Positions 1-64,000 of a stretch of DNA of 64,000 nt are shown here, one piece after another. The translations under genes and the position numbers were made by a program. Where the stretch lies: contig JAJXVB010000001.1 in the NCBI GenBank assembly GCA_021782365.1, positions 1 through 64,000 of the forward strand, in the 5' to 3' direction. The DNA comes from Pseudomonadota bacterium (GTDB taxonomy: Bacteria > Pseudomonadota > Gammaproteobacteria > Burkholderiales > Gallionellaceae). Each line of letters begins with the position of its first letter. The first letter of the stretch is position 1. Below the pieces are notes generated by a model. That model made no database searches. It was not told where the DNA came from and saw only the letters and a list, made by a program, of their open reading frames with translations.

Positions 1-605
1 AAAATGCATGATTGGCGCTCCCGTTCGATGCCTATTCCGTTGTCGCGCACTTCTATGGACAACTCCGCACCGCGGCGCCTGCATGCAACCATCACGGTTC
101 CACCAGGCGGCGTATATTTCAGCGCATTGCTGATCAGATTCGTCAGTATTCTTTCCAGCATCAGTGTATCGCTGATGACCGCTACCGGCAAAGGATGAAT
201 GACCAGACGTATGTTCCTGAATTCTGCCTGCATGCGGATATTGCCATTGATTCTGTCAAGAATGGCATTAATGTCGCAGGATTGAAGGTTAGGTAAGACC
301 GATCCTGCATCAAGCTTTGCAAGGTCGAGCAGCGAGTTGATAAGTTGTGCGATCGCATCCACCGATCTTGCCACCTGCCCAACAAGCCTCTGCTCTTCCT
401 CTCCGGAAATCTTTCGGCGCAATTCGGCCACATATAGACCGAGCGCATGTATCGGCTGACGGAGATCGTGACTGGCCACCGCTAGAAACCGGCTCTTGTC
501 GCGATATGCGCGCTCAGCCTCTTCCTTTTTTTCGCGCAGCAGATGTATCGCTCCTGCCACGCGCGGAGGAATGGAATTGCGTTCAAGGCTGCGATGTTCG
601 ATCAT
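1..605 (-). CDS. Sensor histidine kinase (HisKA + HATPase_c), C-terminus cut off by the window edge
   Basis: Reverse-strand translation from ATG at 605 reads MIEHRSLERNSIPPRVAGAIHLLREKKEEAERAYRDKSRFLAVASHDLRQPIHALGLYVAELRRKISG...ILTNLISNALKYTPPGGTVMVAC...EVRDNGIGIERER: H-box (SHDLRQP), N-box and G1 box. Open at the left edge, so missing from the ORF track. Confidence 0.85.
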   Translation of the reverse strand, partial: MIEHRSLERNSIPPRVAGAIHLLREKKEEAERAYRDKSRFLAVASHDLRQPIHALGLYVAELRRKISGEEEQRLVGQVARSVDAIAQLINSLLDLAKLDAGSVLPNLQSCDINAILDRINGNIRMQAEFRNIRLVIHPLPVAVISDTLMLERILTNLISNALKYTPPGGTVMVACRRRGAELSIEVRDNGIGIERERQSCI

Positions 606-620
606 GATTGTTCTCTGATT

Positions 621-649
621 GTCCGGCGTTGAACCCTGAAACGCCGGAC
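621..649. terminator. Stable hairpin between cspA-like gene and histidine kinase (10-bp perfect stem, 9-nt loop)
   Basis: GTCCGGCGTT-gaaccctga-AACGCCGGAC directly visible; lies 17 nt past the end of the cold-shock ORF. No clear U-tract on either strand, so it may be a 3'-end stabiliser rather than an intrinsic terminator. Confidence 0.5.
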
Positions 650-665
650 AAAACACCAGATAAAA

Positions 666-872
666 TCAATGAACAACCTGGATATTGGAAGCCTGCTTCC
701 CTTTCGGACCCTGAGCGACTTCAAAGCTGATTCTCTGTCCTTCCTTCAACGACTTGAATCCGCTGGCATTGATAGCCGAGAAATGTGCGAACAGATCATC
801 ACCCCCCTCGTCCGGCGTAATGAATCCGAAACCCTTTTCATCGTTGAACCATTTGACTTTACCTGTTGCCAT
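666..872 (-). CDS. Cold-shock protein (CspA family)
   Basis: [70 protein letters not shown]1 KGFGFI and RNP2 DLFAHF. Internal ATG at 872 preferred over 887. Confidence 0.95.
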
Positions 873-995
873 GATGCACTCCTTCACGTTTAAAGATTTA
901 AAGACTTACCTCTCCTACAACCTTGTTTGTCCCCTCTTCCGTCATACCCCCCGGTTGGGAAGAGGGACAAGGTATCGCTACGCGATCTCGTTGAA

Positions 996-1196
996 TCATT
1001 CTCTTGCCTTGGCTGCGGCGAAACAGTCTTCTCGCCAGAGACAGCCGTTCTGATCGCACACCCCCGCATATGCGGTTGCATAACAATCGAAATTGCCCTC
1101 ATGCCTCTGTATGGATTTGATAAGGTCAGCCTTTGCGCGCCTGCTGGTCTGAAGGCCGCGCAACTTGGCCATGTCCCGTATTGATTCAAGTTTCAT
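996..1196 (-). CDS. Small SAP-domain-like protein
   Basis: 66 aa; MKLESIRDMAKLRGLQTSRRAKADLIKSIQRHEGNFDCYAT... resembles SAP/Rho-N helix-turn-helix (KADLIKSIQ), with a Cys-rich C-terminus. Confidence 0.65.
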   Translation of the reverse strand: MKLESIRDMAKLRGLQTSRRAKADLIKSIQRHEGNFDCYATAYAGVCDQNGCLWREDCFAAAKARE

Positions 1197-1206
1197 CGTG
1201 CCTTCC

Positions 1207-1512
1207 TCAATCGATCACCTGCAGCGCCGATCCTGTCCGCACAAGCCGTATTCTCGACGCGCTCTCACCACTCTCAGCAAGTCTTGAAGAGCAATTTTCA
1301 AGCGCTGCCTGAGAGGAGGCCAGTTTGTTGCAAAGCGCTGCATTGCATGTTTCCAGTACCTCTATGCGTCGCATCAAATGCTCAGTTTTCATGGCGACAT
1401 TCTGCTCAAGGTAATTGCGATGTTGATGAAGCTCATGCCGCATCTTGTTTACCTGCTGCTCGAGCCCGAATGTAAACAGCTCCGAGCTCGACTTTCTATA
1501 TTTTCTTTCCAT
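1207..1512 (-). CDS. Small coiled-coil hypothetical protein
   Basis: Likely start MERKYRKSSSELFTFGLEQQVNKMRHELHQHRNYLEQ...; heptad-rich, 101 aa; upstream part of the 160-aa ORF looks non-coding. Confidence 0.5.
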   Translation of the reverse strand: MERKYRKSSSELFTFGLEQQVNKMRHELHQHRNYLEQNVAMKTEHLMRRIEVLETCNAALCNKLASSQAALENCSSRLAESGESASRIRLVRTGSALQVID

Positions 1513-1619
1513 GTCCCATCCTGTCCATGCACCTTGGTCGGTGCATGAAGGATTATGGGATTCCCTGTTCGGTTGCAACATCGGGTGATGCTGATTTTTA
1601 AATGGAAAACAAAGACATA

Positions 1620-1641
1620 CCAATAGGAAATTCCCTACTGG
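1620..1641. promoter_or_regulatory. Quasi-palindromic operator-like site (inverted heptads TAGGAAA/TTCCCTA)
   Basis: CCAATAGGAAATTCCCTACTGG, 108 bp upstream of the 1207-1512 ORF; related to the site at 3980-3995. Confidence 0.45.
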
Positions 1642-1657
1642 AATAAGAAATGCAGGC

Positions 1658-2296
1658 TCAATGGGAAAACAGATTGTGGGAAACCGCATAGTGAACCAAA
1701 TCGGCAGTGCTGTTGAGATTCATCTTCACCATCAGATTCAGTTTGTGCGTGCTCACGGTCTTGTTGCTGATGCAAAGGCGCTCCGCAATTTCATTGACCC
1801 TTCTGCCTTTCACCAGATATCCGAATATCTCGAATTCGCGCTCGGACAAAAGGCAGTGTGGTGCCCTCTGTTCTGGCAGCAGCGCATCGAATGCAAGCTG
1901 TTCAGCAAGCGCAGAATTGATATATTTCCCCCCCGCAGCAACCCTGCGTATCGCATCCTGCAAAACCTCAGGATCGCTGTCTTTCGAGACAAAACCCGAG
2001 GCCCCCGCCTTGATTGCGCGAGAGGCAACCTGCGTCTCGTTGTGCATGCTGAAAACAAGTATGTGCACTTCTGGAAAATCGCACTTGATCTGGTTGATCA
2101 GGTCCATACCATTCACGCCCGGCATGGTGAGATCCAGAAGCACCAGATCCACATCGCTGTGCTCCTTCAGCTTGGACAGCACATCCGGACCATTGACGGC
2201 TTCCCCGACCACCCTGATATCCAATGTCAGCGCAAGGATTTTATTGATGCCTTCTCGCACGATGGCATGATCGTCGGCAATCAAGATTTTAATCAT
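1658..2296 (-). CDS. NarL/FixJ-family response regulator
   Basis: Receiver (ILIADDHAIVREG, DLVLLDLTMPGVNG, SKDSDPEVL) and LuxR-type HTH (LSEREFEIFGYLVKGRRVNEIAERLCISNKTVSTHKLNLMVKM). Confidence 0.95.
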   Translation of the reverse strand: MIKILIADDHAIVREGINKILALTLDIRVVGEAVNGPDVLSKLKEHSDVDLVLLDLTMPGVNGMDLINQIKCDFPEVHILVFSMHNETQVASRAIKAGASGFVSKDSDPEVLQDAIRRVAAGGKYINSALAEQLAFDALLPEQRAPHCLLSEREFEIFGYLVKGRRVNEIAERLCISNKTVSTHKLNLMVKMNLNSTADLVHYAVSHNLFSH

Positions 2297-3932
2297 CGAT
2301 TCTTCTCCCTGGATTGGTCTGGTAAGGCGGCATGTAAACCATCACGGTCGTGCCATGGCCCTTTTCGCTGGTTAATTCCACCTTGCCTTGCACCGCAAGT
2401 GCGCGCTCACGCATCCCCATCAGCCCGAAAGATTTCTTTGCCGGCATTTCGGATGGATCGAATCCCACGCCATTGTCGTGGATTGAAACGCAGACGCATT
2501 CACCGCATTGCCTGAACGAAATTTCAACTTCAGTTGCTTGCGCGTGTCTTGCGATATTGGTCAAAGACTCCTGCACTATGCGGAAGAGAGTCAGCGTGTG
2601 TGCATCATCTAGCTGCTCCAGTATATCCATTTCATGCGAAATCTTGACACTGCACTTGATCCCGGTGCGCCCTGAAAAATCATTTCCCAGCCAGCTGACT
2701 GCAGCCATGATCCCCATATCCAGTATGGGAGGGCGCAGGTTCGTCGCCACATTGCGCACCCCGCTTATCGCTTTGTCCACCAGCATCAGCATGTCTTTTA
2801 TCATGCCCTTCATCTCAGGCTCATGCTCGGAAAACTGGATGCGCAGCAAAGAGATGTCCATGCGCAGAGCTGTCAGGGTTTGTCCAAGCTCATCGTGCAG
2901 CTCGCGCGCAATGCGTTTCATCTCAGCCTCGCGGGCTGCGATGCTCTGGGTAGACATTTGACGCAACAAGCGCTGGTATTCCTTGAGCTCTGATTCGGTA
3001 TTTTTGCGTTCGGTGATGTCCCGAACTACGCATTTCAGGTAGGTTTTATCCCCGATAACGAGCTTCACTCCCCTCGCCTCTACGCGTATTACCTGGCCAT
3101 TCGGCTTTTTGTATTTGAATTCCGAAGTTGCAGTCATGCCCATATGCATGATCTGAAAAAATATCTCCCTGGTCTGCACCATCTTCTCAGGAGGACGGAG
3201 TTCCCAAATATGCATATTCCTCAGCTCTTCATTGCGTAATCCGCTCAATCCCAAGATTTCAGGGTTGTATTCGACGATCAAGCCATTCTCATCGGCAAGC
3301 ATGATTCCATCCAGCGTGCCGTCAAATATGGCGCGATATTTTTCTTCCGACTCGCGAAGCTTCCTGTCTGCCCTTTCGCGTTTGGTCACGTCGATCAGCA
3401 CGACGCGCAGCGAGATTTCGCCATGGCCATTCTCTATGCGTATGCACTCAAGGTATGCGGGAAAATCTGCGCCATCGATGCGGCGGATATTCAGATGACA
3501 CCCTTGCTTCTGATCGCTATTCAGTGCTTCCGCAAACACATTTTCCCAGCGCCCTGTATCCGATTGCACGATATATTGGCTGAAGCGCTGGTTGAGCAGC
3601 AGTTTCCGCTCGATGCCAAATAGCTCCGCCGCCGCATAGTTCATCTCATAGATCAATCCGTATGTATTCAGCGTGAAGAGCGCGATGGGTGAAAAATCGA
3701 AAAGGTCAAGATAACGGTCATGGGATTCTTTGAGCAGAGTCTGAGTCTGGCGCAGCTTTTCTTTCTGCGATTCAAGTTCAAACTGAAAGGTGTGCGACAT
3801 TGATTCGGCAAAGGGTTCGGACTCGCTCTCCCTTTTAATCTCAGCCATCGCGTACACCTGCTCTGAATGATCGCTCACACGTTCTTCCCTCGATGAATAG
3901 TGGATTCTCAGTTCGTGAAAGCGCTCCGTCAT
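2289..3932 (-). CDS. PAS-containing sensor histidine kinase, NarX/HisKA_3 type
   Basis: Three PAS-like segments, then AREAEMKRIARELHDELGQTLTALRMDISLL (HisKA_3) and HATPase (DNGVGFDPSEMPAKKSFGLMGMRERA). Start MTERFHELR chosen; the longer ORF start at 4052 would include an operator-like palindrome. Confidence 0.9.
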   Translation of the reverse strand: MTERFHELRIHYSSREERVSDHSEQVYAMAEIKRESESEPFAESMSHTFQFELESQKEKLRQTQTLLKESHDRYLDLFDFSPIALFTLNTYGLIYEMNYAAAELFGIERKLLLNQRFSQYIVQSDTGRWENVFAEALNSDQKQGCHLNIRRIDGADFPAYLECIRIENGHGEISLRVVLIDVTKRERADRKLRESEEKYRAIFDGTLDGIMLADENGLIVEYNPEILGLSGLRNEELRNMHIWELRPPEKMVQTREIFFQIMHMGMTATSEFKYKKPNGQVIRVEARGVKLVIGDKTYLKCVVRDITERKNTESELKEYQRLLRQMSTQSIAAREAEMKRIARELHDELGQTLTALRMDISLLRIQFSEHEPEMKGMIKDMLMLVDKAISGVRNVATNLRPPILDMGIMAAVSWLGNDFSGRTGIKCSVKISHEMDILEQLDDAHTLTLFRIVQESLTNIARHAQATEVEISFRQCGECVCVSIHDNGVGFDPSEMPAKKSFGLMGMRERALAVQGKVELTSEKGHGTTVMVYMPPYQTNPGRRIDD

Positions 3933-3979
3933 TCGCTTTCGCGGGGCTTCAATATTTGCATTATTCACTATAACTTGAT

Positions 3980-3995
3980 ATAGGAATAATCCTAT
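3980..3995. promoter_or_regulatory. Palindromic operator-like site (TAGGAAT/AATCCTA inverted heptads)
   Basis: ATAGGA-ATAA-TCCTAT, 48 bp upstream of the preferred histidine kinase start at 3932. Confidence 0.45.
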
Positions 3996-4078
3996 TGAAA
4001 GATGAAATTTCCTTAACTCGCAGAAATTTCCAGCCGATAGGCTAAAATTCAAGATTCATTGTTTAAGGAAGGCCTTCA

Positions 4079-5494
4079 TTGAAGACGATCAGCATTCGCG
4101 ATGTGATGAAAAGCAGCGGTGTGGCATTCGGAACCAGCGGCGCGCGTGGCCTTGTTAGCTCCATGACCGATGAAGTGTGTGCAGCCTATGCGATGGCCTT
4201 TCTGTCTGTCACCAGCAAATCTTTTACTATCAACCGCATAGCGATAGGAATTGATTTGCGCCCCAGCAGCCCGCGCATCGCAAAAGCCTGCGCATCGGCA
4301 CTGCACCACGCAGGCATCATCGTCGAGTATTGCGGCGCGCTGCCGACGCCGGCCCTGGCGCTGTACGCTCAGGATCAATATATACCTGCGATCATGGTCA
4401 CCGGCAGCCACATTCCCTTCGACAGAAACGGCATCAAGTTCTATCGCCCTGACGGGGAGATCACCAAATCTGACGAATCGGCCATCGCCGATGCCATTGT
4501 CGAGATGCATGAAGGCGAATGCGAATTGCCTTCCATGAATCCTGCAGCGATCGAACATTACGTTCAGCGCTATCTCGATTTCTTCCCGAACCTCAGCAGC
4601 ATGCATCTTGGCGTATATGAGCATTCCAGCGTAGCGCGCGATGCATTGAAGCGCGTACTGGAAGGGCTGGGCGCAAAAGTCACCTCTTTAGGCCGCACCG
4701 AAGAATTCGTTCCCATCGATACCGAAGCGGTTACCGATGTAGACATTAGGCGCGGGCGTGACTGGGCTAAATCCCACCATTTCGATGCGATCATCTCGAC
4801 CGATGGCGATGGAGACCGCCCGCTGATTTCAGACGAAAACGGGAATTGGCTGCGCGGGGATATCGTGGGCCTGATCTGCGCTAGGTATCTCGGCGCAAAA
4901 CATGTGGCCGTGCCTGTCAGCTGTAATACCGCGATCGAGCTTTGCGGCGCTTTCGAAGCAGTCGCCAGAACCAGAATTGGATCGCCCTATGTGATCGAAG
5001 GCATGAAGGAATTCAAGCAAGATGCGGTGGTCGGATTCGAGGCCAACGGTGGCTTTCTGGTCGGCTCGGCATTCGAGCGCAACGGAAAAATGCTCTCTCC
5101 TCTGCCGACGAGAGATGCCGTCTTGCCCGCCCTCGCAGTCCTCGCTGCCGCAAGAGAAATGCAGGTCAAGGTGTCCGACCTCTTGAAGGGGCTGCCAGAG
5201 CGATACACCGCAAGCGACAGGCTGCAGAATTTCCCCGGTGAAAAAAGCCTGGATCTGATTTCCAGAATCACCCGCGATGAGCAGGTGTTGCTGGAATATC
5301 TGGCACCCGATGGAGCCAAACCTCTCGAAATAAACAATACCGATGGCTTGCGCATCGGATTCGACAACGGCGAAATCGTGCATCTCCGGCCATCCGGCAA
5401 CGCGCCTGAATTGCGCTGCTATTGCGAGGCATCGAGCAATGAGCGCGCAACGCAGCTTGTGAAATATGTGCTGGCAAAGATTCGAGCAGCCTGA
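4079..5494 (+). CDS. Phosphomannomutase/phosphoglucomutase-family protein (TTG start)
   Basis: Phosphohexomutase features: SGARGLVSS, VTGSHIPFDRNGIKFYRPDGEI (phospho-Ser loop), STDGDGDRPLI (metal loop), GFEANGGFLVGS, LRPSGNAPELRCYCEA. Confidence 0.9.
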   Translation: MKTISIRDVMKSSGVAFGTSGARGLVSSMTDEVCAAYAMAFLSVTSKSFTINRIAIGIDLRPSSPRIAKACASALHHAGIIVEYCGALPTPALALYAQDQYIPAIMVTGSHIPFDRNGIKFYRPDGEITKSDESAIADAIVEMHEGECELPSMNPAAIEHYVQRYLDFFPNLSSMHLGVYEHSSVARDALKRVLEGLGAKVTSLGRTEEFVPIDTEAVTDVDIRRGRDWAKSHHFDAIISTDGDGDRPLISDENGNWLRGDIVGLICARYLGAKHVAVPVSCNTAIELCGAFEAVARTRIGSPYVIEGMKEFKQDAVVGFEANGGFLVGSAFERNGKMLSPLPTRDAVLPALAVLAAAREMQVKVSDLLKGLPERYTASDRLQNFPGEKSLDLISRITRDEQVLLEYLAPDGAKPLEINNTDGLRIGFDNGEIVHLRPSGNAPELRCYCEASSNERATQLVKYVLAKIRAA

Positions 5495-6003
5495 TGATTG
5501 AAGAGAATTCCCGGATACACTTTGCCCATCTTGCGGATGCCGACAGAGTCAACGATGCCATCCTGGAAGGCTATAAAAGCCTAGAGGAAAAGGATTTCAT
5601 CCGGCGCAGTCATTCCTTTGGCGGACGTTACGAGAATCTATACATTGCCTCTTCGCGCATTCCAGGAATCGAAACAGTCCTCGATCAGGCTCGCAGTATT
5701 GCCTCGTCCCTGCTCAAGAGAGATGAGCTCAGGATGGGATTCTGGCTCAACGACATGGGGCCTGGAGATGCAACGAGCAGGCACGATCACGACGAATTGG
5801 ACGAGCTGTTGTCCGCGGTCTATTACGTGCATGTTCCGGGAAACTCCGGGAACCTGGTCATCCACGATGCTCATTGCAGAACCGAGGTCACGCCCAAGGA
5901 AGGCATGTTCGTATTCTTTGCTCCTGCCGTCGTGCATTCCGTGAGCGTCAATCAAAGCGCGGAAAGGCGCTTGTCGATCGCCATGAATTTCGGCCCTGCA
6001 TAG
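5494..6003 (+). CDS. Putative 2OG-Fe(II) oxygenase-like/cupin-fold protein
   Basis: Candidate metal-binding residues SRHDHDELDE ... NLVIHDAH ... VVHSVSVNQSAERRLSIAMNF; start codon overlaps the preceding stop. Confidence 0.65.
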   Translation: MIEENSRIHFAHLADADRVNDAILEGYKSLEEKDFIRRSHSFGGRYENLYIASSRIPGIETVLDQARSIASSLLKRDELRMGFWLNDMGPGDATSRHDHDELDELLSAVYYVHVPGNSGNLVIHDAHCRTEVTPKEGMFVFFAPAVVHSVSVNQSAERRLSIAMNFGPA

Positions 6004-6120
6004 ACCATAAGATCACCGCCAATTCATCCAGAATGAGATGAGGATGAAGAAGCATATCAAATCTGCTCGTATCATTTCGTGCATTTTCGGGCAAATTCTG
6101 AAGTTTCAAGCGTGTTAAGC

Positions 6121-7509
6121 TCAGTCTATCGCCTTGATGATGTCCTCGACAACCTTCTTCGCATCGCCGAATATCATCATGGTCTTGTCCATGTAGAAGA
6201 GATCGTTGTCCAATCCGGCATAACCCGTGGCCATCGAGCGCTTCACGACCAGCACGGTGCGCGCCTTGTATGCATCGAGGATGGGCATCCCGTAGATCGG
6301 GCTGGACTTGTCGTTCTTGGCCGCAGGATTCACCACGTCGTTCGCGCCGATCACCAGCACCACATCCGTATCCGAAAACTCGTTGTTGATCTCATCCATT
6401 TCCACGACCTGCTCATAAGGCACTTCGGCCTCGGCCAGCAGAACGTTCATGTGACCCGGCATGCGGCCTGCCACGGGATGGATCGCATAGCGCACCTTCA
6501 CGCCCTTTTCTGTGAGCGCGTTGGACATTTCATTGATCGCATGCTGCGCGCGCGCGACCGCGAGCCCATAACCCGGGACGATGATCACCGAATCCGCATT
6601 GCCCATCAGGAAGGCTGCATCGTCAGCACTCCCGCTGCGATAAGTCTTCTGTACGCCGTCCCCCGCCGCTTCAGCCGATGCTTCTCCGCCAAACCCGCCC
6701 AGGATCACGTTGAAAAAGGCGCGGTTCATCGCACGGCACATGATGTAGGAAAGGATCGCGCCCGAGCTTCCCACCAGCGAACCTGCGATGATCAGCATGT
6801 TGTTGTTGAGCGTGAAGCCGATGCCTGCAGCTGCCCATCCTGAATAGGAGTTCAGCATCGACACCACGACAGGCATGTCCGCACCGCCTATCGGCATGAT
6901 CAGCAATACGCCAAGCACCAGCGCGATCGCGGTCATGATCAGGAAAGGCGTCCATGAAGGGCTCATGAAGAAGGCAACGCCAAAGCCCAGCATCGCGATG
7001 CCAAGAAGCAAATTTAGCCAATGCTGTCCGGCAAAGCGCAGCGGCTTGCCGGAGAGTTTTCCTGACAATTTGCCGAATGCGATGATGGAGCCTGTGAAGG
7101 TGATCGCGCCGACGAAGGTGCCGATGAAGAGCTCGATCCGGTTGCTGCTGTGCAGCGCCTCTCCGGGCAGCGCAATGCCATAGGCGACCGGATTATTGAA
7201 TGCAGCCATCGCGACCAGCACGGCGGCCAGACCCACCAGGGAATGCATCGCCGCGACGAGTTCGGGCATCGCAGTCATTTCGATGCGGCGCGCGATGACT
7301 GCGCCTATCGTCCCACCCACTGCGATCGCAAGCAGGATCAGGGCCACGTTGTGCGTCAGGCTCAACGTGGTCAGCACGGCGATCGTCATGCCCATCATGC
7401 CGAACATGTTGCCGCGCCGGGAAGATATCGGCGAGCTCAAGCCCTTGAGCGTCAGTATGAAAAGGACAGCAGCGACCAGATAGGCCAGAGATACGGAATT
7501 GGCTGACAT
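6121..7509 (-). CDS. pntB: NAD(P) transhydrogenase subunit beta
   Basis: 462 aa; multi-TM N-terminus and dIII domain VIIVPGYGLAVARAQHAINEM...VRYAIHPVAGRMPGHMNVLLAEA...VLVIGANDVVNPAA...GMPILDAYKARTVLVVKRSMATGYAGLDN. Confidence 0.98.
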   Translation of the reverse strand: MSANSVSLAYLVAAVLFILTLKGLSSPISSRRGNMFGMMGMTIAVLTTLSLTHNVALILLAIAVGGTIGAVIARRIEMTAMPELVAAMHSLVGLAAVLVAMAAFNNPVAYGIALPGEALHSSNRIELFIGTFVGAITFTGSIIAFGKLSGKLSGKPLRFAGQHWLNLLLGIAMLGFGVAFFMSPSWTPFLIMTAIALVLGVLLIMPIGGADMPVVVSMLNSYSGWAAAGIGFTLNNNMLIIAGSLVGSSGAILSYIMCRAMNRAFFNVILGGFGGEASAEAAGDGVQKTYRSGSADDAAFLMGNADSVIIVPGYGLAVARAQHAINEMSNALTEKGVKVRYAIHPVAGRMPGHMNVLLAEAEVPYEQVVEMDEINNEFSDTDVVLVIGANDVVNPAAKNDKSSPIYGMPILDAYKARTVLVVKRSMATGYAGLDNDLFYMDKTMMIFGDAKKVVEDIIKAID

Positions 7510-7806
7510 TTACTTATCCTTCTTCTTGAACATCGCCAGCATTCTCTGCGTCACCAGAAAACCGCCGAACACGTTGATCGCGGCCAGCGCCACGGCGACC
7601 AGGCCGATAACCGATCCCATATCCATTTTTTCCGGGCTGGAAGCCAGCATCGCGCCGACGATGATGATGCCAGAAACCGCATTGGTCACCGCCATCAGTG
7701 GCGTGTGCAGCGCGGGCGTGACATTCCACACCACGTGGTAGCCTACGAATATCGCGAGCACGAATACGGTCAGATTCAATACAAAGGGATCTACTGCACC
7801 AGTCAT
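7510..7806 (-). CDS. pntAB: NAD(P) transhydrogenase subunit alpha part 2 (membrane)
   Basis: 98 aa; [40 protein letters not shown]; between pntAA and pntB. Confidence 0.96.
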
Positions 7807-7816
7807 GATATTGCTC

Positions 7817-8935
7817 CTATTTGTTTACCGCAGTGCCATCCTTGCAAAGCAGCGTGCCTTTTATGATGTCGTCTTCCAGATTGATGTTCATCGCGCCTGT
7901 CTTGTCGCAAAGCAGGTTGATGAAGTTCAGGAGGTTGCGCGCATAAAGCGCGCTGGCATCCGTTGCGACCATGGCCGGCAGATTGGTCTCGCCAGCGATG
8001 GTCACGCCGTGCTTCACCACGGTCTTGCCGGCTTCTGACAACGGGCAATTGCCGCCCGCCTCCACCGCCATGTCGATGATGACGGAACCCGGCTTCATCA
8101 GCTTGACCGTGTCTTCTTGAAGCAGCACGGGTGCAGGGCGTCCGGGAATCAGCGCCGTGGTGATCACGATGTCGGCCTGCTTGGCACGTTCTGCGACGAG
8201 TACCGCCTGGCGCTGCATCCACGAGGCAGGCATCGGCCTTGCATATCCTCCGACGCCCTGTGCAATCTCGCGTTCCTCTTCGGTTTCAAATGGCACATCG
8301 ATGAATTTTGCGCCCAGGGATTCGACCTGTTCCTTCACGGCTGGGCGCACATCCGATGCCTCGACCACCGCACCCAGACGCTTGGCTGTCGCGATCGCCT
8401 GAAGTCCTGCCACGCCCACGCCCAGGATCAGCACGCGCGCCGCCTTCACGGTGCCCGCTGCTGTCATCAGCATGGGCATGAAACGCTGGTACAGGTTCGC
8501 GCCCAATATCACCGCCTTGTAGCCCGCGATGTTGGCCTGTGAGGACAGCACGTCCATCGCCTGCGCGCGCGAGGTGCGCGGCAGCTTTTCCATAGAAAAC
8601 GCGGTGATGCCCTGCTTTACATAGGCATCGACCAAGTCTGTCTGATAGGGATTGAGCAGGCCGATCAGCACGGTGCCTGTGCGCAATTGCGCGATTTCAT
8701 CCATGGTCGGCGCCTTGACCTTGAGCAGGATGTCTGCCTCCTTGTAGAGCGTTGCCGCATCGGTGATCCTTGCCCCAGCCGATGCAAATTCCGCATCCAG
8801 ATAATGCGCAGCCACACCCGCACCGGTTTGCACCAATACTTCATGACCTGTGGCGATCATCTTCTTCACCGTTTCCGGCGTCGCTGCAACACGGGTTTCA
8901 CCTGCGCGAATTTCCGCAGGAATGCCTATCCGCAT
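7817..8935 (-). CDS. pntAA: NAD(P) transhydrogenase subunit alpha part 1
   Basis: 372 aa; [67 protein letters not shown]. Confidence 0.98.
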
Positions 8936-9046
8936 GAATCTCTCCTCGATTGGTGATTTTGTCTGAACTTGCCAGATTTATGCGGCCGCGATTATACCCT
9001 CACTCGCATCCTTGAGGACAATAACCACGATATATAGAGGGCATGT

Positions 9047-9436
9047 TCAGGAATACCAGCGCAGGAATGCGGCGCTTAGAAGTGCGATGAGACCCAATGC
9101 GAGCAGGGTGCGCCAAGCAATCGCCTGCCCCCTTTCAGTCAAATTGGCCTTCATGCAATAAAGTGCGAGCATCAGGCCTGATGCGACGCAGAGCATCTTG
9201 ATGATCAATGCGATCACGGCGATGCCGTGGATGTCGGGCAAATGCTTCTCGAAGGCGTAGGTGGTGATGCCAAAGGATAGGCCGCTTATCCCCTGCAACG
9301 CCCAGACTGCCGCGACCCACCTTGCAATCCTCTTGCGCAAATCAGGAAGCCCGAGCGCTGCAGCAGACATGCCCGCGATCGCTGCCGCGCCGATATTGTG
9401 CAAGGACTGTATCAGCGCGTAGAGCAGATTCTGCAT
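9047..9436 (-). CDS. Small integral membrane protein (CopD-like topology), function unknown
   Basis: 129 aa with about four hydrophobic helices; adjacent to the next small exported protein. Confidence 0.6.
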   Translation of the reverse strand: MQNLLYALIQSLHNIGAAAIAGMSAAALGLPDLRKRIARWVAAVWALQGISGLSFGITTYAFEKHLPDIHGIAVIALIIKMLCVASGLMLALYCMKANLTERGQAIAWRTLLALGLIALLSAAFLRWYS

Positions 9437-9437
9437 G

Positions 9438-9791
9438 CTATTTGCTGGTCACCGTCTCAACGGCCTCGACCCCGGTCAGCGCATGGCTCACGGTTGCCTC
9501 CTTGATCGCGATGACATGCTTGCCGGGAGAGAGCTTGGGCAGCGTAATGCTGCACGGGCAATGCGAGATGTCGCGATCGATGATGGGATTGCCGTCATCG
9601 ATATAGATGTGCAGATGATTCCCCGTCGGGCTCAGCTTGACGTTGAAGTCCAGCTTGTTGTCCGCGTTGCCTTGCAGCACTGCGCCGTTTGCAGGGGAAG
9701 TGATGGTGATCGAACCTTCTGTCGCCAGCGCAGAAGACGCAATCAGGGTCAAAGACAATGCGGCGGGTTTGATCAGATCGAGCAATTTCAT
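9438..9791 (-). CDS. Exported Ig-like-fold protein of unknown function
   Basis: Signal peptide MKLLDLIKPAALSLTLIASSALA; GNHLHIYIDDGNP and SHCPCS motifs; 117 aa. Confidence 0.6.
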   Translation of the reverse strand: MKLLDLIKPAALSLTLIASSALATEGSITITSPANGAVLQGNADNKLDFNVKLSPTGNHLHIYIDDGNPIIDRDISHCPCSITLPKLSPGKHVIAIKEATVSHALTGVEAVETVTSK

Positions 9792-9927
9792 GGCATTTCT
9801 CCTTAGAGGTTGGTAGGATAAATACGAGCAATTTACTCAACTACAAGAACAATTTGATCCCGTTTCAAGAATAAGTCAAGCGCGAAGACAGGCTATAATC
9901 GCAGGCTAAACAACTTCCATTCATCTC

Positions 9928-11688
9928 ATGAGCACATCCATCCGGCTATTGCCAGAACTGCTGATCAACCAGATTGCCGCAGGCGAAGTGATCGAACGGC
10001 CCGCCGCCGCGCTGAAGGAATTGATGGAGAACAGCCTGGACGCGGGAGCAAGCGACATCTCCGTGCAAATTGAAAGCGGCGGCATCAAGCTTATGCGGGT
10101 GCGCGACAACGGCCGGGGCATTGCAAAAGATGAACTGAGGCTCGCGCTGATGCGCCATGCGACCAGCAAGATCGCATCTCTTGACGATCTTCAATCGGTT
10201 GCGAGCATGGGGTTTCGCGGCGAGGCGCTGGCCAGCATGGCCGCGGTCGCTGAATTAACGCTTTCAAGCCGAACGGCAAACGATGCGCATGGCTGGAAGA
10301 TAGAGGCGAAAGACGGATTCATCAGCGAGCCCTCGCCTGCTGGTCAGCCGCAGGGCACCAGCATCGAAATCAGGGAGATCTATTTCAACACGCCGGCAAG
10401 GCGTAAGTTCCTGAAGACGGAGGCCACCGAATTTGCGCACTGCGAGGAGACCTTCAAGCGCATCGCGCTATCCCGTCCCGACGTAAGCTTTTCATTGCAG
10501 CACAACGGGCGCACGATATGGCAGCTTCCTGGGCTGAGCAATTCGGAATCGATCGCGGATGCCGTGTTGAAGCGGGTATCGATGATGCTGGGCGATGAAT
10601 TTGCCAAGGCCGCAGTCGCCGTCTCGCGCAGGACTCCCGAACTTGCGCTGCGCGGTCTGGCTGCCCTGCCCGCCTATTCGCTGAGCAGCCGCGATGCGCA
10701 ATACTTCTTCGTCAACGGCCGCTTCGTGAAAGACAAGGTTGCAAGCCATGCGCTGCGACAGGCCTATCAGGACATCCTGCATCACCAGCGCCATCCCGCA
10801 TTCGTGCTCTTCCTGGAACTGCCTGCGACTCAGGTGGACGTGAACGTGCATCCGGCAAAGAGCGAGGTGCGATTTCGCGAAAGCCAGGCGATACACCGGT
10901 TCATCTTTCATACCTTGCAAGAAGCGCTTGCAAAGCCCGAGCAGGCTATTGAATCACCGCGCAATCCGGTTTCATTTTCAAGACCTGCCCCTGTAAGCCC
11001 CTTTCAATACACTGCCTCCATTGAGTTGTGGAAGATGCAGACGGATGCGCCATCGACAGAGGAAAAACAGGCACCGATCAGCTTGCCCCCTGTTCATCAG
11101 GAAATCCCGCCTTTGGGATTTGCGCTTGGCCAGCTATCCGGCATATACATACTGGCACAGAACGCGCATGGCCTGGTGGTCGTGGACATGCATGCCGCGC
11201 ATGAGCGCATCGTCTATGAAAGGCTCAAGGCTGCGATGGATGCGGAAGAGATCGCAACGCAACCCTTGCTGATCCCGGTCACCATGATTGCAGAAAAGCT
11301 GGACATCGCAACCGTCGAATCGGAAAGGCAGACGCTTTTGAAGCTGGGCTTCGACATCGCGCTCATTTCGCCCACCACGCTTGCGATACGCGCGATGCCT
11401 GTGCTGCTCAAGCAATCAGAGGCGGAATTGATCGCAGGCAAGGTGCTGCAGGAGCTTCGCGAATATGGCGCAAGCCGTGTGCTGACCGAACGCCGGGATG
11501 AACTGCTCGCAAGCCTTGCCTGCCACGGTGCGGTGCGCGCCAACCGCATGTTGAGCATCGCGGAGATGAACGCGCTGCTGCGAGAGATGGAAAGCACGGA
11601 GCGCGCAGACCAGTGCAACCACGGCCGCCCCACCTGGTTCCAGGTGTCGATCAAGGAACTCGACGCGATGTTCATGCGCGGGCAATGA
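9928..11688 (+). CDS. mutL: DNA mismatch repair protein MutL
   Basis: IRLLPELLINQIAAGEVIERPAAALKELMENSLDAGA, MGFRGEALASMAAVAEL, GTSIEIREIYFNTPARRKFLK; C-terminal CNHGRPTW. Confidence 0.98.
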   Translation: MSTSIRLLPELLINQIAAGEVIERPAAALKELMENSLDAGASDISVQIESGGIKLMRVRDNGRGIAKDELRLALMRHATSKIASLDDLQSVASMGFRGEALASMAAVAELTLSSRTANDAHGWKIEAKDGFISEPSPAGQPQGTSIEIREIYFNTPARRKFLKTEATEFAHCEETFKRIALSRPDVSFSLQHNGRTIWQLPGLSNSESIADAVLKRVSMMLGDEFAKAAVAVSRRTPELALRGLAALPAYSLSSRDAQYFFVNGRFVKDKVASHALRQAYQDILHHQRHPAFVLFLELPATQVDVNVHPAKSEVRFRESQAIHRFIFHTLQEALAKPEQAIESPRNPVSFSRPAPVSPFQYTASIELWKMQTDAPSTEEKQAPISLPPVHQEIPPLGFALGQLSGIYILAQNAHGLVVVDMHAAHERIVYERLKAAMDAEEIATQPLLIPVTMIAEKLDIATVESERQTLLKLGFDIALISPTTLAIRAMPVLLKQSEAELIAGKVLQELREYGASRVLTERRDELLASLACHGAVRANRMLSIAEMNALLREMESTERADQCNHGRPTWFQVSIKELDAMFMRGQ

Positions 11689-11713
11689 GCCCCATCGAAA
11701 ACGATATACACCG

Positions 11714-12976
11714 ATGAATTCATCCAGCCCTTCCATCGCGCGCATCGCCTTCGCCTCTTTCATCGGTACGGCCATCGAGTTCTACGACTTCTATATCTAC
11801 GGTTTGGCTGTGGCGATGGTGATCGGTCCTGTGTTCTTCCCGAGATCCGATCCGGCCGCTCAAGCGCTGAATGCATTCCTGACCTTTGGCATCGCTTTCG
11901 TTGCGCGCCCCATCGGATCTTTGCTCTTCGGCCATTTCGGCGACAAGGTCGGAAGAAAATCGACCCTGGTCGCATCGCTGCTGGTGATGGGCATATCCAC
12001 CTTCATGATCGGCGTGCTGCCAGGCTATCAGCAGATCGGCTGGACTGCGCCCTTGCTGCTTTGCCTCTTGCGGCTGGGTCAGGGCATAGGCTTAGGAGGG
12101 GAATGGGGAGGTGCCGCGCTGCTCGCCGCAGAATATGCGCCGGATGGCAAGCGCGGCTGGTATGGCATGTTTCCGCAACTCGGCCCTTCGATTGGCTTTC
12201 TGCTGGCGGTCGGCAGCTTTCTGTTTCTCACCGGATATCTCGACGATGCAAGCTTTCGCTCATGGGGCTGGCGCATCCCGTTTCTCGCAAGCTCTCTTCT
12301 TGTCATCGTCGGCCTTTATGTGCGCATGAATCTTGCAGAGACTCCCGTATTTGCCAAGGCTGTCCATGTGAAGCTCCCCTTCCTCAAGCTTTTTACCCAT
12401 CATGCAAAGCCACTGCTGCTGGGAGCATTTCTGATGGTGGTGTGTTATGCGCTGTTCTATATCACAACCGTCTTCTCCTTGAGCTATGGAACGAGCAGGC
12501 TCGGCTATACGCGCATGCAGTTCCTAACCATGCTTTGCATCGCCGTGCTTTTCATGGCTGCCGCGACACCGCTTGCCGCAATGGCCTCCGACCGCTATGG
12601 TCGCCGCCCCGTCTTGATCGCAGCGGGAAGCGCCGCACTACTTTCAGGCTTCATGCTCTCGCCCATGCTAGAAAGCGGCTCCACGATATCAATCACGGCA
12701 TTTCTTTGTATCGAGCTTTTTCTGATGGGCGCGACCTTCGCACCCATGGGCGCGCTGCTCCCCGAGCTCTTTCCCACTGCCGTGCGCTATACCGGCGCGG
12801 GCGCCGCCTACAACCTGGGCGGCATCATGGGCGCATCGTTAGCCCCTTACCTCGCGCAGCAACTGGTGCTTCGCGGCGGGCTGCCCTGGGTGGGCGGATA
12901 CATTTCGGTAGCCGCTGCGATAAGCTTGACCGCAGCATTCCTGATACGCGAAACCCGCGGCAGGGGCTTGGCATGA
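11714..12976 (+). CDS. MFS transporter, metabolite:H+ symporter (MHS) type
   Basis: 420 aa, 12 TM; GTAIEFYDFYIYGLAVAMVIGPVFFP, FGHFGDKVGRKSTLV, RLGQGIGLGGEWGGAALLAAEYAP. Confidence 0.92.
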   Translation: MNSSSPSIARIAFASFIGTAIEFYDFYIYGLAVAMVIGPVFFPRSDPAAQALNAFLTFGIAFVARPIGSLLFGHFGDKVGRKSTLVASLLVMGISTFMIGVLPGYQQIGWTAPLLLCLLRLGQGIGLGGEWGGAALLAAEYAPDGKRGWYGMFPQLGPSIGFLLAVGSFLFLTGYLDDASFRSWGWRIPFLASSLLVIVGLYVRMNLAETPVFAKAVHVKLPFLKLFTHHAKPLLLGAFLMVVCYALFYITTVFSLSYGTSRLGYTRMQFLTMLCIAVLFMAAATPLAAMASDRYGRRPVLIAAGSAALLSGFMLSPMLESGSTISITAFLCIELFLMGATFAPMGALLPELFPTAVRYTGAGAAYNLGGIMGASLAPYLAQQLVLRGGLPWVGGYISVAAAISLTAAFLIRETRGRGLA

Positions 12977-13899
12977 ACAGCCTGCCGCGCGTCATATTCC
13001 TGATGGGGCCGACCGCTAGTGGAAAGACGGGTGTTGCGGTGGAACTCGTGCAAAGGCTGCCTTTGGAGATCATCAGCGTGGATTCCGCGCTCGTATACAA
13101 GGACATGGACATAGGCACCGCAAAGCCCGATGCGGCAACGCTCGCAAAAGCTCCCCACCACCTGATCGACATCGTCGATCCTACGGAAGCCTATTCGGCA
13201 GCGGCCTTCCGAAGGGATGCGCTGCGCCTGATGGACGAAATTTCAAGGCGCGGCAAGATACCGCTTCTGGTGGGGGGCACCATGCTGTACTTCAAGGCGC
13301 TGAAGGAAGGCTTGAGCGATCTTCCCATCGCGGATCCCGGAATCCGCAAGGAGCTCGACGAGATCATCAGGCAGAGCGGCACGCCCTATCTTCATCGCAT
13401 GCTCTCTTCCGTCGACCCGGTCACCGCTGAGAGGCTATCTCCCAATGACACCCAGCGTGTAGCACGCGCGATGGAGATTTTCCGCATCACCGGGATCCCG
13501 ATGTCAGGATTGCTGAGAAAACAAAGAGAGGAAAGCCTGCCCTTTAACGTGCTCTCCATCGCGCTGATTCCAGGCGATCGAAGCGCATTGCACCAGCGCA
13601 TCGCACTGCGCTTTTCGCAAATGCTAAAGCAGGGTCTGGTCGAGGAACTGCAGAGGCTGCGCAAGAAATATACGCTTCATCGCGATCTGCCTTCGATGCG
13701 ATGCGTCGGATATCGTCAGGCTTGGGAATACCTTGAAGGCGAGATCGACGAATTGCAGTTCCTTGAAAAGGGCATCATCGCAACCCGCCAGCTCGCGAAG
13801 CGCCAGCTCACCTGGCTGAGATCCATGCCAGAGAATATCGCGATCGATTGCCTTGAAAAGAATCTGACTGAACGGGTTGAACGCGAAATAGGGCTTTAA
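12973..13899 (+). CDS. miaA: tRNA dimethylallyltransferase
   Basis: MNSLPRVIFLMGPTASGKTGVAVELVQRLPLEIISVDSALVYKDMDIGTAKPDAATLAKAPHHLIDIVDPTEAYSAA; ATG overlaps the MFS stop (ATGA). Confidence 0.97.
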   Translation: MNSLPRVIFLMGPTASGKTGVAVELVQRLPLEIISVDSALVYKDMDIGTAKPDAATLAKAPHHLIDIVDPTEAYSAAAFRRDALRLMDEISRRGKIPLLVGGTMLYFKALKEGLSDLPIADPGIRKELDEIIRQSGTPYLHRMLSSVDPVTAERLSPNDTQRVARAMEIFRITGIPMSGLLRKQREESLPFNVLSIALIPGDRSALHQRIALRFSQMLKQGLVEELQRLRKKYTLHRDLPSMRCVGYRQAWEYLEGEIDELQFLEKGIIATRQLAKRQLTWLRSMPENIAIDCLEKNLTERVEREIGL

Positions 13900-15065
13900 A
13901 CGACTTGGCCTGCGGCGAAACCGGAAGCCCACGCCCACTGGAAGTTGTAGCCGCCAAGCCACCCCGTCACATCCACCACTTCCCCGATGAAATAAAGCCC
14001 TGGTACATCCTTGCACTCCATGGTCTTGGAGGAAAGTGCGTGCGTATCCACTCCGCCGCAGGTGACCTCGGCCTTGGCATAACCCATGGTCCCTGAAGGC
14101 GTTACCTGCCAGTCGTGCAAGTGGCTTGCGATCGCCTCTTTCTGTTTTTCGCTGTACTGGTTGAGCGGTTTGTTTTCGAAATAGTGACTGCACCAAACAT
14201 CGGCAAAGCTTTTTGGCAGCCACTGCGCCAGAAAATTGGAAAGCTGTTTCCTGCTGTTTTCAAGAAGCAGCGCGCGCATGTCGAGATCCGGCAAGAGATC
14301 GATGTGCAATGCGCATCCAGGCTGCCAGTAGGATGAAGCCTGAAGGATCGCAGGGCCGCTCAGGCCTCTGTGGGTGACCAGCAGATCTTCGCGAAACGAC
14401 TGTTTGCCTGCAGTAACAACGGCAGGAAATGATACGCCCGTCAGATCCGCATAGGGCTTCCATTGCTCAGGCGCAAAGGTCAAGGGAACAAGACCCGCCT
14501 TAAGCTTGGTGACCGGGATGCCGAACTGCTCAGCTACCCGGTAGCCAAAGGGTGTCGCACCCGTCTTGGGTATCGACAGGCCTCCGGTTGCGATCACAAG
14601 CGATGTCGCTGCAAAACTTCCCCTTGAGGTTTCGAGATGGAAATGCCCCGAAGACTGCCGCGTTATGCTCTCGACGGTTGTTCCCATATGGCGCTTCACG
14701 TGATGCGCATCGCTTTCATTCTTGAGCATCCCGATGATCGCATCGGCCCCTGTGCTACAAAACAACTGGCCAAGCTTTTTCTCATGAAACCCGATGTTGT
14801 GTTTTTTAAGCAGCGCGATGAAATCCTGTGGCGTGTAGCGCGCAAGCGCAGAGCGGCAAAAATGCGGGTTTTCGGAGATGTAGTTTTCAGGTTTCGCGTG
14901 GATATTGGTGAAGTTGCAGTTTCCCCCGCCGGAAATCCTGATCTTTTCCGCAAGCTTTTTTGCATGGTCGAGCAGGATTACCGAGCGTCCGCGCATCCCT
15001 GCCTGGATTGCGCACATCATGCCGGCAGCGCCCGAACCTATGATGACGACATCTGCTTTATTCAT
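13896..15065 (-). CDS. NAD(P)/FAD-dependent oxidoreductase, HI0933-like family
   Basis: ADVVIIGSGAAGMMCAIQAGMRGRSVILLDHAKKLAEKIRISGGGNCNFTN...KDVPGLYFIGEVVDVTGWLGGYNFQWAWASG. Confidence 0.93.
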   Translation of the reverse strand: MNKADVVIIGSGAAGMMCAIQAGMRGRSVILLDHAKKLAEKIRISGGGNCNFTNIHAKPENYISENPHFCRSALARYTPQDFIALLKKHNIGFHEKKLGQLFCSTGADAIIGMLKNESDAHHVKRHMGTTVESITRQSSGHFHLETSRGSFAATSLVIATGGLSIPKTGATPFGYRVAEQFGIPVTKLKAGLVPLTFAPEQWKPYADLTGVSFPAVVTAGKQSFREDLLVTHRGLSGPAILQASSYWQPGCALHIDLLPDLDMRALLLENSRKQLSNFLAQWLPKSFADVWCSHYFENKPLNQYSEKQKEAIASHLHDWQVTPSGTMGYAKAEVTCGGVDTHALSSKTMECKDVPGLYFIGEVVDVTGWLGGYNFQWAWASGFAAGQVV

Positions 15066-15135
15066 CGAAAGGACGCACCGGGTAAGAATCGATCAAAATA
15101 TTCCGCATAAAGCATGGATTCCAAATGATTCCGCT

Positions 15136-15990
15136 TCATTTCATGTATCGCTTCACGAAGTCCGCCATGGCATCCCGGTATTCGATCCAGCCTATCGCAC
15201 TGCTGTTGCTGTGTTCTCCGCCGTCTATCAAAAGGAGTTTCTTGGGTTCAGGCGCTGCCGCGTAAAGCGTTTTCCCCATTTCAAAGGGCACCCTCTGATC
15301 CCATGTGCCATGTATGATCAACAGGGGAATCTTCAATGTCGGGATTTTTTTCAAAGACTCGAAACGCTGGTTGAGCAGCAAGCCCACCGGCAGATATCCG
15401 TAATTGATCTCTCCCATCGCCTTCATGGAGGTGAAGGTGCTTTCCGCAATCAGGCCAGCCGCCTCCGGATGGTGGACTGCGAGGTCGATCGCGATCGCCC
15501 CTCCCAGAGAATGGCCGTAGATGAAGGTCTTGTGGGGATCCAGCCCTCGCCACTTGATCAGATACTGCCAGGCGGACTCGGCATCCTCGAATACCTTGGA
15601 TTCGCTGGGCTTCCCGCCGCTGCTCATGCCATAGCCACGGTAATCCGGCAGAAAAACGTTGAAGCCCAGCTTGTGCAGGCGCAGGGTATGTTCGAGATTG
15701 TTGCTGATGTTCCTGTCGTTTCCGTGCAGGTAAAGCAGGGTGGGCGCATTTTCCGGATTGTCCGCAGGTATCCACCATGCATCCAGTTCCCCCTTTTCCT
15801 CCCCTTGCCCTGAAGGGATGCTCAATTCCTCATACTTGACCCCCATGCGGTCGGGTGTGGTCTGCATGATGCGAGTCGGCTCGAAAATGTGCGCCTTCTG
15901 TGTTGCCCACATGTAGGTGCATTCGCCCGTGTATAGAAGTGCTGCAAGTGCCAAGACCTGCGCTGCCCTGCGCCGCAATATCCTGTTCAT
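15136..15990 (-). CDS. Alpha/beta hydrolase (BEM46/YfhR-like)
   Basis: LLYLHGNDRNISNNLEHTL, PDYRGYGMSSGGKPSE, FIYGHSLGGAIAIDLA (nucleophile elbow), DGGEHSN; N-terminal membrane anchor. Confidence 0.9.
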   Translation of the reverse strand: MNRILRRRAAQVLALAALLYTGECTYMWATQKAHIFEPTRIMQTTPDRMGVKYEELSIPSGQGEEKGELDAWWIPADNPENAPTLLYLHGNDRNISNNLEHTLRLHKLGFNVFLPDYRGYGMSSGGKPSESKVFEDAESAWQYLIKWRGLDPHKTFIYGHSLGGAIAIDLAVHHPEAAGLIAESTFTSMKAMGEINYGYLPVGLLLNQRFESLKKIPTLKIPLLIIHGTWDQRVPFEMGKTLYAAAPEPKKLLLIDGGEHSNSSAIGWIEYRDAMADFVKRYMK

Positions 15991-16682
15991 GCAACGCTCT
16001 CCATCTGTTTCCACAAACAGGCGCCGCGGCTTGCCTTGTCGATCGCGACAAGCTGTTTTTCATGTTCAATTAGTTCATGCTCATCGGGCAGCAGGACTCG
16101 CAGCGGAAGACGGGCCGCATCCGGATTCAATGCCGGCCTGATTGCAGGCGCTTCTTCTTCGATGAGCAGGCTCTCCTGACCTCGCGTCATCGCGATGTAT
16201 ACTTCGGCCAAAAGCTCCGTATCCAGCAATGCGCCGTGCAATGTGCGATGTGAATTGTCTATCTCATAGCGGCTGCAAAGCGCGTCCAGCCCGTTTTTCT
16301 TTCCGGGATGGAGCTCCCGTGCAAGCGCCAGCGTATCCACGACCGGGTTTTCGAGCGGCGGCAAGCCCATATGCTCCAGCTCGCTGTTGATGAAACCGAT
16401 GTCGAAAGGCGCGTTGTGGGCTAGGATTTCCGCACCTTCAATGAATGCGAGAAAGCTTGCGGCGATGTCTGCAAACTTGAAATTGCCTTTCAGCATGTCC
16501 CATGTGAACCCGTGCACGCGGGCGGCTTCCTCGTCCACTTCGCGTTCCGGATCGAGGTAATGATGAAAATGCTTCTTGGACACCTTGCGACCTTCGAGCT
16601 CTATGGCCGCAATTTCGATGATCCGATGCCCCTTCTTGGGATCCAGACCTGTGGTTTCGGTATCCAGCACGACCTTACGCAT
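15987..16682 (-). CDS. dnaQ: DNA polymerase III epsilon subunit
   Basis: [33 protein letters not shown] (ExoI DxE), [34 protein letters not shown]; overlaps the hydrolase start. Confidence 0.97.
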
Positions 16683-17130
16683 CGCCCGCTCCTTTCTCAT
16701 ACATCGATGCCACCCCCTTGTTTGCAAGCAAATCCGCATGCTCATTTCCGGCATGGCCGGCATGCCCCTTGACCCATATCCATTCGATCTGATGCTGGGA
16801 AGACAAGGAGTCCAGCCTGCGCCAAAGATCCTCGTTCTTGACCGGTTTCTTGCTGGCCGTTTTCCATCCGGCTTTTTTCCAGCCCGGAAGCCAGGTCGTG
16901 ATGCCCTGGTGCACATACTTGGAATCGGTGTGCAGCCTGACCTGACAAGGCCTCTTCAAAGCCTCGAGCGCCGCGATCGCACCCATCAGCTCCATGCGGT
17001 TGTTGGTGGTATGCGCTTCGCCTCCAAAAAGCTCGCGCTCCTTGCCTTTCGCGCGCAGCAAAGCGCCCCATCCCCCTACTCCGGGATTGCCCTTGCATGC
17101 GCCATCCGTAAATATGTCTACAATTTCCAT
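16675..17130 (-). CDS. rnhA: Ribonuclease HI
   Basis: [58 protein letters not shown]...[20 protein letters not shown]. Confidence 0.98.
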
Positions 17131-17900
17131 TGCGTTCGCATATCGAAATCCTCTGCCATGCTCTGGCAACCAGAACGCGGCTGGTTGAGCTTGGGCGCCA
17201 CCGGCAAAAGCTTCCTCACAAGACTCTCGTTCCACTTGGGCTTGATCAGGCGCATTCCTGGAACGCGCTTTATCGCATGCACGAAATACACCCCTCCGCT
17301 CACCGCCCACCACCTGTCGCCGGCTGCCTCCATGAAGTCGCTGCGCTCCAGCCATCTTCTCTGGTCAAAGGGCGGCGCATAAACGGCGAATCTGCCACCG
17401 GCCATCTCGAAGCCCAAAAGGGCAAGCCAATCCTTGATTCTTGATAGCGCGATGAAGCGTCCGCACCAGGGGTAGCCGCTTCTCCTTCCCAGTGCCCGGT
17501 ACACTCCCCAGAGGCTGTGGGGATTGAAGCCGCTGATCAGAAGGCTTCCTTCAGGCATCAGCACGCGCTCGACTTCGCGCAATATGGCATGGGGCTGCTG
17601 GCCGAATTCCAGCATGTGGGGCAGCAGCAGCAAATCGAGGCTTGAAGTCGCAATGGGCAGTTCGCCGCCGCACATTTTAACAGCGGCGCCAGCCTGGTCT
17701 GCCCCGCTGAAGCGCAAGGGTATCCGGCTGTTTCTCAAAAAATCCTGTTCCGGCAGGCCCAGCTGCAGCGCGTTATAGCCGAAGATGTCGTTCACTGTCT
17801 TGTCGAACCAGGCATATTCGCGTTCAAGAACATAGCAGCCCTGCTCGGAAGAAAACCATTCGCTCAAACTTTCTGCTGTTGATTTACAATCAGGGCTCAC
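17118..17900 (-). CDS. SAM-dependent methyltransferase (class I), putative GTG start
   Basis: [47 protein letters not shown]...[47 protein letters not shown]; divergent from gloB. Confidence 0.88.
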
Positions 17901-17921
17901 ATAAATTCCATTCTTTAAATC

Positions 17922-18689
17922 ATGTACGACATCGTCGCCATTCCCGCCTTTGAAGACAATTACATATGGACCATACATAACGACAAACACGCTGTCGTGG
18001 TGGATCCCGGGGATGCAACGCCAGTGCTTTCATGGCTTGCCCAGCACGACGTTAAACTCACAGGCATCCTCTGCACGCATCGCCACGATGACCATGTCGG
18101 CGGCATCGAAGAATTGCGCGCAGTATACAACGTGCCGGTGTATGGGCGTCAGCATATGAAGAATCCTCACATCACCCATGATCTGAAGGAAGGCGAAAAA
18201 CTAAGCCTTGAAGAGTTCGGGCTGACTTTCGACATCATGGAAGTTCCAGGCCATATCGACGACCATATCGCCTATCATTCATCCGCTCCTGCCATACTCT
18301 TCTGCGGGGATGTGCTTTTTGGCGCAGGTTGCGGGCGCAACTTCGAGGGCAGCGTGAAAGCGCTATTCCTTTCCCTGCAGCGCTTTGCAAGTCTGCCCCC
18401 CTCAACGCTGGTTTACTGCGCCCACGAATACACGGCCTCCAATCTGCGCTTTGCCAAAGTATGCGATCCGGACAATCCGGATGTTGCTGATCGCGTCATA
18501 AAAACGGCTGAGAAGCGCGCAGCCAACCAGTCCACCGTCCCCTTCACGATGGAGATTGAACTTGCCACAAACCCTTTCCTGCGCTGCAAGGAGCCCGCGA
18601 TTCTTCATAGCCTGAAACGGATGGGATACGATGCAACCGACGAGGAATCCGCATTTGCCGCCTTGCGCGCATGGCGGGACAAGTTTTGA
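17922..18689 (+). CDS. gloB: Hydroxyacylglutathione hydrolase (glyoxalase II)
   Basis: IVAIPAFEDNYIWTI, LCTHRHDDHVGGIEEL (THxHxDH-type), LVYCAHEYTASNLRFA. Confidence 0.97.
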   Translation: MYDIVAIPAFEDNYIWTIHNDKHAVVVDPGDATPVLSWLAQHDVKLTGILCTHRHDDHVGGIEELRAVYNVPVYGRQHMKNPHITHDLKEGEKLSLEEFGLTFDIMEVPGHIDDHIAYHSSAPAILFCGDVLFGAGCGRNFEGSVKALFLSLQRFASLPPSTLVYCAHEYTASNLRFAKVCDPDNPDVADRVIKTAEKRAANQSTVPFTMEIELATNPFLRCKEPAILHSLKRMGYDATDEESAFAALRAWRDKF

Positions 18690-18750
18690 CGCTGCCTGCG
18701 AGTCCCGCTAGACTTTCAATAATGAGCGCTTAAAACCTGAAAGCATAAAA

Positions 18751-19917
18751 ATGAAAATCGCAATCGCCGGTACCGGCTATGTCGGCCTCTCCAATGCCAT
18801 TCTGCTCTCGCAACACAATGAAGTCGTTGCAGTCGACATCGTCCCCGAAAAGGTCGAGATGCTTAACCGCAAGCAGTCTCCCATAGAAGACGTGGAAATC
18901 GAGGACTTTCTCAAGCACAAAAAACTCGATTTCCGCGCAACGCTTGACAAGCGAGTAGCCTATGAGGGCGCCGATTACGTGATCATCGCAACACCGACCG
19001 ACTACGACCCAGAGACCAATTACTTCAATACGAGCTCGATCGAATCGGTGATAAAGGATGTGTTGAGCATCAACCCCAAGGCCGTGATGATCATCAAATC
19101 CACCATACCCGTCGGCTATACGATCAAGGCCCGCGCGAAATTCAACTGCGACAATCTCATCTTCTCGCCCGAATTCCTGCGCGAGGGTCGGGCGCTATAC
19201 GACAACCTGCATCCATCGCGCATTGTCGTGGGTGAGCGCTCTGCGCGCGCAGAAGTGTTTGCAAACCTTCTGAAGCAGGGTGCGATCAAGCAGGACATCG
19301 CCGTTTTGTATACCGATTCGACCGAGGCCGAGGCGATCAAGCTCTTTGCCAACACCTACCTTGCGATGCGGGTCGCCTACTTCAACGAGCTGGACACCTA
19401 TGCAGCCACACACGGCCTGGATACAAGGCAGATCATACAGGGCGTCTGCCTGGATCCTCGCATCGGCGACCATTACAACAACCCGTCCTTTGGCTACGGC
19501 GGCTACTGTCTTCCCAAGGACACCAAACAGCTGCTCGCGAATTACCAGGATGTGCCGCAGAACCTGGTCCATGCGATCGTCGAATCGAACACGACGCGCA
19601 AGGACTTCATCGCCTTCGATATCCTGAAGCGCAATCCCAGAGTCGTCGGCATCCACCGCCTCGTTATGAAGAGCGGCTCGGACAATTTTCGCTCAAGCAG
19701 CATCCAGGGCATCATGAAACGCATCAAGGCCAAGGGAATCGAGGTCATCGTGTATGAGCCCGCGCTCAAGGAGCCGGAGTTTTATCGCTCCAGAGTGGTG
19801 AACGATCTTGTACAATTCAAGAAGGAGGCCGACGTCATCGTCACCAACCGCATAACAGAGGACCTGAAAGACGTCACCGATAAGATATACAGCCGCGATC
19901 TTTTCGGCAAGGACTGA
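18751..19917 (+). CDS. ugd: UDP-glucose 6-dehydrogenase family nucleotide-sugar dehydrogenase
   Basis: 388 aa; [76 protein letters not shown]. Confidence 0.93.
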
Positions 19918-19946
19918 GCTAGATTCGAAAAATTTTAGGGAACCCT

Positions 19947-21014
19947 ATGATCTTAACGACGGGCAGCGCAGGTTTCATCGGTTCGAATTTCGTTCTTGAC
20001 TGGTTTACTCATAGCGATGAGGCGGTCGTCAATCTCGACAAACTGACCTATGCGGGAAACCTTGAGAATCTCGCATCGCTAAAGGACAATCCCAGTCACA
20101 TCTTCGTGCATGGCGACATCGGGGATAAGGCGCTGGTTTCAAGCCTGCTCTCCAAGCACCGTCCGAGGGCGATCGTGAACTTTGCGGCTGAATCGCATGT
20201 GGACAGGTCCATACATGGCCCTGAAGATTTCATAAATACCAATGTCGTCGGCACCTTCCATCTTCTTGAGGCCGTCAGAATATACTGGTCCGCTCTTCCG
20301 GAGCCTGAAAAGGCAAGCTTCCGCTTTCTGCATGTCTCGACCGATGAAGTGTATGGCTCGCTCTCCAAGGATGACCCGGCGTTCACGGAAGCCCACCGCT
20401 ATGAGCCTAACAGCCCTTATTCCGCGAGCAAGGCCGCGAGCGACCATCTGGTGCGCGCCTATCACCACACCTACGGGCTTCCGGTTTTGACGACCAACTG
20501 CTCGAACAATTACGGTCCATATCATTTTCCCGAAAAACTGATCCCTCTGATGATCGTCAATGCGCTTGCCGGCAAGAGCCTCCCGGTCTACGGCGACGGC
20601 CAGCAGATCAGGGACTGGCTGTATGTGAAGGATCACTGCAGCGCGATACGCCGCGTGCTGGAAAAGGGAAAGCCAGGCGAGGTATACAACATCGGCGGCT
20701 GGAACGAGAAGGCCAATATCGATATCGTTCATACGGTATGCAGCTTGCTCGACGAGCTGCAACCCAGAAGCGACGGGAAACCCTATCGCGAACAGGTTGC
20801 TTTTGTTGTTGACCGCCCCGGCCACGACAGGCGCTATGCGATCGACGCGCACAAGATAGAGAGGGAGCTCGGCTGGAAACCTGCCGAAACCTTCGAGACC
20901 GGCATACGCAAGACGGTGCAGTGGTATCTGGACAACCAGGCATGGGTGAACAATGTGTTGTCCGGCAACTACAGGCAGTGGGTAGAGAAGAATTACGCGG
21001 GGCGCGCCCGATGA
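19947..21014 (+). CDS. rfbB: dTDP-glucose 4,6-dehydratase
   Basis: [67 protein letters not shown]. Confidence 0.97.
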
Positions 21015-21907
21015 AAATCCTGCTGTTCGGGAAGAACGGCCAGGTAGGCTGGGAGCTGCAGCGCAGCCTCTCCTTTCTTGGAGAACTGGTCGCGCTGGAT
21101 TCCCATTCCGAAAACCTGTGCGGAGACTTCACCGATCTTGTGGGAATTTCCGAAACGGTCCGCCAAGTGGCGCCCGACATCATCGTCAATGCAGCGGCTC
21201 ATACCGCAGTGGACCGCGCCGAGAGCGAACCCGATCTTGCAAGGACCATCAATGCGGCGGCCCCTGCTGTGCTGGCAGAGGAAGCAAGGAGGCTTAATGC
21301 CTGGCTCGTTCATTACTCGACAGACTATGTCTTCGACGGAAGCGGAAGCCAGCCCTGGGTCGAATCCGACCCGACAGGCCCGCTGAATGTCTATGGGAAA
21401 ACCAAGCTGGAAGGTGAGCAAAGCATTGTTCAGTCGGGATGCCGTCACCTCATCTTCCGTACAAGCTGGGTGTATGCCGCGCGTGGCGGCAATTTCGCAA
21501 AGACCATGCTGCGCCTGGCTCAGGAGCGGGAAACCCTAAAAATAATCGACGACCAGACAGGCTCTCCGACCGGGGCCGATCTGCTCGCCGATGTCACGGC
21601 TCATGCGCTACGCATGGCAAGACACAATTCCGACATCTCGGGGCTTTATCATCTTGTTGCAGGTGGCGAAGTCACATGGCACGGCTATGCGAATTTCGTG
21701 ATCGATTTCGCAAGGCAAAAAGGTATTACCCTTAAAGCCCAAACGATAGAGGCCGTGCCGACCAGCGCCTTCCCGACCCCGGCCAGGCGCCCGAGCAATT
21801 CGCGAATGAATACAAAAAAACTGCAAGCCGCTTTCGATTTGCATCTACCGGATTGGCAAACCGGTGTCGAGCGCATGCTGACCGAAGTGCTGGAGAAACA
21901 ATCATGA
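21011..21907 (+). CDS. rfbD: dTDP-4-dehydrorhamnose reductase
   Basis: [66 protein letters not shown]; start overlaps the rfbB end. Confidence 0.97.
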
Positions 21908-22785
21908 TCAAACGCAAGGGCATCATCCTCGCAGGCGGTTCGGGCACGAGGCTTCACCCCGTGACACTCGCCGTATCCAAGCAACTCCTTCCGGTTTATG
22001 ACAAGCCGATGATCTACTATCCCCTGTCCACGCTGATGCTCGCAGGAATAAGGGATATCCTGATCATCTCGACCCCACAGGACACCCCGCGCTTCGAGCG
22101 GCTTCTTGGGGACGGGCACGCATGGGGACTGAACCTGCAATACGCCGTCCAGCCTTCACCCGACGGCCTGGCGCAGGCTTTCATCATAGGGCGGGAATTC
22201 ATAGGCTCCGATCCATCGGCCTTGGTGCTAGGAGACAACATCTTCTACGGACACGATTTTCAGAGCCAGCTCCAGGATGCGGCCAGGCGCACTGAAGGCG
22301 CCTCGGTTTTCGCCTACCATGTGCATGATCCCGAGCGCTATGGCGTTGTGGAATTCGACAGGACAGGCCGCGCCGTATCGCTCGAAGAAAAGCCGCTCAA
22401 GCCGAAATCGAACTTTGCCGTCACCGGGCTTTATTTTTACGACAACGACGTGATCGATATCGCGGCCAACCTCAAGCCATCCCAGCGAGGCGAACTTGAA
22501 ATCACGGACGTCAACAGGACTTATCTCGAACGAGGCAGATTGTCGGTCGAGACCATGGGGCGGGGCTTTGCGTGGCTAGACACCGGCACTCACGAGTCGC
22601 TGCTCGAAGCAAGCCAGTTCATACAGATCATCGAGCAACGCCAGGGATTGAAGATCGCCTGCCCGGAAGAGATCGCTTTCAAGAACGGGTTCATCGACGC
22701 AGAAGAGCTGGAGAAATTGGCCGCTCCTTTGATCAAGAGCGGCTACGGCGCCTATCTGATGCAGGTATTGAGGGAAAATGCATGA
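21904..22785 (+). CDS. rfbA: Glucose-1-phosphate thymidylyltransferase
   Basis: [58 protein letters not shown]. Confidence 0.98.
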
Positions 22786-23327
22786 AAGCGATAGCAGCGG
22801 AGATTCCTGGCCTGTTGATCATCGAGCCCAGGGTGTTCGGCGATGAGCGCGGTTTCTTCTATGAGAGCTTCAACAGGAAGAAGTTTGCGGAACTGACAGG
22901 GCGAGATGTCGACTTCGTCCAGGACAACCACTCCAGGTCGGTGAAGAACGTGCTGCGAGGCTTGCACTACCAGATTCAGCATCCTCAAGGAAAGCTGGTG
23001 CGGGTTGTGCAAGGGACGGTGCTCGATGTCGCAGTGGACATACGCAGGAGCTCCCCCACCTTTGGCAGGCATGTCGCAGTCGAACTCTCCTCCGACAACA
23101 AGCGCATGTTCTGGATACCGGAAGGATTTGCGCACGGCTTCGTCGTGCTTTCCGAATCCGCCGAGTTTCTCTACAAAACGACAGACTACTGGATGCCGGA
23201 ATTCGAACGCTCGATACGCTGGGACGATCCTGCCCTGAAAATAGACTGGCGTTTGCAATCCGCCCCGGCTTTGTCTGCGAAGGATCTGCAGGGAAAACTT
23301 CTCGCAGAAGCCGACTGCTTTGCATGA
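22782..23327 (+). CDS. rfbC: dTDP-4-dehydrorhamnose 3,5-epimerase
   Basis: [69 protein letters not shown]. Confidence 0.97.
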
Positions 23328-23342
23328 TTTGAAAGGAAAGAA

Positions 23343-24443
23343 ATGGCAAAAGGGATGATACTGGCTGCAGGCCAGGGAACGCGCATCAGGCCCCTGACCA
23401 AGAATCTGCCCAAGCCCATGATCCCCATTCTGGGCAAGCCCGTGATGGCATATCTGATCGAGCACATGGCAAGACACGGGGTCGTCGACATCATGATCAA
23501 CGTGGCTTTCAACCACGCCCAGATCGAGAGCTATTTCGGCGATGGCAGCAGCTGGGGCGTGAACATAGGCTATTCATTCGAAGGATTGCGAGAGCACGGA
23601 GAGATCGTCCCGAAGCCGATGGGCTCTGCGGGAGGCATGAAGAAAATCCAGGATTTTGGCGGCTTCTTCGATGAAACCACTTTAGTGGTATGCGGCGATG
23701 CGATCATCGATCTCGACATCGAGTCAGCCCTTTCGGAGCACAAGAGCAAGGGGGCATTGGCCAGCGTGGTCACGCTCGATGTGCCGCTTGAGCAGACCAA
23801 GAATTATGGCGTGGTCGTGACCGACAAGAATGGACAGGTCGAATCCTTCCAGGAAAAACCCCAGCCCGAGGAAGCCAAGTCCACGCAGGCCAGCACCGGC
23901 ATCTACATCTTCGAGCCCGATGTGTTGAACCTTGTGCCATCCGGAAAAGTGTTCGACATCGGCAACGACCTTTTTCCGTTGCTCGTGAAAGAGAATCTGC
24001 CCTTCTTTGCGCAAAACCGCGATTTCAACTGGATAGACATCGGACGCCTGACCGATTACTGGGAAGTGTCGCAGCGCGTGCTGCGCGGCGAGGTCGATCT
24101 GATGGGCATGCCAGGCAGGGAAATTCAGCCCGGCGTATGGGCAGGTCTCAACACCTCCATCGAGCCTGGCGTCAAGATCACAGGCCCGGTCTATATCGGC
24201 TCCAACGTGAAGATAGAACAGGGCGCGATCATCACAGGCCCCGCATGGATAGGTCATGGCAGCCACATACGCTCCAAAGCCCGGCTCGAGCGCTGCATCC
24301 TTTCCGAATACGTGAGGATCAGCGCCAACCAGGAGCTGAGCGAGATGATCATCTCCAGCCAGTATTGCGTCAAACGCAACGGAGACGTGCACTACCTAGG
24401 AGAGGAAAACGTGCCGCTGCACTGGGGAGATGCGCGCGGCTGA
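23343..24443 (+). CDS. NDP-sugar nucleotidyltransferase with C-terminal left-handed beta-helix (mannose-1-P guanylyltransferase/glucose-1-P type)
   Basis: [41 protein letters not shown]; hexapeptide-like [34 protein letters not shown]. Confidence 0.9.
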
Positions 24444-24487
24444 CGCTCGGTGTAATATCCATCGGACAACTAAAATTCGGAGTAACA

Positions 24488-25087
24488 ATGGGCGGACAGA
24501 ACATTTTCCAGCAAGCGCTTAACATCAGGCGTGAACACCGTGAAAGGCTGAACGGGCACAAGGGCCAGGTGATCTGGCTCACAGGACTGTCGGGTGCTGG
24601 AAAATCCAGCATCGCCAATGCGATGGAAGTGATCCTGCACGAGAATGGATACCGCACCTATATACTCGATGGCGACAATGTGCGCGGCGGCTTGAGCCGG
24701 GATCTTGGATTCTCGGATGAAGACCGCGTCGAAAATATCCGCAGAATCACCGAAGTCTCCAAGCTGATGATGGATGCAGGCCTGGTGGTGATGACCGCCT
24801 TCATCTCGCCTTTCCGTCAGGAACGCGAGATGGCCAGAGGCATAGTGGGCCATGGTAATTTTGTCGAAGTCTATGTGAGCACACCGCTCGAAGTTTGCGA
24901 ATCGCGCGATGTGAAGGGCCTTTACAAGAAGGCCAGAGCCGGCCAGCTAGCCAACATGACGGGGATAGACAGCGCTTACGAGGCGCCTATCTCTCCTGAA
25001 GTGACCGTGAACGGCTGCGGGCAGAGCATAGAGGAGACCGCAAGAATGGCGATCTCGCAGATAGCGTCACTGCGCATGGAAAGATGA
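24488..25087 (+). CDS. cysC: Adenylyl-sulfate kinase
   Basis: [71 protein letters not shown]...[10 protein letters not shown]. Confidence 0.95.
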
Positions 25088-25088
25088 A

Positions 25089-26168
25089 TCACCCATCGCT
25101 CTTCGAGCGATGCGGAAGCTCGAGATAACGGCGTGTCTGCATTTCCATCAGGCGAGAGACGATGCGTTGTGACTCATCGTCCCTCTCTGCAAACAATTCT
25201 TCAGGGGGCGCCGCATAGCTTGCAACGAGCTTGACTCTCTCGTCATACAGCACGTCTATCAGCCAGACAAAGCGCTTCTCCTGATCCTTGTTGTCCTTCG
25301 TCATGCGCGGCACGCCCGAGAGGAAAAGCATTGAATAGCGCCTTGCGATCTCGAGATAATCCGACTGGTCGAAATTTCCTCCGCAAAGCTTTTTGAATTC
25401 GCACCACGCGGTGTGATGTGTTGCGCGAACCACCGGGATGAAACCTGAACCTATATCTTCCTCTCCCTTGGTCAGGCGCTGGTACATAGTCTCCATGCGA
25501 CCAAGGTCTTCAGGCTTATCGAAAAAAAACGGGTCTCGCAGCATGTGCTGCATGCGGTAATCCCTGTTGCCATTGAAATGCAATATCTTGAGCTCGCGTT
25601 TCAAGAGATCGATGGCAGGCAGGAAATTCTGCCGCTGCAGTCCGTTGGGATAGAGCTCGTCGGGAGACTGGTTGGAAGTGACGAGCAGCACCACGCCGCG
25701 TTTGAAAAGGGCGCTCAATAGCCTCCCCAGAATCATCGCATCGGCGATATCGTCCACATGGAATTCGTCGAGGCAAAGCAGGCGGACTGCATCCGCCATG
25801 TCGCAGGCTACCGCCATCAAGGGGTCGGGAAGGCTTGAAAGCCGCTTCATCTCGGCATGCACTTCACTCATGAACTGGTGAAAGTGCAATCGGCGTTTGC
25901 GTCGATATGGAAGGCATTGATAAAATCCGTCCATCAGGAAAGTCTTGCCTCTCCCCACCCCACCCCAGATGTACAGCCCCTGAGGCACCCTTGGGCTAAG
26001 CAGGCTGCGTCCCAAAAATCCATCGCGCTTCTTCTTGAATTCGACGAGCTGCTGCCATAGCGTTTCCAGCTCCTCGATGGCCATGGCCTGCGCATCATCG
26101 CTGATGAGGCCGGCTTTCTCGCAGGCCTCTTTGTACCAAATCCTTGGGGTGAGTTGCTGCACGTTCAA
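25089..26168 (-). CDS. zapE: Cell division protein ZapE / AFG1-like ATPase
   Basis: GLYIWGGVGRGKTFLMDGFYQCLPYRRKRRLHFHQFM, LLCLDEFHVDDIADAMILGRLL, HHTAWCEFKKLCGG. Confidence 0.96.
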   Translation of the reverse strand: MNVQQLTPRIWYKEACEKAGLISDDAQAMAIEELETLWQQLVEFKKKRDGFLGRSLLSPRVPQGLYIWGGVGRGKTFLMDGFYQCLPYRRKRRLHFHQFMSEVHAEMKRLSSLPDPLMAVACDMADAVRLLCLDEFHVDDIADAMILGRLLSALFKRGVVLLVTSNQSPDELYPNGLQRQNFLPAIDLLKRELKILHFNGNRDYRMQHMLRDPFFFDKPEDLGRMETMYQRLTKGEEDIGSGFIPVVRATHHTAWCEFKKLCGGNFDQSDYLEIARRYSMLFLSGVPRMTKDNKDQEKRFVWLIDVLYDERVKLVASYAAPPEELFAERDDESQRIVSRLMEMQTRRYLELPHRSKSDG

Positions 26169-26533
26169 TCCGCGATGAATTCCAGTGCATTCTGGTCCGG
26201 GTCGCGGCAGAAAAGTGCGCCTCTTCCGGACTGACTGAGACTATAGGAAATCCCGGCCTCGTCGAGCCTGGCTATCAGCCTCTGCATGTCCGAGACTTTC
26301 AGCGCGACATGGCGATCCCGCCCGCCATGGGGAGGCCGCTTGAGACCTTCCTCCACATTTGGCAGCACCATCAAATGTATCTGCTGGTTTCCTGCCAGGT
26401 CATACCATATCCCGTCAAAGCTCAATGCAGGCCGGCTTGAATTGACCTTCAAGCCCAGCACGCCCTCGTAAAACGCGCGGGAGGCTTTCAGGTCTGAGCA
26501 CAGGAAGCTCACATGGTGCAGGGAGAGGATCAT
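26165..26533 (-). CDS. VOC (glyoxalase/bleomycin-resistance) family protein
   Basis: [54 protein letters not shown]...[13 protein letters not shown]. Confidence 0.93.
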
Positions 26534-27729
26534 GCCTTGACCGGCTTGACGAGGCTCGCCGCAAGCTTGGCCCGCGATCTCGCCTCATCGGTGTCCTTTC
26601 CGGTTGCCAGTGCAACCCCCATGCGGCGACGCACGAAGGACTCGGGCTTGCCGAACAACCTTATGTCGCTATTGGGCACGCGCAAGGCGTCATTCACCCC
26701 CTCGAAGGCGATGCCCTTTTCCTCTAGCTGCCCATAGATCACGGCGGATGCACCAGGCTCGCGCAGCGCAGTGTTGACGGGCAGCCCGAGTATTGCGCGC
26801 GCATGCAGTTCGAATTCATTCTGCACCTGCGAGCACATCGTGACCATGCCCGTGTCATGCGGGCGCGGGCTGACCTCGGAGAACCAGACCTCATCTCCCT
26901 TGACGAAAAGCTCCACGCCGAAAAGGCCAAGCCCGCCAAGATTTCCCGTCACCTTTTCCGCAATGTCCCGCGCGCGCTGCAACGCAAGCGGCGTCATTCT
27001 TTGCGGCTGCCAGCTCTCTACATAATCGCCTTGCACCTGCACATGGCCTATGGGCTCGCAGAAGTGCGTCTCCACCTTGCCGTCCTTGCCCATCGCGCGC
27101 ACGGTGAGCTCTGTGATCTCATAATCGAAATGGATCATGCCTTCGACGATCACCCTGCCCTGGTTCACCCGGCTGCCGCTTGCCGCATAATTCCAAGCCG
27201 CCTCGACCCCTGATGGCCCGTCGACCCTGGACTGCCCCTTGCCGGATGAGGACATCACAGGCTTTATGATGCAAGGATAGCCGATCTCATCGATGGCGGC
27301 GCGCATCTCATCGAGGCTGTCTGCAAAACGATAGGGGGATGTCGGAAGCTTCAGCGTCTCTGCGGCAAGCCTGCGTATGCCTTCACGGTTCATGGTGAGC
27401 TGGGTTGCGCGAGCGGTGGGAATCACCTTGGCGATCTTTTCGCTTTCGATTTTACCCAGCATGTCGGTTGCGATGGCTTCGATCTCGGGCACGATCAGAT
27501 CCGGCCTTTCCTTTTCTATCAAAGCCCGCAAAGCGTCGCCATCGGCCATGTTGATGACGTGAGAGCGATGGGCGACCTGGTGGCCAGGCGCATCCGGATA
27601 GCGGTCCACCGCGATGGTTTCGATGCCCAGGCGCTGCAGCGCGATGATGACTTCCTTGCCCAGCTCTCCCGAACCCAAAAGCATGACGCGGGTGGCCGTA
27701 GCGCTCAATGGTGTGCCGATCACAGACAT
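26530..27729 (-). CDS. purT: Formate-dependent phosphoribosylglycinamide formyltransferase 2
   Basis: [47 protein letters not shown]...[29 protein letters not shown]. Confidence 0.97.
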
Positions 27730-27817
27730 TTTTCATAACCTCGTAATGAACTGCATGAAATTATACACGCCGAATTACTCGCTCATGTTGGAATGAAAAT
27801 CGGAATCGCCCTAGCAA

Positions 27818-27853
27818 AAATCAGCTCATGCCTAATGGCTTATGAGCCGATTT
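27818..27853. promoter_or_regulatory. Hairpin upstream of fbaB (12-bp stem, one mismatch)
   Basis: aaatcagctcat-gcctaatggctt-atgagccgattt, 37 bp upstream of the aldolase ATG. Confidence 0.45.
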
Positions 27854-27889
27854 GAGTTTGAATAGCATGTAAACCCCTGGAGCGCCAAC

Positions 27890-28939
27890 ATGACCGATAT
27901 CGTGCAACTGCTCGCTGACGAGGCTGAATATCTGCTGAACCACCGCTGTATCGGCATGCCCCGAGAAACGCTGCACCTTCCCGGCCCTGATTATCTGGAC
28001 CGCGTGGTATCGGTCAAGGACAGGAAGCCTTCCGTTCTATGCAGTCTGCAAAGACTCTTCGGCCACGGCAGGCTCGCAAACACCGGATATCTCTCACTGC
28101 TTCCGGTCGACCAGGGAGTGGAGCATTCGGGCGGCGCCTCCTTCGCGCCCAATCCCCTGTACTTCGATCCGGAAAACATCGTAAGGCTCGCGATCGAGGG
28201 AGGATGCAACGGTGTGGCCTCCACGCTGGGCGTGCTTTCCTCGGTTTCGCGCCGCTATGCCCACAGGGTCCCTTTCATCGTGAAGATCAATCACAACGAA
28301 CTGCTCACCTACCCCAACAAATACGACCAGACGCTTTTTGCAAGTGTCGACCAGGCATTCGACATGGGCGCCGCTGCAGTGGGCGCAACGGTGTTCTACG
28401 GATCGAACGAGTCCAGACGCCAGATACAGGAAGTCTCTGAGGCGTTCGAGCGCGCGCACGAATTAGGCATGGCGACCGTGCTCTGGGCCTATCTCAGGAA
28501 TCCCGCATTCAAGCAGGACGGCATCGATTACCATTTGTCTTCCGACCTGACAGGCCAGGCCAATCACTTGGCCGCAACCATCAATGCCGACATCATCAAG
28601 CAGAAGATGAGTGAAAACAATGGCGGCTACAAGGCGATCAAGTTCGGCAAGACCAACGAAAAGGTATATTCATCGCTGACATCTGACCATCCCGTGGATC
28701 TCGTGCGCTACCAGGTCGCGAACTGCTACATGGGGCGCGTGGGCATGATCAACTCGGGCGGAGCATCAGGCCATGACGATCTGCACCAGGCAGTGCGCAC
28801 CGCCGTGATCAACAAGCGCGCTGGCGGCATGGGGCTGATCTCTGGCAGAAAGGCGTTCCAGAAGCCGATGAAAGAAGGCATTCAATTGCTGAACGCGATA
28901 CAGGACGTATACATTTCCCCCAACGTCACCGTGGCGTAG
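27890..28939 (+). CDS. fbaB: Class I fructose-bisphosphate aldolase (DhnA/FbaB type)
   Basis: [51 protein letters not shown]...[45 protein letters not shown]. Confidence 0.94.
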
Positions 28940-29011
28940 TCCTGGTCGTTCCAGTTTTAGCCCAGCGGCAATTAAGGTATCATCCGCCATTCTATTAGCT
29001 GAACTGATGCA

Positions 29012-30706
29012 ATGAAAAACTGGTGGCGCTCGTTGGACCTGGCGACTAAGCTGAACATACCCATTCAGTTGATGCTGGCCATCGTCCTGTCCCTGGCCCA
29101 TATCTGGGTGATCCAGAACTTCAAGGCTGAAGTGCTGGATGGCGCAAAAAGGCGCGCCATCGTCTCTGCCGACGGCATCATCAACGGCATGAACATGCTG
29201 ATGGTGACCGGCATGATCTCGAATCCCGAAAACCGCAAGCTGCTCATAAGAAAGATGAGCGAATCCGAACGCATGAAGGAAGTCCGCATCATACGCGCAA
29301 AGCAGGTTCAGGATCAGTTCGGCAAAGGCCTGCCAGAGGAACAGGCCATCGACGAACTCGACAATCTCGCGATCGGCACGAAGCAGACACAGTTCAAGCT
29401 GGACCGTCGATCCTCATCTTTGCGCACGGTCGTGCCTTTCGTCGTGAGCACCAACTTTCGCGGCACAAATTGCCTTTCCTGCCATCACGTAAAACCGGGT
29501 TCGGTGAATGGTGCGGCCAGCATCACGATCGACATGACACAGGACTTCAGCGCGATCAGGAAAGCCAGGGTAGAGCTCTGGATAGGGCAATTGCTTCTGC
29601 AGCTCATGATGTATTTTTCGACCCGGCGCCTGATACGCCGTTTGATACGCCCGCTCACCAGCCTGAAGTCGTCCATGGAAGTGATGAAAAAGACGGGCAG
29701 CACCGCTCAGTTCGTGCCTGTCAAGGAAAACAGGAACCAGGATGAAGTCGGCGTACTCACAGGCACCTTCAATCGCATGTCTGAAGTCTTGTTCAATTCC
29801 GAGCAATCGATGAGGCTTGCGAAATCCATCTATGAATCGAATGCGGACGCGATCATCGTGACGGATGAGAACAACCTCATCACGGATGTCAATCCTGCAT
29901 TCACCCGGCTGACCGGCTACCCGCCTGAAGAGGTGATAGGAAGGAATCCGAGGATCATGAAATCCGGCCTGCACGATGATAAGTTCTACCAGCAGATGTG
30001 GCAAAAGATCCAGGATGAGGATCACTGGCAGGGAGAACTCTGGGACAAGCGCCGAGACGGTTCGCTTTATGCCAAGTTTGCCAACATCATCGCCCTGCGC
30101 AACGACGACGGCAGCGTGTACCGGTATGTGGCGCAATTTTCTGACATCACCGAGAAGAAGCAGAAGGACGAGCTGATATACTGGCAGGCCAACTATGATC
30201 CGCTGACCAACCTGCCCAACAGGCGTTTGTTTCAGGACAGGCTTGCGATGGCCATCAAGATCGCGGATCGCAAAAAGCTGCCCCTTGCGCTGTTCTACAT
30301 CGACCTCGATCACTTCAAGGAAATCAACGACAAGCTTGGCCATGCCAACGGCGATGCGCTGCTGATGGAGGCCGGACAGCGCATATCAGGCTGCGTGCGC
30401 GAGACGGATACGGTTGCGCGCCTGGGAGGGGATGAATTCGCAATCATCCTGCCCGAGCTGGAAGACTCTGAGCAGACCCAGCGCATCGCGAGTGAAATCG
30501 TGAACAGGCTAAAAAGTCCGTTCTACTTCATCAACGACGAAACCGGATATCACGTTTCTGCGAGCGTAGGAATCGCATTCTATCCTCTTGACGCCCAGGA
30601 GATAACGAGCCTGATCAATTCTGCGGATAAGGCCATGTATCGCGCAAAAGAAGCCGGACGGAACACCTACAAATATTATTCTGGATCGATGGACTTCCTG
30701 TCCTGA
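29012..30706 (+). CDS. Membrane diguanylate cyclase with periplasmic CXXCH (heme c-type) sensor domain, HAMP-like segment, PAS and GGDEF
   Basis: N-terminal TM; VSTNFRGTNCLSCHHVKPGSVNGAASITIDM (CLSCH); second TM; PAS (ANADAIIVTDENNLITDVNPAFTRLTGYPPEEVIGRNPRI); RETDTVARLGGDEFAIIL (I-site RxxD + GGDEF). Confidence 0.93.
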   Translation: MKNWWRSLDLATKLNIPIQLMLAIVLSLAHIWVIQNFKAEVLDGAKRRAIVSADGIINGMNMLMVTGMISNPENRKLLIRKMSESERMKEVRIIRAKQVQDQFGKGLPEEQAIDELDNLAIGTKQTQFKLDRRSSSLRTVVPFVVSTNFRGTNCLSCHHVKPGSVNGAASITIDMTQDFSAIRKARVELWIGQLLLQLMMYFSTRRLIRRLIRPLTSLKSSMEVMKKTGSTAQFVPVKENRNQDEVGVLTGTFNRMSEVLFNSEQSMRLAKSIYESNADAIIVTDENNLITDVNPAFTRLTGYPPEEVIGRNPRIMKSGLHDDKFYQQMWQKIQDEDHWQGELWDKRRDGSLYAKFANIIALRNDDGSVYRYVAQFSDITEKKQKDELIYWQANYDPLTNLPNRRLFQDRLAMAIKIADRKKLPLALFYIDLDHFKEINDKLGHANGDALLMEAGQRISGCVRETDTVARLGGDEFAIILPELEDSEQTQRIASEIVNRLKSPFYFINDETGYHVSASVGIAFYPLDAQEITSLINSADKAMYRAKEAGRNTYKYYSGSMDFLS

Positions 30707-31578
30707 TCTTCTTCCGCATAGAGCCTGCCGGAAAGCAGACTCGCCGACACGATCAGCACGGCGCCTGTCCATTCGCGAAGACCAGGCTCTTCTCCCGCCA
30801 GAAAATACGATGCAATGGCCGCGACCACCAGCTCGAACAGAAATAGCAATGTCGCCCGGTTGGCCGGCATATGACTCACGCCGTATTGCACGGCAAAGCT
30901 GCAGGCGCACAAGGCCACTCCCAGCAAACCTAGCTCTGTCCAGGAAATCGCATCAGCATGCCAGAGCCCCCAGTCTCCCTGCCACCATATCAGAGGCGCA
31001 GTGAGCGCTGCGGTGCCAAACCAGATGCTCACCGATTTCGCCTCGACGCTAAGATGCATTGCCCGACGCGAAACCACGTTCGACAGCGCAAAACCCACGC
31101 CTGCGGACATGCCTATCCATTCAGAAGGGTTTCTGGGAAACGGCATGCCCAGTTTCGGCTCCCAGAGCATGATGAAGGCGCCGCACAAGGACAGCGCGAT
31201 CACGGAATAACCGTAGCGATTCAGACGCTCGCCCAATATCCAGTAGGAAAAAAGGACGGTCCAGACGGGCGCAAGATAGAAAAGCAGCAGCACGCGCATC
31301 ACTTCTCCGTGCAGCATTGCAAGCACATAGCCGAAGTTCGCCCAGCCTGCGGATAGCACCAGAAGCCCTCCCCACCATCCCGCCTTGGGCAATTCCCTCA
31401 ACACGCGTGGAAGCATGAATGCGCCTGCCAGCATCGCGAAGAGATAAGTGACGAGCGTGGATTCCGGGCCTGTGATGCCGGCTGCCTGCAGCATGCGGTA
31501 GGGATACCAGATCAGCCCCCACACCAGGGCGCCGCTCAAAATTCCCGCGATTGGCATGATATTTTGTTTTGATGACAC
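30676..31578 (-). CDS. DMT/EamA-family transporter
   Basis: 300 aa, about 10 TM; convergent 31-bp overlap with the preceding gene. Confidence 0.9.
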   Translation of the reverse strand: MSSKQNIMPIAGILSGALVWGLIWYPYRMLQAAGITGPESTLVTYLFAMLAGAFMLPRVLRELPKAGWWGGLLVLSAGWANFGYVLAMLHGEVMRVLLLFYLAPVWTVLFSYWILGERLNRYGYSVIALSLCGAFIMLWEPKLGMPFPRNPSEWIGMSAGVGFALSNVVSRRAMHLSVEAKSVSIWFGTAALTAPLIWWQGDWGLWHADAISWTELGLLGVALCACSFAVQYGVSHMPANRATLLFLFELVVAAIASYFLAGEEPGLREWTGAVLIVSASLLSGRLYAEEDQDRKSIDPE

Positions 31579-31596
31579 CGCTTAGCCCTTTATAAT
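31569..31596 (+). promoter_or_regulatory. Possible sigma70-like promoter for dapC
   Basis: TTGATG - 16 bp - TATAAT, 28 bp upstream of the preferred ATG at 31625. Confidence 0.4.
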
Positions 31597-31624
31597 GCGC
31601 GCTGTTTCAAGACAACCCGACGCA

Positions 31625-32812
31625 ATGAATCCTGATCTCTCACGCCTTCAGCCCTACCCTTTCCAGAAACTGGCTAGCCTGTTTCGCGACGTCAAGCCTA
31701 ATCAGGGCCTTAGGCCGATCAGCCTCTCCATCGGCGAACCCAAGCATGCAACGCCGCAGTTCATCCTGGACGCATTGGTCAAAAACCTCGGAGGGCTTGC
31801 GAATTATCCCACAACGGCAGGATCCGACGCGCTGCGCAGCGCGATCGCTGACTGGCTTGAGAAGCGCTACGGGATTCCAAAGCCCGACCCCAGGACACAG
31901 GTGCTGCCGGTCAACGGCAGCCGCGAGGCGCTTTTTTCATTCGCCCAGACCGTGATCGACAGGACTCGGGAAAACCCCGCCGTCGTCTGCCCCAATCCCT
32001 TCTATCAGATCTACGAAGGAGCAGCCTTCCTCGCCGGCGCAACACCGTATTTCCTTAACACGCTGCCAGGCGACAACTTTTCGCTCAACTTCCATCAACT
32101 GAAGGAAGACATATGGAAGCGCACCCAGCTGATCTATGTCTGCTCTCCCGGAAACCCGACTGGCAAGGTGATACCGCTGGAAGAATGGAAGATGCTATTC
32201 GAGATGTCGGATGCCTACGGCTTTGTCATCGCATCCGACGAATGCTATTCCGAGATCTATACGGGGGATGCCCCTCTTGGCGCGCTTCAGGCGGCGCATA
32301 AGCTTGGGCGGCATGACTACAAGAACCTCGTGGTCTTCTCCAGCCTCTCGAAGCGCTCCAATGTGCCGGGCATGCGCTCGGGCTTCGTCGCAGGCGATGC
32401 GAAGGTGATCGAAAAATTTGCGCTCTACCGCACCTATCACGGATCCGCGATGAACCCCGCGATACAGGAGGCGAGCATCGCCGCATGGAACGACGAGGCA
32501 CATGTGATGGAGAACCGCAGGCTTTATGCGGAAAAATTCTCCCGAGTAGCCGAGATACTCAAGGATGTCCTGCCCGTCTCTCTGCCTGATGCGGGATTCT
32601 ATTTCTGGGCCAGGACTCCGGTCCCTGACACGGCCTTCGCGCTCGATCTTTATCGCGATTATAATGTGACCGTGCTGCCGGGCAGCTTCCTTGCAAGAAG
32701 CTCGCAAGGCTTGAATCCGGGGGAGAATTTCGTGCGCCTGGCGCTCGTTGCAAGCGTGGATGAAACCCTGGAAGCCGCAACAAGAATTGCAACATACTGC
32801 AAGCGCGGCTAG
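31625..32812 (+). CDS. dapC: Succinyldiaminopimelate transaminase
   Basis: [47 protein letters not shown]...; PLP Lys in [21 protein letters not shown]; followed by dapD/dapE. Confidence 0.93.
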
Positions 32813-32841
32813 CAATCATTAAACTACAACTAGGAAATAAC

Positions 32842-33663
32842 ATGGATCAGTTACAGCAAATCATCGAATCCGCCTTTGAAAGGCGCGCCGAAATCACCCC
32901 GCGCAACGCGGATGCGCAGTTGAAGGAAGCGGTCGGCACCGTTCTCGAGCAGCTGGACAAGGGAAAGCTTCGCGTTGCCGAAAAGGTGGATGGCGACTGG
33001 GTCACGCATCAGTGGCTCAAAAAGGCTGTGCTGCTCTCCTTCCGCCTCGAAGACAATGCATTCATCAAGGGCGGTTTCACCAACTATTACGACAAGGTGC
33101 CTTCGAAATTCGCCGACTACAACAGCCGCGATTTCCGCGAAGGCGGTTTTCGAGTGGTGCCTCCCGCAGCGGCGCGCAAGGGCGCCTATATCGCGAAGAA
33201 CGTGGTGCTGATGCCTTCCTATGTAAACATAGGAGCGTATGTCGATGAAGGCACAATGGTGGACACCTGGGCTACCGTGGGATCCTGCGCGCAGATCGGC
33301 AAGAACGTGCATCTCTCGGGAGGGGTGGGAATTGGCGGGGTGCTGGAACCCGTTCAGGCCAATCCGACCATCATCGGCGACAACTGTTTTGTCGGCGCAA
33401 GATCCGAGATCGTCGAAGGCGTGATACTGGAGGATAACGTGGTGGTCTCCATGGGCGTGTTCATCGGACAAAGCACAAAGATATACGACCGCGAAACCGG
33501 TGAAATCATGTATGGGCGAGTGCCTGCAGGCTCTGTCGTCGTAAGCGGCAGCCTGCCCTCTGCCGACGGGAAATACAGCCTTTATTGCGCGGTGATCGTG
33601 AAGAAGGTCGATGCAAAGACGCTCTCCAAGGTCGGCATCAACGAACTTCTGCGCGGCATCTAA
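32842..33663 (+). CDS. dapD: Tetrahydrodipicolinate N-succinyltransferase
   Basis: 273 aa; [73 protein letters not shown]. Confidence 0.98.
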
Positions 33664-33665
33664 TG

Positions 33666-33755
33666 CAGGATCGAAGATCAGGACTGAGGATTGAGTGTAT
33701 CTTGTAACAGGATTGAGCCAAGTCTAATCTCCTCAATCCACAATCCTCTATCCTG
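33666..33755. repeat. Imperfect inverted repeat of a 'CAGGAT...GAGGATTGAG' element (copy 1 of a probable dispersed repeat)
   Basis: Left arm 33666-33695 CAGGATCGAAGATCAGGACTGAGGATTGAG; right arm 33732-33755 CTCAATCCACAATCCTCTATCCTG; internal CAGGATTGAG at 33708-33717. Confidence 0.55.
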
Positions 33756-33775
33756 TTATTAAGAAGGAGATCAAC

Positions 33776-34944
33776 ATGCTCGTCACCCCCCTGCTTAAGC
33801 TCGCCGCCGAGAGGCAGGCATCAGACCTGTTCTTTTCGGTAGGCGCGCCTGTCAACATCAAGATAGACGGTGTTGCGAGCCCGGTCAATTCTCAGGTCCT
33901 GACCCCTGAAGTGATCAAGCGCATCGCCTACGAGATGATGAACTCCAAGCAGATGCTGCAATTCGAGAACAGCATGGAGATCAACTTCTCCTATCGGGCC
34001 GATCAGCTTGGCAGTTTCCGGGTCAACATCTTCCGGCAGCGCGGCGACATCGCGATGGTCATCCGCTATGTCAAGGGCGCGATCGATGATATCGCCGAGC
34101 TCCACCTGCCCAGTGTCTTGAAGTCCCTGATCATGGAAAAGCGCGGGCTGGTTCTGGTCGTCGGGGCTACCGGATCCGGCAAATCGACAACGCTTGCCGC
34201 GATGATACAGCACCGCAATTTGACCCAGACCGGCCACATCCTGACGGTAGAGGATCCCATCGAATACATCTTCAGGCATGAAAAATCCATCGTGAACCAG
34301 CGTGAGCTCGGCACCGACACGCAAAACTACGAAAATGCGCTTTCCTTCGGCATGCGCGAGGCGCCGGACGTGCTGATGATAGGCGAAGTGAGAGACAGAG
34401 ACACGCTGAAACACGCGCTGATCTTTGCGCAGACGGGGCATCTTTGCCTTACCACACTACACGCGAACAACAGCTATCATGCATTGAACCGCATCGTGAA
34501 CTTCTTCCCCTACGATTCGCGCCAAAGCGTGCTTTCTGATCTTTCCATGTGCCTGAGAGCCGTGATCTCCCAACGCCTCGTGCGCACAGTCCAGGGGAAG
34601 CTCGTACCCGCCGTGGAGATACTGATGAACACCACGCTGATCGCCGACCTGATCAAGAACGACGAGATCGAAAAGATACACGAGGCGATGGACAAGAGCG
34701 TTTCTCCCGGTTCACAGACTTTCGAGCAGGCGCTGTACAGGCTTTTCAAGTCCGGCAAGATCAGCAAGGAAGAAGCGATGCGCAATGCGGATTCGGCAAG
34801 CAATCTTTCCGCGCTGATCGACTTTTCCGAGCGCACCAACACCATGAGTGTGCCTGCCTTCGTTCCTCAGCCTGAGGCGAAGGCAACGACGAAATCCAGC
34901 TTCAACGAAATCAAGATCGATCTCGGAACAATGGATGAGTCCGA

Positions 34945-34948
<4 letters not shown>
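33776..34948 (+). CDS. PilT/PilU-family type IV pilus ATPase (PilU-like)
   Basis: VVGATGSGKSTTLAAMIQHRN (Walker A), HILTVEDPIEYIFRHEKSIVNQRELGTDTQNYENAL, APDVLMIGEVRDRDTLKHALIFAQTGHLCLTTLHANN. Confidence 0.94.
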
Positions 34949-37335
<2,387 letters not shown>

Positions 37336-37336
<1 letters not shown>

Positions 37337-38151
37337 TGCCAGTCGATCATTACGAAAATTTTCCTGTTGCATCCATACTCCTGCCCAAGCGTTTGCAAAA
37401 ACCCGTGGCAGCGATATACCACTTTGCAAGGTCGGCCGACGACATCGCGGACGAGGGAAACCTTCAAAATGAAGAAAGGCTGGCAAGGCTCGACATATTC
37501 CGCAGCGAACTGAAGAAGATTGAGAGCGGCGAAGCACCTTCCATGCCGCTCTTCCAGAGACTTGCTGAAGAGATCAGGGAACACGATCTCCCCCTCCCGC
37601 CGTTTTTTGACCTGCTCGATGCGTTCTCCCAGGACGTGGTCAAGAAACGGTATGAAAATTTTGACGAGCTTCTCGATTACTGCAGACGCTCGGCAAACCC
37701 GGTCGGCAACCTGCTGCTTCATCTCTACGAAGAAGCGACAGAAGTGAACATTGCCTATTCGGATGCGATCTGCACCAGCCTGCAGCTGATCAATTTCTGG
37801 CAGGATGTCGAAAAGGACTATGCGATAGGCCGCATCTATCTGCCCAAAAATGAGATGCTTGAATATGGCGTCTCCGAGGAACAGCTCGCCGGCAAGATCG
37901 TCGACGAAAATTTCAAAAGACTTTTGAAATTCCAGGTAAACCGTTCGAGGGCATTGATGCTGAAGGGTTCGCCCCTGGGCAGCGTCTTGAAAGGCAGGAT
38001 AGGCCTCGAGATGCGCATGATCATCGCGGGCGGCATGCGCATACTCGACAAACTCGAGGCTGCAAACTACGACATGTACAATCACCGCCCGGTGCTGCGC
38101 CCCATGGACTGGGTTATCATGCTCGCCAAATCAGCGCCCTTTTACTATTGA
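37336..38151 (+). CDS. hpnC: Squalene/hydroxysqualene synthase HpnC
   Basis: HYENFPVASILLPKRLQKPVAAIYHFARSADDIADEGN; NFWQDVEKDYAIGRIYLP; followed by hpnD, hpnE. Confidence 0.95.
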
Positions 38152-38155
38152 CGCC

Positions 38156-38989
38156 ATGACACCAGACCAGTATTGCCAGGAAAAGGCGGCGGCCAGCGGA
38201 TCGAGCTTCTATTACAGCTTCCTCTTTTTGCCGCAGGATAAGCGCCGCGCGATCACCGCGCTCTATGCGTTCTGCCGCGAGGTGGACGACATCGTGGACG
38301 AATGCAAGGACTCGAACGTCGCGCGCAGCACGCTTAACTGGTGGAGATCGCAGGTTGACGAGATATATGGTGGAAAACCTCAGCACCCCGTAGCCCTGGC
38401 GCTGGTGCCTGTAACTGCAAAGTTCAACCTCGCAAAGGAGCACCTGCTCGAGATCATAGACGGCATGGAGATGGATCTGGATCAGCCGCGCTATCCCGAT
38501 TTCAAATCGCTGCAGCTCTACTGCTACCGAGTCGCTTCCGTGGTCGGCCTTCTGTCGGTCGAGATCTTCGGTTACAGCGACAGGCAGACCCTGAAATATG
38601 CGCATGATCTCGGCATCGCGTTCCAGCTCACCAACATCATCCGCGACGTGGGCGAGGATGCAAGACGAAACCGCATCTATCTTCCTATGGATGAACTGCA
38701 GCAATTCAACGTCACGGCATCGGACATCCTCAATGCGAACGAGAGCGAAAATTTCCAGAAGCTGATGGCCTTCCAGATCGAGCGCGCTGAGCGCTATTAC
38801 CAGCAGGCGCTATCCCATCTTCCCTCGGTTGACCGGAAGAGCCAGCGCACCGGCCTCATCATGGCGGCGATCTATCGCGCAACCCTGAATGAGGTTGTTG
38901 CCAGCGGATGCCATGTGCTGAAGGAGCGCATTTCGCTCACCCCTTTGCGCAAGCTCTGGCTTGCCTGGACGACTTGGCTCAAGAGCTGA
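38156..38989 (+). CDS. hpnD: Presqualene diphosphate synthase HpnD
   Basis: GSSFYYSFLFLPQDKRRAITALYAFCREVDDIVDEC, YCYRVASVVGLLSVEIFGY, AFQLTNIIRDVGEDARRNRIYLP. Confidence 0.96.
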   Translation: MTPDQYCQEKAAASGSSFYYSFLFLPQDKRRAITALYAFCREVDDIVDECKDSNVARSTLNWWRSQVDEIYGGKPQHPVALALVPVTAKFNLAKEHLLEIIDGMEMDLDQPRYPDFKSLQLYCYRVASVVGLLSVEIFGYSDRQTLKYAHDLGIAFQLTNIIRDVGEDARRNRIYLPMDELQQFNVTASDILNANESENFQKLMAFQIERAERYYQQALSHLPSVDRKSQRTGLIMAAIYRATLNEVVASGCHVLKERISLTPLRKLWLAWTTWLKS

Positions 38990-40266
38990 ACATCGCAATC
39001 ATAGGCGCAGGGTACGCCGGCATGGCGGCGGCGGTCACGCTTGCCGAAAGAGGCCTGCAAGTCACGGTGTTCGAAAGTGCCAAGCAACTGGGCGGCCGCG
39101 CGCGCGGCGTATTGCACGAAGGAATACAGCTCGACAACGGCCAGCACATATTGCTCGGCTGTTACACGGAAACCCTGAACCTCATCGAAAAAGTGGGCGG
39201 AAAGATCGATCAGGATTTTTTGCGCATGCCGTTGCAGCTCGATCTGCATGAACATTTTTCTTTGAAGGCACCGTTGCTTCCCGCGCCCTTTCATCTTCTT
39301 TTCGCGTTGCTCAGCGCAAAGGGCTTGAGTCTTAATGAACGCATAAGCGCGATCCGCTTCATGAATCATCTAAAGAAAATGCATTTCAAACTGGAAGCGG
39401 ACATCGCGGTAATCGATCTTTTAGCACTTCACAATCAGGGCGAACCTCTGGTTGAAAAGCTATGGGAGCCGCTTTGCATCGCCGCGCTCAACACGCCGGT
39501 AAACATTGCATCGGCCCAATGCATGCTGAACGTGATCAGGGATGCATTAAGCCGGAGCCGTCAAGACAGCGACATGCTCCTGCCGCGCGTCGATTTTTCT
39601 TCTCTGTTTCCGGATCGTGCAGCCGCCTATGCAAAAAAGCACGGCGCAAAAATATTCACCTCCTGCGGCGTGGAAAGCATCCTACCGCATATGAACGGCA
39701 TGAAGATCATCGCGAAAAATGGCGAACATCATTATAGCCATGTGGTCTGCGCGACCTCGCCTACCGTTGCGGCAAGACTCATGCGACCGGTTGCAGAACT
39801 GGAACAAACAGCAAAACAGATCGATGCGCTTTCGTACCAGCCGATACACACCGTTTACCTGCAATACCCTGAAGATGCAAAACTTCCCCATCCGATGCTG
39901 GGACTCTACAAGCGGTTTAGCCAATGGCTGTTCGACAAGGGGAGAATATCCGGGCAGAACGGGCTCATCGCTTCCGTGATCAGCGCCGAAGGATTGCATG
40001 AAGACTTACCGCACGAGGAGCTTGCGCAGAAAGTCATGGAAGAGATCGCGGAAGAATTCGGCATCAAAGACAAACCGCTCTGGCACAAGGTGATCGCGGA
40101 AAAACGCGCGACCTTTGCCTGCATGCCCAATCTTTTTCGTCCCGGCCAGCAAACTCCCCTGCCCCGTTTTTTTCTGGCCGGCGATTACACCAAGGGGGAT
40201 TATCCTGCGACGCTCGAAAGCGCCGTATTGAGCGGCCTTGCCTGCGCAAAGCTCGTCAAAACCTGA
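38974..40266 (+). CDS. hpnE: Hydroxysqualene dehydroxylase HpnE (likely TTG start overlapping hpnD)
   Basis: LNIAIIGAGYAGMAAAVTLAERGLQVTVFESAKQLGGRARGV...QLDNGQHILLGCYTETL...FLAGDYTKGDYPATLESAVLSG. Confidence 0.93.
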   Translation: MAQELNIAIIGAGYAGMAAAVTLAERGLQVTVFESAKQLGGRARGVLHEGIQLDNGQHILLGCYTETLNLIEKVGGKIDQDFLRMPLQLDLHEHFSLKAPLLPAPFHLLFALLSAKGLSLNERISAIRFMNHLKKMHFKLEADIAVIDLLALHNQGEPLVEKLWEPLCIAALNTPVNIASAQCMLNVIRDALSRSRQDSDMLLPRVDFSSLFPDRAAAYAKKHGAKIFTSCGVESILPHMNGMKIIAKNGEHHYSHVVCATSPTVAARLMRPVAELEQTAKQIDALSYQPIHTVYLQYPEDAKLPHPMLGLYKRFSQWLFDKGRISGQNGLIASVISAEGLHEDLPHEELAQKVMEEIAEEFGIKDKPLWHKVIAEKRATFACMPNLFRPGQQTPLPRFFLAGDYTKGDYPATLESAVLSGLACAKLVKT

Positions 40267-40309
40267 CCCAACCAGCTTGACTATCATTTGCGCAGCGCGC
40301 TATCTCAAC

Positions 40310-41437
40310 CTACAGATCCAGCAGTACACGCCCTGGGAATTCCAGCGCTTCCTTGATCGCAACCAGAAACTGCACCGCCTCGCGCCCGTCTATGATGCGA
40401 TGATCATAGGAGACCGCAAGGTAATTCATCGGCCTGATCACGATCTGCCCGTTCTCGACGACCGGCCTCTCCTTGGTCGCGTGTATGCCAAGGATCGCGG
40501 ACTGCGGCGGATTGATGATGGGCGTCGAGAGCATGGAGCCGAACACGCCGCCATTGGAAATCGAGAACGTACCTCCTGTCAGCTCTTCAATGGTCAGCTT
40601 GCCGGTCTTAGCACGCGCGCCGAAATCTGCGATCTGTCTTTCGATGTCCGCAAGAGAGAGCCTGTCCGCATCGCGGATGATGGGGACGACAAGGCCCCGC
40701 TCGCTGCCGATCGCAACGCCTATATCGAAATAGCCGTGATACACGATGTCGGTTCCATCAACGGACGCATTGACGATGGGGAATTTCTGCAGCGCATAGA
40801 CGGCTGCCTTGACGAAGAAGCTCGAGAAACCGAGCTTGATGCCATGTTTCTTCTCGAAGGCATCCTTGAACTTGTTGCGCAGGTCGATCACCGGCTGCAT
40901 GTTGACTTCGTTGAAAGTCGTGAGGATGGCCGCGTTCTGCTGCGACTCAAGCAGGCGCTCTGCGATGCGCTGGCGGATGCGCGTCATCGGCACGCGCTCT
41001 TCCTTTCTACTACCTAATGGCGCCTGTGCGATCTTCTCCATCGCGCCCAGCACATCTTCTTTGGTGATGCGCCCGGATTTTCCGGTGCCCTCCAGGCTTG
41101 CCGCATCGACGTCCAGCTCATGCGCGAGCTTTCTCACGGAAGGCGATATCGCTGCGGGAATTTCCACCGCCTTCTTCTCGACACTCATCTTCTCCATATC
41201 GGTATCGATCAGCGCGATCGATTCGAGGCTCATCACCTTTTCTCCGTCCCCCTTGATGATCTTTGCAAGCACACCGCTCTTTGCAGCCGGCAGCTCAAGC
41301 ACCACCTTGTCGGTTTCGACATCGACCAGATTCTCCCCTTCAGAGACCGCATCGCCGGCCTTCTTGTGCCATGCGACCAGGGTCGCTTCTGAAACGGATT
41401 CGGAAAGTTGAGGTACCTTGACTTCAATGATGCTCAT
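40310..41437 (-). CDS. sucB: 2-oxoglutarate dehydrogenase E2 (dihydrolipoyl succinyltransferase)
   Basis: [49 protein letters not shown] (lipoyl), E3-binding domain, [16 protein letters not shown]. Confidence 0.98.
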
Positions 41438-44264
41438 GACGCGCTCCATTCTTGACATCGAGATCGGGACGGAAGGCGGCCTCGATCACCGCCTTCTGCT
41501 GTTCGTTGTGCACCGCGAGATACCCTGCGGCAGGAGCTGCCGAAGACGGACGCAGCGCATAGGCAAGCCGCATGTTCTGTCTCATGTGGCGCAAAAGATA
41601 ATGCTGTATCCTGTGCCATGCGCCCTGGTTGCCAGGCTCCTCCTGACACCAGACGAGCTCTGTCGCATTCGGATAGTGCGCGACCTGCGATGCAAAACCG
41701 TCATGGGGAAATGGATAGAGCTGCTCTATGCGTATGATCGCCATGTTGCTAATCCCCTTCGCACGGCGCGCAGCCAGCAGCTCGTAATAGATTTTTCCGC
41801 TGCACGCGATGATGCGCCGAACAGAGCCGGCATCCAGATCCTCCATTTCGGGAATCACCGGCTTGAATTGGCCTTCCGTGAAATCGTTCAGCGGGGAGGC
41901 CGCCTCCTTGCTGCGCAACAGGCTTTTAGGGGTGAACACGATCAACGGACGGCGCATCGGGCGCAGCATCTGGCGGCGCAGGAGGTGGAACATCTGGGCA
42001 GGCGTCGAAGGGATGCAAACCTGGATGTTGTAGTCCGCACAAAGCTGCAGGTACCGCTCGATGCGCCCCGATGAATGCTCGGCACCCTGCCCCTCATAGC
42101 CATGAGGCAACAGCATCACGAGACCGCATAGCCTTCCCCATTTCACCTCGCCCGATGCGATGAACTGGTCTATCACCACCTGGGCGCCGTTGGCAAAATC
42201 GCCGAACTGCGCCTCCCACAACACCAGAGAATTGGGCTCCGCAGTCGCATAGCCATACTCGAACCCCAGCACCGCCTCTTCTGACAGCAGCGAATCGATC
42301 ACCACGAAGTCCGCCTGATCCGGCTTCAGATGCTGCAAGGGGGTATAGGCGCCCTCGTGCCATACCACGCGGTTCTGATCATGCCAGGTGGCATGACGGT
42401 GAAAGAAGGTGCCGCGCTGCGAATCCTGCCCGGAAAGCCTGACGGGATAGCCTTCTTCGAGCAGCGTGGCATAAGCCAGATTTTCCGCCATCCCCCAGTC
42501 GAGCGGCATTTCGCCACTCAACATCAGGATGCGATCGTCGACGATCTTCTTCACGCGGTCCTGAAGCGAGAATCCTTCTGGCGCCGTGGTCAATGGCTCC
42601 GAAAGCTCCCTGATGCGCTGCAAGGATACCGACGTATCGACTGGCGCATGCCAGGGGATGTCGTTCTTGAATCTGACCCAAAGCGAAACGGGCTTATCGG
42701 GAACAGGAAGCGCTGGCGCAATCGAGTTCTCCCCCCTATCCATCGCGCGCCGGTATGCCGCCACCATCTCCTCGGCATCATTCTCCACTATCACGCCCTC
42801 GTCCATCAGCCTTTTTGCGAAGACCGCGCGCGTGCCGGGATGCTTGCGGATGTAGCGGTACATGAAAGGCTGCGTGACCAGAGGCTCATCCTGCTCGTTG
42901 TGACCCAGTTTTCTGAAGCACACCATGTCGATCACCACGTCTCGACCGAAAGTCATGCGGTAATCCAGCGCAATCTCGGTAACCAGCATCACCGCGTCAG
43001 GATCATCCGCATTCACGTGAAAGATCGGCGCGTCTATCATCTTCGCCACATCGCTGCAATAAAGGCTTGAGCGCGTATCGCGCTTGTCCGACGCGGTGAA
43101 TCCGATCTGGTTGTTGATGATGATGTGAACGGTGCCGCCTGTCCGATATCCGCGAGTCTGCGACATCGCAAGCGTCTCCATCACGACGCCCTGCCCCGCG
43201 AAGGCCGCATCTCCATGCAGCAGGATCGGCACCACCTTCTTGCCTTCGATGTCCTTCAAACGATGCTGGCGCGCCCTGACCGAACCTTCCACCACCGGAT
43301 TGACGATCTCGAGATGCGACGGATTGAAGGCCAGGGCCACGTGCAAATGCCCGCCCGGCGTTGCGATGTCGGCCGAAAAACCCTGGTGATACTTCACGTC
43401 TCCCGAGGTCAGGTGCTCTGCATGTATGCCCTCGAATTCCGCAAACAGCATGGAAGGCAGCTTGCCGAGTATGTTGACCAGCACGTTCAATCTTCCGCGA
43501 TGCGCCATCCCGATCACGGCCTCCTTCACGCCAAGGCTGCCCGCGCGCTGAAGAAGATGATCGAGCAGCGGCACCATGGTCTCGCCGCCTTCGAGAGAGA
43601 AGCGCTTCTGCCCGACATATTTGGTGTGGAGATAACGCTCCAGGGTCTCGGCTGCGGTAAGGCGCCCCAGAATCCTTAGGCGCTGCTCAATGCCATAGCC
43701 CGCCCTTCCCCGCACGCCCTCCAGCCTGTTCTGTATCCAGCGCTTCTGGGGCACGTCGCTGATGTACATGTATTCAGCGCCTATGCTCCCGCAATATATC
43801 TCGCGCAGGAGCTTGATGATCTCACGCAGTGTCAGGCGTTTGGCGCCCACCAGAGAACCGGTATCGAAAGTGGTTTCCATGTCGGATTCGGTGAATCCGT
43901 AATAGGCCGGGTCGAGCTCTGGAACTTCAGGCTTCGCATGGCGTGCGAGCGGATCCAGATTGGCAATTCTGAGCCCCAGGAAGCGGTGAGCATTGATGAG
44001 CTGCAAAACCTTGACCTGTTTTCGCTCATGCTCCACATCGAACGAGAGACTCGCAAGAGGCGGCTCGGCAAAGGAATGCCTGACAGGCGCATGCGGCTTC
44101 TCGGCGATTGGTTTGTCCCATCCTGGCAGCGCATCGAAATAGGCTCGCCATTCATCGGAAACGCCTGCAGGGTTCTGCAAATATTGTTCATAAAGCTCTT
44201 CAACGAAGGGAGCCGCAAACAGCTGGGAGCTGTCCTGCATCGCCTTGTTGTAGTCGCTCTTCAT
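41424..44264 (-). CDS. sucA: 2-oxoglutarate dehydrogenase E1
   Basis: Start [90 protein letters not shown]. Confidence 0.98.
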
Positions 44265-44266
44265 GC

Positions 44267-45559
44267 TTACCGGGAAGGATAATCGCGCCGGGTCGCACCG
44301 ACATAGAGCTGGCGAGGGCGTCCGATCTTGCGGTCGGTGGCCGACATCATCTCCTTCCATTGAGACACCCAGCCTACGGTGCGACCGACAGCGAAGATCA
44401 CCGTGAACATGTTGGTCGGTATGCCTATCGCGCGCAGCACTATCCCTGAATAGAAATCCACGTTGGGATAGAGCTTGCGCTCGATGAAATAGGGGTCGCT
44501 TAGCGCGACTCTCTCGAGTTCCATCGCCAGCTTGAAAAGCCTGTCGTTTTCCAGCCCCTGCTCCTTCAGAACCTCGTAGCAGGTCTGGCGCATCACCGAG
44601 GCGCGCGGATCCATGTTCTTGTAGACGCGGTGTCCGAAACCCATCAGGCGGTATTTCTTGTCCTTCACCCCCTGCACGTATTCGGGCACGCGCGATATGT
44701 CGCCGATTTCCTCGAGCATCTTCAAGGCCGCCTCGTTGGCACCCCCATGCGCAGGCCCCCAAAGTGCGGCGATGCCGGATGCCATACACGCGAAAGGATT
44801 CGCCCCGCTTGAGCCCGCGAGGCGCACGGTCGAGGTGGATGCATTCTGCTCATGATCCGCATGCAGGATGAAGATGCGCTCCAGCGCCTTCACCAGAACC
44901 GGATTGGGAACATAATCCTCTACCGGTGTTGCGAACATCATGTACATGAAGTTTTCCACATAGCTGAACTTGTTCTTCGGGAACATGAACGGATAGCCGT
45001 TGTGGTACTTGTAGGCCATCGCCGCAATGGTCGGCACCTTCCCCAAAAGACGCATTGCTGCGAGCTCGCGGTTTTCCGGATCGTTGATATCCAGTGAATT
45101 GTGATAGAAGGAAGAAAGCGCGCCGACCACGCCCACCATCACCGCCATCGGATGCGCATCGCGCCTGAAGCCGTTATAAAACCTTGCGAGCTGGTCGTGC
45201 ACCATGGTGTGCGACTTTACCTGCAGTTCGAAATCAGCCTTCTGCTCCAACGTTGGCAACTCCCCGTTCAGGAGCAGATAGCAAACCTCGAGAAAGTCCG
45301 ATTTCTCGGCCAGCTGCTCTATCGGATAACCCCGGTAATACAGTATTCCCGCATCCCCGTCGATATAGGTGATCTTCGATATGCAGCTCGCCGTGGCAAA
45401 AAAAGCCGGGTCATAAGTGAATATGTTGAGCTTGGACAAACCGTTGATGTCGATGACGTCCGCCCCCAGCGTACCCGACATGATGGGCAACTCGACGCTG
45501 CGCCCGTCATCCAGGGTCAGCGTTGCAACGCGTTTCTTCTGGCCCGTTTCTTTATCCAT
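44267..45559 (-). CDS. gltA: Citrate synthase
   Basis: 430 aa; [77 protein letters not shown]. Confidence 0.98.
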
Positions 45560-45582
45560 CTTTATATCCCATTCCTTAGAAT

Positions 45583-45876
45583 TTATGCAGATCTGATTTT
45601 TTCTATCAATGCAGCCTCTTTTTCGGATGCCGCATCGACCTTACCGCAGATCATGTCCCAGAGCGGATTGTCTGCCATATCCAGAAACTCTTCAAATGTT
45701 TCGCGCTCCTGATGCGACATTTGCGCATAGTGCACATCGACAAACCTCCCCAGCACGATGTCGAGCTCAAGCATCCCCCGCCTGCAACGCCAGCGCACCC
45801 GCTGCAGCAGTTCAGGATTCAGGATTGAGGAACGAGGATCGAGTAAATCATTCTCAACGTTTTCTGCGCTTCTCAT
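45583..45876 (-). CDS. sdhE: Succinate dehydrogenase FAD assembly factor SdhE with unusual N-terminal extension
   Basis: [51 protein letters not shown]; extension [25 protein letters not shown] encoded partly by a repeat. Confidence 0.93.
45813..45844. repeat. Copy 2 of the 'CAGGATT...GAGGATCGAG' dispersed repeat, inside the sdhE 5' coding end
   Basis: CAGGATTCAGGATTGAGGAACGAGGATCGAG; compare 33666-33755. Confidence 0.5.
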
Positions 45877-45899
45877 TTTTTCTCCTCACTCCTGCTTTT

Positions 45900-46589
45900 T
45901 CATACCAGGCGCCTGACCATCATGTCCTTGATATGTCCGATCGCCTCCGTGGGATTGAGTTCCTTGGGACAGACATCCACGCAGTTCATGATGGTGTGGC
46001 AGCGGAAAAGACGGTAAGGGTCCTCGAGATCATCGAGCCGCTCGCTGGTCGCCTGATCCCTTGTGTCCGCGATGAAGCGGTATGCCTGCAAAAGTCCCGC
46101 GGGTCCGACGAACTTGTCGGGATTCCACCAGAAGGATGGGCAGGACGTGGAGCAGCAGCCGCAAAGGATGCACTCATAGAGGCCATTGAGATGCTCGCGC
46201 TGTGCGGGCGACTGAAGACGCTCCGTTTCGGGGGGGGGATCGTTGTTTACGAGATAGGGCTTGATCGAATGGTATTGCTTGAAAAACTGCGTCATGTCCA
46301 CGATCAGATCCCTTATCACGGGCAGCCCCGGCAAGGGGCGCAGTTCCACAGGCTCCTTGAGAATCGAAAGAGGCGTGATGCAGGCCAGGCCGTTTCTCCC
46401 GTTGATGTTCATCGCATCGGAACCGCAAACGCCTTCGCGGCAGGACTTTCTTAAGGAAAGGCTGTCGTCCTGTTCCTTGATCAGGATCAGCGCATCGAGC
46501 AGCATTCCCTGAGCAATCTCCACCTCATAGTCCTGCATGAAAGGCGCCGCATCGGTTTCAGGATTATAACGATATATACGGAATTTCAT
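45900..46589 (-). CDS. sdhB: Succinate dehydrogenase iron-sulfur subunit
   Basis: SCREGVCGSDAMNINGRNGLACIT, CILCGCCSTSCPSFWW, FRCHTIMNCVDVCPKELNPTEAIG. Confidence 0.98.
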   Translation of the reverse strand: MKFRIYRYNPETDAAPFMQDYEVEIAQGMLLDALILIKEQDDSLSLRKSCREGVCGSDAMNINGRNGLACITPLSILKEPVELRPLPGLPVIRDLIVDMTQFFKQYHSIKPYLVNNDPPPETERLQSPAQREHLNGLYECILCGCCSTSCPSFWWNPDKFVGPAGLLQAYRFIADTRDQATSERLDDLEDPYRLFRCHTIMNCVDVCPKELNPTEAIGHIKDMMVRRLV

Positions 46590-46602
46590 CTCGACTCCTT
46601 AA

Positions 46603-46655
46603 AGCTGGTAGCCGGCAGCTTGCAGCAAAATCGGGGTGGCTGACCGCTACCAGCT
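46603..46655. repeat. Inverted repeat in the sdhA-sdhB intercistronic gap (10-bp perfect arms)
   Basis: AGCTGGTAGC (46603-46612) ... GCTACCAGCT (46646-46655). Confidence 0.55.
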
Positions 46656-46661
46656 ACTGGC

Positions 46662-48425
46662 TCAATAAACCCTTGCTTTCAGTGGGAAAGAATCCACGCT
46701 CAATGGCTTCAGGCGAACAGGCTTGTAATCCAGGCGGTTTCCCTCGGAAAAGAAAAGGCTATGCCTGAGCCAGTTCTCGTCATCACGCTCGGGATAATCT
46801 TCCCTGGCATGCGCCCCCCGGCTCTCCTTCCTGGCTTCTGCAGAAATCATGGTCGCTTTCGCCACCTCGATCAGATTGTCCAATTCCAGGGCCTCTATGC
46901 GCGCGGTGTTGAAAACGCGGCTCTTGTCACGGATCTCGGTATGTGAAGCGCGCTCAGAAACTGCCACAATCTCGTCAACCCCTTCCTTGAGAAGCTCCGG
47001 AAAACGGAACACGCCGCAATGCTTCTGCATCGTCCTGCGCATCGCCTCGCCCACTTCTGCAACCCGCTCTCCGTCCCTCTGATGGTCTAGACGCGACAGG
47101 CGGGAAAGCGGGCGTTCGGCAGCATCAGATGGCAGCGGTTTGGGATGGGGATTGTTCTTCAGGTCCTCTATGATCTGGCGCGCCGCTTCCCTACCGAAAA
47201 CAAGAAGGTCGAGCAGCGAATTGCAGCCCAGGCGGTTTGCGCCATGCACGGAAACGCATGCGCATTCTCCCACCGCATAAAGCCCCCTCACCACCTCGTC
47301 TGGACCCGTCTTGTAGGGGGCCACCACCTGGCCGTGGTAATTGGTCGGTATGCCGCCCATCATGTAATGCGCGGTCGGCACGACAGGGATCGGGCTTTTT
47401 GCAGGATCCACATGCGCGAACTTCAGGGCGATCTCCCTTATGCCGGGGAGGCGCTGACGGATCACATCCTCGCCCAGATGGTCGAGCTTCAGCATCACAT
47501 GATCATTATGCGGACCCGCGCCGCGCCCCTCGTTTATCTCGATGGTCATCGCGCGCGAAACAACGTCGCGGCTTGCGAGATCCTTCGCATTAGGCGCGTA
47601 TTTGGGCATGAATCGCTCTCCCTCCTTGTTGACGAGATAGCCACCCTCGCCTCTGACGCCCTCGGTTATCAGAACGCCTGCGCCATATACGCCTGTCGGA
47701 TGAAACTGGAAAAACTCCATGTCTTCGAGCGGAATGCCTGCGCGAGCGGCCATCCCAAGCCCGTCCCCCGTGTTGATGAACGCATTGGTGCTCGAATGGA
47801 AGATGCGCCCCGCCCCTCCCGTCGCCAGAAGCGTTGCGCGCGCGGCGAACATCATCACTTCACCCGTTTCGATTTCCAGCGCGGTCACGCCCAGCACATC
47901 GCCTTCTTCATCGCGGATCAGATCCAGCGCCATCCATTCGACGAAGAAATTGGTGTTGGCCTTGACGTTCTGCTGATAGAGCGTGTGCAGCATCGCATGC
48001 CCCGTCCTGTCCGCCGCTGCACAGGCGCGCTGCACCGGATTCTTCCCATAGTCCTGCATGTGGCCGCCAAAGGGCCGCTGGTAAATCTTGCCGCTATCCA
48101 GCCTGTCGAAGGGCATGCCGAAATGCTCGAGCTCATAAACCACTTCGGGTGCTGCGCGGCACATGAATTCGATCGCGTCCTGGTCGCCCAGGTAATCCGA
48201 TCCCTTCACCGTGTCGTACATATGCCAGTGCCAGTTGTCCTCGCTGACATTTCCAAGGCTTGCCGCAATGCCGCCTTGGGCCGCGACCGTATGTGAACGT
48301 GTGGGGAAAACCTTGGAGAGCACGGCGACCTTTAGCCCCGCCTGAGCAAGATGCAAGGCCGCGCGCATGCCTGATCCTCCCGCTCCCACGACCACCACGT
48401 CGAATGTCCTTTTTGCAATTGCCAT
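46662..48425 (-). CDS. sdhA: Succinate dehydrogenase flavoprotein subunit
   Basis: [73 protein letters not shown]. Confidence 0.98.
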
Positions 48426-48772
48426 CACAAACCCCACAGTATCTGGAAAGACCAGATCGCATAGACGATCAGGGTCAGGATCACCAGCACATGGATCAAA
48501 AAGCGCAGCCAGACGAGCTTTATATAATCCATCGCGATGTCACGCACGCCTATCCAGGCATGGTAGTAAAGGCAGACCAGAAAAAGCAGCGAGAAGGTCC
48601 GTACAGGTCCGCTTGAAAATAGAGCCGCCCACCCTGCATATCCCAGATGAGGGTGGAACGCGAGATAGACCGCAAGAGATGCGCCTCCCAGCGCCATCAC
48701 ACCTGCCGTGACCCGCTGTATCAGCCAGTCCTTGAGCCCGTAATGGGCGCCCACCACCACCCGGCTCACCAT
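48425..48772 (-). CDS. sdhD: Succinate dehydrogenase membrane anchor subunit
   Basis: 115 aa, 3 [19 protein letters not shown]; between sdhA and sdhC. Confidence 0.93.
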
Positions 48773-49146
48773 AGCCTGACTCCAATTAGAAAAGTTAAAA
48801 GAAAACTGGCCAGCAGGACCACCTTGCTGCTCTCCCTTGCCTGCTTGAGATTGCTCAACAGATGCGTGTCTATCGCGAGGTATCGCAGGCCCGCGCAGGT
48901 GTGAAAAAGCAATGCCCAGAGCAGCCCAAACAAGCCGATTTTAGCCAGAGGCATCCCGAAAAAATCCATCAATTCAGAATAGGTTTCCTCGGAGCTCAAA
49001 CTGTTTTGCAGCAGAACAAGAAAGAAAGGCAGCGCCAGAAAAAGAAGCAGGCCGCTGATGCGATGGAATATCGACACCACGCCGGGAAGCGGTAGCCTTA
49101 TCTTGTGGAGCGCCAGATGTATGGGGCGTTTTTTTTGCATGGGCAA
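48766..49146 (-). CDS. sdhC: Succinate dehydrogenase cytochrome b556 subunit
   Basis: [47 protein letters not shown]. Confidence 0.95.
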
Positions 49147-49203
49147 CCTTCACGAATGCAGTCTATCGGAATGTTACTGCATGGCACAGGGAATCGAAAA
49201 GAA

Positions 49204-49222
49204 TTATGATAATCATATCATC
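49204..49222. promoter_or_regulatory. Fur-box-like sequence between sdhC and mdh
   Basis: Core ATGATAATCAT (49206-49216) identical to the central 11 bp of the Fur consensus GATAATGATAATCATTATC; flanks poor, about 13/19 by eye. Confidence 0.35.
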
Positions 49223-49238
49223 TAACGTGGAGCGTCTC

Positions 49239-50222
49239 ATGAAAGCACCCATACGCGTCACAGTGACAGGCGCTGCAGGACAGATCGGATATGCCACCCT
49301 CTTCCGGATTGCAAACGGCGACATGCTGGGGCGCGAGCAGCCCGTTATCCTGCAGCTTCTCGACCTTGGCGACGCGCAAGGCAAGCTTTTGGGTGTGATG
49401 ATGGAACTCGAAGACTGCGCCTTCCCGCTGTTGCAGCAGGTGATCATCACGGACGACCCGAAGACCGCATTCAGGGATGCCGAGGCAGCGCTCTTGATCG
49501 GATCCCGCCCACGCGGAAAAGGCATGGAGAGGCGCGACCTTCTTGAAGCCAACGGTGCGATCTTCTCGGAACAGGGAAGGATGCTGAATGATCACGCGGC
49601 GCGTCATGTCAAGGTGCTGGTGGTCGGCAACCCGGCCAACACCAACGCGCTGATCGCGATGAAGAATGCGCCTGATCTGGATCCCAGAAACTTCAGCGCG
49701 ATGATGCGGCTTGATCACAACCGCGCGATCGCGCAGGTCGCGCAAAAACTTTTTCAGCCGATAAGGGACATCAAGAAGATGATCGTCTGGGGTAATCATT
49801 CTGGCACACAATATCCTGACCTCGACCACGCGGAGATACGCGGCAGGCTGGTTCGCGAAGTTCTAGTCGACCAGGGCTGGGTGGAAAAGGATTTCATCCC
49901 GACGGTTCAGAAGCGCGGCGCTGCGATCATCGAGGCGCGGGGTCTTTCGAGTGCGGCGAGCGCGGCGAACGCAGCGGTATCCCACATGCACGACTGGATG
50001 TTAAGCTCGCATCACAACGACTGGGTCACAATGAGCGTGCCATCGGACGGCAGCTATGGCATCCCCGAAGGCGTGATCTATGGTTTCCCTGTCACCTGCA
50101 GGCATGGCCACTACAGCATCGTGCAAAATCTGCCGATCAGCGAACTGGGCCTCAAACACATGCAAGACAGCCACCGGGAGCTTCTGGAAGAACGAGAAAT
50201 GGTAAAGCATCTACTGAGATAG
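49239..50222 (+). CDS. mdh: Malate dehydrogenase
   Basis: [78 protein letters not shown]. Confidence 0.98.
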
Positions 50223-50224
50223 AA

Positions 50225-51103
50225 ATGAACGAGAAATTGATGGAACGCCTGCGCGGCCATGAAGCCGCCTACCCCAAAAATCTGGAAGAGAAATTCCTGC
50301 GCGTGTTCAATCGCATCCTGGAGCTCTGGGACACGAAGGAGATAGACGATTACTTCAACGATCTTTTGATGGACACGCGGGGCGGCACGCGTCAGGGCTT
50401 TCCGCCAGAGATCGCCTCCGAAATCTTCGCATTGAGCATCGCTCATGAAAAGATACGCTCGCAAATGCGCAGGACTGTTCCATGGGAAGATGTGGAATTT
50501 TCAACCAGGGCCGCGATCGAGCGGCATGGCTATGCATTTTCCCCAAAGGGTTTTGCAAAATCGGCAGAAAATGGCAACCGCGAAGCGATTCTGCTGTTCC
50601 TGAATTCCGGGGTGGACATCGATACGCCGGACGAACGCGGCTGGACGCCCTTGATGGTCTCCACCTTCAACGGACGGGAAGAGATCGCGATTTTGCTGAT
50701 CGAAAACGGCGCGAACGTCAATGCGAGGGACAGCGCAGGCTATGGGCCACTGCACTGGGCTTCCTTCAATGGTTATGTGCGCGTGGTCGATTTGCTGATC
50801 GCAAAAGGCGCTGTCGTTGATGCTGTCAGCCAGCACGGCTGGACTCCGCTTTTGCAGGCTGCATCCCGCGGCCACCTCGAGATTACAAAACACCTCATTG
50901 ATGCCAGGGCCGATGTCAACCTCGCAAGCTTCGACGGCTGGACGCCTCTGCACAAGGCTGCCGCAAACGGTTACGCCGGCATCGTCAGGCTGCTGCTTGC
51001 AAAAGGGGCGCTGCGCAATGCGGAATATCAGGATGGCACGACCCCGATGATGCTGGCGCGCAAGAACAAGCATGAGGACATCATCGCGATCCTGGCCGCC
51101 TGA
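50225..51103 (+). CDS. Ankyrin-repeat protein with a distinct N-terminal domain
   Basis: About five ankyrin repeats (DERGWTPLMVSTFNGREEIAILLIENGANVNARDSAGYGPLHWASFNGYVRVVDLLIAKGA...); N-terminal ~110 aa non-ankyrin. Confidence 0.93.
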   Translation: MNEKLMERLRGHEAAYPKNLEEKFLRVFNRILELWDTKEIDDYFNDLLMDTRGGTRQGFPPEIASEIFALSIAHEKIRSQMRRTVPWEDVEFSTRAAIERHGYAFSPKGFAKSAENGNREAILLFLNSGVDIDTPDERGWTPLMVSTFNGREEIAILLIENGANVNARDSAGYGPLHWASFNGYVRVVDLLIAKGAVVDAVSQHGWTPLLQAASRGHLEITKHLIDARADVNLASFDGWTPLHKAAANGYAGIVRLLLAKGALRNAEYQDGTTPMMLARKNKHEDIIAILAA

Positions 51104-51156
51104 TCCAGCCTTGAATTTCGAAGATCCGCCTCCAGATAGCGCAGCAGGAGGTCATC

Positions 51157-51960
51157 ATGCAACACATCCGACCCGCCGCTGTCGCCGGCATGTTCTATCC
51201 CGAAAATCCTCAAGCCCTGCATCAAGAGGTGCAGGCTTATCTTGACGATGCGAAACATTGGGACTTGAAGCCCAAGGCGCTGATCGTCCCCCACGCGGGC
51301 TACATCTATTCAGGCGAAATTGCCGCTGCCGCCTATGCGACGCTTCAATCCATCGCCCACAAAATAAGCCGCGTGATCCTCTTGGGGCCTGCCCATCGCG
51401 TCGCGGTGCGCGGCATGGCACTGCCAAGCTCAGATGCATTCGCAACACCGCTTGGGAGCGTGATGATCGATGCCGAGGCGGCACAGATCGCAAGCCGGCT
51501 TCCTCATGTGGTCATAAGCGAAGCGGCGCATGCCATGGAACACTCGCTGGAAGTGCAGCTGCCCTTCCTGCAGAGCGTGCTTGGCAAATTCAAACTGCTG
51601 CCTGTTCTGGTGGGAAACGCCACGCCGGATGAAGTCGCATCATTGCTGGAATGCCTATGGGGAGGTGAGGAAACCCTGATTGTCATCAGCTCCGATCTCT
51701 CGCACTATCTGCCCTATCAAGCCGCAAAGACCACTGACGAGAAGACCGTGCAGTCCATCCTGAATTTCGAGCAGCCGATTTCGCATGAGCGGGCCTGTGG
51801 CGGCACGCCCATCAGCGGATTGATAGTGGCTGCCAGAAAACATGGATTGAACCCTCACCTTCTGGATCTCAGGAATTCAGGAGATACCGCAGGATCGCGC
51901 GACCGCGTGGTCGGCTATGCATCGCTCGCCTATACCGAGGATCGCCATCATGTCCATTGA
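51157..51960 (+). CDS. amrB: AmmeMemoRadiSam system protein B (MEMO1 family)
   Basis: IRPAAVAGMFYPENPQALHQEVQAYL, LIVPHAGYIYSGEIAAAAYATL, AHAMEHSLEVQLPFLQ, VISSDLSHYLPYQAA. Confidence 0.95.
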   Translation: MQHIRPAAVAGMFYPENPQALHQEVQAYLDDAKHWDLKPKALIVPHAGYIYSGEIAAAAYATLQSIAHKISRVILLGPAHRVAVRGMALPSSDAFATPLGSVMIDAEAAQIASRLPHVVISEAAHAMEHSLEVQLPFLQSVLGKFKLLPVLVGNATPDEVASLLECLWGGEETLIVISSDLSHYLPYQAAKTTDEKTVQSILNFEQPISHERACGGTPISGLIVAARKHGLNPHLLDLRNSGDTAGSRDRVVGYASLAYTEDRHHVH

Positions 51961-52504
51961 CGAGGGGGCGATACTGCTGCCGATCGCAAGATCAGCCATT
52001 GCCAAGGAACTGGGCATCCCTCACTTTGCCTCCGAATCCGGGACATGGCTTGAAAAACCAGGCGCATGCTTTGTCACGCTGACGCAAAAAGGCAGGCTGC
52101 GCGGCTGCATCGGATCGCTTCAGCCGCACCAGACGCTGCTTTCAGACCTGAAGAAGAATGCCGTCTCCGCAGCCTTCCACGATCCGCGCTTCGATCCACT
52201 CACAAAGTTGGAGCTTCCTCAAACGACCATCGAGATTTCGCTTCTGGATGACGCGAAGACCATCGAGTTCAGAAACGAAACCGATGCGCTTTCCAGGCTA
52301 CGTCCAGGCCAGGATGGCGTGATATTCGAATTTTCAAGGCATCGCAGCACCTTTTTGCCACAGGTATGGGAACAGCTCCCGGAGCCCGATCAATTCATGG
52401 CGCATTTGAAACGCAAGGCGGGGTTGCCCGAGGATTTCTGGCATCCGGAGATCAGGCTTGCGCGCTACTCCGTCAGGAAATACAGCGAATCCGAATACGC
52501 ATAA
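51950..52504 (+). CDS. amrA: AmmeMemoRadiSam system protein A (AMMECR1 family)
   Basis: GACFVTLTQKGRLRGCIGSLQPHQTLLSDLKKNAVSAAFHDPRFDPLT, EISLLD, STFLPQVWEQLPEPDQFMAHLKRKAGL. Confidence 0.95.
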   Translation: MSIDEGAILLPIARSAIAKELGIPHFASESGTWLEKPGACFVTLTQKGRLRGCIGSLQPHQTLLSDLKKNAVSAAFHDPRFDPLTKLELPQTTIEISLLDDAKTIEFRNETDALSRLRPGQDGVIFEFSRHRSTFLPQVWEQLPEPDQFMAHLKRKAGLPEDFWHPEIRLARYSVRKYSESEYA

Positions 52505-52514
52505 GGAGCCGCAA

Positions 52515-53603
52515 ATGGACGAACCCATAAGCCCGGAAGAACGCTATCCCGCCAAATACTGGCACCTGCTCTCCGACGGCCGGATACAGTGCGACCTTTG
52601 CCCCAGGGACTGCAAGCTTCACGAAGGCCAGCGCGGCGCCTGCTATGTGAGAGGGCGGGTGAACGATGCGATGGTGCTCACGACCTATGGCAGGTCTTCC
52701 GGATTCTGCGTCGACCCGATCGAAAAAAAACCGCTCAATCATTTCTATCCCGGAAGCAGCGTGCTTTCCTTCGGCACAGCAGGCTGCAACCTCGCGTGCA
52801 AATTCTGCCAGAACTGGGACATCTCGAAGTCGCGAAGCTTTGACAAGCTGGCCGACGAGGCAAGCCCCGAGGCAATCGCGAGAAGCGCAGAGCATCTGGG
52901 ATGCAAAAGTGTGGCGTTCACCTACAACGATCCTGTTATATTCGCCGAATATGCGATGGATGTGAGCGATGCGTGCCATGCGCATGGCATCAAGACGGTT
53001 GCCGTGACCGCCGGCTACATACATGAGGCCGCACGCCGCGAATTTTTCTCAAAGATCGATGCCGCGAACGTGGACCTCAAGGGATTTACCGACGAATTCT
53101 ATTTCAAACAGTGCGGCGCCCACCTGGAACCCGTGAAGGAAACGCTGAGATACCTCTGCAACGAAACCAATGTATGGGTGGAAATCACGACACTTCTGAT
53201 ACCCGGCCTCAACGACAGCGAGGACGAGATCGCTGCGATGAGCGAATGGATCGCAAAGGCGCTGGGGCGGGATGTGCCGCTGCACTTCACCGCCTTTCAT
53301 CCTGACTACAAGATGACGGACAGGCCGCCGACTCCTCCTAGGACGCTGATCAAGGCCCGTGAGATCGCGCTACAGGCAGGGCTCCACTATGTCTACACCG
53401 GAAATGTGCACAATATCGCGGGCGACACCACGCATTGTCCTTCATGCCACAGCGACCTGATCGTGCGGGACTGGTATGAGATCAAGGAATACCGGCTCAC
53501 AAGAGATGGCCATTGCCCTGACTGCGATGCGGCCATCGCCGGTCATTTCGAAAGCTTCGTCAAAGCCTATGGACGCCACCGCATGAAGGTGATTCCATCC
53601 TGA
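52515..53603 (+). CDS. amrS: AmmeMemoRadiSam system radical SAM enzyme
   Basis: CDLCPRDCKLHEGQRGACYVRG; AGCNLACKFCQNWDISKS (CxxxCxxC); FTYNDPVIFAEYAMD; C-terminal CPSCH...CPDCD knuckles. Confidence 0.96.
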   Translation: MDEPISPEERYPAKYWHLLSDGRIQCDLCPRDCKLHEGQRGACYVRGRVNDAMVLTTYGRSSGFCVDPIEKKPLNHFYPGSSVLSFGTAGCNLACKFCQNWDISKSRSFDKLADEASPEAIARSAEHLGCKSVAFTYNDPVIFAEYAMDVSDACHAHGIKTVAVTAGYIHEAARREFFSKIDAANVDLKGFTDEFYFKQCGAHLEPVKETLRYLCNETNVWVEITTLLIPGLNDSEDEIAAMSEWIAKALGRDVPLHFTAFHPDYKMTDRPPTPPRTLIKAREIALQAGLHYVYTGNVHNIAGDTTHCPSCHSDLIVRDWYEIKEYRLTRDGHCPDCDAAIAGHFESFVKAYGRHRMKVIPS

Positions 53604-53760
53604 GCGATGCAGCCTGCCTTCAATTTCCAGACGCAAATCCATCATAAAAAAACGGAAATGGCTAACTCTTTCATAGATATAAACTTTGTATAGAAAATTT
53701 CTGGCCTCGAGTCTGAATCTGCGGTAATATCGCTCGCGTATCGACAATGGCAATGCTTGC

Positions 53761-56700
53761 ATGGCAACTTCCAATGAAAGGTCAAAAGACCTGGAACGCT
53801 CTCCCCTGATCTATCTGCCTGTGGAGGACCCTGAGCTCTCATCTCTCTTGTCAGCCCAAGGTTACCGGATCGAAATCATCGCAACAACGGATGCGCTGCT
53901 CTCGGCCTATCGCTCAAGGATGCATCCGGATGTCGTGGTGATGGACATTGCAAATCTGAACGAGTTGGCGCTTGCCGAAATCAAGGCAAACGGCAGCTGC
54001 CTCGTGCTGCTCATCGATGACGACATGGATTCTCGCCTGCTCGCTTTCAAGAAGGGCGCCTGCAACTATCTAACAAAGCCGCTCGATGCGCAAAGGATGG
54101 TCCATCTATTGAACATCCTGACCTGCAGGCCGCCTTTAACGCCTTACCGCGTTCTGCTTGTGGGTGAAATGACTTTTGAGGCTAGCACGCTGCGCTCTGC
54201 CGGAATGGCGATCCATGCCATATCGAATGACCCTGGCTTTGCGCTCGAGGCGATGGCGCATTTTTCGCCAGATCTGGTGCTGATCGACATGGACGATGAA
54301 AAAGGGCCTGCGATCGCGGCGATTCTGCGCGAGCGGAATGCGCATTTGCCCATCCTTCTTTTCTCGCAGGAACCTGCCGTACAACAGCAGCAGCTCGCAT
54401 TCCGCCTGGATTGCGATGCAGTCCTGCCAAAATCCTTGCCTACAAAGCATCTCATCAATATCGTTTCAGCCAGGGCGAGAATGGCCAGGCAGAAAAGTTC
54501 CGCCATGAAGCGCCTCAAGAACGCCCTCTACAAGCGGGAGCGCGAGCACCTGGCATTAAACCAGCACGCCATCGTCAGCTTCACAGATCACAAAGGCAAC
54601 ATCACCTATGTCAACGACAAGTTCTGCGAGATCAGCGGCTACGGAAGAGAAGAGCTTATCGGCCAGAACCACCGGCTTTTGAAGTCGGAAGAACACCCGC
54701 CAGAATTCTATAAGAAACTCTGGAGCACGATTGCAAACGGCAGGCTCTGGCAGGGAGAGATATGCAACCGGCGCAAAGACGGCAGCCTTTACTGGGTTGA
54801 GTCCACGATCACGCCCTTTATGGACGGCGACGGGAAGCCCCATCAATACATCTCGATACGCACCGACATCACCCATGTGAAGGCAGCCGAGGTCGCGCTT
54901 GAACGCCACAAGGAGAGGCTGCGGCGCGGCCAGAACTTCGCCAATCTCGGCACCTGGGACTGGAACATTGAAACCGGCGAGCTTTACTGGACTGAGCGCA
55001 TCGCTCCGCTTTTCGGCTACCCTGAGGGAGCGCTCGAGACTTCCTACGAAAATTTCCTTGCCGCGATCCACCCCGAAGACAGGGATTCCGTGGTCAATGC
55101 GGTCAATACCTGCATTGAAAATGACCAGCCCTACGAGATCGAGCACCGCGTGGTGTGGCCCGACGGGACGGTGCGCTGGCTGCTCGAGAAGGGTGCTGTT
55201 GTGCGGGACAGAAATGGCAAGCCGCTGCAGATGCTGGGGGTCGTTCAGGACATAGACGCACGCAAGCGGATCGAGACCGCGCTTCATGAACGCGAGCGCG
55301 AGCTTCAGGAGGCGCAGAAGATGGCGCATATCGGCAGCTGGAGCGCTGATCTTGTCACCGGAGAGCTCTTCTGGTCCGACGAGATATACCGCATCTTCGG
55401 TCTAAATCCGGATAGTTTCAAGCCGACTGTCCAGGCTTTCAGAGATGCAGTGCATCCCCTTGATATCGAACATGTGATGGAAAGCGAAAGGAAAGCGGAA
55501 CGCACAGGGCTGCACGACGTAGTGCACCGCATAATTCGCCCGGATGGATCGGTGCGCTACGTGCATGAGTTGGCAAAAGGAAAAAGCGATGTGCAAGGAA
55601 AGCTTCTGAGTCTGTCGGGCACGGTGCAGGATGTCACCGATGCAAAAGAGGCAGAGGAACGCATTGCGCTCTTCCAGCGCATCTTTTCAGCCTCCAGTCA
55701 GTGCGTAGGCATAGCCGATAAGGAAGGGTGCCTTGTATACATCAATCAGGCTCATGAAAGCATGCTGGGCTACAGCAAAGAAGAAGTTTTGGGAAAACCT
55801 TTTGCCATGTTCCTTCCGGAAGAGGATGCGCAGAGGGTTACTCAAGAAATCATGGGGACAATCTCCAAGGGATTGAGATGGTCTGGAATGCTGACTCTCA
55901 AACGCAAAGACGGCAGCCGTTTCACTTCGGTCAGCCACATCGATTTCGTGACCGATTCAAACGGGAGAATCCAGAACCTCTTCAACATCTTTTCGGATTT
56001 CAGCGAGGAAATGGAAAGAAGGAACGAGCTTTCGCGCGCCAAGGATGCAGCCGACAGGGCCAATCAGGCCAAGTCGGAATTTCTCTCCAGCATGAGCCAT
56101 GAGCTGCGCACGCCGATGAATGCGATCTTGGGCTTTGCACAGCTCATGCAATACGACGACAAGCTCTCGGAAGAAAACAAGGACAGCGTGCACGAAATCC
56201 TGAAGGCCGGAGATCATCTCTTGACGCTCATCAACGAGGTGCTGGATTTGGCAAAAGTAGAATCCGGACACATCGATCTCTCTATCGAGCCAGTGGAAGT
56301 CTGCGCAGTCGTCGAGGAATGCCTGAACCTTGTCGGACCATTGGCAGAAAAACGACACATTGCGCTAGATCATTCAGGCCTATCGGGCATCTATGTGCGC
56401 GCCGACCGCCTGCGTTTGAAGCAGGCATTGCTGAATCTTCTGTCCAATGCGATCAAGTACAACCATGAGCGCGGCAGCGTCAGGATCGAAGTGATGCATA
56501 AAGAACCTGACCGCCTCAAGATTTGCGTGATAGACAACGGAATAGGCATTTCGGAAGAAAATCTTCTAGATCTTTTCCAGCCCTTCAACCGCCTGGATGC
56601 GCAAGGCAGCATAGAAGGAACCGGCATTGGCCTTACCATCACGAAGCGCATCGTCGAAATGATGGGAGGCACAATCGAGGTCGAAAGCCAGGTAGGCCTG

Positions 56701-57177
56701 GGCAGCACCTTCCTGATAGAACTGCCGACAGAAACCATGACTGAATGCGAAAAACAGGATCAGCCGGCTAGTCATGGCAAGCCCGCTGAAAAATATAGCC
56801 TCTCTCACACCGTGCTCTACATCGAGGACAATCCTGCGAACCTGAAGCTGGTCGCACAGCTCCTGGGGCAGCGCAGGCACATCAATCTGCTCACCGCGCA
56901 TACACCTGTACTCGGGCTCGAGCTTGCAGAGACCCGGAAGCCCGATCTGATCCTGCTCGACATCAACATGCCAGGCATGAATGGCTACCAGCTGCTCAAG
57001 AGGCTAAAGGCAGATGAAAACCTGAAAGGCATACCCGTGATCGCGCTGACTGCGAATGCGATGCCCAGGGATGCCGAACGCAGCATGAAAGCGGGTTTTT
57101 CGGCCTATCTCACAAAACCGCTCAACGTAACCGAATTTTTTGGCACCCTGGACCGCCACCTTGAGGGCGGAAAATGA
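53761..57177 (+). CDS. Hybrid sensor histidine kinase: two N-terminal degenerate receiver-like domains, multiple PAS/PAC, HisKA, HATPase_c, C-terminal REC
   Basis: SSMSHELRTPMNAILGFAQLMQ, DNGIGISEENLLDLFQPFNRLDAQGSIEGTGIGLTITKRIVEMMGG, LILLDINMPGMNGYQLLKRLK; repeated PAS motifs. Confidence 0.93.
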   Translation: MATSNERSKDLERSPLIYLPVEDPELSSLLSAQGYRIEIIATTDALLSAYRSRMHPDVVVMDIANLNELALAEIKANGSCLVLLIDDDMDSRLLAFKKGACNYLTKPLDAQRMVHLLNILTCRPPLTPYRVLLVGEMTFEASTLRSAGMAIHAISNDPGFALEAMAHFSPDLVLIDMDDEKGPAIAAILRERNAHLPILLFSQEPAVQQQQLAFRLDCDAVLPKSLPTKHLINIVSARARMARQKSSAMKRLKNALYKREREHLALNQHAIVSFTDHKGNITYVNDKFCEISGYGREELIGQNHRLLKSEEHPPEFYKKLWSTIANGRLWQGEICNRRKDGSLYWVESTITPFMDGDGKPHQYISIRTDITHVKAAEVALERHKERLRRGQNFANLGTWDWNIETGELYWTERIAPLFGYPEGALETSYENFLAAIHPEDRDSVVNAVNTCIENDQPYEIEHRVVWPDGTVRWLLEKGAVVRDRNGKPLQMLGVVQDIDARKRIETALHERERELQEAQKMAHIGSWSADLVTGELFWSDEIYRIFGLNPDSFKPTVQAFRDAVHPLDIEHVMESERKAERTGLHDVVHRIIRPDGSVRYVHELAKGKSDVQGKLLSLSGTVQDVTDAKEAEERIALFQRIFSASSQCVGIADKEGCLVYINQAHESMLGYSKEEVLGKPFAMFLPEEDAQRVTQEIMGTISKGLRWSGMLTLKRKDGSRFTSVSHIDFVTDSNGRIQNLFNIFSDFSEEMERRNELSRAKDAADRANQAKSEFLSSMSHELRTPMNAILGFAQLMQYDDKLSEENKDSVHEILKAGDHLLTLINEVLDLAKVESGHIDLSIEPVEVCAVVEECLNLVGPLAEKRHIALDHSGLSGIYVRADRLRLKQALLNLLSNAIKYNHERGSVRIEVMHKEPDRLKICVIDNGIGISEENLLDLFQPFNRLDAQGSIEGTGIGLTITKRIVEMMGGTIEVESQVGLGSTFLIELPTETMTECEKQDQPASHGKPAEKYSLSHTVLYIEDNPANLKLVAQLLGQRRHINLLTAHTPVLGLELAETRKPDLILLDINMPGMNGYQLLKRLKADENLKGIPVIALTANAMPRDAERSMKAGFSAYLTKPLNVTEFFGTLDRHLEGGK

Positions 57178-58238
57178 ACATGAACATCATGAAATCAGGA
57201 CGTATCCTCATCGTCGATGACGAGTCCGTCAATCTGAAGCTGCTCGAGAAGCTGCTCAATGCGCACGGTTATCTCAACATCGATCCCGTGGACGATGCGC
57301 GGGAAGTCATCGCACACTATCAGGCGATGCGCCCTGACCTGATCCTGCTCGACATCAACATGCCGCATCTGGACGGCTATCAGGTGATGGAGCAGCTAAA
57401 AGCGCTGGATGACCCGCTGATGCCTCCCATCGTCATCCTGACCGCCCAGCATGACAAAAGCTATTTGCTTCGTGCGCTGTCATTGGGCGCCCGGGATTTT
57501 GTCACCAAACCACTGGACACAAGCGAACTTTTGATGCGCGTGCGCAATCTGCTGGATGCGCATCTTGCTCACCGCATGATGCACGACCAGAAGAAGGTCC
57601 TGGAAGAGCTCGTCGCAGCGCGCACCGAGGCGCTGCGACGCACCCAGCTCCAGGTTGTGCAGCGCCTCGGAATGGCTGCAGAATACAGGGACGAGGAAAC
57701 CGGCGGCCATATCCTGCGCATGAGCCACATTTCCGCACTGCTTGCCCGTTCCATAGGCTGGAGCGATGCACAATGCGATCTGATCCTGAATGCAAGTCCG
57801 ATGCACGACATCGGCAAGATCGGCATACCCGATGCAATTTTACTGAAACCAGGAAGGTTCGAGCCTCATGAGTGGGAAATCATGAAGACGCATGCCGCAA
57901 TAGGAGGCAAACTCCTGGCTGGCGACGACTCAGACCTTTTGCAAATGGCGCGCGAAATCGCGCTCACCCATCATGAAAAATGGGATGGCAGCGGATATCC
58001 AAACGGCCTTTCCGGATCAGACATCCCCATGTCAGGGCGCATCGCCGCGCTGGCGGACGTGTTCGACGCGCTGACATCTTCCCGTCCCTACAAGAAGCCA
58101 TGGAAAGTGGAAGATGCGGTGAAGTTCATAGAGGAAAACCGGGGCAAGCATTTCGATCCGATGCTGGTTGATATTTTCCTGCTCAAGCTGCCTCAAGTCC
58201 TTGAGATCAGCAGCCGGTACGATGAGACAGAAGCCTGA
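57174..58238 (+). CDS. RpfG-type response regulator with HD-GYP phosphodiesterase domain
   Basis: ILIVDDESVNLKLLEKLL, LILLDINMPHLDGYQVMEQL, SPMHDIGKIGIPDAILLKPGRF, LTHHEKWDGSGYPNGLSG. Confidence 0.96.
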   Translation: MNMNIMKSGRILIVDDESVNLKLLEKLLNAHGYLNIDPVDDAREVIAHYQAMRPDLILLDINMPHLDGYQVMEQLKALDDPLMPPIVILTAQHDKSYLLRALSLGARDFVTKPLDTSELLMRVRNLLDAHLAHRMMHDQKKVLEELVAARTEALRRTQLQVVQRLGMAAEYRDEETGGHILRMSHISALLARSIGWSDAQCDLILNASPMHDIGKIGIPDAILLKPGRFEPHEWEIMKTHAAIGGKLLAGDDSDLLQMAREIALTHHEKWDGSGYPNGLSGSDIPMSGRIAALADVFDALTSSRPYKKPWKVEDAVKFIEENRGKHFDPMLVDIFLLKLPQVLEISSRYDETEA

Positions 58239-58244
58239 TCCGCT

Positions 58245-60803
58245 TCATAGCAGCCTCTCGAATTCATCCAACGGCAAAGGCTTGCTGAAGAGATATCCCT
58301 GGAATGCATTGCAGCCGCGCAGGTCGAGAAATTCGAACTGCGCCTGTGTTTCCACGCCCTCCGCGATCACCTTGAGCCCCATCGCCTCCGTCATCGCGAT
58401 CACAGTCTGAACGATGGCCGCGTCGTTGGGATCCGTCGTGATATCGCGCACGAAAGACTGATCTATCTTGATCTGATCGAGCGGCAGCCGCTTAAGATAC
58501 TGCAGCGAAGAATATCCCGTGCCGAAGTCGTCTATCGAAAACCCGACACCCAGCCTGTTGATCTCGCGCATCTTCGAGATCGTTTCCTCGACATGTTCGA
58601 GCACGACACTCTCTGTCAGCTCAAGCTTCAACCGCGAAGGATCTGCACCCGACTCCTTCAGCACACGCGCCACCTCTTCCACGAAATCGACTTGTCTGAA
58701 CTGAACCGAGCTGACGTTCACCGCCAGGACAAGATCCCTTGTCAGCGCGTTTTTCTCCCAGCGCTTCAACTGGCCGCAGGCGCGCTCAAGAACCCACAAG
58801 CCAATCGGCAGTATCAGACCAGTCTCCTCGCACAGGGGTATGAAATGCGCTGGCGGTATCAGGCCCCGTTCAGGATGTGCCCAGCGCAGCAATACTTCCG
58901 CACCAATCGGCCTGCACTTTCCGTCGACCTGCAGCTGGTAATAGAGGCGGAACTGTTCGTCGTTTAACGCGCTGTGCAGCTCAGTTTCCATCTGTACGCG
59001 CGCCTCAAGGGTCGCCTGCATTTCCGGGTCATAGAAACGTATCGCATTTCTTCCCGAGGCCTTGGCCTGATACATCGCCGTGTCTGCGAACTTCAGCAGG
59101 TTGTCGATATTTTCCTCATGGCCACGGAACAGCACGATGCCGATGCTGGACGTCGTGTGGTGAACATACTGATTGAGCTGATAAGGCGCATTCAATGCAC
59201 CCCTTACCTTTTCACCGACGAGTTCCGCCTGCATTACCGCAACGTTCACCTGCTCGCTCAACATCTCGAGCACGATGACGAATTCGTCTCCTCCCAGACG
59301 GGCAACGCTGTCTCCCTCCCTAACGCATTCCTGAAGGCGGCGCGCAACTTCGACAAGCAGCATGTCACCCATATCATGCCCCCGGCTGTCATTGAGCTTT
59401 TTGAAATCGTCGAGATCCAGAAACATCAGCGCGGCATGGCCGCCATTCCGGTCGCTTGCTGCAACTGCCTGATGCAGCCGGTCCATGAGCAGACGCCTGT
59501 TCGGCAACCCCGTCAATTCATCGAAAAAAGCCAGCTGATGTATCTTCTGTTCGGCCGACTTGCGTTCCGTGATATCCAGAAAGGTCGTCACCGCACCCAG
59601 CACCTGGCCGCTCTTGATGATGGGATGAGACCAGTATTCGATAGAAACCGCGACACCATCCTTGCGCCAGAAAACCTCATCGTCCACATGGCTCGCCTGT
59701 CTATGCCTGAAAACCTGATAGACCCTGCAAGATTCGGCCGGATAGGGACTGCCATCGGCATGAGAATGATGGATCAGGCCGTGCGTGACCTTGCCCACGA
59801 TTTCGCTCGCATCCGAATATCCCAGGATGCGCAGGAAGGCCGCATTCACGAAGGTGCACACGCCATCGTTGTCGACGCCGTAGATGCCTTCAGCGACTGA
59901 ATCGAGCAGGCGCTGCAGGTTTTCCTGGGCGTCCTGAAGCGCTTGCTGGGCAAGCTTGCGCTCGGTGATGTCTCGACATGCCCCATATACCCTGCCGTCT
60001 GGAAGCAATGCGACATTGAGCTCCATCGGGATCTTTACACCATCCTGTCTGACCAGGCGTATTTCCCTGACATGGCGGTCGCGATCGGCAAGTATTCCCC
60101 TGGCCTCCAGACGATAGCGCTCTTTCCAATCCTCCGGCACCAGATCGAATACGGTCATCTCATATAGGCTCTTTCGGCTATAGCCCAGGATCCTTAACAT
60201 CGCATCGTTGACATAGACGATGCTGCCGTCGCGCTTGCAGATGAAAACCGCATCCGGGGAATATCTTAACGTCATGCGCGATCGCATCTCGCTTTCGCGA
60301 AGCGAATTGGTCATCTCACGCGCATGCTGTTCGGTGAGATTCATCCTTCTCAGGTATTCCTGCTCCAGCGCCTCAAGTTTGCCCGCATTCTGTTTCTCGA
60401 TCGCCCTGTCGTAGATGCTTGCGAGAATCGCGAATAGGAACCAGAAAAAGGCCGATGTATGCAGCGATTCGACTTGCAGCACCCAGCCTTGCCTTAGAGA
60501 CAGGTGTCGCATCAGCATGACGCCTGTTGCCATGAATAATGCGCATAGAACGATGACAAGTGCGCCTATTTTCCTTGCGCGCATCAGCATGAAGCAGAAA
60601 AATGATGCCAGCATCACGGGAAGTGCAGAGATGCCCTCAAATGAATGAGTGCCTGCCGCATTAAGGACCGCAAGACATAGCGTGAAGCTTCCTGTCAGCA
60701 TCCATAGCATGGCTATGCGCCCTGTATTCTTGCGCATGCGCTGCAGATGGACCCATGCAGCATAAAAACCTATCATTGAGATCAGGAGCGGGGAAACTTG
60801 CAT
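58245..60803 (-). CDS. PAS-GGDEF-EAL family bifunctional c-di-GMP protein (EAL signature reads EVL)
   Basis: MQVSPLLISMIGFYAAWVHLQR..., several TM, two PAS, VREGDSVARLGGDEFVIVL, IGAEVLLRWAHPERGLIPP, DDFGTGYSSLQYLKRLPLDQIKIDQSFV. Confidence 0.94.
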   Translation of the reverse strand: MQVSPLLISMIGFYAAWVHLQRMRKNTGRIAMLWMLTGSFTLCLAVLNAAGTHSFEGISALPVMLASFFCFMLMRARKIGALVIVLCALFMATGVMLMRHLSLRQGWVLQVESLHTSAFFWFLFAILASIYDRAIEKQNAGKLEALEQEYLRRMNLTEQHAREMTNSLRESEMRSRMTLRYSPDAVFICKRDGSIVYVNDAMLRILGYSRKSLYEMTVFDLVPEDWKERYRLEARGILADRDRHVREIRLVRQDGVKIPMELNVALLPDGRVYGACRDITERKLAQQALQDAQENLQRLLDSVAEGIYGVDNDGVCTFVNAAFLRILGYSDASEIVGKVTHGLIHHSHADGSPYPAESCRVYQVFRHRQASHVDDEVFWRKDGVAVSIEYWSHPIIKSGQVLGAVTTFLDITERKSAEQKIHQLAFFDELTGLPNRRLLMDRLHQAVAASDRNGGHAALMFLDLDDFKKLNDSRGHDMGDMLLVEVARRLQECVREGDSVARLGGDEFVIVLEMLSEQVNVAVMQAELVGEKVRGALNAPYQLNQYVHHTTSSIGIVLFRGHEENIDNLLKFADTAMYQAKASGRNAIRFYDPEMQATLEARVQMETELHSALNDEQFRLYYQLQVDGKCRPIGAEVLLRWAHPERGLIPPAHFIPLCEETGLILPIGLWVLERACGQLKRWEKNALTRDLVLAVNVSSVQFRQVDFVEEVARVLKESGADPSRLKLELTESVVLEHVEETISKMREINRLGVGFSIDDFGTGYSSLQYLKRLPLDQIKIDQSFVRDITTDPNDAAIVQTVIAMTEAMGLKVIAEGVETQAQFEFLDLRGCNAFQGYLFSKPLPLDEFERLL

Positions 60804-60834
60804 CAGGCTCTCCGCAGAAACAATCTGAAGTGAC

Positions 60835-62172
60835 TCATCCTTTTTCCTGCTCCTTATCAAAGAAGCAGATCCGGTTGCGCCCCTCGTTTTTCGCCTGATA
60901 CATCGCGGCATCCGCGCGTTGCAGGATGTCCTCCTGGCCTCTGCCGTGGTCAATGAAAAGCACGGCGCCTATGCTCGACGTGCAATGGTGCTCGATCAGC
61001 ACCCTCTCCTGACCATGTGGCTGGTAATGCAGGAAGTAGGCTTCCGCCAATGCCATGCGGATCTTTTCAGCCACCCCTTGCGCAATCGAGAGGGATTGAT
61101 CGTGATCGGCAGCCAGATGAGCCAGCATCACAACGAACTCATCCCCGCCGAATCTCGCGACCGTATCTTCTTCTCTCAGGCAACCGCTGATGCGACGTGC
61201 AGCCTCGACCAGCAGAAGGTCTCCCGCCGCATGGCCAAACTTGTCGTTGAGCGGCTTGAAATTATCCAGATCGATGAAAAGAAGTGCGCCGTAATAGCCG
61301 CCTCGCGAACAGGCCGCCAAAGCCTGAGCAAGCCTGTCATTCAGAAGCCTGCGGTTGGGAAGGCTTGTCAGGGTGTCGTAGAAGGCAAGTTCGTGCAGCT
61401 GGTTGGTTGCCTCGTTGATGCGGCTTTGCAGGATGGCGCGTTCGTGCTTCAGATCGGCTGCCATCTGGTTGATGCCGCGCGACAAAATGGAAAACTCGCG
61501 TATGCCGCTCTCCTCTTCAACGCGCGCGTCGAGATGCCCTTCGCCTATCGAATGTATCGCCTGGCTAAGCTTCGTGATCGGCGTGATGATCCTTCGGGTC
61601 GCGATCTGCACGAGATAAAGCGTCAGAAGCAGGAAAAGCGCCGTCATCAGAAACGCGAACTTCAAAAGCGCCAGTTTCTGGCTGTGGGTAGATTTCCTGC
61701 TCAATTCGAGCACCACTGCGCCTGCCTGCTCTACGGCAGGCTTTGCGTCCGTATCGCTTAAATCGATCTGGGTGGAAAGTATCGGGCGATAAAGCAGAAG
61801 CACCTTGCCGTCCTCGTATATCGGGTTCTGAGGATTCACAAGGCTCTGCGCATTCCTGATACCGGAAAGATCGCCTGCATTCGCGATCACCTGCTGCTGC
61901 GCATTGATCAGCTCGATTCCCTTGACATCGGATTCCTGCAAAGCGCTTTGGGCGATGCCGTCGAGATACATCCTGTTCCCCGAAAATACCCCGTATTCGC
62001 TGATCGCAGAGAGCTGACGGGCAAGCTGCTTTCCGCGTGCGATCAGATTGCGATCGAGATCTGCATATCTGTCATGCAAAAGGAAGGCTTCCAGAAGGAT
62101 CACCATGACCATCAAGGGCATCAGCGTGAACCAGACCACATGCGTTCGTATGCTGAATTTTCTTCTATTCAT
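60835..62172 (-). CDS. Membrane diguanylate cyclase (periplasmic sensor, HAMP, GGDEF)
   Basis: MNRRKFSIRTHVVWFTLMPLMVMVILLEAFLL; periplasmic region; HAMP-like IITPITKLSQAIHSIGEGHLDARVEEES; LREEDTVARFGGDEFVVML. Confidence 0.93.
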   Translation of the reverse strand: MNRRKFSIRTHVVWFTLMPLMVMVILLEAFLLHDRYADLDRNLIARGKQLARQLSAISEYGVFSGNRMYLDGIAQSALQESDVKGIELINAQQQVIANAGDLSGIRNAQSLVNPQNPIYEDGKVLLLYRPILSTQIDLSDTDAKPAVEQAGAVVLELSRKSTHSQKLALLKFAFLMTALFLLLTLYLVQIATRRIITPITKLSQAIHSIGEGHLDARVEEESGIREFSILSRGINQMAADLKHERAILQSRINEATNQLHELAFYDTLTSLPNRRLLNDRLAQALAACSRGGYYGALLFIDLDNFKPLNDKFGHAAGDLLLVEAARRISGCLREEDTVARFGGDEFVVMLAHLAADHDQSLSIAQGVAEKIRMALAEAYFLHYQPHGQERVLIEHHCTSSIGAVLFIDHGRGQEDILQRADAAMYQAKNEGRNRICFFDKEQEKG

Positions 62173-63080
62173 CGCGTATCCCCCGATGATTTCTTGATCT
62201 GAAGAAAAATCGCCTCGTCCGATCCGATGACCATCCCGAAGGTTCCGGCCACCGACCGATTGACGGCGATACTGTATTGTTGCGGATATTGCGCCTCTGG
62301 CAATTTTCCCGTTTGTGCATATGAAGCGGCAGCGTTTGCCGTCTGCAAGGCGAGTTGCTCGGGTGTGGAGAAAATCGCGCACAGCGCCCCTGCCCTGACA
62401 TAGGCCTCGGAAAACCCGACCAGGGGAATGCCATGGCGATAGCTCGACAGGAGGATGTTTCTGATGCTGTTGGCATTGTAGATTTCGCCCTCCGGCAACG
62501 CGAGCAGCACATCGCTCTCTGTCAAAACTTCTTCCAGATCGGAAGACAAGGTATCCCTTCCACCCAAATGCCTCGCGACCAATGTGTCCTGCCGGCGGGC
62601 AAGCTCGCTTCTTAATCCCGCGATATCCTGAGCATCGGTATAGAGTACGCCTATCCTCTTGCGCTTGGGCATCACGGCGTTCAGCATCTCGACCTGTCTG
62701 CGCCAGGGCTGGTCGACATAGATAGCGGTAGCCTCCCCCTGCTTGACCTCACGCAAACCCGCATAGGCTTTGCCCGGTATCATGGCCGCCAGCAAAGGCT
62801 GGGATGATTTTTCCGCGACGCGGTATGCAGCCCTTACCCCGACGCTCACGATCAGATCGGTCTTTTGTGAGTCGAAATCCTGAGCCTGCCTTACGATATC
62901 GACGCGCATGCCCTTGGGAACATCCTGTTCGAATGCCTTTGCAAAGCGCTGATACAAGGGCGCGTTGTCGCTCAATACCAGGAGTATGCGAAAGTCGTCG
63001 GCCCAAACATTCTTTGCAAATCCGCAAAGCAATCCCAGCATCAGGAGAAAAAAGGCAGGGATTTTTTTGGCCGATATCAT
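62169..63080 (-). CDS. Periplasmic ABC-type substrate-binding-like protein without a linked permease
   Basis: Signal peptide MISAKKIPAFFLLMLGLLCGFAKNVWA; two-lobe SBP features (DLIVSVGVRAAYRVAE...KRKRIGVLYTDAQDIAGLRSE...DVLLALPEGEIYNANSIRNILLSSYRHGIPLVGFSEAYVRAGALCAI). Confidence 0.85.
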   Translation of the reverse strand: MISAKKIPAFFLLMLGLLCGFAKNVWADDFRILLVLSDNAPLYQRFAKAFEQDVPKGMRVDIVRQAQDFDSQKTDLIVSVGVRAAYRVAEKSSQPLLAAMIPGKAYAGLREVKQGEATAIYVDQPWRRQVEMLNAVMPKRKRIGVLYTDAQDIAGLRSELARRQDTLVARHLGGRDTLSSDLEEVLTESDVLLALPEGEIYNANSIRNILLSSYRHGIPLVGFSEAYVRAGALCAIFSTPEQLALQTANAAASYAQTGKLPEAQYPQQYSIAVNRSVAGTFGMVIGSDEAIFLQIKKSSGDTR

Positions 63081-63081
63081 C

Positions 63082-64000
63082 TCACCAGTCCAGCGTCAGC
63101 GTGACATATCCGCGGCGGTTGAAGAGGTTGCTTGCGATATATTCGGTATAGGCCTGGTTCAGGAGGTTCTGCAGCACGAGTGCGATGCTGCCCTTGACGC
63201 CGCCTGCAAGGGCGAGCGCCCTGGCTATCCTCACATCGATGCGGCGCTCGATCGGCTGATAATCGATGGCGCCCCTGTCGAAAGGCTGCATCGCGGCCTG
63301 GTAGTAACCCGATGCGCTGAAGGAATAATCATGCGGCAGGCGCACCATGTATAGCGCGCTCGCGCTGTTGCTCGGTATGCTCGCAGCCAATATGTCGCTG
63401 TTTGCAGGGTCCGAAGACGCCATGATCTTCTGGCCGCTTGCCGCCAGAAGCACGCCATTGCTGGCAGCCCATGCGTGCGCGAAATTCACCGTCAGGCTGT
63501 TGTCCTGGTCGAACTCGTGCTTCACCGTCGCCTCGAACCCGTGATATTCGCCCGTCATCCCGTTCACGAAACTTTTCGCAGTGGATGAAAGATAGATGCC
63601 GTTGCTCAACTGGTCGCTATAGAGCCTCAGATCGATGGAAGTCGCCCAGTCGGGAAATTCCCCGATATAGCCTATCTCTCTCGAGACCAGTTTCTCTGGC
63701 TGAAGGCCCGGAGAATTCATGACAGGCGCGGGTATATACAAGGCGCCTGGCTGAAGCAAGGGATAGCTGGTCTCGACCGTTGAAGGCGCCCGGTAGGCGA
63801 CTGATACGCCTGCGCGCAGCGTCTGCTCTGGCGTCACATGATAATTCAGCGCAATGCGGGGCGAGGTGTTGAACTGCCCCAGGTCATCCTTCTCGAACAT
63901 GCCGCCCAGATTGAGCAGCCACTTTGGCGAAATGCGCCATTCGTCGTGCGCGAACGCCCTGTATTCGCTGTAGACATAGGATGAGGAATAATACTGCGAG
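63082..64000 (-). CDS. TonB-dependent receptor, C-terminal beta-barrel part (continues past the window edge)
   Basis: SQYYSSSYVYSEYRAFAHDEWRISPKWLLNLGGMFEKDDLGQFNTSPRIALNYHVTPEQTLRAGVSVAYRAPS...NLFNRRGYVTLTLDW (barrel end, terminal aromatic). ORF is open through position 64000. Confidence 0.92.
   Translation of the reverse strand, partial: SQYYSSSYVYSEYRAFAHDEWRISPKWLLNLGGMFEKDDLGQFNTSPRIALNYHVTPEQTLRAGVSVAYRAPSTVETSYPLLQPGALYIPAPVMNSPGLQPEKLVSREIGYIGEFPDWATSIDLRLYSDQLSNGIYLSSTAKSFVNGMTGEYHGFEATVKHEFDQDNSLTVNFAHAWAASNGVLLAASGQKIMASSDPANSDILAASIPSNSASALYMVRLPHDYSFSASGYYQAAMQPFDRGAIDYQPIERRIDVRIARALALAGGVKGSIALVLQNLLNQAYTEYIASNLFNRRGYVTLTLDW

Follow-up and report, generated by a model that had tools for sequence, protein, structure and literature searches.

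A predicted diguanylate cyclase with a probable periplasmic heme-c sensor related to Geobacter GSU0935 in an iron-oxidising-type Gallionellaceae bacterium

The window (the whole stretch of 64,000 nucleotides that was analysed) contains an open reading frame of 564 amino acids at positions 29012-30706 on the forward strand. From its sequence, we predict that it encodes a membrane-bound, c-di-GMP-making enzyme of a Gallionellaceae bacterium of the iron-oxidising type. Its features are as follows, with all residue numbers referring to the encoded protein.

29012..30706, + strand: whole gene, encoding TM1, heme-c Cache sensor, TM2, HAMP, PAS and GGDEF in this order (open reading frame, Pfam)
29057..29113, + strand: TM1, residues 16-34 (Kyte-Doolittle mean 2.19; family mean 2.03)
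29120..29566, + strand: predicted periplasmic Cache-type heme-c sensor, residues ~37-185 (AlphaFold, Foldseek, profile match to the PF21563 family)
29201..29203, + strand: Met64, predicted distal heme ligand (invariance; alignment with Met60 of GSU0582)
29471..29485, + strand: CLSCH, residues 154-158, heme-c attachment motif, with His158 as predicted proximal ligand (conservation, position in the model)
29567..29623, + strand: TM2, residues ~186-204, weak here (hydropathy; helix 176-221 unbroken in the model)
29627..29788, + strand: HAMP, residues 206-259 (PF00672, 25.5 bits; cut-off 25)
29825..30160, + strand: cytoplasmic PAS, residues 272-383 (PF13426, E 2.5e-16; PF00989, E 1.2e-15)
30188..30664, + strand: GGDEF diguanylate cyclase domain, residues 393-551 (PF00990, E 8.2e-51)
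30398..30409, + strand: RETD inhibitory I-site, residues 463-466 (5 residues upstream of GGDEF)
30425..30439, + strand: GGDEF active-site motif, residues 472-476 (intact)

A preliminary description of this gene had placed a CXXCH motif between two transmembrane segments, followed by a HAMP-like region, a PAS domain and an intact GGDEF with an RxxD site. This layout holds: CLSCH is flanked by TM1 and the weaker TM2, the three cytoplasmic domains are recognized by Pfam, and the RxxD site is RETD. The DEF of the GGDEF motif is nearly invariant across the family alignment. Pfam gave zero matches in the protein N-terminal of residue 206. The mean Kyte-Doolittle hydropathy of TM2 is 0.93 in the window protein and 0.59 in its nearest relative (locus L001), against a family mean of 1.8-1.9, and the topology of the window protein therefore depends partly on that of the family. 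Directly after TM2 lies the arginine-rich stretch RRLIRRLIRP.

Syntenic orthologues, flanked by purT(-fba) and eamA-dapC-dapD, are found at loci L001, L002, L018 and L022, with partial synteny at L006, L009, L010 and L011. The window gene overlaps a convergent EamA-type transporter gene by 31 bases (30676-30706), and the nearest relatives, L001 and L002, have a similar overlap of the two genes. Scans for promoters and terminators returned nothing useful. A gene for a PilU/PilT-type retraction ATPase is close by (33776-34948) and is kept in the same neighbourhood. Kilobases upstream, in a separate operon, is a run of sugar-nucleotide genes (18751-24443: UDP-glucose dehydrogenase, rmlB, rmlD, rmlA, an rmlC-like gene and a nucleotidyltransferase), and polysaccharide is a possible target of c-di-GMP. 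Elsewhere in the window, a PAS-PAS histidine kinase adjoins a LuxR-type response regulator (1658-4052, reverse strand).

In exported domains, CXXCH is the motif to which heme c is covalently attached. CLSCH is the sole CXXCH in the protein, and the window's open frames of at least 100 amino acids, about 49,000 residues in all, contain three. When the periplasmic loop was shuffled, a CXXCH arose in 0.02% of trials. The motif is invariant in all 88 sequences of the family (87 homologues and the window's own sensor; 36-91% identity to the window protein) and, together with Met64, in all 19 distant sequences from other families that were found by profile. Given this invariance in both sets, the motif is not due to chance. 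Also invariant in the 88 sequences are N61, M64, R75, K81, R92, R95, Q102, G104, G106, E110, D114, P142, G151, T152, N166 and G167.

An AlphaFold model built from the 88-row alignment (mean pLDDT 90) has a long N-terminal helix, a four-stranded sheet and a long C-terminal helix, with the CXXCH motif in a short helix between beta3 and beta4. Foldseek matched it in the PDB to a modelled WalK complex (E 1e-7), to GSU0935 (3b42, E 4e-5) and to more WalK Cache domains. The TM-scores to 3b42 are low (0.3-0.5), which would be explained by the fact that 3b42 is a swapped dimer. Searches of the PDB with the window domain, both as a single sequence and as a profile, gave chance matches only, and a search with a distant relative reached GSU0582 at E 0.017.

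Profile-profile comparison settled the family. With hhalign, the window family matched the PF21563 family at a probability of 98.5% over 197 columns, and of 97.8% when the CXXCH segment was masked. The periplasmic part alone scored 97.3%, or 95.5% when masked, and 40 column-shuffled controls scored at most 3.5%. The score against PF11845 was 91.6%, but only 11.4% with CXXCH masked. (The partners were samples of 20 PF21563 and 29 PF11845 sequences.) PF11845 matched neither the window protein at E up to 1 nor anything in its genome and, given also the masked similarity of 11%, was rejected as the family. At the same E limit, PF21563 likewise lacks a match in the window protein; it has none in the genome either, and it matches 14 of the 88 family sequences at E up to 1, the best at 3e-4. 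Because the window sensor falls under the curated cut-off, it is outside the Pfam entry as curated, and our claim is one of homology to the branch. Judged by the masked and unmasked profile comparisons, the window domain is a member of the GSU0935/Mcp40H-20 (PF21563) branch despite its sub-cut-off score.

This homology suggests an identity for the distal heme ligand. In an alignment of a PF21563 sequence with GSU0582 (3b47), the Met that is conserved in the "GLxxxM" helix falls on residue 26 of the chain. This residue is Met60, because the CXXCH histidine is residue 109 in the chain and His143 in the published numbering. In GSU0582 and GSU0935, Met60 is the distal ligand of the reduced heme; oxidation of these Geobacter sensors releases it, CO or NO can take its place, and both proteins bind NO whether reduced or oxidised (PMC8396549). 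In the profile alignment, Met64 of the window protein shares a column with this Met60, and it is probably the distal ligand of the window sensor. Met62 is present in 85 of the 88 Gallionellaceae-set sequences and is replaced in the 19 distant ones; since its conservation in Gallionellaceae comes close to that of Met64, the assignment is not certain.

GSU0935 and GSU0582 are chemoreceptors of Geobacter sulfurreducens (PDB 3B42 and 3B47; Pfam name Mcp40H-20_sensor). They share with the window protein the fold, full-length profile homology, the place of the CXXCH motif, the aligned Met60/Met64 and the layout TM-sensor-TM-HAMP. However, their output is an MCP domain, whereas that of the window protein is GGDEF. 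The window family also has a longer loop, in which QFGPGLPEE is conserved ahead of beta2 and RGTNCL ahead of the CXXCH motif. The sCache_heme or Tll0287-like domains (PF11845, DUF3365) resemble the window domain in that they are Cache folds whose CXXCH lies in an insertion between beta3 and beta4 (PMC12889525), but the distal ligand of Tll0287 is a Cys, while a Met is predicted here. The authors of that work, a 2026 preprint, count GSU0582 and GSU0935 as sCache_heme, and in their wide sense the window domain would belong there too. They also report fusions of heme-c Cache domains to HAMP, PAS, GGDEF and EAL (PMC12889525). DcrA of Desulfovibrio vulgaris, likened here by its description only, similarly joins a heme-c sensor to a signalling output, although this output is an MCP domain and not GGDEF; it is proposed there to sense O2 or redox state (PMC3460858).

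The genome has the means to attach heme c, namely a Ccm system I cluster in the order ccmA-B-C-(D)-E-F-G-H-I (L163), in which the names other than CcmC and CcmF were read from ORF sequences and gene order. ResB is absent from the genome. The periplasmic heme-c sensor proposed in the preliminary description is thus strongly supported by the invariant CXXCH, the Cache fold, the homology to solved heme-c sensors and the Ccm operon, and the domain, as predicted from its sequence, almost certainly binds heme c outside the inner membrane.

The same sensor occurs five times in the genome: in the window cyclase and at loci L159, L160, L161 and L162. In L159 (364-3270; G000:C30:92863-95769) it is followed by HAMP, PAS repeats, GGDEF and EAL, and the protein is probably a c-di-GMP enzyme that shares this input and either opposes the window cyclase or is bifunctional. 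L162 is a TM-sensor-HAMP chemoreceptor. L160 (2352-4430, reverse strand) and L161 (600-2753, forward strand) are chemoreceptors in which an N-terminal cytoplasmic PAS domain is joined to the periplasmic heme-c sensor. This PAS domain presumably resembles that of the aerotaxis receptor Aer, which would give each of these receptors two possible redox inputs. Two PilZ proteins in the genome are candidate c-di-GMP receptors.

A search of domain architectures, as had been suggested at the outset, found the sensor fused to GGDEF, GGDEF-EAL and MCP outputs. Among 74 full-length family proteins (the window's and 73 homologues), 68 have GGDEF, 22 EAL and 6 MCP, and the distant relatives examined are all chemoreceptors (6/6). 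In one family member there is also a hemerythrin domain, which might bind gas as a second input. Of 100 genomes sampled from the window's bacterial family, 69 carry the sensor, in up to 12 copies per genome, as do 41 of 274 genomes of the class; the named matches are Gallionella, Sideroxydans and Gallionellaceae MAGs. PF11845 proteins form a separate set, which occurs in 69 of the 100 family genomes and not in the window's genome. In one genus (g9), 18 of the 19 genomes sampled have no copy of the sensor. Most g9 genomes encode an NxrB-like protein of 392-395 amino acids that scores 240-253 bits with TIGR03478, in every case under the curated cut-off, and judging by this protein the genus may be the nitrite oxidiser Nitrotoga.

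The gene cluster itself is probably known. Table 1 of a 2023 Gallionellaceae pangenome lists cluster 400, "Diguanylate cyclase with PAS/PAC sensor", whose proteins each have a single CXXCH and which occurs in 36 of 87 genomes of iron oxidisers, and two chemoreceptor clusters are tabulated as well (PMC10734462). Cluster 400 agrees with the window protein in bacterial family, annotation and motif count, and very probably includes it. In that table, the cluster is an entry without analysis of domain, fold, ligand or relation to the Geobacter sensors.

Taken together, we consider it likely that the window protein is a diguanylate cyclase with a periplasmic heme-c signalling sensor of the GSU0935/Mcp40H-20 branch. 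Heme c would be attached at Cys154 and Cys157 by the Ccm system I, with the iron held by His158 on the proximal side and, on the distal side, by Met64 of the long N-terminal helix. Oxidation of the iron, or binding of NO (or CO), would release or displace Met64. TM2, HAMP and the PAS linker would relay the resulting helix shift, which would alter dimerisation of GGDEF and thereby change c-di-GMP output, with product inhibition at RETD. That a redox change or a gas ligand controls c-di-GMP, as the preliminary description proposed, can be inferred with good reason by analogy to the Geobacter relatives. The analysis shows the architecture, the conservation of the motif, the predicted fold, the homology and the Ccm genes; we infer heme occupancy, the ligand switch, the identity of the signal and the direction of the effect. 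The cytoplasmic PAS domain could be the dominant input. For the heme-c sensors of chemoreceptors, redox state, O2 and NO are competing proposals for the natural signal. As the natural signal of the window sensor, we put redox slightly ahead of NO.

A selective NO sensor, in which ferrous heme binds NO tightly without holding O2, is a narrower form of this explanation and a rival to redox as the signal; NO from denitrification, or from nitrite and Fe(II), would then set c-di-GMP. We regard it as a serious but somewhat doubtful candidate. A heme-c Cache protein of P. azotoformans with TM helices and HAMP binds NO, releases it slowly (koff 6e-4 per s) and does not form a stable complex with O2 (PMC12889525), GSU0582 and GSU0935 bind NO whether oxidised or reduced (PMC8396549), and nir and nor genes are listed in many Gallionellaceae (PMC10734462). 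However, the P. azotoformans protein comes from the PF11845 set and is only distant kin of the window family, and the predicted Met at the distal site argues against a selective NO sensor in the window protein.

The heme might instead serve stability and not signalling, or the domain might be an electron carrier, with the cytoplasmic PAS as the real input. Stand-alone heme-c Cache proteins do resemble redox carriers (PMC12889525), and PAS is a common input of such cyclases. Nevertheless, this is improbable, given that the sensor is fixedly fused to HAMP and GGDEF, GGDEF-EAL or MCP, and that L162 and the distant MCPs examined keep the CXXCH domain while PAS was undetected in them. A heme-free metal site or redox-active cysteine pair is very improbable: CXXCH by itself is no proof of heme, but a His follows the second Cys in 107 of 107 sequences, the domain is homologous to crystallised heme-c domains and the genome has a Ccm operon. 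Hardly any credence is left for a cytoplasmic domain with TM2 not a true TM helix, which would fit the low TM2 hydropathy here and in L001 but not the family mean, the arginine-rich stretch, the adjoining HAMP or the invariant CXXCH.

Heme-c Cache domains on c-di-GMP enzymes are already known as a kind; the additions made here to the periplasmic heme-c sensor reading are the placement in the GSU0935 branch, the prediction of the Met ligand and the recognition of a blind spot in Pfam. Both PF11845 and PF21563 miss the branch, so that censuses which rely on these models give too low a count of heme-c signalling in iron oxidisers. For most c-di-GMP enzymes, we know of no natural signal. In this case there are predictions for the cofactor, for the proximal and the probable distal ligand and for the output, so that the signal is open to spectra and a cyclase assay. 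Because cyclases and chemoreceptors of one genome share the sensor, it can also be tested directly whether a single cue drives the two.

More tentatively, and with rather less than even confidence, we propose that a heme-c Cache branch that is invisible to Pfam and has an invariant, predicted distal Met has multiplied in the iron-oxidising Gallionellaceae, where it would feed both c-di-GMP enzymes and chemoreceptors. At the boundary between Fe(II) and O2, swimming and life on surfaces would then both be set by a single periplasmic reading of redox state or NO. If the sensor works as proposed, the behaviour of these cells is probably switched by the redox state outside them or by nitric oxide.
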